Positions 1-32,264 of a DNA stretch of 32,264 bases are shown one piece after another. Where the stretch lies: positions 1-32,264 of the forward strand of contig JAAYTB010000016.1 of NCBI GenBank assembly GCA_012523855.1, read 5' to 3'. Origin of the DNA: Clostridia bacterium. Lineage in GTDB: Bacteria; Bacillota; Clostridia; Clostridiales; Clostridiaceae. The first letter of the stretch is position 1. Each line of letters opens with the position of its first letter. The position numbers were made by a program, and so were the translations under genes. The notes beneath the pieces were generated by a model. That model searched no databases. It had not been told where the DNA came from and saw nothing but the letters and a program-made list of their open reading frames with translations.

Positions 1-373
1 AAAGAAGAATTAGATATAAATAAAAATAAGGTTCAATCTGGAGAAGTTATCATAAATAAAGAAGTAGTAGAGGAGAAAAAAAACTGTAGAAGTACCAGTG
101 ACCCATGAAGAAGTAGTAATTGAACGAAAAGTTATAAACAAGGAAGTTACAGATACCCCTATTGGTCCATCGGAAACTATACGAATACCACTTAGAGAGG
201 AACAAGTTCAAGTTAGCAAACAAACAGTTTTAACTGAAGAAATAACTGCAAAAATACGACAAGTTGAAGAAAATAAAAAAATAGAGGAAACCTTAAAAAA
301 AGAAGAGGCTAATATAAGGACCAAGGGTAGTGCTGATGTAATTTCACAAAACTCAAGTTCACCATTGAACTAA
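1..373 (+). pseudogene. DUF2382 (YsnF/AvaK-like) protein, partial and frameshifted
   Basis: The 5' end lies outside the window. Reading from base 1, the frame gives a DUF2382-type start (KEELDINK, then GEVIINKEVVEEKK) and hits a TGA at 106-108. The homologous reading resumes one frame over (VEVPVTHEEVVIERK) and runs to TAA at 371-373, with a second half containing IRIPLREEQVQV. The switch falls in a run of eight A residues at 76-83; seven would restore one continuous frame. The GTG at 98 is therefore not a true start, and no ribosome site precedes it. DUF2382 proteins are charged, repeat-like proteins linked to stress in other bacteria; the function is unknown. The same family follows directly at 390. 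The frameshift could be genuine decay, slippage-tolerated expression or a sequencing error. Confidence 0.75.
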
Positions 374-389
374 TTTTCGAGGTGAAAAT

Positions 390-818
390 ATGGATATTAA
401 AAGAAATGATGATGAGATTATCGCTAAACTTCAACTTAAAGAAGAGCATTTATCTATTTCGAAAAAATGGATGGAAGTTGGAGAAGTAGATATACACAAA
501 GAATCAGTCACCATTGAAAAGACAATAACTGTACCTATAGTCCAAGAACAGCTAGTAATAGAAAAAAAGGACCTACATTCTAGGGATTCAAATTCAAAAG
601 ATGAAAATTTAGAAATTATAAGAATTCCCCTTAAAGAAGAAAGAATTGAAATTGTTAAACATCCAACAGTTCTTCAAGAGGTAGAAGTTTATAAGAAAAA
701 ATTCTTAGAATCACAATTTATAGAGGAAACTATAAAGAAGGAGAAGCTGAATATAAGCACTTCTGGGAAAGCGGTGGTCAAGGAAATCAAAACTAGTATC
801 AGCCAAGGAGAATCTTAA
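390..818 (+). CDS. DUF2382 domain protein (YsnF/AvaK-like)
   Basis: This is a 142-aa, highly charged protein. An AGGTGAAA ribosome site sits just before ATG 390, 16 bp after the preceding DUF2382 gene, so the two probably form an operon. It contains two copies of the DUF2382 half-repeat: residues about 14-55 (LQLKEEHLSISKKWMEVGEV, then a TVPIVQEQLVIEKKDL stretch) and about 75-130 (IRIPLKEERIEIVKHP, then FIEETIKKEKLNI). There is no signal peptide, membrane segment or cysteine, so it is probably cytosolic or surface-associated by charge. Members of the family often occur as tandem copies and are linked to general stress, but no biochemical role is established. A strong hairpin follows at 821-857. 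Confidence 0.8.
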   Translation: MDIKRNDDEIIAKLQLKEEHLSISKKWMEVGEVDIHKESVTIEKTITVPIVQEQLVIEKKDLHSRDSNSKDENLEIIRIPLKEERIEIVKHPTVLQEVEVYKKKFLESQFIEETIKKEKLNISTSGKAVVKEIKTSISQGES

Positions 819-820
819 TA

Positions 821-857
821 AAATAGTCCCTTTCTTAATAGAAGAAAAGGACTATTT
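821..857. terminator. Bidirectional hairpin terminator after the DUF2382 genes
   Basis: A 16-bp stem with one mismatch (arms 821-836 and 842-857, loop AATAG) starts AAATAGTCC and ends GGACTATTT, followed by T-rich sequence. It ends the DUF2382 operon and can also serve the convergent helicase gene that ends at 904. Confidence 0.8.
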
Positions 858-903
858 TTATGAATTTAACTTCTGTCATCTAAAAAGGAATTTCGAGTTT
901 CTT

Positions 904-3900
904 TTACCTCCATGATTTTCTTAATTTTAACGCCGCTTGTTTAACCTTATCTATTAAAATATATTTAGACTCCTGCAAAGATGAATTGCCTTCCATATGA
1001 GGGTATATATCTAACTCTTGTAGCTTATTACTAAGGGAAACTATAGTAGTTTCTTTATCGCTATAGAATTGGCTGCCTCTGATTCTAATGAAGGTCCAAC
1101 CTAATCGCTCGAGGATTGATTGCCTTACCATATCCTCTTCAAACTTATCTTCTCCATGCCATCTTTCACCATCGCATTCTATAGCAACTTTTTTATCTCC
1201 ATAGATTGCAACCATATCAATTCTATAGGAACCTACCTGCCACTGAGGTACAATTTTATAGCCTTTGTTAATTAAACCTTTCATAACCTCTTTCTCAAAT
1301 TCAGATTCTGCTTTCATTGAAACTTTTTTGTATTCTATGTCCTTACCATGAGGATTCTTAAAATAAGCAATTAGTTCTTTTCTTATATCTCCTGCTTTTA
1401 AATCTTCCTCTGCATCTAAGGAATATACAAGCCAGATTTGATCTTTAGCTCGACTTACCGCAACATTATACCTCTTCTTAAAGAGATCCTCTGGGCCGTA
1501 TCCGTTAAATCTCAATGGTCCTTCTCCCTCATTTGTGTCTACCATGGATAAGAAAATGATATCCCTCTCGTCTCCCTGGAAGTTAGCTGAATTTCCGCAT
1601 AGAATTTCTCTTTTGCTGTATTCTGAAGGCTCCATTCTCTTTTGCAACATCCTATCAATTGCCGTGGCCTGCTTATCACCTCTTAAAGTAATAACTCCTA
1701 TGGTCTTATCCTTGTATTCTTCCTGCTGGCAGCAAGCCAGTATTAAGGAAACTATAGTTTCTGCTTCCTTCTCATTAACTTTATTTTTGGAAATTGCCCC
1801 TTCTACTCTATAAGGAACTAAAGCAGGCTTAACAGTTACTTGGCTATCATCTCTAAGGGGTTTAATCTGTCCATTATATGAAAGGATATTTGAATACTGT
1901 ATAATTTCCGGAACACATCTAAAATGTTCCTTTAATCTAATTGGTTGATATCCTGAAGCTTGTGCCAAGTCATATAAGGAGAACTTACCTGAATAGAGCT
2001 TATCGTTAGGAATATCATATAAATATTCTCTTATTAATCTATCCATATCTTCAGTTCTCTCGCCTATAGATAAGGGACTCACCTGCTCGTTGTCACCGAC
2101 TATTATAGCCTTTTCTCCCAAATATAAAGCCGTTAAAGCCATAACATCAGATTGGCTAGCCTCATCGATAATCACTATATCAAATCTGTTTTCCACAGGA
2201 TTGAAGCTTTCAACTACCTTGTTTAATGGCATTATCCAAACTGGTATAGCTCCTTGGCAACTAGGCATTAACTTTCTAGCCTCTGCCTTATAGAGCTCTG
2301 CTTTTTTACCCTTTCCATTGCCAATCTTTCTAATTAACTGTCTCCAACCTTCAATTGCCTGGACCTGCTTCTTATTATGCTGAAATTTAATCAATTTAGC
2401 TCCCCATGCTTTTTTATAAGCTAGTTCAGCAGTGCTTTTTTTCAAGCTATCTTCAAGTTTGAAGATTTGATTTTGTATATCTTCTAAGGATTGTCTTTTT
2501 CTTTCTATAATTTCTTGTTTAAATTGAATGTACAACCAAGCTTCTTTAATTCCAGTGGGAGGTTTCTCTCTTCCGTGAAGAGAATTTCTATTTTCTATTT
2601 CCTTTGCCCAGTTAGGAGCACTTTCCCTCAAGGTATTCAACAAATCTCTTCTTCTTTTAATAATTTCAGAAAGGCTCTCTAATCTCTCTAGAGCCTCATA
2701 ATACTCTCTATAACTTTCTGGATTTTCCTCTATCAAGGCTTCTCTTAACCCTTTTAGGAAAACACTACTTTGATTGTGAGTAAAGCCATTTAAAAATTTA
2801 TCGTAATCCTCCAACTGTCTTTTTAACTTCCTAAACTTTAGTCTATATATTTCAGACTCTAGCACTTCTATAATTTTATCAGCTAAGAAGTTTTTTATAT
2901 ATTTCAATCTACTATATTTTTCCTTTGATAGGTCCATATTATTATCTATAAGTTCAAGCCTCAAGCCTAAATGCTTAAGCCTTGCTATAAGAGGATTCCA
3001 AAGGTTCTCATACCAATATAAATTTTCTTCGATTATCTTACAATATTTTTTACAAACTAGTTCGAAATCTTCTCCCATATCCCTGCTATTATCAGCTCCT
3101 AAAGGGGCCATTTGTCTATTCCATCTATTTGCTAGTTGTTCCCTAGCTTTATTCAAATCATAGTACTTAAGTAAGGCCTTATATTCATTTAAGTTTTTAG
3201 GAACCCTACCATTTACGATACAGGAATTAATAGTTGTTTTCATTTCAGGATTCAACAAAAGATTCAATCTAGTAATTTTTCCACTAGCTTGAATTTTTTC
3301 AACTATATTCTCTAGCTGTCTTTTTAAATTCACTTTTTCATCAACAACTTTAAATTCAGGATTATATTTAATAAGATCCTCCATGGCCGTTAAACTCAGA
3401 TTGTATACATAGTTAATTTCATCTATTAAATTCAACCAAGCTTCTTTCCTGACCTTCTCCCTGGATGCTTCCATTACTTCTAAGGTCCATTCCTTATCAA
3501 AATTTATACTGGACACCGCTCTTTTTATTTGAGCGATAATAGTTTTCAATTCCTCTATACTATAAGGTTTATACTTTTCAAGCGAATCTACTTCCCAGTA
3601 TTCTGCAAACCTGTATAAGCCTTCTGTGAACTTACCCTTTTCTAATATTATTCTCTCAAATTCAATTGGACTTAACAAATTTTCTAGCTTAGGCCTATTA
3701 TATGAATACTCAATTTCTTCTTCTGATGAAATTAGACTATTAGTCCTATACAGGTCTATTATTTCATCTTCTGTCAAAGGAATACCAACTCCCTGATCTA
3801 CAGGCATAGGTATCCAAGAATTGCTATCTTTATACTGGGATAAATATTTTGCTGCATCAATAGGTTTGTATTCCACACCGTTAACAACTATCGCCCTATA

Positions 3901-5394
3901 CTCATTAAGTCTGGTATTTTTTAATTTTAATTTTAATTCATCTAGCTCTTTGATTTGATTTTTCCTCTTGGTTTCTAAATCTTCAATTTGCTTTTTTAAA
4001 ACCATAGGATTTAGTCTAGATCTTATCTCGTTTATCTCATCTAAGTTTTTCTCCATCTCTTGTCTACTTTCCGTTGAAGATAAAAGACTTAGACACAGAG
4101 ACTGCAAACTGGGATGAACTTTGCTTTTTAAAACTGAAAGAGCCTTTTCGCTAGAGCTAGTTACTAGTATGCTTTTGCCCTGAGCTAAAAAATGCCCTAT
4201 TAAATTAGCTATAGTATGGGTTTTACCTGTGCCTGGAGGACCTTGAACCAACACTGCACTGTTCTTCTCTAAAAACTTTGCTACAGCTAACTGTTCAGCA
4301 TTTGCTTCCTTAGTTAATAAAATTTCTTCATCTATTCCCTTAGGGTTTAATTCCCTAGCTGAAAATATTGTTTCTTTCATCAAGGGCTTCTCTTCTATAA
4401 CTCCTACTACTTCTTTTAAAAAACTAGGGATGTTATTACTAATATTTATATCCCCAATTATAGTGTCTAAAGCTACCCCATACCCTAAGTTTCTTTTACG
4501 TAAAAATAATACTGGTCTTCTGTATATTTGAGGGTACTGCAAGTTATCATGAAGACATTCCTTACTTTCTGCAAAATTACCTCTTGGAGAAAGTGCATTT
4601 GCCATTCTATTAAGAAAGGAATTTGTCTTTTCTAATTCTATGGGACTATAATTGTTTTCTTCGAAATCATTATATATATCTTTTAATAATTCGTTATTAA
4701 CATCTTCAATATAGTATAATACACTACGATAAATCTCTACGCCTTTATCAGAGTAAGTTAACTTAAACTCCGGCACATCAGCGTCAAATTCTAATTTAAC
4801 GTGGTGAAATAGTATAGGATGATCAACATAAACATCTCTTTTATATAAAAGGTTACCATCCCCTAAAATCAGCTCTAATTCTCCTGCTTCCTTTTTAATA
4901 TTTGAATACAGTCCGTAAAAACTGTTAAATAACTCATCTGCTGCTCTAGCTGGAATTTCTTCTTTCAGCCAAGCATTTCTATCTTTTTCCCATTTTATTA
5001 AATCATTAACTCTTTCCTTACTATCTTCAAATTTTTCAATTGTATACTTTTCTGTTTGGTTACTATGATCTCTTTGTAAAATTTTAATTTCTTTTTTTAC
5101 TTTAATTTCACCATAAATATTGTCCCATCCCTTTTCTACCCAATCTATTAAAGAAGAAGGTATTATGGGACAATCAGTTAACACTGGCCTCCCTACTTTT
5201 AAAATTTCTTGACTTCCTTCTTTTTCATCCCTATATATATTGTTAGCAATACACTGATGCCTTGGTATATTATCCAACCATTTTCGCCATACTTGATTGT
5301 TTACATCAGTAATTATTGGATTCTTTATATTATTAAATTGCTTCAAAAAATGAAACAATCGTTTTATTCTTTCTTTAGCATTGGATTTCATCAT
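904..5394 (-). CDS. SF1 (UPF1/COG1112-type) helicase with C-terminal Vsr/DUF559-like nuclease domain, paralogue 1
   Basis: This is a protein of about 1496 aa, predicted cytosolic. Counting from TTG 5430, Walker A GPPGTGKT is at residues 397-404 and Walker B DEAS at 1089-1092. The later SF1 motifs follow: QGDERDIIF (motif V) and NVAVSRAKDQ (motif VI). A long charged, probably coiled insertion of about 650 residues separates Walker A and B. The C-terminal ~120 residues carry a PD-(D/E)XK-like core, RIDMV with D1405 and IECDGERWHG with E1418 and D1420, then LGWTFIRIRG, typical of Vsr/DUF559 endonuclease-like tails. I prefer ATG 5394 (or 5391) because GGTGGTGA lies just upstream, whereas TTG 5430 has no ribosome site. 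Such helicase-nuclease fusions are found among defence and repair candidates; the substrate here is unknown. It is clearly homologous to the protein at 18495-22805. Confidence 0.85.
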   Translation of the reverse strand: MMKSNAKERIKRLFHFLKQFNNIKNPIITDVNNQVWRKWLDNIPRHQCIANNIYRDEKEGSQEILKVGRPVLTDCPIIPSSLIDWVEKGWDNIYGEIKVKKEIKILQRDHSNQTEKYTIEKFEDSKERVNDLIKWEKDRNAWLKEEIPARAADELFNSFYGLYSNIKKEAGELELILGDGNLLYKRDVYVDHPILFHHVKLEFDADVPEFKLTYSDKGVEIYRSVLYYIEDVNNELLKDIYNDFEENNYSPIELEKTNSFLNRMANALSPRGNFAESKECLHDNLQYPQIYRRPVLFLRKRNLGYGVALDTIIGDINISNNIPSFLKEVVGVIEEKPLMKETIFSARELNPKGIDEEILLTKEANAEQLAVAKFLEKNSAVLVQGPPGTGKTHTIANLIGHFLAQGKSILVTSSSEKALSVLKSKVHPSLQSLCLSLLSSTESRQEMEKNLDEINEIRSRLNPMVLKKQIEDLETKRKNQIKELDELKLKLKNTRLNEYRAIVVNGVEYKPIDAAKYLSQYKDSNSWIPMPVDQGVGIPLTEDEIIDLYRTNSLISSEEEIEYSYNRPKLENLLSPIEFERIILEKGKFTEGLYRFAEYWEVDSLEKYKPYSIEELKTIIAQIKRAVSSINFDKEWTLEVMEASREKVRKEAWLNLIDEINYVYNLSLTAMEDLIKYNPEFKVVDEKVNLKRQLENIVEKIQASGKITRLNLLLNPEMKTTINSCIVNGRVPKNLNEYKALLKYYDLNKAREQLANRWNRQMAPLGADNSRDMGEDFELVCKKYCKIIEENLYWYENLWNPLIARLKHLGLRLELIDNNMDLSKEKYSRLKYIKNFLADKIIEVLESEIYRLKFRKLKRQLEDYDKFLNGFTHNQSSVFLKGLREALIEENPESYREYYEALERLESLSEIIKRRRDLLNTLRESAPNWAKEIENRNSLHGREKPPTGIKEAWLYIQFKQEIIERKRQSLEDIQNQIFKLEDSLKKSTAELAYKKAWGAKLIKFQHNKKQVQAIEGWRQLIRKIGNGKGKKAELYKAEARKLMPSCQGAIPVWIMPLNKVVESFNPVENRFDIVIIDEASQSDVMALTALYLGEKAIIVGDNEQVSPLSIGERTEDMDRLIREYLYDIPNDKLYSGKFSLYDLAQASGYQPIRLKEHFRCVPEIIQYSNILSYNGQIKPLRDDSQVTVKPALVPYRVEGAISKNKVNEKEAETIVSLILACCQQEEYKDKTIGVITLRGDKQATAIDRMLQKRMEPSEYSKREILCGNSANFQGDERDIIFLSMVDTNEGEGPLRFNGYGPEDLFKKRYNVAVSRAKDQIWLVYSLDAEEDLKAGDIRKELIAYFKNPHGKDIEYKKVSMKAESEFEKEVMKGLINKGYKIVPQWQVGSYRIDMVAIYGDKKVAIECDGERWHGEDKFEEDMVRQSILERLGWTFIRIRGSQFYSDKETTIVSLSNKLQELDIYPHMEGNSSLQESKYILIDKVKQAALKLRKSWR

Positions 5395-5462
5395 TAGTGT
5401 CACCACCGTTTCTGCACCTAATTCAAGCAAATATTTACTGAAAAATCACATATTTATCATTA

Positions 5463-5520
5463 GAAACTTACCGAACATAAGTTTCATGATTATTATATCA
5501 AAAAAGTCATTAGAAGTCAC
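5463..5520 (-). promoter_or_regulatory. Putative promoter and inverted repeat upstream of helicase-nuclease 1
   Basis: On the minus strand, GTGACT (5515-5520), a 17-bp spacer and TATAAT (5492-5497) resemble a sigma-A promoter; the -10 is perfect and the -35 weak. Just downstream, over the expected start site, lies a perfect 8-bp inverted repeat, GAAACTTA / TAAGTTTC (5463-5470 and 5478-5485), flanked by ATCAT and ATGAT. It could be an operator or a leader hairpin; this is inferred from position only. Confidence 0.45.
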
Positions 5521-5542
5521 GCTAGTAAAAGAACTCGAAAAA

Positions 5543-5583
5543 AATTAAGACCCTTTACATAATTACTAAAAAGGATCTTAATT
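5543..5583 (-). terminator. Terminator of the 67-aa coiled-coil gene
   Basis: The inverted repeat is AATTAAGACCCTTT / AAAAGGATCTTAATT, with one mismatch. On the minus strand it is followed by a T run (TTTTTTT, 5537-5543 region), as expected for an intrinsic terminator of the gene ending at 5606. Confidence 0.7.
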
Positions 5584-5605
5584 TTTAAAAGCTATTATAT
5601 GCCTA

Positions 5606-5809
5606 TTAATAATATCCACCATCCATCACCTGCCTTATCAATTCTTGCTCCATTCTTATCCCAGTGATGCTATGCTTCAATCTTTTCACCTCTTGGTCTG
5701 CCATAGAAGCTGAGTTGTTAGATAAATATTCTTGAAGTTTCTCCTCCTCTTCACTTAGCTCCATGATACGATTTTCATATTCATCCCGTTGAAAACCTTG
5801 CATATTCAT
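5606..5809 (-). CDS. Small coiled-coil protein of unknown function
   Basis: This is a 67-aa acidic and helical protein with heptad-like spacing across about residues 8-60 (EYENRIMELSEEEEKLQEYL, later EVKRLKHSI). A clear GGAGGT site precedes ATG 5809. There is no cysteine, signal peptide or membrane segment. Its size and helical hairpin look recall Spo0E-like phosphatases, but the SQ-x-LD signature of that family is absent, so I leave it unassigned. It has its own downstream terminator and lies 79 bp after the upstream resolvase-like gene; the two could be co-transcribed. Confidence 0.7.
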   Translation of the reverse strand: MNMQGFQRDEYENRIMELSEEEEKLQEYLSNNSASMADQEVKRLKHSITGIRMEQELIRQVMDGGYY

Positions 5810-5888
5810 TTGTCCTACCTCCAGTCTAAACTTTTTCCTCCTTTACTACACTGTAATTAATCTAACTAAAAGTTCTAGTTAACTTTTC

Positions 5889-6554
5889 TTAACTACAAGA
5901 CTTAGATCTTCTTCTATCTTTATGTGATTGAATTTCTTTGTCATCATCAGGGCTAAATAAGTTTTTAGCTTCTTCCAAAACAGCTTTGTATTTGCGACTC
6001 TTACTTCCATAAAGTTTTGCTGAAAACATGCTTATTATTGACAAAGCATCTTCTATTAATTCTTCTTCATAGGATTTTTCTTCATCCTCAGTTAATACTA
6101 CAATTTCTACATTATGATATTTACAGATTTCTTTTAACAGTTCGTTACTAAATCGCATTAGTCGATCCTTATAGTTTAAGACTATTCTCTCTAACTTGTT
6201 GCTTTCAATGAGCTTTATAAATTCTAGTAATCCTGCTCTGTTATAATTAAGTCCTGACCCCACATCTTCAATGGTCTTGTATTTCCAGCCCTTTGACGCA
6301 CAATACAATTGCAATATGTGCTTCTGCTTTTCCAAATCAGCCTGGTCCATAGATTTAGGGATTCTAGTATATATGGCTGTGACCTTTTCACAGTTTTTAT
6401 TTCTATTAGCATAGCTTAAGACTGATTCTGTTTCATATCTTCTATGACCGCCGGGGGTCCTTTCAGAAACAACTTTTCCTGCCTTATCCCATTCTCTTAA
6501 AGTAGTAACTGTAACCCCTGCTTCTTTTGCTGCTTTCCCAATTGAAACTTTCAT
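5889..6554 (-). CDS. Orphan IS607-type MerR-HTH/serine-resolvase protein, probably catalytically dead
   Basis: This is a 221-aa protein. Residues 1-48 form a MerR-like helix-turn-helix (SIGKAAKEAGVTVTTLREWD, then TPGGHRRY), as in IS607 TnpA. Residues 57-195 match the serine-resolvase catalytic domain, with LNYKDRLMRF keeping the conserved D-R-x-x-R core. In the active-site motif, normally Y-A-R-V-S, this protein reads Y62-T-R-I-P66: proline stands at the catalytic serine position, with a serine two residues later at 68. No tnpB or recognisable IS ends flank it. It is likely a domesticated DNA-binding protein or a decayed transposase. The start at ATG 6554 is supported by AAGGTGA. The tail of about 25 residues is charged and unlike the family. 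Confidence 0.8.
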   Translation of the reverse strand: MKVSIGKAAKEAGVTVTTLREWDKAGKVVSERTPGGHRRYETESVLSYANRNKNCEKVTAIYTRIPKSMDQADLEKQKHILQLYCASKGWKYKTIEDVGSGLNYNRAGLLEFIKLIESNKLERIVLNYKDRLMRFSNELLKEICKYHNVEIVVLTEDEEKSYEEELIEDALSIISMFSAKLYGSKSRKYKAVLEEAKNLFSPDDDKEIQSHKDRRRSKSCS

Positions 6555-6640
6555 ATTACATCACCTTCATTGAATTATACTCATAGTATTTTCAAACTTA
6601 AGCTTATTATACATATTATTCTATATTTATCTAAGTTTAT

Positions 6641-6671
6641 AGAAAAAACTGCCAGCACCTTGCTGGCAGTT
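6641..6671 (-). terminator. Terminator of the alpha-amylase gene
   Basis: A perfect 11-bp stem, AACTGCCAGCA / TGCTGGCAGTT (6647-6657 and 6661-6671), has a 3-nt loop. On the minus strand it is followed by TTTTTT, a classic intrinsic terminator 8 bp after the amylase stop. Confidence 0.9.
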
Positions 6672-6678
6672 ATATATG

Positions 6679-8247
<1,569 letters not shown>

Positions 8248-8286
8248 TTAAAATTTATCCCAATACCAATATACTTGCTAAGATAT

Positions 8287-8300
8287 TGGTAACGGTTTCA
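8287..8300 (-). promoter_or_regulatory. Putative CcpA cre site for the amylase gene
   Basis: The minus strand reads TGAAACCGTTACCA, matching the consensus TGWAANCGNTNWCA at all but one position. It lies 58 bp upstream of the amylase ATG. Carbon catabolite repression of amylase genes through such sites is well known in Firmicutes; here it is a sequence prediction. Confidence 0.65.
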
Positions 8301-8482
8301 CTTTAGGCAATTGTATTCTATACTTAAATTATAAAGGCCATTACCAAAAATTACTATTAATTTCATAACAAAAATCACTACATTATTCGATATTCCCCCT
8401 GTCTTTTGCTATCAATATTTAGCTGATAGTCAAAAAATTATTATTTTTTATAGCTATGCAAATAAAATTAATAATTATGCAC

Positions 8483-8511
8483 TTGACAAGTTAGGAATTG
8501 TAAATTAATAT
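8483..8511 (+). promoter_or_regulatory. Sigma-A promoter of the trpB2 T-box transcript
   Basis: A perfect TTGACA (8483-8488), a 17-bp spacer and TAATAT (8506-8511) place the transcript start near 8518, just ahead of T-box stem I. Confidence 0.85.
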
Positions 8512-8519
8512 ATATTTAA

Positions 8520-8786
8520 ACTAAGAAACCGATGAGTAAGAGAAGTAGGCTATATAAGTTTGTTCACAGAGAGTTGGCGTAGCTGAGAGCCAATAACAAC
8601 TATATAGTTGAATGGACTTACGAGGGCAGCCCGAACACATGTCAGTAGGAACTGCCGGGAGCTCTACCCGTTATCAACTGAGCATATATTATTGTATATG
8701 ATTTGAGTGGGTTTTTTATAACCAATCAGGGTGGTATCGCAGGACTTATAGCTCTTGTCCCTTTATATGGGGCAAGAGCTTTTTGT
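8520..8786 (+). ncRNA. T-box leader, tryptophan specifier UGG
   Basis: The lower stem GTAAG / CTTAC and the upper stem CTATATA / TATATAG enclose an internal loop with AGTA on the 5' side and GAA-TGG-A on the 3' side. This is the usual specifier-loop layout and places codon TGG (Trp) at 8613-8615. The conserved T-box sequence GGGTGGTATCGCAGG follows at 8730-8744. The leader ends in a terminator stem, AGCTCTTGTCCC / GGGGCAAGAGCT plus TTTTT (8750-8785). Uncharged tRNA-Trp would favour the antiterminator and switch on the downstream gene. Confidence 0.9.
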
Positions 8787-8850
8787 ATATTTATAAAAAG
8801 ACAGAAACTTCAATTAACTTAAATTCTTATTTATGAAAGGAGAAATACAC

Positions 8851-10218
8851 ATGAGTAAAATACCATACAGAATTTATTTATCAGAAGAGGAAATTCCAAA
8901 GCAATGGTATAATTTAAGAGCAGATATGAAGGAGCAACCAGATCCATATATTAATCCTGCTACAATGAAAGAAGCAGTAGTAGAAGACTTATATCCAGTA
9001 TTTTGCCAAGAGCTTGCAAGGCAGGAAATGGATGCTGAGAATAGATATATTGACATTCCTGAAGAAGTACTAAACTTCTATAAAATTTATCGTCCTTCCC
9101 CACTTTGTCGTGCTTACAACTTGGAAAAAATCCTAGATACGCCAGCTAAAATCTATTATAAATTCGAAGGTAACAACACCTCCGGAAGTCATAAGCTAAA
9201 TTCTGCTGTAGCCCAGGTATACTACGCTAAAAAACAAGGTGTTACCTCTTTAACTACAGAAACTGGAGCAGGTCAATGGGGTACAGCTCTTTCAGAAGCT
9301 TGTGCATATTTCGGAATACCATTAACAGTTTATATGGTTAAAGTTTCTTCTCAACAAAAACCTTATAGAAAAGCTATAATGGAAACCTTTGGTGCAAAAG
9401 TTGTCCCAAGCCCTTCTTCCACCACTGAAGTAGGTAGAGCTATTTTAGCTAAAAACCCTAATAATGGTGGCAGTCTTGGCTGTGCCATTTCAGAAGCCAT
9501 AGAGCACGCCATTAAGAAAGAAAACTGCAAATATGTACTAGGATCAGTGCTAAATCAAGTTCTATTGCATCAATCTGTTATTGGATTAGAAGCCAAGAAA
9601 GCTATGGAAAAAATAGATGAATATCCTGATATAGTTATAGGCTGTGCTGGAGGAGGCTCCAATCTAGGTGGCCTTATATCCCCTTTTATGCAGGATAAAC
9701 TTTTAGGTAAAGCAAATCCACATTTTATAGCCGTAGAACCAGCTTCCTGTCCATCATTAACTAGGGGAAAATATGCCTATGACTTCTGCGATACAGGGAA
9801 AGTAACGCCATTAGCAAAAATGTACACATTAGGATGCGAATTTATTCCTTCTCCTAATCATGCTGGTGGATTAAGATATCACGGCATGAGTCCAATTCTA
9901 TCTAAACTTTACTATGATGGATATTTAGCTGAAGCTATTGCAGTTGAGCAAAGCAAAGTATTTGAGGCTGCTACTTTATTCGCTAAATATGAAACCATCC
10001 TACCAGCTCCAGAATCTGCACACGCTATATATGGTGCTATTCAAGAGGCTTTAAAATGTAAAGAAACAGGGGAAAGCAAAACTATCCTCTTTGGTTTGAC
10101 TGGTACAGGGTATTTTGATATGCAAGCATATATGAACTACAATTCTGAAACTATGACCGATTACATTCCTACTGATGATGACTTAAAGGTTGGCTTTGAT
10201 GCTCTGCCAAAAATTTAA
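8851..10218 (+). CDS. trpB2: TrpB2-type tryptophan synthase beta chain (PLP-dependent)
   Basis: This 455-aa PLP enzyme joins indole and serine to make tryptophan (EC 4.2.1.20), or acts as a serine deaminase-like TrpB homologue. It is longer than ordinary TrpB (~400 aa) and has the TrpB2 N-terminal extension (IPYRIYLSEEEIPKQWYN). The PLP lysine is K115 in GSHKLNSA; ETGAGQWG and the phosphate-binding GCAGGGSN are present. I place the start at ATG 8851, because the in-frame ATG at 8833 itself contains the AAAGGAG ribosome site. No trpA or other trp gene lies nearby, so it is a single-gene unit. The Trp T-box supports a real role in tryptophan supply. Confidence 0.93.
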   Translation: MSKIPYRIYLSEEEIPKQWYNLRADMKEQPDPYINPATMKEAVVEDLYPVFCQELARQEMDAENRYIDIPEEVLNFYKIYRPSPLCRAYNLEKILDTPAKIYYKFEGNNTSGSHKLNSAVAQVYYAKKQGVTSLTTETGAGQWGTALSEACAYFGIPLTVYMVKVSSQQKPYRKAIMETFGAKVVPSPSSTTEVGRAILAKNPNNGGSLGCAISEAIEHAIKKENCKYVLGSVLNQVLLHQSVIGLEAKKAMEKIDEYPDIVIGCAGGGSNLGGLISPFMQDKLLGKANPHFIAVEPASCPSLTRGKYAYDFCDTGKVTPLAKMYTLGCEFIPSPNHAGGLRYHGMSPILSKLYYDGYLAEAIAVEQSKVFEAATLFAKYETILPAPESAHAIYGAIQEALKCKETGESKTILFGLTGTGYFDMQAYMNYNSETMTDYIPTDDDLKVGFDALPKI

Positions 10219-10231
10219 ACTATTTATTATC

Positions 10232-10265
10232 AATGGCTGTCAAATTATCTTGACAGTCATTTTTC
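10232..10265 (+). terminator. Terminator of trpB2
   Basis: The stem AATGGCTGTCAA / TTGACAGTCATT has one G-T pair and a 6-nt loop, and is followed by TTTTT. Confidence 0.85.
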
Positions 10266-10288
10266 TTATGAACAGATAAATTCAAAAC

Positions 10289-10315
10289 ATATTGAAAAAG
10301 ATGGCAGCATAATTT
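10289..10315 (+). promoter_or_regulatory. Putative sigma-E (sporulation) promoter of ytrHI
   Basis: ATATT (10289-10293), 14 bp, then CATAATTT (10308-10315) fits the mother-cell sigma-E pattern (ATATT - N14 - CATACAnT). It lies about 32 bp before the ytrH start. In Bacillus subtilis ytrHI is sigma-E-dependent; here the site is inferred from sequence. Confidence 0.6.
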
Positions 10316-10346
10316 ATATAGAATCAATTTTATAAAAGGTAATCTT

Positions 10347-10685
10347 ATGCCAGTTTTTATTTCTAATATTATCTATAGCTTTTTTATATCCTTTGGCGTA
10401 GTTCTGGGTGCTTGCACCTTTGCAGGTATAGGAGCTGTAATAAATAATCACCCTCCTCTTAAAACTATGTTTGATCTAGGTGCATCCGTAAAAATTTGGG
10501 CAGTTGCTACAGCTTTAGGTGGCACTTTTTCTTCCTTTGAATTACTTGAAGGTGGCCTATTTCGCGGAGAAGTTAAGTTAGCAATAAAACAAGTTCTATA
10601 CATACTTTCAGCCCTAATAGGAGCAAATTTTGGATTTAATTTAATAAAACTATTGGAGAAGTGTGGTGAGATATGGACAAAGTAA
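10347..10685 (+). CDS. ytrH: Sporulation membrane protein YtrH
   Basis: This 112-aa protein matches the YtrH family in length and layout. It has three hydrophobic segments (about 5-30, 45-62 and 85-105) and the conserved stretches FGVVLGACTFAGIGAVINNHPP and GGLFRGEVKLAIKQ. YtrH and YtrI are integral membrane proteins that Bacillus needs for efficient sporulation, acting at the forespore surrounding membranes. AAAGGT precedes ATG 10347. The next gene, ytrI, begins 13 bp before this stop, so the two are translationally coupled. A sigma-E-like promoter lies upstream. Confidence 0.88.
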   Translation: MPVFISNIIYSFFISFGVVLGACTFAGIGAVINNHPPLKTMFDLGASVKIWAVATALGGTFSSFELLEGGLFRGEVKLAIKQVLYILSALIGANFGFNLIKLLEKCGEIWTK

Positions 10686-11140
10686 AAGGAAGGGAATATT
10701 TTTTCTTATTTTGTAGCGGAATCATAATTGGAGGGTTACTAGGTATTATATCTTTCAATTCCTTAATAAGTCACAGAATTGATGAATATCATCAAAAAAT
10801 CCAAGCCTTAGAATTACTGATACAGGATAAAAATTTACGTTTAGAGAAGCTAGAAGACACTATCGATAAAAAAAAGCTCTTAGTTAAGAATATTAGTATC
10901 TCTTTAAATCATAAAGAAGATGATTTAACAAGAATAGGTTTAGAAAAAAATATAAGAGAGACTCTTAATAAATTTGTAGGTAAGGAAGTACATACTGTTG
11001 ACGCAGAAATGCTTTGGGAGGTAGTAGACGGCAGAATCGTTAAAATAGCAGATAAGGAATATAAAATAAAGATAAATAAATTAGTAATTTCTGAAACCAT
11101 TATGATTTGGGCAGAGGTATTAGAAGAGTCTAATAACTAG
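10673..11140 (+). CDS. ytrI: Sporulation protein YtrI
   Basis: This 155-aa protein has one N-terminal membrane segment (about residues 9-29), a coiled coil (about 35-80) and a compact C-terminal domain (about 100-155), the usual YtrI plan. The start overlaps the end of ytrH by 13 bp, with GGTGAG just upstream of ATG 10673. The assignment rests mainly on its pairing with YtrH and on architecture, since YtrI sequences are poorly conserved. Confidence 0.8.
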   Translation: MDKVKGREYFFLFCSGIIIGGLLGIISFNSLISHRIDEYHQKIQALELLIQDKNLRLEKLEDTIDKKKLLVKNISISLNHKEDDLTRIGLEKNIRETLNKFVGKEVHTVDAEMLWEVVDGRIVKIADKEYKIKINKLVISETIMIWAEVLEESNN

Positions 11141-11145
11141 AATGA

Positions 11146-11197
11146 AAATGAGCAGAGGCATCTTGCTTACACAGCCTACTGCTCATTTGATTTTTTC
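11146..11197. terminator. Bidirectional terminator between ytrI and leuA
   Basis: The arms AAATGAGCAG and CTGCTCATTT (with an inner AGGC / GCCT) are followed on the plus strand by a T run. It sits between the convergent genes ytrI and leuA. Confidence 0.8.
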
Positions 11198-11259
11198 CTA
11201 ACTATAGCCAGAGATTTCTCCTATTTAAAAGGAACTTTAAGCTTCCCACTATCTAAATA

Positions 11260-12825
11260 CTATTCATCATCAGTATTAATACCTTCTAGAATAATGTTAT
11301 TTATAGCATTCATAAAGGCTAGAGCACTGGCTTTTATAACGTCTGTATCCACAGCTCTTGCATTATATATTCTGTTATTGTAGCGAACCTGAAGTCTAAC
11401 TTTCCCTAGAGCCTCCTTGCCCTTTGAAACGCTGCTTACTTTATATTCAATAAGCTTTATATCCATATTCACTATATCCTTAATTGCTGCATAAAGAGCA
11501 TCTACTACCCCATTACCTACACTACTGCTCTTAAAGACTTCATTACCCTTCTTCATCATAACGCTAGCAGAAGGGAATATGCTATTACTGATTACCTGTA
11601 AATCAACTAATTCATAAAACATATCCTTAGTTTCTAGAAAATCATTAAACTTTGGATCTTCTAAGTTTACACTACTTTCTACTATATAATAAAGATCAGG
11701 GTCGTATATTTCTTTTTTTAAGTCAGCTAATTCTAAAAACTTAGCATTAATTTTTTCAAACTCTTCATCGGTAAAGGACTGGAATCCAATTTTTTCAAGG
11801 GCATTCTTTAGAGCATGTCGTCCTGAACGAGCTGTTAATACAAGTTCCATGGAATCTACTCCTACATCTTCAGGATGTATAACTTCATAGGCTTCTCTTG
11901 ATTTTAATATACCATCCTGATGTATGCCGGATGAATGTGAAAATGCGTTCTCACCAACTATAGCCTTATTAACCTGTACTTCCAATCCCATATTAAAGCT
12001 AACTAGCTGAGAGGTCTTTTTAATTCGCTGTGTTACAATATCTGTATATGCATTATAGTAATCACTTCTTAATTTCAAGGCCATTACAACCTCTTCTAGA
12101 GCTGCATTACCTGCCCTCTCCCCAATACCGTTTATAGTACATTCAGCTTTATCAGCCCCATTTTTTATAGCAGCTAAAGTGTTTGCAGTAGCAAGTCCTG
12201 TGTCATTATGGCAATGAACACTTAATATTACATCATTGTTAAGATTCTTAATTCTATAATTTAATTTTCTTATCATTTCACCGAATTCCTCTGGAACGGC
12301 ATATCCTACTGTATCTGGCACATTTATCATAGTAGCTCCAGCCTTGATTACAGCCTCAATGGTTTGCCAAAGGTATTCAAAGTCAGATCTAGAAGCATCC
12401 TCTGTTGAATATTGTACATGGTTAGTTAGGGTCTTGGCATATTTAACTGCTTCTACTCCTTGGATTAATATTTGTTCCTTAGACTTATTCAACTTTTTTG
12501 TAACATGGACATTTGATGTGCCCAAAACAATGTGTATCAGTGGTTCTGAGGCGTACTTGACACTGTGATAGACAGCATCAATATCAGCCTTCACCGCTCT
12601 AGCTAAACCAGCAATCATAACACTATCTCCGATTTTTTTAGCTATGGTCTCCACTGCTTTAAAATCCCCTTTTGAAGAACAAGGAAAACCAGCTTCTATA
12701 ATATCTACACCTAATTTTTTGAGTTGATAAGCCACTTCCAACTTTTGTTTTATGTTAAGTTTTGCCCCTGGAACTTGTTCCCCATCTCTTAATGTTGTAT
12801 CAAATACTAAAATTTTTCTTTTCAT
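11260..12825 (-). CDS. leuA: 2-isopropylmalate synthase
   Basis: This 521-aa enzyme makes 2-isopropylmalate from acetyl-CoA and 2-oxoisovalerate, the first committed step of leucine synthesis (EC 2.3.3.13). The N-terminal TIM barrel shows [10 protein letters not shown] (8-17), the metal ligands H204 and H206 in SVHCHNDTG, and GIGERAGN (233-240). Residues about 390-515 form the leucine-binding allosteric domain. Homocitrate or citramalate synthases are related, but length, motif set and the leucine T-box favour LeuA. ATG 12825 is preceded by AAGGGGG. No leuBCD follows: the next gene is convergent ytrI, so leuA is alone here. Confidence 0.93.
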
Positions 12826-12873
12826 TTACAAAAGCCCCCTTTAAAAATTATATATAAAGTAAAGGATGTTTAA

Positions 12874-13142
12874 TAAAAAACTCGTCTCTATTAACAACAA
12901 TAGAGACGAGTATATAACCCGCGGTACCACTCAATTTAATTCTAAAAAGAATTCCCTTTTTCAATGGCTAACACCATCTATCTTTTTAACGGTAGAATAC
13001 CGGCAAAGTCCTACAATAATTCAGACAGCAGTTCATGGATGAGTTCAAAACTAATGAATATACCGTCTCCCAGCAACACGGCTCTCTGTGATAATCAAAT
13101 AGCTTTTACTATTTCCACTCATAACCTTTATAATTCTAATTT
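12874..13142 (-). ncRNA. T-box leader, leucine specifier CUC
   Basis: Read on the minus strand, stem I carries an AGTA-containing 5' loop side and GAA-CTC-A on the 3' side (CTC, a leucine codon, around 13044-13049). The canonical T-box sequence GAGTGGTACCGCGGG follows near 12918-12932. The leader ends with a perfect 13-bp terminator stem, ACTCGTCTCTATT / AATAGAGACGAGT (12880-12892 and 12899-12911), followed by TTTTTT. UGGU fits the A discriminator usual in tRNA-Leu. It controls leuA, whose ATG lies about 50 bp downstream. Confidence 0.92.
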
Positions 13143-13147
13143 TAATC

Positions 13148-13176
13148 ATATTACCACAACCACCCTACAATGTCAA
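13148..13176 (-). promoter_or_regulatory. Sigma-A promoter of the leuA T-box transcript
   Basis: On the minus strand TTGACA (13171-13176), a 17-bp spacer and TAATAT (13148-13153) form a near-consensus promoter. It uses the same two hexamers and spacing as the trpB2 T-box promoter. Confidence 0.88.
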
Positions 13177-13214
13177 TCACTTTGATAAAAGTTTATATTT
13201 TTTTTAATAGAGAT

Positions 13215-13263
13215 CCTTATTTATCTTTCTTTATTCTTAACAAATTAATAAATAAGGTTTTTT
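13215..13263 (+). terminator. Hairpin plus T run upstream of the zinc-ribbon gene
   Basis: CCTTATTTAT (13215-13224) pairs with ATAAATAAGG (13248-13257), followed by TTTTTT. It looks like a plus-strand terminator, yet no plus-strand gene precedes it. It may insulate the divergent leuA promoter or attenuate the next gene. The stem is AT-rich and the call is weak. Confidence 0.4.
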
Positions 13264-13355
13264 AAACATATTGTTAACGTTTACCATTTTTAAAGGATTA
13301 TTCTTTTTTTTGTGGAATTTATTAGATAATATTATAGTCCAAAGGAGGCATATTC

Positions 13356-13982
13356 ATGTCGTTTAAAATGTGTCCTGAGTGTGGAGCTTCAAACAGTTCA
13401 TTTGCAACTAATTGTCTTTGTGGAGCGGATTTACAAGAAAAATCGGATTTGGCAAGCTTTGATAGTTCAACAACTAAATGTCCAAATTGCAATCAACCTC
13501 TTAAAGGACAGAGTGAATGTCCAATTTGCGGTCATTATATCTATAAAAGACCAGCAAGTTCTCCCCCTCATTCAAAGTCTGCTGAAGTTTCTAATTCTAA
13601 CACAAGTTATAAAGAAGCCAAAAGCAGCTCCTCCAATTTAACTTCAAAAGAAGATAAGGTTTTAGAAAGTAAATATAAAGCCTTAAAAGGATTTGCCCTA
13701 GCTTTAAAAATTATTGGTGCCATAGGTTCTTTAGGAATATTAGCAGTAGGTACAGCTGTAGCCAATCATACTATAACCATTGGCATTTCAATTGAAGCCG
13801 GTTTTTCTATTGAAGTTTTAGTTACTTCAATTATTATAGCTTCAGTATTTTTCATATTCTTCCTCATAAGTTCGGAAATCTTTAATTGCTTTGCGGATAT
13901 TGGAGATAATACTTATTATACCCACTTAACTAACAAAAAAATTTTACAAGAACTAAAAAAGCTAAATAATAAAAACTTATAA
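13356..13982 (+). CDS. Double zinc-ribbon membrane protein, function unknown
   Basis: This is a 208-aa protein. The N-terminus carries two zinc ribbons: C6-x2-C9 with C20-x-C22, and C42-x2-C45 with C55-x2-C58. A Ser-rich linker (about 65-100) follows, then two membrane segments (about 113-137 and 152-172) and a charged tail of about 30 residues. The pattern suggests a membrane-tethered cytosolic zinc-ribbon protein, common in clostridia but uncharacterised. AAAGGAGG precedes ATG 13356, a very good ribosome site. It is a single gene ending in its own terminator. Confidence 0.8.
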   Translation: MSFKMCPECGASNSSFATNCLCGADLQEKSDLASFDSSTTKCPNCNQPLKGQSECPICGHYIYKRPASSPPHSKSAEVSNSNTSYKEAKSSSSNLTSKEDKVLESKYKALKGFALALKIIGAIGSLGILAVGTAVANHTITIGISIEAGFSIEVLVTSIIIASVFFIFFLISSEIFNCFADIGDNTYYTHLTNKKILQELKKLNNKNL

Positions 13983-13991
13983 AAATTAATT

Positions 13992-14032
13992 AAAGCTTGT
14001 TTTTAGCTAGCAAACTAAAAACAAGCTTTTTC
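13992..14032. terminator. Terminator after the zinc-ribbon gene
   Basis: A perfect 15-bp stem, AAAGCTTGTTTTTAG / CTAAAAACAAGCTTT (13992-14006 and 14015-14029), is followed by T residues. It lies between convergent genes and can work in both directions. Confidence 0.85.
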
Positions 14033-14048
14033 TTGTCTTATAAACCTT

Positions 14049-14600
14049 TTAATCAATATACTCTAATGAAACTCTAGCGTTATTCTGTAAAGCTGGTAGA
14101 GCTATCTTGTTAAATACGCTATGAGGCTTTGCCTTCTTGCTATAAACAGTTACGATTCCTCTAGTTTCCTCAGCAAATTTTTTCTCAAGGTCACACCATA
14201 ATTCGTGGGCCTCCTCTGGACTTACAGGACTTCCAGGCTCAAATAATCCAAAAGCAGAATATTTCCTGCCTCCTAAAGTAGCTTCAGGAGTCCCTGGAAA
14301 AATGAACTCTTCAACAATATCCTTCTCTATGACCTTTGTTTTTGTGTTAACCCAATCTAACTTCCTATTCCATGGGATAGATTTCAAAACATTTAATATG
14401 TGACTTCTTAAATTTTTCGCCCATTTTGGTGCAGTTTTTTTCCAGGAAGCTTCATCTGGAACATAAACAAGGTCCGGTCTTCCTATCATCGGATCAATAA
14501 TAAAAATTATAGATTTGTTGTCTTGGGTATAGCGCACATACTTCCATCCCATATAAGCTGAAACCTGTGATTCTTCCAATTGTTTACTAACTCTTAACAT
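14049..14600 (-). CDS. Hypothetical protein, function unknown
   Basis: This is a 183-aa soluble protein that I do not recognise. It is rich in tryptophan and basic residues (WKKTAPKWAKNLRSHI, IPWNRKLDW), has a Gly/Pro-rich middle (FPGTPEATLGGRKYSAFG), and has no signal peptide or membrane segment. I take ATG 14600 as the start because AAGGAGG lies 5 bp before it; the longer reading from 14630 has no such site. It stands alone between a shared terminator and an AT-rich intergenic stretch. Confidence 0.7.
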   Translation of the reverse strand: MLRVSKQLEESQVSAYMGWKYVRYTQDNKSIIFIIDPMIGRPDLVYVPDEASWKKTAPKWAKNLRSHILNVLKSIPWNRKLDWVNTKTKVIEKDIVEEFIFPGTPEATLGGRKYSAFGLFEPGSPVSPEEAHELWCDLEKKFAEETRGIVTVYSKKAKPHSVFNKIALPALQNNARVSLEYID

Positions 14601-14819
14601 TTTTTCCTCCTTGATAAATAAATTCATCATCTATGAATAAACTAGAAGTTACAAAATAATATTACATTATTTACCATTTATTATAACATATATTCCCATT
14701 TTATAAAACACCTATTTTCACCTTATTACGTTTAATTCTAGTGTTTTTTCTCGTATATATATATTATCAAAGGAAATTATAATAATAGATCTTATAAAAT
14801 TAATCTTGGAGGTGGAAAA

Positions 14820-15035
14820 ATGAATCATAAGAGCCATGTAGATATAGATAAAATAAATAAAATACCAAAAGGAAGATCTTTTGAATATAAAGATGTGGTA
14901 TGTAATGATTTTCCCGATAAAGAACATGTAGAGGATGGAAAGATATTTAAAACAGAAGTTGAAAATAATGTTTTTAATAATGTTATTGTACAAAATGACA
15001 GAGCCCATACTACAGTAAAGTACAAGAAAATATAA
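14820..15035 (+). CDS. Small hypothetical protein
   Basis: This is a 71-aa polar protein with no recognised family. It has one cysteine, no hydrophobic segment, and a mix of acidic and basic residues (KGRSFEYKDVV, NNVFNNVIV). TTGGAGGTGG just before ATG 14820 is a strong ribosome site and is the main reason to believe the gene. Two minus-strand readings over the same bases lack such sites. Confidence 0.6.
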   Translation: MNHKSHVDIDKINKIPKGRSFEYKDVVCNDFPDKEHVEDGKIFKTEVENNVFNNVIVQNDRAHTTVKYKKI

Positions 15036-15072
15036 CTTATACTTATGTCAGCCCTGAATATCTAGAAAAATT

Positions 15073-15109
15073 GCCTATAGAGATTCAAGATTTTTGAATC
15101 TCTATAGGC
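15073..15109. terminator. Perfect 16-bp hairpin, minus-oriented T run
   Basis: GCCTATAGAGATTCAA and TTGAATCTCTATAGGC are perfect arms with a 5-nt loop (GATTT). On the plus strand no T run follows, but on the minus strand it runs into AATTTTT. It lies between two plus-strand genes, so it either ends the 71-aa gene poorly or terminates an antisense transcript. Confidence 0.6.
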
Positions 15110-15228
15110 TACAAATCTAAGCTTTCTTTTCTATATCATCTCATACTGTCAAATAATCAATTTTTCTTCAACAAATAAAAAACTTTTTGTTATTTTTATG
15201 AATTTTTCTATATTTAACTTTAACTTTA

Positions 15229-16035
15229 ATGTTATTATATGTAAAATGTATATGGGGGGTGATTGACATTAGGAAAAACCATATAGGTTACATACTAATT
15301 GTAATACTAATGATAATCTGCTTTATTGAAAGGAACGACCCTGCTGCTACTCCCAGTAGTGAGACAAAGACTAAAAAGATACAGACAGAAAAACAATCCA
15401 TACCTGTTGTTACTGTTAAGCTCAAAGATAAAGATAGTGAAAAAACAGGTGACAAAAACACCAAAGATAATGAAAAAGATACTCAATTAAATGAAAAAGA
15501 TAGTATACAGAAGAAAGATAAGGAAACAGAAACAGCGAAAGAAAATAAAGATGAAAAAACTGATTTAAAGGAAGAAAAGGATAATTCATTGCCTCAACTA
15601 CCCAATAACTATTCCGTAGAGTATATGGAGGCTATAGAAAATGAAATTCTTAGGTTATGCAATGTAGAGCGAGCTAAGGTAGATGCTAAACCTTTAGAGA
15701 TGAACCCCACCTTAAGAGAAGTTGCCAGATATAAGTCAAATGATATGCTGCAAAATAATTACTTTTCACACACATCCCCTTTTACAGGTTTTGCAGCTCA
15801 TCAATTAGTTAATGCTTTTGGCTATAAGTGGACAACTACCGGGGAAAATATTTGGATGATGTCTTTTTCAGGAAACTATAAGACTAAAATTACTGCAGAA
15901 AAAATTTTCAATGATTGGATGAACTCTTCTGGTCATAAGGCAAATATCTTAAATAAAAACTTCGGTAGAATTGGTGTGGGTGTTACATATTCTAGTTCAG
16001 GAAAATGCCACAGTACACAGGTATTTTCAAACTAA
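15229..16035 (+). CDS. CAP-domain (SCP/YkwD-like) envelope protein
   Basis: The protein has up to 268 aa. A membrane segment or signal anchor (about residues 19-33) is followed by a Lys/Asp/Glu-rich linker (about 45-120) and a C-terminal CAP domain (about 135-265). The CAP site residues are H181 (NYFSHTSP), E206 (TGENI) and H236 (SSGHKANIL). CAP proteins of the YkwD type are exported and often appear with sporulation or cell-wall functions; the activity is not established. The start is unclear: ATG 15229 has no ribosome site, while a strong GGGGGGTGAT (15254-15263) is correctly spaced for a rare ATT start at 15268, giving an I/M-RKNHIGYILIV signal anchor. Confidence 0.85.
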   Translation: MLLYVKCIWGVIDIRKNHIGYILIVILMIICFIERNDPAATPSSETKTKKIQTEKQSIPVVTVKLKDKDSEKTGDKNTKDNEKDTQLNEKDSIQKKDKETETAKENKDEKTDLKEEKDNSLPQLPNNYSVEYMEAIENEILRLCNVERAKVDAKPLEMNPTLREVARYKSNDMLQNNYFSHTSPFTGFAAHQLVNAFGYKWTTTGENIWMMSFSGNYKTKITAEKIFNDWMNSSGHKANILNKNFGRIGVGVTYSSSGKCHSTQVFSN

Positions 16036-16088
16036 TGTAGATCAACAACATATCCATGTAGGATACAAAAGATAAATCACAAATTTTA

Positions 16089-16126
16089 AAAACCACTGTA
16101 AGCTATATTTTGCTAACAGTGGTTTT
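16089..16126. terminator. Terminator between the CAP gene and the convergent ABC operon
   Basis: The arms AAAACCACTGT and ACAGTGGTTTT (16089-16099 and 16116-16126), with an extra AGC / GCT inside, are followed by T residues on either side. Confidence 0.75.
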
Positions 16127-16151
16127 ATACATGGATTTTCACAAAGTTTGA

Positions 16152-16676
16152 TTACTTATTCCCCTTATTGGTAGACACTTGATTTTTCCCGCTTAAAGAA
16201 ACACCCTTTAAATCAACAACTTTACCTTCAAAGACTATCTCAATTATCTTTTTTTGCTTCTTATCTCCTTTAATCTTCACCCACTTATTATCTAATGATC
16301 TAATTTCAAAATCCCAATAACCATTGGCCTCCAGCATAGCTGAATATGTACCAGAAGTGTAATCTTCCACTATCTCTTCCTCTTTCAAACTACTCTTATT
16401 TACATAAAAAATAGGATAAGTCTCTTTATTTAAGAGTTCTACCTTTGCCAGTGTATGTTTTTTAAAATACCCTTTAATTGGATGCTGCCAATCCTTAATA
16501 TTTTCAATAGTAACTTTGTCTTTTTCCTTACTTTCAGAAGTTTCTTTAGGTACTTTATCGCTAGCTCCTTTCCTATAAGTATAAGTAGTAATTGTAAAAA
16601 CTAATAGATTTGCAGTTACAAACAGAAGCATATAAAGAATACCTTTTAATCTCCTATTTTTTTCTTTGCTAACCAT
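16152..16676 (-). CDS. Membrane-anchored hypothetical protein
   Basis: This is a 174-aa protein with a basic N-terminus (KEKNRRLKG), one membrane segment (about 11-34), a charged linker and an extracellular domain (about 60-160) containing WQHPIKGYF and YWDFEIRSLDNKW. I recognise no family. AGGAGGTG precedes ATG 16676. It lies 84 bp downstream of the ABC permease on the same strand and may be the last gene of that operon, in which case it could be an accessory or substrate-related protein; this is inference from position. Confidence 0.7.
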   Translation of the reverse strand: MVSKEKNRRLKGILYMLLFVTANLLVFTITTYTYRKGASDKVPKETSESKEKDKVTIENIKDWQHPIKGYFKKHTLAKVELLNKETYPIFYVNKSSLKEEEIVEDYTSGTYSAMLEANGYWDFEIRSLDNKWVKIKGDKKQKKIIEIVFEGKVVDLKGVSLSGKNQVSTNKGNK

Positions 16677-16760
16677 ATATGCTACACCTCCTAGTTAATA
16701 TAATACCATATATTAACAGCATAGCTATGAACTTTCTCTGACCTCTATGTTACTATTTTA

Positions 16761-17444
16761 TTACCAAAACTTTTTCTTTATAGACAACTTTACATATATA
16801 AATATCAAGATAAAACTATATACTAATGCACCTGCTAATGAGAAAAGCAAGTTCATTCCCTCAGACTGATATACATAATAAGCTGGTGGCAATATCAGCA
16901 TAAGGTACTTAATAGCTGGTTGATCAGCTATTACCAACCCTTGAATGCAGGATAGTACCATTACTAACAGTAAAATCATTATTGAGGCTTTCCTATCCTT
17001 TAAGATCTTTGACTCAAATAGATTGGCTACAGCTATACCAAGAAATCCTATAACAGCTTGCATAAGAAAACCAAATAATATATCTGTAACATTTACAATC
17101 TCTTTAAAAGTTCCAATGAGAATGGGAAACAAGATTGATACGAAATTTAATGCTAGTACATATATGAATAAAAAGAAAATTCTCATAACATAATATTTCA
17201 TCTCGTTATTTGTGTTTAAAAGTACTAGTTGTTTCTGAGTTGTGTCCTCTATCTCATTAAAATTATAAGTTATCCATATAGCTGTTATGTACATGAAAAT
17301 TGCTGATACTTGAAAACCATAAAATATTCTATCTATAATAGCTAAATATGTTGACATCACTGCAATTATAAAGAACAATGTAGGTGGAATATACTTATGT
17401 GAATTAACAAGTACCTTATAATAATATCTTAAATGTGCTTTCAC
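16761..17444 (-). CDS. ABC-2-type transporter membrane subunit
   Basis: This 227-aa protein has six predicted membrane helices and little else, typical of the permease half of bacitracin/lantibiotic-type or other ABC-2 exporters. The start is GTG 17444, set by AAAGGAGG 8 bp upstream. It begins 23 bp after the ATPase gene and is surely co-transcribed with it. The sequence gives no indication of the substrate. Confidence 0.82.
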   Translation of the reverse strand: MKAHLRYYYKVLVNSHKYIPPTLFFIIAVMSTYLAIIDRIFYGFQVSAIFMYITAIWITYNFNEIEDTTQKQLVLLNTNNEMKYYVMRIFFLFIYVLALNFVSILFPILIGTFKEIVNVTDILFGFLMQAVIGFLGIAVANLFESKILKDRKASIMILLLVMVLSCIQGLVIADQPAIKYLMLILPPAYYVYQSEGMNLLFSLAGALVYSFILIFIYVKLSIKKKFW

Positions 17445-17467
17445 CTTTTAAACCTCCTTTAGCTACG

Positions 17468-18310
17468 CTATTCTCTTATTTCATTTAGACTAATAACACT
17501 TAAACCATTCTTTATGGCAGTTAATACCACATCATCACATCTATCCTTCTCTGCCACTACATTTAGAATCTGTCGATGTATTTCTACATTAACTACCCCC
17601 TCCATATATCTGATTATTTCAGTAGCTTTATCGTTCATATTTTTTAGTTGAACCAGCATTAGAGGTTTATTGCTTGATTCTTCCCCTTGATAATCAGAAA
17701 TCTGGCCTTTTTCAATAATAACTATTCGATCAGATACACTTTCAATTAAATGAAGCTCATGTGCAGCTAGTAAAATTGTAACTCCCTTCTTTTTTAAGTT
17801 AGTAACCAATTTAATAAAAGTACTTTGGGACATTGAATCTTGTCCTGTTAAAGGCTCATCTAATATTAATAAGGGACAATTTATTAATAAGGCATGTATA
17901 ATGGCGATTTTTTGTGCAGAACCTTTAGACAAATCCCTTATCTTTAAATTTGCCATACTTTCTATCTCGAACTCTTCATATAATTTACTTAAGGAATTTT
18001 TTATATCATCTTGTTTTAATCCGTATATCTCTCCCATAAGCATTAAATATTCATTGGCCGTAAAGTTTAATTTAGGAAAACGTTCAGGCACATAACTAAT
18101 TCTAAGGTCCTTCTCTAGTATATTTCGTTCACCACTAGTGGGAGCTATAAAGCCAGCAATTAATTTTAATAGTGTACTTTTTCCCTGACCATTTTTCCCT
18201 AGTATAGTTAAAGTTTGTCCTTTATAAAGACTTAAATTAATATCCTTCAAGATAATTTTGCCATTAGCACTTTTTCTAATCCTTTTCAACTCCATGATTA
18301 TATTATCCAT
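17468..18310 (-). CDS. ABC transporter ATP-binding subunit
   Basis: This is a 280-aa ATPase. Walker A GKNGQGKST is at 38-46, the signature LSKGS at 127-131, Walker B LLILDE at 147-152 and the H-loop histidine at 184. The tail (about 220-280) is a small domain often seen in exporter ATPases of this group. With the next gene it forms an exporter of unknown substrate. GGGGTGAG lies about 10 bp before ATG 18310. Confidence 0.92.
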   Translation of the reverse strand: MDNIIMELKRIRKSANGKIILKDINLSLYKGQTLTILGKNGQGKSTLLKLIAGFIAPTSGERNILEKDLRISYVPERFPKLNFTANEYLMLMGEIYGLKQDDIKNSLSKLYEEFEIESMANLKIRDLSKGSAQKIAIIHALLINCPLLILDEPLTGQDSMSQSTFIKLVTNLKKKGVTILLAAHELHLIESVSDRIVIIEKGQISDYQGEESSNKPLMLVQLKNMNDKATEIIRYMEGVVNVEIHRQILNVVAEKDRCDDVVLTAIKNGLSVISLNEIRE

Positions 18311-18467
18311 TAATAATAGCTCACCCCTTCAAATTTCTAATCTGTAAAAGCTTTTAATTTAAAGCCAGGTTTTTAACATTTTACAAAAACATCAAATTAT
18401 AATCTTATTATATCATTTTTTGTTAAGTTTGCATACATATTTTAGCAAAATTAAGATTTACATCCAT

Positions 18468-18496
18468 AATAAAAGAAGGCTAAGCCTTCTTTTATT
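18468..18496 (-). terminator. Terminator of helicase-nuclease 2
   Basis: A perfect 13-bp stem, AATAAAAGAAGGC / GCCTTCTTTTATT, has a 3-nt loop and overlaps the stop codon of the gene, so it is very close-coupled. Confidence 0.8.
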
Positions 18497-21400
18497 AATC
18501 CTGTATATTATATATTCCCATAGCTTCTTTTATAGTTTCATCAGGATTACGATAAAATTTACTAGCCCGAATTCTTACAAAGTCCCAGCCCATCCTTTCT
18601 AAAGCAGCTTGATATTTTAAATCCTCCTCTATTCTTTCAAGACCTTGGTATTTATCTCCATCACAGAGCACCGCTAGCTTTTTACCAGCTACTTTTACCA
18701 CCATATCTATACGCCAATCCCCTACTGGCCATTGAGGAATAACCTTAAAACCTTTATTTCTCAACATATTTAGCACTTCATTTTCAAATAATGAATTAGT
18801 TTTTCCAGATTGATTATATATTTCTTTATCAAAGGCGTAAGGGCTTTCTGCATGTTTTATTAACTTTAATCTCAAGTCCCCTTCTTGTAAATCCTTTTCT
18901 GGATCCAAAGAGTGGACTATCCACATCTGATCCCTAGCTCTGCTAGCTGCCACATTAAATCGCTTTTTAATAGATTCATGTGGTCCATATCCCATACTTG
19001 TCAAAATTTCACCTTCTTTAGCTGCATTGACCAGTGAAATAAATATAATATCTCTCTCATCACCTTGAAATTGAGCTGGTGTACCACAGAGCAATTTAGT
19101 TCTTTCATAGTCAACTGGTTCAATTGCACCATGGAGCTTGTCTTCGATTAATTTTGCTTGTTCTTCTCCTGCTAAGGATATTACTCCAAAGCTCTTATCC
19201 TTATATTCAGGCTTTGAGATACAGCTTTTAATTAGTGAAACTACTGCCTCCGCTTCTTCTTGATTCGTTCTTTCTGTAGCCATAGAGTTTTTGACCCTGT
19301 AACTTACCAATGAAGGCTTACAACTAACATTGCTATGATCCCTCAAAGGAATTATCCTTCCTTTGTATGATAACTTGTTACTAAATTGTATTATAGGTGC
19401 TACACATCTAAAATGTTCCTTCAAACACACAGGTTTACAACCAGATGTTTTTGCTATGTCATAAATAGATAGCTCAGGAGTATATAAATGTTGGTTAGGA
19501 ATATCCTTCAAATATTTATCTATCAAATCTTCGTAATCCTCGATATCTTCACCTTCTGATAGTGGGCTTACTTGTTCATCATCACCTACAATAACTACTT
19601 GTTTTCCCATATAAAGAACTGCCAGGGCTAAAATATCAGCTTGGCTAGCCTCGTCAATAATTACTACATCGAATTTACTAATTTGAGGATTAAAGTTTTC
19701 CACTACAGTATTTAAAGACATAATCCATGCCGGTACTGCACTTTGACACTCTACCATCAATTCTCTAGCTTTAACTTTCAGAGCCCCTATTCTCTTTCCG
19801 CTACCATTACGAATACTTTTCATTGTAAGTTTCCAGCCTTCCATAGCCTGGATTTGATCTAGAGTAATACTTTGGATTTTCTTTAACCAAGCCTTCTTAT
19901 CCAACAATTCTGCTGTTACCTTCCGAACAGATTCTTCTAAACGGCGAATTTCTTCCTGTATACTTTCTATGCTCACTTCAGCTCTTTTGTCTAGTTCATC
20001 ACTTAATTGCCTCCACTTCCATGCTAACTGTATATCTCCTGGTACATATGTAACTCCGTGGATGCCAAGCCTATCACTTATAGCGTTTGCCCATTCTGGT
20101 GCACTTGTAGATAATTTCTTTATTAATTCTTTTCTCTTTACCTTTATATTTCGGCATTTAATCATGCTCATAATCAACTTATAAGCCCTCTTATACTTGC
20201 TTGCATCTTTGTTATTTACTGCAGTTATAATAAGCTCATTAGCAGCTCCTATGCTGTACTTACTAAGAAGCATTGCCATATTTTTTAAGGTTTCTTCATT
20301 TTTTTCATAGCTTATTCTAACTATTTGTGCTTCTATAATTGGTGTTAATTCATCAGTAACCTTCTTCTTAATGTTTTTTAATAATTCAAATTCCTTATGC
20401 TTTTCCTTATTTTCATTAAAGAAAGTCTCCCACTTGAATCCTAGCCATTCTAGCTGAGTAACTAGTAGTTTCCAACTGTTGTTATACCAAGTTAATCTAG
20501 AATCGATTCGACTAGCATATTGTACCAATTTATATTCGGGAAATGGTCCAAGATCCGAAGTCTTTGGTCCTCCTAAAAAAGCTACAAGTTTATCCCATTT
20601 TTTCAGAACTTGTTTTCTCATTAAATTAATCTCTATTAAATTCATAAGGATAGTGAATTCATCAGGCTTAGTTGGTACCTTTCCTTTAACTTTAATGTTT
20701 GATAATACTTTGTTCCAGACAGGTTTAGTTACAAGCTTAAATTTGCTGATAGTCTTATTGCTTCGAACAAATACTACCATTTCCTTAAGAACCTTCAAAG
20801 TTCTTTCATTATTTAAACTTTCGTGTATATAAGGTTTGTATTCTGACTCATATTTCTTAAACTTAACAGTTTCCTCATAAAGGACTCTAATAGTATAAAT
20901 AAGTTTTTTCCATTCTTCCTTTATAGAATCAGACTTATATCCATCCTCAATTATAGTCATTATCCATGGCTTACTCTCATCTATTACTTCCACAGATTTT
21001 ATTATGTCAACTAGTAATTTATTTAACTCATTTATGTCCTTTCGGGGGTTTTCCCACAAGTCTTTCCTGAAGTCCAACTCCTTATTACTTAAGGATTTTT
21101 GCACTTTAATTAATTCCTCAAACTCTCCAGGATTCATAATTAGGGAAGGATCTGGATATTCGAAATCGCACTCTACTTCAACTTCTTTTGTTAAGATACC
21201 ATTAGACTCATATAGTTCTTTCACTTCCCAAGTATTCAAACTTAATTTATTGCCTAAGCGAACCGGTGAAGGTATCCAATCATTTCCTTCCTTGTTTTCA
21301 GCCACAAATTTAGCTGCTTCTACTGGAGTGAACTCTTCATCTTCAAATTTAATTGGCATATATTCTTTTTCTATTTCATTTTTTAATTGCTCCCTTTTAG

Positions 21401-22805
21401 ACCTTAAAGTAGTAATAAGATTTTTTCTCTCTTCTTCCAATGAATTCACTGCTTCTATTAACAAGGCTTCATTAGTATTATTTCTCCTTTCATTTAGAGC
21501 ATCAATAGATTTCTCTAACTCATGAGATTTACTAACATCCTTTAATACCGGAAGGCATAAGGGTTGTAATTTTTCTTCTATCTTTTCTCTCAATACCTTT
21601 AATGCTTTTTCTGTATGACTTGTTATGAGAACCCTTTTCCCTTGTGATAATAAATGTCCTGTTAAATTTGCTATAGTATGTGTCTTACCAGTTCCAGGAG
21701 GTCCTTGAACAAGGACGGCATCTCTATGTTCTAACAGCTTGGCCACCAAGATCTGCTCAGCATTAGCAGGTTTAGCATATAGTATATCTTCATCATCTAT
21801 ACTTAGGGCTAATTCAGCATCATCTTGACTACTCAGCTTATCAAGAGCCAGATCTCCTTGTGCCCCTGCAATACGCTTTAAAAATCTAGGTATATTATCG
21901 TTATAGTCTATATCGTTTAAAATGGATTCTATTGCTATGTTAAAGCCTGTATCTTTTTTTCTGATAAAGAGCAAGTGCTCCCTAATAATAGCTAATTCAA
22001 AATTATCAGTTTCATGGTCATTTTCTTTTGAAAAATATCCTTTCGGAGATAGGGCTTTGCAAAGCCTTCTAAGAAAATCATCTGTATTTTCTTCATCTAT
22101 TATAGAATAATGCTTTTCCTCTAATTCCTTAATGCAATCAGCCATGGCATGGGAATCCATATCTACCACTCCTGTCCAAAGAGTAGAGCACAACTCTACA
22201 TCATCATGACTTAAGCTTAAGGTAAATTCTCCTTCTTTTGAATTCAACTTCAAGTCTACTTTTTGAATTAATACTGGATGATTAATTTCTTTTCCTTCCT
22301 TAGTGGTATATTTCAAAATACCGTCCCCTATCACTAATTCAATAAGCTCAGACTCCTTATCTACTTCTGAATATATTTTATACAATTCCTTAAATACCTT
22401 CATAGCTTGCCTGGCAGATCTTTCTCTTTCCAGCCACTGATTTCTTTTTTCTTCCCATATACTAAACATATCCAAAAGACTATTATCATCTGTAACGATT
22501 TCAACCTTTTCATCTAGGTTGTTCCAATTACCTCTGATACATGTTATCAAATCTTCTGGAGGACTTGGACACTCCTTTACTAGAGGTTTTTTTACTCTAA
22601 GGAGGTCATCCTTATCTTCTGAACTATCAATATTCTTATTCTTCCTTAGAACATTAAGGCACTGAATAGATTCATGCTCTGGCAAGTCCTTAAAAGATCT
22701 CTTCCACTTATAGTTGTTCGTGTTAAAAATAACAGGATTTTTCAACTCATTAAGAGCTTTAGCATAATTAAATATTTGATATAAAGCTTTTTTATAATCT
22801 TCCAT
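18495..22805 (-). CDS. SF1 (UPF1/COG1112-type) helicase with C-terminal Vsr/DUF559-like domain, paralogue 2
   Basis: This 1436-aa protein is a clear paralogue of the one at 904-5394. The order is the same: N-terminal region of about 360 aa, Walker A GPPGTGKT (368-375), long charged middle, Walker B DEAS (about 1051), QGDERDIIF, NVAASRARDQ, then the C-terminal nuclease-like tail. In the tail RIDMV is kept, but the motif that is IECDGERWHG in paralogue 1 reads VLCDGDKYQG here, so the glutamate is leucine (L1380) while D1382 remains. The nuclease may be inactive or altered. I choose ATG 22805 because GAGGAG lies 9 bp before it; the longer reading from 22829 overlaps that site. It probably acts on nucleic acid in the cytosol. 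Confidence 0.85.
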   Translation of the reverse strand: MEDYKKALYQIFNYAKALNELKNPVIFNTNNYKWKRSFKDLPEHESIQCLNVLRKNKNIDSSEDKDDLLRVKKPLVKECPSPPEDLITCIRGNWNNLDEKVEIVTDDNSLLDMFSIWEEKRNQWLERERSARQAMKVFKELYKIYSEVDKESELIELVIGDGILKYTTKEGKEINHPVLIQKVDLKLNSKEGEFTLSLSHDDVELCSTLWTGVVDMDSHAMADCIKELEEKHYSIIDEENTDDFLRRLCKALSPKGYFSKENDHETDNFELAIIREHLLFIRKKDTGFNIAIESILNDIDYNDNIPRFLKRIAGAQGDLALDKLSSQDDAELALSIDDEDILYAKPANAEQILVAKLLEHRDAVLVQGPPGTGKTHTIANLTGHLLSQGKRVLITSHTEKALKVLREKIEEKLQPLCLPVLKDVSKSHELEKSIDALNERRNNTNEALLIEAVNSLEEERKNLITTLRSKREQLKNEIEKEYMPIKFEDEEFTPVEAAKFVAENKEGNDWIPSPVRLGNKLSLNTWEVKELYESNGILTKEVEVECDFEYPDPSLIMNPGEFEELIKVQKSLSNKELDFRKDLWENPRKDINELNKLLVDIIKSVEVIDESKPWIMTIIEDGYKSDSIKEEWKKLIYTIRVLYEETVKFKKYESEYKPYIHESLNNERTLKVLKEMVVFVRSNKTISKFKLVTKPVWNKVLSNIKVKGKVPTKPDEFTILMNLIEINLMRKQVLKKWDKLVAFLGGPKTSDLGPFPEYKLVQYASRIDSRLTWYNNSWKLLVTQLEWLGFKWETFFNENKEKHKEFELLKNIKKKVTDELTPIIEAQIVRISYEKNEETLKNMAMLLSKYSIGAANELIITAVNNKDASKYKRAYKLIMSMIKCRNIKVKRKELIKKLSTSAPEWANAISDRLGIHGVTYVPGDIQLAWKWRQLSDELDKRAEVSIESIQEEIRRLEESVRKVTAELLDKKAWLKKIQSITLDQIQAMEGWKLTMKSIRNGSGKRIGALKVKARELMVECQSAVPAWIMSLNTVVENFNPQISKFDVVIIDEASQADILALAVLYMGKQVVIVGDDEQVSPLSEGEDIEDYEDLIDKYLKDIPNQHLYTPELSIYDIAKTSGCKPVCLKEHFRCVAPIIQFSNKLSYKGRIIPLRDHSNVSCKPSLVSYRVKNSMATERTNQEEAEAVVSLIKSCISKPEYKDKSFGVISLAGEEQAKLIEDKLHGAIEPVDYERTKLLCGTPAQFQGDERDIIFISLVNAAKEGEILTSMGYGPHESIKKRFNVAASRARDQMWIVHSLDPEKDLQEGDLRLKLIKHAESPYAFDKEIYNQSGKTNSLFENEVLNMLRNKGFKVIPQWPVGDWRIDMVVKVAGKKLAVLCDGDKYQGLERIEEDLKYQAALERMGWDFVRIRASKFYRNPDETIKEAMGIYNIQD

Positions 22806-22877
22806 TGTATTACTCTCCTCAAACATCATTTGACTTTTTCTTAATACCTTTTCATTTGGTATATCTATCTATAGTAA

Positions 22878-22906
22878 ATTATACCATTATTTGTTAATAC
22901 TTGTAA
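22878..22906 (-). promoter_or_regulatory. Promoter of helicase-nuclease 2
   Basis: On the minus strand TTACAA (22901-22906), 17 bp and a perfect TATAAT (22878-22883) lie about 75 bp before the start. A short inverted repeat, GGTATA / TATACC (22858-22863 and 22880-22885), overlaps the -10 and may be an operator, but it is too short to trust. Confidence 0.7.
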
Positions 22907-22972
22907 CATATTTTTATTAATTTTGTTATTTTTTTCATAACACCTTTAAAAAATAAGATGATATGGGAAAAA

Positions 22973-23014
22973 GGAGATATTGCTAACCACCTATGGCAGA
23001 AACAATATCTCCCT
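22973..23014 (-). terminator. Terminator of the penicillin-binding protein gene
   Basis: GGAGATATTG / CAATATCTCC (22973-22982 and 23003-23012) with a 20-nt loop is followed on the minus strand by CTTTTTCCC. Confidence 0.7.
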
Positions 23015-23019
23015 CTTTA

Positions 23020-25065
23020 TCATTTAAGCACATCCCTAACCATAGGTACTACGTAATGACTACCACCTTTATCTTTAACATTTTGAATCATCATGGTAAT
23101 TACAAAATCAGGATTCTCTGTATCAAAAGCTACAAACCAACCATTTTCCTCTGCAGTAGTATCTTCATGGCTTTTTTGTAATTGTGCAGTACCTGTTTTG
23201 CCCCCAATGCTACGGCCAGCTATTTTTGCTTCATGGCCAGTTCCTTTAGGATCTTCAACTACTTTTTTGAAATTTTCTCTAAGTAAACCTACCTTATCAG
23301 CCTTGATAGCTTTTTCCTTCCAAATAGAAGCTGTCCATCCCTCTTTAAGCTCTATTACTGGTTTCATTATATCTCCATTATTAACTAGGGCACTATAGCA
23401 TAATGAAAGGTGTAGGGGACTCATTAATATTTCACCTTGTCCATAACCTGAATCTGCAAGAAGTATATCACTTTCTATTGTATCTCCATTCATAAGCTGA
23501 GACTTTTGAAAGGGAAATTCAAAGGGAAACTCTTCACCTATTCCAAATTTTTTAGCACCTTCTATATATTTTTCTGCTCCTATTTTTCTTGCTTGCATGG
23601 CGAAATAGATGTTGTCTGAATAAACCAATGCCTTTGTTAAATTTATCGGTTCTGTGCTGTTATTAACCCTTGTAACTTTATAGTTGCCCCAACTACTATC
23701 TCCTTGCCACTGTTTTCCACTTATATTTATTCCCTCTTCCGGATTTATAACTCCTGTATTTAGACCTATAGCAGAAGTTATCAGCTTAAAAGTAGACCCT
23801 GGACAGTATACCTTATTAAACCTATTGAAAGTAGGATTTGTGTCTGAATTTTTCATTTTCTCAGCCATGGTTTTAGATATATAGGTAGTGTACATATTAG
23901 AATCAAAGTTCGGACTACTTACAAGAGCTAGTACTTCACCTGTCTTTGGTTCTACAGCTGCTGACGAACCTGGCTCACCCCTCATGGTTTTATATATTTT
24001 TTCTTGCAAGTCTAAATCAATAGCTATTTTTATATTTTCACCATTCTTTGGTTCTTTTTTTGCTATAGTTATTTTTTCTATTTCTCTTCCTTCTTCAATT
24101 TTAGAAATGTATATTTCTGCACCATTTTCACCTTTTAATCTTTTGTCATATACTTGTTCTAATCCCATTTTACCAATAAGGCACTGTGAAGAATAACCAT
24201 CTGATTTTAACTTTTCTAACTCTTCTTGAGTTATAGGGCCTATATAGCCTATTAAGCTACCACAAGCTTCTTTTCCAGGGTAAACTCTTGACTCTACCCT
24301 ATTAAATACTACCCCTGCTAAAGGATAAAGCTTATACTTTTTTTCCACATCTTCCTTTGATATATTTACAATAGGCACTTGCCAATCTGGATTTGTATTG
24401 GCCTCTAATTTCTCTCTTATAGTTGACTCTGATATATCAAGAATCTCTGCCATTTTTTTAATATTTTCTTCATAAGGCTGAAATCTTTTTGGTTCTATGG
24501 CCACTGACAGCACTTGCCCATTTATAGCTAAAGGCTTACCTTTTCTATCATAAATTTCACCCCTTGTTGCAAGTAAGGTCCTTAAGCCAACTTTATCATC
24601 ACTGTCTAACTGAGGAAAAATCATATTAGTAGACCATTTTAAAAGCCATTTTTCTTCCTTATCTATTCTTTCCTTTTGTAATATTGCCTCAAAGTTATCT
24701 ACTGTCACCGTCCCTACTAAAGTATCCATAGTTAAACTGAAAGGTATTTTAACTTCTTCCTCTTTTATCTTTTCAATGCCTTGGGGATATTTAGCCTTAA
24801 TAGATATATTTTTAGCTTCTATATCTCCAAATATTTTTTCATACCTTTCTATAAATTCCTTCTCTGTTACTTTCTCTTTAGTAGTGCTTGATACCATTCC
24901 ATACAAACCTTTATAGTCGCCTTTCTCCCATTGCTGCTTATATTTTTCAAAGGCTTCTTTAGGGCTTTCCTTATCCTTTGAACAACTACATAAGCAAGAG
25001 GATAAGAAAATAATAGATAGCACAATTAAAATTAGGAGTTTTTTATTTTTTAAACTATTTAGCAT
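23020..25065 (-). CDS. Penicillin-binding lipoprotein, class B3 type (MecA_N domain)
   Basis: This 681-aa DD-transpeptidase cross-links peptidoglycan outside the membrane. A lipoprotein signal ends at LSSC (C24). Next come an NTF2-like MecA_N domain (about 33-150), the PBP dimerisation domain (about 155-320) and the transpeptidase (about 355-680). The active-site motifs are intact: S424-TFK, S483-D-N485 and K623-TG. The plan is that of Bacillus PbpC and staphylococcal PBP2a, and length matches (~670 aa). Being class B3 does not in itself mean beta-lactam resistance. AAGGAGGT precedes ATG 25065. It is monocistronic with its own terminator. Confidence 0.93.
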   Translation of the reverse strand: MLNSLKNKKLLILIVLSIIFLSSCLCSCSKDKESPKEAFEKYKQQWEKGDYKGLYGMVSSTTKEKVTEKEFIERYEKIFGDIEAKNISIKAKYPQGIEKIKEEEVKIPFSLTMDTLVGTVTVDNFEAILQKERIDKEEKWLLKWSTNMIFPQLDSDDKVGLRTLLATRGEIYDRKGKPLAINGQVLSVAIEPKRFQPYEENIKKMAEILDISESTIREKLEANTNPDWQVPIVNISKEDVEKKYKLYPLAGVVFNRVESRVYPGKEACGSLIGYIGPITQEELEKLKSDGYSSQCLIGKMGLEQVYDKRLKGENGAEIYISKIEEGREIEKITIAKKEPKNGENIKIAIDLDLQEKIYKTMRGEPGSSAAVEPKTGEVLALVSSPNFDSNMYTTYISKTMAEKMKNSDTNPTFNRFNKVYCPGSTFKLITSAIGLNTGVINPEEGINISGKQWQGDSSWGNYKVTRVNNSTEPINLTKALVYSDNIYFAMQARKIGAEKYIEGAKKFGIGEEFPFEFPFQKSQLMNGDTIESDILLADSGYGQGEILMSPLHLSLCYSALVNNGDIMKPVIELKEGWTASIWKEKAIKADKVGLLRENFKKVVEDPKGTGHEAKIAGRSIGGKTGTAQLQKSHEDTTAEENGWFVAFDTENPDFVITMMIQNVKDKGGSHYVVPMVRDVLK

Positions 25066-25187
25066 TCTTTTACTAAACCTCCTTTTAACAACTGTTATAA
25101 ATTCTACCCCTGCATTGTAACTTTATTCAACTTTGAAAATTTTAGCACTACTAAGGCTTTTTTAATCCATCCAGTAAGCCCTTCTTT

Positions 25188-26213
25188 CTATATTGTTAGG
25201 TTATAGATCACAGCGGTACAATGGCAAGGAGTTTCCTTGCATTGCATACATTTGTAGCCCTTTTCAATGCTCTCATCTGACCAATATTCAGGAACTTCTA
25301 CTATAATATTAAATCCTAAGTTTTTTAATATACCATTCATATTAGTTGAATTTTTATATTTAGTAGCAATGGAGCATACCATTTGAACCCCAGCCTTTTT
25401 AAACTCTTTCATACAACTCTCTGCTAGCTTGGTTCCAATTCCATAACCTTGATGTTTTTCATCTACTACAAGAGTTTTAATAACTCCAATTTTATTGGCA
25501 TATTTTAATGACCTTGGTATCTCATCCTGGGTTATTCTCATTTTTTCTTCTATAATTTTGGGATGGGTAATATAGCCAATATAAAAACCTACAATCTTAT
25601 TATGAGTATCAATTGCCACTTCGCAATAATAGTCGGGAGAACCATTGCTTATCTTGTCTAAAACCTCTTGACTTAAATGATCTTTTCCTAAAAGATTATC
25701 TGCAATACTGATAATATGAGGTACATGACTCTTTGCAAGTTTTTTTATGCTGATATTATTACAAATTGGTTTAAATTCGTACATGCCAGAACTTACCCCT
25801 TGTCTTTCTCCATCTAAGCTTGATCTTAAACCTGACATATGTCTCCTACTATGAATCTTTAAGAAAAAAACTCCTGTACGCTTATCAATTGCATCTTCTG
25901 AATAGTAAATTCCATGAATATGACCTTCTTCAGACAGTTTTCCTTCTAAAATCCACTTTCGACTATCTTCTGACATAGCTGTCCTTCCATATATCCTCCT
26001 ACCACTTTGCCTTAATTCTGCTGAAGATGTAACTGCAAGATTTTCCTCCATATTTTCTTGAAATTTCGTTATATATCGTCCTGATACAGGGAATTTTCTC
26101 TCTAGTTTCATATCTAAATAGGCCTTTTTTGTATATGCTGTTACAATAGCTGTAAGTCCTCCAATAATGGCATAAAATAAATTGGTCCACGTCATATCAA
26201 ACATACCTTTCAT
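25188..26213 (-). CDS. Membrane-anchored GNAT-family acetyltransferase with Cys-rich tail
   Basis: This is a 341-aa protein from ATG 26213, which has GGAGG 5 bp upstream; TTG 26225 is less likely because it overlaps that site. A single membrane segment (about 8-28) is followed by a beta-rich domain (about 42-150) of unknown type, then a GNAT fold (about 153-310) with acetyl-CoA motif VVDEKHQGYGIGTKL. The tail has C-x2-C-x4-C-x-C (C322, C325, C330, C332), a possible metal site. The acceptor substrate is unknown. The unusual layout suggests a membrane-tethered, perhaps regulated, acetyltransferase. Confidence 0.82.
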   Translation of the reverse strand: MKGMFDMTWTNLFYAIIGGLTAIVTAYTKKAYLDMKLERKFPVSGRYITKFQENMEENLAVTSSAELRQSGRRIYGRTAMSEDSRKWILEGKLSEEGHIHGIYYSEDAIDKRTGVFFLKIHSRRHMSGLRSSLDGERQGVSSGMYEFKPICNNISIKKLAKSHVPHIISIADNLLGKDHLSQEVLDKISNGSPDYYCEVAIDTHNKIVGFYIGYITHPKIIEEKMRITQDEIPRSLKYANKIGVIKTLVVDEKHQGYGIGTKLAESCMKEFKKAGVQMVCSIATKYKNSTNMNGILKNLGFNIIVEVPEYWSDESIEKGYKCMQCKETPCHCTAVIYNLTI

Positions 26214-26250
26214 AGAAACCTCCAATCAAAATAAGTTACCATTTATTTAC

Positions 26251-26278
26251 ATTATACTATTTTTAATGCTTCTTGCAA
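26251..26278 (-). promoter_or_regulatory. Promoter of the GNAT gene
   Basis: On the minus strand TTGCAA (26273-26278), 16 bp and a perfect TATAAT (26251-26256) lie about 40 bp before the start codon. Confidence 0.7.
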
Positions 26279-26359
26279 ATGTCTTTTTTGTTAATAAGTA
26301 GTAAAGCTAAAAATTCTTTGACAAATTATATCATTATACACAGCTTAACTTTCCTTATG

Positions 26360-26368
26360 TGCTATAAT
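26360..26368 (+). promoter_or_regulatory. Extended -10 promoter of the Fe-alcohol dehydrogenase gene
   Basis: TGCTATAAT (26360-26368) is a perfect extended -10; no good -35 is correctly spaced. The start codon follows about 45 bp later. Confidence 0.6.
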
Positions 26369-26413
26369 AAATAATACTTACACTAATTTTTATCGGCGAA
26401 AGGAGTATTACAA

Positions 26414-27505
26414 ATGATTTTTAAGTATTCTATGCCTACTGAATTTTATTTTGGAAAAGGTTGTATAGAAAATAATAAAAAGGCCATGTCAAAGCTTGGT
26501 AATAGCGCTTTGATAGTTACAGGGAAAAACTCTTCAAAAAAGAATGGTTCACTGGATGCCATGATAAAAGCTTTAGAGGAACTTAAAATAAAACACCACA
26601 TTTTCGATGACGTTGAGGAAAATCCTTCTTTAGAAACTATAGAAAAAGCCGCAAATTTAGGCAAAAGTTTAAAGGTTGATTTTGTTATAGGTATTGGAGG
26701 CGGTTCTCCTTTAGACGCCTCAAAAGCCATAGCTGTATTTATAAAAAATCCTGAGATTAATAAATCTAATATCTTTAGTGGCCTAAAGCTGGAAAGCATC
26801 CCAGTTGTGGCAGTACCCACCACTTCTGGAACTGGATCTGAAGTTACCCCTTATAGCATCGTAACAGTACATAAGGAAGAGACTAAAAAAAATCTTGGAC
26901 AAAATGTTTTTCCTACAGTAGCATATTTAGACTACAGTTTTACCTATCAGCTTCCCTATGATATTACAGTGAATACTTCAGTTGATGCTTTTACTCATCT
27001 TGTGGAAAGTTATTTGAACAGTAATGCAACCTTACTTTCAGATATGTTAGCAGAAAAAGGTTTCCAGCTTTTTGAAGATTGCTTTAAACATTTAATAAAT
27101 AAGGACTTATCAGAAGACTTTAGAGAAAAGGTTATGTTAGCTTCCACTTTAGGGGGAATGGCTATTGCACAAGTTGGCACTTCACTTCCTCATGGTATGG
27201 GTTATGCCCTTACTTATCACAAAAAACTAGCTCATGGTTTAGCTAATGGTGTTCTAACTGTGGAATACTTGAAGTCTTTTAAGGATCAGACAAAAATAAA
27301 TAAAATGTTGAATTTATTAGCTATAAATAGCTTGCAAGATTTAAAAGAGATTTTTGACAGCTTATTTAAGGTTAAGCTAAAACTAAAAGAGGAAGAAATA
27401 AAAGAATTCGCTAGTAAATTTACAGAAAATAAAGCAAAGCTTAAAAATCATCCAGAGGAAGTTGATATTGAGATTATTGAAGAAATATACAGAAAAAGCC
27501 TCTAA
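26414..27505 (+). CDS. Iron-containing alcohol dehydrogenase
   Basis: This 363-aa enzyme of the Fe-ADH family reduces an aldehyde or oxidises an alcohol with NAD(P)H. The nucleotide-binding stretch is GIGGGSPLD (93-101) with SGTGSEVTP (138-146). The metal ligands are present: D191, H195, H260 and H274. Family members include 1,3-propanediol, butanol and lactaldehyde dehydrogenases; this sequence does not decide among them. GAAAGGAG lies about 9 bp before ATG 26414. It stands alone between promoter and terminator. In a fermenter it would plausibly dispose of reductant. Confidence 0.9.
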   Translation: MIFKYSMPTEFYFGKGCIENNKKAMSKLGNSALIVTGKNSSKKNGSLDAMIKALEELKIKHHIFDDVEENPSLETIEKAANLGKSLKVDFVIGIGGGSPLDASKAIAVFIKNPEINKSNIFSGLKLESIPVVAVPTTSGTGSEVTPYSIVTVHKEETKKNLGQNVFPTVAYLDYSFTYQLPYDITVNTSVDAFTHLVESYLNSNATLLSDMLAEKGFQLFEDCFKHLINKDLSEDFREKVMLASTLGGMAIAQVGTSLPHGMGYALTYHKKLAHGLANGVLTVEYLKSFKDQTKINKMLNLLAINSLQDLKEIFDSLFKVKLKLKEEEIKEFASKFTENKAKLKNHPEEVDIEIIEEIYRKSL

Positions 27506-27510
27506 TTAAA

Positions 27511-27553
27511 AAGGCTAAAGCTCCTTAGCTTTTAACTAAAGGGCTTTAGCCTT
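27511..27553. terminator. Bidirectional terminator between the Fe-ADH gene and the Nudix gene
   Basis: AAGGCTAAAGC / GCTTTAGCCTT (27511-27521 and 27543-27553) is a perfect 11-bp stem between convergent genes, with an A/T-rich tract on each side. Confidence 0.8.
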
Positions 27554-27559
27554 ATATTC

Positions 27560-28495
27560 TTAATCATTAAACCTATGCTCAGACCAATCATGATTAAATT
27601 TAAATAGCTTTGAAGGTCTATGGCCTGCATCTTTGGTAAATTCATCGGTTTCAATTACCATACCTGAAATTTTTCTTCGGAAATTTGCCTTTAGCAGCTC
27701 CTTATCTAATATAAGCTCATATACCTGCTGAAGCTCTGTTAAAGTAAAAAGCTCTGGCATTAGATTAAAGGCAATATCTGAATATGCTATCTTATTTCGC
27801 AGTCTTTCAATTCCATATTCAATTATTTTTCCATGATCAAAAGCAATTCCCTTGGATTCAACTACTGTCCTATCTATTGTCCAAACCTTCCCTTCCACAG
27901 TTTTTATAACCTTAATTACTGCAGATATCTCCTTTTCTTCTACCTCCTGGTTGGACAGAATCAACTTATAGATTTTTTCTAAAATATAACCCATCTCTGT
28001 TACAGTTTTCTTTTCATCCATAAGCTTGCAGTTTACAGCAAACCATTTTGCATCCTCTGCATCGTGGCTAGCCTTTATATTTAAGCTTGAACTATCTATT
28101 AAAGACATGTAGGACACGCTTATAACTCTTGTTCTTGGATCCCTATCTACTTTTCCCCAAGAAAAAAGTTGTTCTATGTATACATTATCTATGTTTGTCT
28201 CTTCCTTCAACTCCCTTAAGGCCGCCTCTTCCAGACTTTCCTTTTCTCTTACGAAACCTCCTGGCAAAGCCCATTGCCCAATGTAAGGGTGGTCTCCCCT
28301 CTTAACCATTAAAAGCCTTAGCTCTTTATCAGGTAATTTTCTATAATTTTTGTTTTCTTGATCTGTTACAGTAAAAATCAGCATGTCTACAGTTACAGAA
28401 GGTCTATCATATTTACTTGGGTCATAGCTAGCTAGAAATTCTTCTTCAGTAAGTCCATTTTTATTTGTAACTTTGGAATTTATCAAATTAATCAC
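27560..28495 (-). CDS. Nudix-domain protein with winged-helix C-terminus (NrtR-like regulator or hydrolase)
   Basis: This is a 311-aa protein. A Nudix domain covers about residues 30-175, with Nudix box residues at 80-102 (G80, E86, REL 94-96, EE 98-99); the consensus glycine near the end is asparagine. The second half (about 220-305) is the winged-helix region seen in NrtR-family proteins (IAYSDIAFNLMPELFTLTEL, later GHRPSKLFKF). NrtR proteins sense ADP-ribose and repress NAD genes; whether this one hydrolyses, represses or both is not known. The start GTG 28495 lacks a good ribosome site, and a TTG three codons on (28486) has GGTGAT before it. A palindrome covers its predicted start site. 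Confidence 0.85.
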   Translation of the reverse strand: MINLINSKVTNKNGLTEEEFLASYDPSKYDRPSVTVDMLIFTVTDQENKNYRKLPDKELRLLMVKRGDHPYIGQWALPGGFVREKESLEEAALRELKEETNIDNVYIEQLFSWGKVDRDPRTRVISVSYMSLIDSSSLNIKASHDAEDAKWFAVNCKLMDEKKTVTEMGYILEKIYKLILSNQEVEEKEISAVIKVIKTVEGKVWTIDRTVVESKGIAFDHGKIIEYGIERLRNKIAYSDIAFNLMPELFTLTELQQVYELILDKELLKANFRRKISGMVIETDEFTKDAGHRPSKLFKFNHDWSEHRFND

Positions 28496-28503
28496 CTACA
28501 TTC

Positions 28504-28528
28504 TGATATTTTCACCTTGAAAATATCA
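28504..28528 (-). promoter_or_regulatory. Perfect palindrome, predicted operator of the Nudix-wHTH gene
   Basis: Arms of 11 bp, TGATATTTTCA (28504-28514) and TGAAAATATCA (28518-28528), have a 3-bp spacer. It starts in the last base of the -10 and covers the expected transcript start, a position where a bound repressor would block transcription. The NrtR-like protein encoded directly downstream is the obvious candidate binder. This is inference; the palindrome itself is seen directly. Confidence 0.75.
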
Positions 28529-28556
28529 TTATAGAACTATATCGTCAATCTGTCAA
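28528..28556 (-). promoter_or_regulatory. Consensus sigma-A promoter of the Nudix-wHTH gene
   Basis: On the minus strand the promoter is TTGACA (28551-28556), exactly 17 bp, then TATAAT (28528-28533): a full consensus, the strongest promoter in the window by match. Confidence 0.9.
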
Positions 28557-28605
28557 TATTCTTCTATTTTTCAAGTTTCAAAAACATTATCTTTTTTAAT
28601 ATTTA

Positions 28606-28632
28606 AAAAAGCCAGTGACTTGTCCACTGGCT
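28606..28632 (-). terminator. Terminator of the cysteine-rich protein gene
   Basis: AGCCAGTG / CACTGGCT (28610-28617 and 28625-28632) with a 7-nt loop is followed on the minus strand by TTTTTT. It lies just after the stop at 28639. Confidence 0.85.
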
Positions 28633-28638
28633 ATAACA

Positions 28639-29133
28639 TTACTTTTTCTTGCAGCAAGAATCAATTTTACATTCACAATCCCAATCGTCATCCCAGTATT
28701 CGTATTTTGGGTCTTCGAAATAGGGTTCTACGCGAATTACTGATTCAACCATAACGCATCTGCTATTTAGCTTCTTCATAAAACATTTATCAGCATAAAC
28801 GTCTAAATCACAAAGCTCCATAAAGCATCCGCAGAATTCTACAGTCTTTACAAAAGGTACTACGAAAGTTTCCTTAAAGATCTTATTGCAACCACATTTA
28901 TCATTTGAGCAATATTTTATTTTGATATATTTGCAACCTTTAATAACTATTTTGAAACCATCGCAATGTTTAATAACCTTTTTATCCTTAACCTCTACTT
29001 TAACACTACCTTCAAGCAATGCTGTAATACAAGGTTTTGGATAACCTATACAAACCTTATCAACTTCTTTAAACTTTGAGAAGAAATCTTTTTCTTTTTC
29101 GTCGAAGCAATTATCATATCTACAACCCTGCAT
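28639..29133 (-). CDS. Cysteine-rich SPOCS/DUF3794-like protein, probably spore surface
   Basis: This 164-aa protein has 18 cysteines (11 percent). The pattern of beta-strand stretches from about residue 28 to 135, with FKETFVVPFVKTVEF near the middle and LNSRCVMVESVIRVEPYF at the end, recalls the SPOCS (DUF3794) domain of spore coat and sporulation proteins; the match is by eye. An acidic and aromatic stretch precedes a CCKKK end. I take ATG 29133, since GAGGAGGT lies 5 bp before it and an upstream ATG overlaps that site. A role in the disulfide-linked spore coat or exosporium is inferred. Confidence 0.65.
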   Translation of the reverse strand: MQGCRYDNCFDEKEKDFFSKFKEVDKVCIGYPKPCITALLEGSVKVEVKDKKVIKHCDGFKIVIKGCKYIKIKYCSNDKCGCNKIFKETFVVPFVKTVEFCGCFMELCDLDVYADKCFMKKLNSRCVMVESVIRVEPYFEDPKYEYWDDDWDCECKIDSCCKKK

Positions 29134-29325
29134 ATTATACCTCCTCATTACTAGTTTATACTATATAATATTCATAAAACTACAGAATGTTACATTAAGC
29201 GACTTATTTCAATAATTAATTTGTAAGCTTATTTTTTAAAATAGGCTTCTCTTAAAATTTTTCTGCATAAAAATATGAACTAATGGAAAACTCTAAATAT
29301 ATCTATTATTTTTTGAGGTGATTTT

Positions 29326-29736
29326 ATGAAAAAAGTAGCTTTTTCCTTTTTGATTATATGTATGGGATTACTATTTACTAATTATCCTGCAATAGCCTAT
29401 AATTTCAATAATATCTTTCAAGACACTGAAACTGAAGGGAAAAGGAGAGAAGTTTCACAAGATCAAATAGTTATTATCCGTTCTGTTACCACTTTAAAAC
29501 CAGGTGATGTTGGCTTAATAACAATAAAAGGAAAGCCACATCAAAGATATACTATAGAAACTTCCTATAAAGCAGTAGGCAGGACTATCCCTGTAAGACA
29601 GTGGCGTACTGCTGATTCTCAAGGTATGGCCAGCTTTACTTGGGTAGTTGAAAATGATACAGACATTGGTAGATACAAAGCCACTATTTATGGACCCAGC
29701 TCATCATTGAGCCTTACTCATACTGTAATATCTTAA
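29326..29736 (+). CDS. Small secreted protein with an Ig-like fold
   Basis: This is a 136-aa protein. The signal peptide spans about residues 1-24, with cleavage likely after AIA. The mature part is about 110 residues of alternating hydrophobic strands (LKPGDVGLITIKGKPHQRY, then GMASFTWVVENDTDIGRYKA), which looks like a beta-sandwich and recalls extracellular Ig-like domains. I recognise no specific family. GAGGTGATTTT precedes ATG 29326. It is a single gene ended by a strong hairpin. Confidence 0.75.
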   Translation: MKKVAFSFLIICMGLLFTNYPAIAYNFNNIFQDTETEGKRREVSQDQIVIIRSVTTLKPGDVGLITIKGKPHQRYTIETSYKAVGRTIPVRQWRTADSQGMASFTWVVENDTDIGRYKATIYGPSSSLSLTHTVIS

Positions 29737-29800
29737 GCAATGCCCTATACTAGATTAACAGAAAGCTTAATAATACTAGTATGATAGTTTTATAAGATTA

Positions 29801-29838
29801 AAAAAGCTATTTGCTCTTATTTTAGCAAATAGCTTTTT
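29801..29838. terminator. Bidirectional terminator between the secreted-protein gene and nfnB
   Basis: AAAAAGCTATTTGCT / AGCAAATAGCTTTTT (29801-29815 and 29824-29838) is a perfect 15-bp stem with an 8-nt loop. T runs on both strands make it bidirectional. Confidence 0.9.
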
Positions 29839-29857
29839 AACTAAATCTACTATACTT

Positions 29858-31243
29858 TTATTTTTTTGATAAGTAATCATCTATAGCCTTAGCTGCCTTT
29901 TTACCAGCACCCATAGCTAATATTACTGTTGCCGCTCCTGTAACTGCGTCTCCACCAGCAAATACACCTTCCTTAGATGTAAGGCCTGTTTCTTCGTCTG
30001 CCACAATACATCCCCACTTATTAACTTCTAACCCTTCAGTAGTTGAAGCAATCAATGGATTTGGTGATGTTCCAAGTGACATTATTACAGTATCTACTTC
30101 CAAAGTAAATTCTGAACCTGGTATTTCTACTGGTCTTCTTCTACCAGATGCATCTGCTTCTCCCAATTCCATTCTTACGCATTTCATGCCTTTTACCCAA
30201 CCCTTTTCATCTTCTAATATCTCTACAGGGTTTGTTAGAAGTTCAAAAATTATACCTTCTTCCTTTGCATGATGTACTTCCTCTACTCTTGCAGGCAATT
30301 CTGCTTCTGATCTTCTATATACTATATAGACTTCTGCCCCTAATCTCTTAGCAGTTCTAGCAGCATCCATAGCAACATTTCCACCACCTACTACTGCTAC
30401 CTTATCTCCAACTTTAATTGGAGTATCATAGCCTTCTTTGAAGGCTTTCATAAGGTTATTTCTAGTTAAGAACTCATTAGCTGAGAATACCCCATTAGCA
30501 TTTTCTCCTGGTATACCCATAAACTTTGGAAGACCAGCTCCAGATCCTATAAATACTGCATGGAATCCTTCATCTTCTAATAGAGAATCAATAGTAACAG
30601 TTCTACCAACTATAACGTTAGTTTCTATCTTAACACCTAATTTTTTTACATTTTCAATTTCGTGCTTTACCACAGAATCCTTTGGTAGTCTGAATTCTGG
30701 AATACCATATACTAAAACTCCACCTGGCTCATGCAATGCTTCTAAAATAGTTACGTCATAGCCAAGCTTTGCTAAATCTCCTGCACAAGTTAATCCTGCA
30801 GGACCACTACCTATTACAGCTACTCTCTTACCGTTAGGAGCCATAGTTTCGCTTAAATCTATATTATTTTCTCTTGTCCAATCTGCCACGAATCTCTCTA
30901 GCTTTCCGATAGCTACAGATTCTCCCTTGATCCCTAAAACGCACTTACCTTCACACTGTATTTCCTGAGGACATACTCTACCACATACCGCTGGTAAAGC
31001 TGAGGATTGTGCTATAACTCTAGCTGCCTTTTCAAACTCTCTATCTTTAACATATTGAATAAATGTAGGAATATTTATTGTTACTGGACACTGAGAAACA
31101 CAACCTGGGTTTTTACAATTTAAACATCTAGCTGCTTCTTTTACAGCTTCTTCCTCAGTGTAACCTAGACATACTTCATCGAAGTTTTTAGATCTAACTA
31201 TTGGATCTTGTTCAGCTATTGGTACCTTCTTAAATCTATCCAT
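29858..31243 (-). CDS. nfnB: NADH-dependent reduced ferredoxin:NADP+ oxidoreductase subunit B (GltA-like)
   Basis: This 461-aa flavoprotein is homologous to the small subunit of NADPH-glutamate synthase. Two [4Fe-4S] ligand sets are near the N-terminus (C40, C43, C48, C52 and C87, C91, C97, C101). The FAD site is GSGPAG (145-150), and a second Rossmann motif, VVGGGNVAMDAA, binds NADPH. With NfnA it bifurcates electrons between NADPH, NADH and ferredoxin in anaerobes. I take ATG 31243, with GAGGAGG upstream, 2 bp after the nfnA stop. A GltB-type large subunit is absent and the nfnA partner is present, so Nfn rather than glutamate synthase is favoured. Confidence 0.9.
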   Translation of the reverse strand: MDRFKKVPIAEQDPIVRSKNFDEVCLGYTEEEAVKEAARCLNCKNPGCVSQCPVTINIPTFIQYVKDREFEKAARVIAQSSALPAVCGRVCPQEIQCEGKCVLGIKGESVAIGKLERFVADWTRENNIDLSETMAPNGKRVAVIGSGPAGLTCAGDLAKLGYDVTILEALHEPGGVLVYGIPEFRLPKDSVVKHEIENVKKLGVKIETNVIVGRTVTIDSLLEDEGFHAVFIGSGAGLPKFMGIPGENANGVFSANEFLTRNNLMKAFKEGYDTPIKVGDKVAVVGGGNVAMDAARTAKRLGAEVYIVYRRSEAELPARVEEVHHAKEEGIIFELLTNPVEILEDEKGWVKGMKCVRMELGEADASGRRRPVEIPGSEFTLEVDTVIMSLGTSPNPLIASTTEGLEVNKWGCIVADEETGLTSKEGVFAGGDAVTGAATVILAMGAGKKAAKAIDDYLSKK

Positions 31244-31245
31244 TT

Positions 31246-32136
31246 TTATTCCTCCTCGTGACATTGTCCACAGCCGCCATGATGGGTATCTCCCTCAATC
31301 TGCTTTAGCTCTTTTCTACCTTCTTCAGTCTTATACATAGTTTGTCTTCTCATTGCTTCATCAAAGTTTACTAAATGTCCATCAAATTCTGGTCCATCGA
31401 CACAAGCAAATTTAACTTGTCCACCAACAGTTACTCTACAAGCCCCACACATTCCAGTCCCATCTACCATTATAGGATTCAGACTCACTGTTGTTTGTAT
31501 TTCAAACTCCTTAGTTAGCATAGATGTAAACTTCATCATTATCATTGGCCCAATTATAATAGCTTGATCATACTTTTTACCTTGATTGTTTACCAAATCC
31601 TTCAACACATCTGATCCAGTGCCCTTAAATCCATATGTTCCATCATCAGTAGCTACATATAAATTTCCTGCTACATTTCTTAATTCCTCTTCGAAAATTA
31701 ATAGTTCCTGGCTTCTGCTTCCTAAAATAACATCTGCTTTTATTCCCTGTTCATTCAGCCACTTTACTTGAGGATAAACTGGTGCTGCACCAACTCCACC
31801 AGCAATAAATACAATGTTCTTTTTCTTTAACTCTTCCAAGTCTTCCTTTAATAACTCACTAGGCTGACCTAACGGTCCAACGAAATCAGCTACCTCTTCA
31901 CCAACTTCAAAGGCAGCTAAATCCTTTGTAGACTTACCCATGGCTTGGAAAACTATTGTAACTGTTCCCATTTCCTTATCATAATCTGCAATAGTTAGGG
32001 GAATTCTCTCTCCCTTTTCATCATTCTTGATAATGATGAACTGTCCAGGTTTTGCAGACTTTGCTACTCTAGGAGCTTCTATATCCATTAAGAATATGTT
32101 TTTTGCAAGCTCCCTTTTGCTAACTATTTTGTACAC
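31246..32136 (-). CDS. nfnA: NADH-dependent reduced ferredoxin:NADP+ oxidoreductase subunit A
   Basis: This is a 296-aa protein with an FAD-binding barrel (about 1-95, with RIPLTIADYD) and an NAD-binding domain (IAGGVGAAPVYPQ near 112-122). A [2Fe-2S] region follows (D225, C230, C233, C245), the Asp/Cys3 set known for NfnA. The tail HHGGCGQCHEEE adds two cysteines and three histidines. The start is GTG 32136, with GGAGGAG 5 bp upstream; TTG 32154 has none. It forms one operon with nfnB. The family also includes dihydroorotate dehydrogenase electron-transfer and sulfide dehydrogenase subunits, but the pairing supports Nfn. Confidence 0.92.
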   Translation of the reverse strand: MYKIVSKRELAKNIFLMDIEAPRVAKSAKPGQFIIIKNDEKGERIPLTIADYDKEMGTVTIVFQAMGKSTKDLAAFEVGEEVADFVGPLGQPSELLKEDLEELKKKNIVFIAGGVGAAPVYPQVKWLNEQGIKADVILGSRSQELLIFEEELRNVAGNLYVATDDGTYGFKGTGSDVLKDLVNNQGKKYDQAIIIGPMIMMKFTSMLTKEFEIQTTVSLNPIMVDGTGMCGACRVTVGGQVKFACVDGPEFDGHLVNFDEAMRRQTMYKTEEGRKELKQIEGDTHHGGCGQCHEEE

Positions 32137-32183
32137 TTGAACTCCTCCAATCAATGATAAATTTTAAAATGATACATACTAAC

Positions 32184-32213
32184 AATAGATTATTTAATTA
32201 ATTAGACTGTCAA
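32184..32213 (-). promoter_or_regulatory. Putative promoter of nfnAB
   Basis: On the minus strand TTGACA (32208-32213), 18 bp and TCTATT (32184-32189, 4 of 6) lie about 50 bp before the nfnA start. The -10 is weak. A short inverted repeat, TATAC / GTATA, lies just upstream at 32220-32235. Confidence 0.45.
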
Positions 32214-32264
32214 ATATTCTATACCAAATAGTATAAACCAAAGGAATATTGTGAAGTCTACAGG

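Follow-up and report, generated by a model that had tools for sequence, protein, structure and literature searches.

The regulator of NAD genes commonly described for clostridia is NiaR (PMC6800001), a niacin-responsive 3H domain protein that acts on such genes in Bacillus and Clostridium. NrtR proteins belong to an unrelated family, and autorepression and release from DNA by ADP-ribose have been established for members other than the one considered here (PMC6800001; PMC4666351). In SoNrtR (3gz5/3gz6/3gz8) a Nudix domain is joined to the NrtR winged helix. The B. thetaiotaomicron AraR (5bs6) shares the fold and, in many genomes, tandem semipalindromic sites 3 bp apart (PMC4666351), but its ligand is L-arabinose and its targets are ara genes, whereas the clostridial sites described below lie at NAD-salvage genes. 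Streptococcus sobrinus SsNrtR controls pncB and pnuC-nadR, with an inverted domain order (winged helix N-terminal) and a degenerate Nudix motif (PMC12735969). Impaired Nudix signatures are usual in published NrtR and AraR proteins (PMC4666351; PMC12735969). The E. faecalis MutT/nudix protein 2fml has the same two-domain layout, and its deposition title assigns no regulatory function.

We analysed a 32,264-nucleotide stretch of a Clostridia bacterium contig (the window), which carries on its minus strand an nrtR-family gene of 308 amino acids (27560..28486), recognized by domain, profile and fold searches. The preliminary description of this DNA had read the product as a Nudix plus winged-helix protein, and Pfam matches both domains: PF00293 at residues 54-152 (1.5e-18) and NrtR_WHD, PF21906, at residues 239-297 (1.8e-22, full profile covered), with AraR_C scoring below the latter (7.7e-9). 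Against NCBIfam NF050029 (NtrR equivalog) the protein reaches 181.7 bits, the curated cut-off being 400, which makes it homologous yet places it outside this equivalog. Its nearest solved sequences are AraR, SoNrtR and 2fml. With a structure model of the protein (pLDDT 87.7) as query, Foldseek returned 2fml as the best structural match (E 2.5e-20; 28% identity), then AraR 5bs6 (3e-19) and SoNrtR 3gz6 (5e-15), though overall rmsd to the solved folds is high owing to domain orientation and an insert. The product divides into a Nudix domain (~29-152), a beta-rich insert (~153-212) and a C-terminal NrtR winged helix (~235-299), and the model places four long strands (~143-212) between Nudix core and winged helix. 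The protein resembles SoNrtR in domain composition and in its predicted targets, its own gene and NAD-salvage genes; identity to SoNrtR is ~28% over the aligned fold, the operator sequence is different, and the window protein is further set apart by the ~60-residue beta-rich insert before the winged helix and by intact Nudix catalytic glutamates. The Nudix signature GX5EX7REUXEEXGU is matched except for a Gly to Asn change. The window protein and 21 other rows of a 32-row alignment retain the catalytic glutamates, which are lost in the 80%-identical sister (L009) and in the L049-L052 clade; catalysis is therefore not under strict selection. Two genomes, G007 and G076, hold a distant second NrtR paralogue (L145 on G007:C26 and L146 on G076:C14, with 45-46% identity to the window protein) in addition to a close homologue.

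The gene is preceded on the minus strand by a -35 element TTGACA (28551..28556) and, after a 17-bp spacer, a -10 element TATAAT (28528..28533), both kept at the same place in homologues. In the 2.41-Mb genome the exact TTGACA-N17-TATAAT arrangement was counted 25 times and a reversed control twice. The minus-strand letters directly after TATAAT (28533-28528) are GATATTTTCAAGGTGAAAATATCA. The abutting palindrome that had been reported here lies exactly where it was placed, at 28504-28528, with two 11-bp arms around a 3-bp centre and zero mismatches, its first base being the last base of the -10 (28528; overlap of 1 base). From its sequence and conservation we treat this strandless element, TGATATTTTCA-AGG-TGAAAATATCA in minus-strand reading, as a putative operator. 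Judging by the -10 position, transcription is predicted to start ~7 nt past that element, near 28521, inside the palindrome. The likeliest start codon is TTG at 28486, where the sister has GTG at the homologous place; a ribosome-binding site AGGTG (28493..28497, minus strand) lies 6 nt 5′ of it, with a counterpart at the homologous position in the sister, and the mechanical ORF start is GTG at 28495. Inverted repeats with 11-bp arms and loops of at most 10 number 17 in the window, many of them probably terminators, against 0.5 expected from first-order Markov shuffles, so the palindrome alone proves nothing; it is the recurrence of the element at this position 5′ of homologues that lifts it above chance as a candidate operator.

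An operator of this kind is present 5′ of 22 aligned homologues, with the consensus ATAATGATATTAACAAAATGATAATATCA, 7 invariant columns and 12 nearly invariant ones. In 21 of the 22 sites its first base is also the final base of the -10, and a TTGACA-like -35 is present with a spacing of 16-18 bp. As far as aligned promoters can speak to it, this conservation supports the self-regulation by an NrtR-like protein that had been proposed. The expectation that the palindrome would recur upstream of orthologues was borne out for the site and not, in general, for its symmetry: most copies are an imperfect repeat or dyad, arm mismatches range from 0 to 6 across homologues, and perfect arms are limited to the window and its sister. 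The usual form is TGATANTANCA-N3-TGATANTANCA, whose two 11-mers fit direct repeats with a 14-bp pitch equally well or better. Among distant homologues of the prs-operon clade the centre is retained as TATCA-N3-TGATA. The shared element is therefore a central dyad, (T-A-n-C-A)-N3-(T-G-A-T-A), which turned into TTTCA-N3-TGAAA in the window lineage, a symmetric divergence from the clade consensus TAACA-N3-TGATA. When 147 relatives were searched for the consensus with up to one mismatch allowed, matches turned up in 6 of the 12 genomes that have a close homologue and in 9 of the remaining 135 (Fisher P 2.6e-4). Matches in the NrtR-less genomes G012, G013, G026, G031, G057, G062 and G066 lie before or inside non-NAD genes and were taken as chance; the match in G038 was exempted from this reading. 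Tandem operator repeats with a 14-bp pitch were also observed, three at an nrtR promoter (L015, 5948-5986) and a longer array at the prs promoter of G076 (L132, 7631-7683), an arrangement that suggests side-by-side binding of several dimers.

Most homologues adjoin pncA, pncB, prs, nadV, nadE or pnuC-nadR. Within the nearest clade, an isochorismatase-family pncA and pncB, a nicotinate phosphoribosyltransferase gene, come after the regulator (pncA/pncB neighbours in L010, L012-L016 and L018), and each of the 18 more distant homologues examined has pncA, pncB, prs, nadV or nadE no more than 1.5 kb away. The order nrtR-pnuC-nadR-pncA in G127 may be compared with the targets of SsNrtR. No NAD gene adjoins the regulator in the window or its sister. 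Its convergent neighbour in the window is an Fe-ADH gene, which was rejected as a target on account of that orientation and of its occurrence beside the regulator solely in the sister, plus at a distance in L015. Directly upstream of nrtR lies the gene of a cysteine-rich 169-aa protein without a Pfam family (28639-29148, minus strand), conserved in the sister.

A genome search for further copies of the palindrome, as the preliminary description had proposed, gave no exact copy and one good site. The 25-mer is unique to the window in its own genome with up to 3 mismatches allowed, because other sites follow the clade consensus; a search with that consensus found C72:20317-20341, on another contig, with 2 mismatches. 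Sequence model R1, from whose training the C72 site was absent, scores the window site at E 4.4e-5, the C72 site at 8.7e-4 and the next distinct place in the genome at 0.29. The C72 site lies 4 bp away from the -10 of a TTGACA-N17-TATTAT promoter that precedes a four-gene operon, prs-pncA-nadV-nadE, whose products are a PRPP-synthetase-like protein, an isochorismatase/nicotinamidase-like protein, a nicotinamide phosphoribosyltransferase (E 2e-180 against solved NAMPT) and an NAD synthase. This site keeps the consensus centre; its left half is degenerate and its self-complementarity poor. As the window centre has diverged and the C72 centre matches the consensus, the two sites need not be bound with equal affinity. 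No operator was detectable at the second, canonical pncB of the same genome.

The operator also stands before the same prs operon in G002, G047 and G086, as does the longer array in G076. All 19 genomes with a prs of this kind carry an NrtR homologue, there being 41 carriers among the 147, and none of the 147 has the prs operon without one; the hypergeometric P of 7e-13 for this co-occurrence assumes independence and is inflated by phylogenetic relatedness. In two Acetivibrio species nrtR is unlinked and a site lies 5′ of pncA-pncB, and G047 likewise has an in-trans NAD-salvage target. The suggestion that effector and targets might differ from those of classical NrtR is not supported, in view of the C72 operon, the pncA/pncB operons of the nearest homologues and the NAD genes close to all 18 of the more distant ones examined.

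With a copy of the palindrome at NAD-recycling genes elsewhere in the genome, the protein is best read as a conventional NAD regulator whose operon is unlinked. The analysis establishes the protein family, the promoter, the conservation and genome-wide placement of operators and the identity of the genes behind them; from these we infer binding, repression and effector, and hold with high confidence that it is an NAD-salvage regulator of the NrtR family, with autorepression, in-trans control of the C72 operon and ADP-ribose as inducer. Counting against this reading are the diverged centre of the window operator, the degenerate left half of the C72 site and the full set of catalytic glutamates, in which the protein differs from many characterised NrtR proteins. 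A regulator dimer would bind the 25-bp operator of its own gene, covering the last part of the -10 together with the predicted transcription start, and would block RNA polymerase there, and the same regulator would act in trans at the prs-pncA-nadV-nadE promoter; recycling of nicotinamide and nicotinate into NAD would be turned down when NAD suffices. ADP-ribose, a breakdown product of NAD, would accumulate, bind the Nudix domain and release the repressor from DNA. By analogy with other NrtR proteins, ADP-ribose in the Nudix domain is most likely the inducer, and the operator position over the -10 and start supports repression as the sign of control. We think it unlikely that the protein works as an activator, or that as a repressor it is inactivated by some ligand besides ADP-ribose: Corynebacterium NdnR does respond to NAD (PMC4666351) and the effector of the window protein is not readable from its sequence, but an operator over the -10 and start of near-consensus promoters fits repression, not activation. 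An extended version of NAD-salvage repression, rather improbable in our estimate, would have a Nudix repressor with a working catalytic site break down ADP-ribose, its inducer, by hydrolysis and thereby reset the switch, with a tandem-operator regulon in relatives that reaches the SPFH pair and J-domain cluster described below; hydrolysis by the regulator is conceivable because its catalytic glutamates are intact.

A tree built from 41 homologues puts the window protein and its sister in the pncA-pncB clade (support 95/93), whereas the NrtR found in most prs operons belongs to another branch. It would thus seem that in the window lineage an NrtR of pncAB type has become unlinked and is paired with a prs-type operon, and NrtR can separate from its operon yet retain that target via the operator. 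Loss of NAD control in this lineage, in favour of another ligand and regulon as in Bacteroides AraR/XylR, would fit the lack of NAD genes beside the regulator in window and sister, the convergent Fe-ADH gene, the symmetric divergence of the window operator and the existence of pentose-sensing family members (PMC4666351). We nevertheless judge such a loss very unlikely, given that the genome has a single further good operator, which lies at the NAD-salvage operon and is kept there in G002, G047 and G086, that in-trans salvage targets recur in Acetivibrio and G047, and that the protein is 70-74% identical to members encoded within pncA-pncB operons; a sugar (arabinose) regulator was rejected on the position of that operator. 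That the palindrome is a 5′-leader RNA hairpin or a chance occurrence, as its perfect 11-bp arms and the other inverted repeats of the window might suggest, is scarcely credible, as homologues keep the sequence and not the complementarity, the C72 copy pairs poorly with itself, and a predicted start inside the left arm means that the transcript would lack most of that arm.

Read as an NAD-salvage repressor, an orphan regulator gains a concrete and testable regulon in a clostridium, namely nicotinamide salvage through prs-pncA-nadV-nadE, in a genome that carries both NrtR and NiaR-type genes (the latter on C103, separate from the window gene product). The operator motif, shared across the clade, offers a means of annotating NAD regulation in the genomes of relatives. 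Specialist databases may already list the clostridial NrtR motif. The special interest that remains is modest: the intact Nudix active site, the tandem operators and, in relatives, genes that may be further members of the regulon.

Several observations concern such relatives. An NrtR-type operator precedes a Band_7/SPFH gene and a partner of ~311 aa without a Pfam family at L135 (G019:C7, 3254-5299) and L137 (G038:C188, 7000-9557), the two proteins being 60% and 56% identical between these genomes. In G038, where no NrtR homologue was detected, the pair follows pncA in one apparent operon. The pair may form an extra arm of the NAD regulon. A perfect double operator was found at L133 (G007:C14, 2825-7934), at the promoter of a gene cluster whose products are J-domain-like, a 308-aa protein of no family, adenylosuccinate-synthetase-like and amine-oxidase-like.

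Elsewhere in the window, two very long proteins of 1508 and 1444 aa (904-5430 and 18495-22829, minus strand) look similar to each other; they carry helicase-like GPPGTGKTHTIANL motifs, and their C-terminus is restriction-like. The product of 5889-6554 (minus strand) combines an N-terminal helix-turn-helix with a resolvase-like core and resembles IS607-type transposition resolvases.
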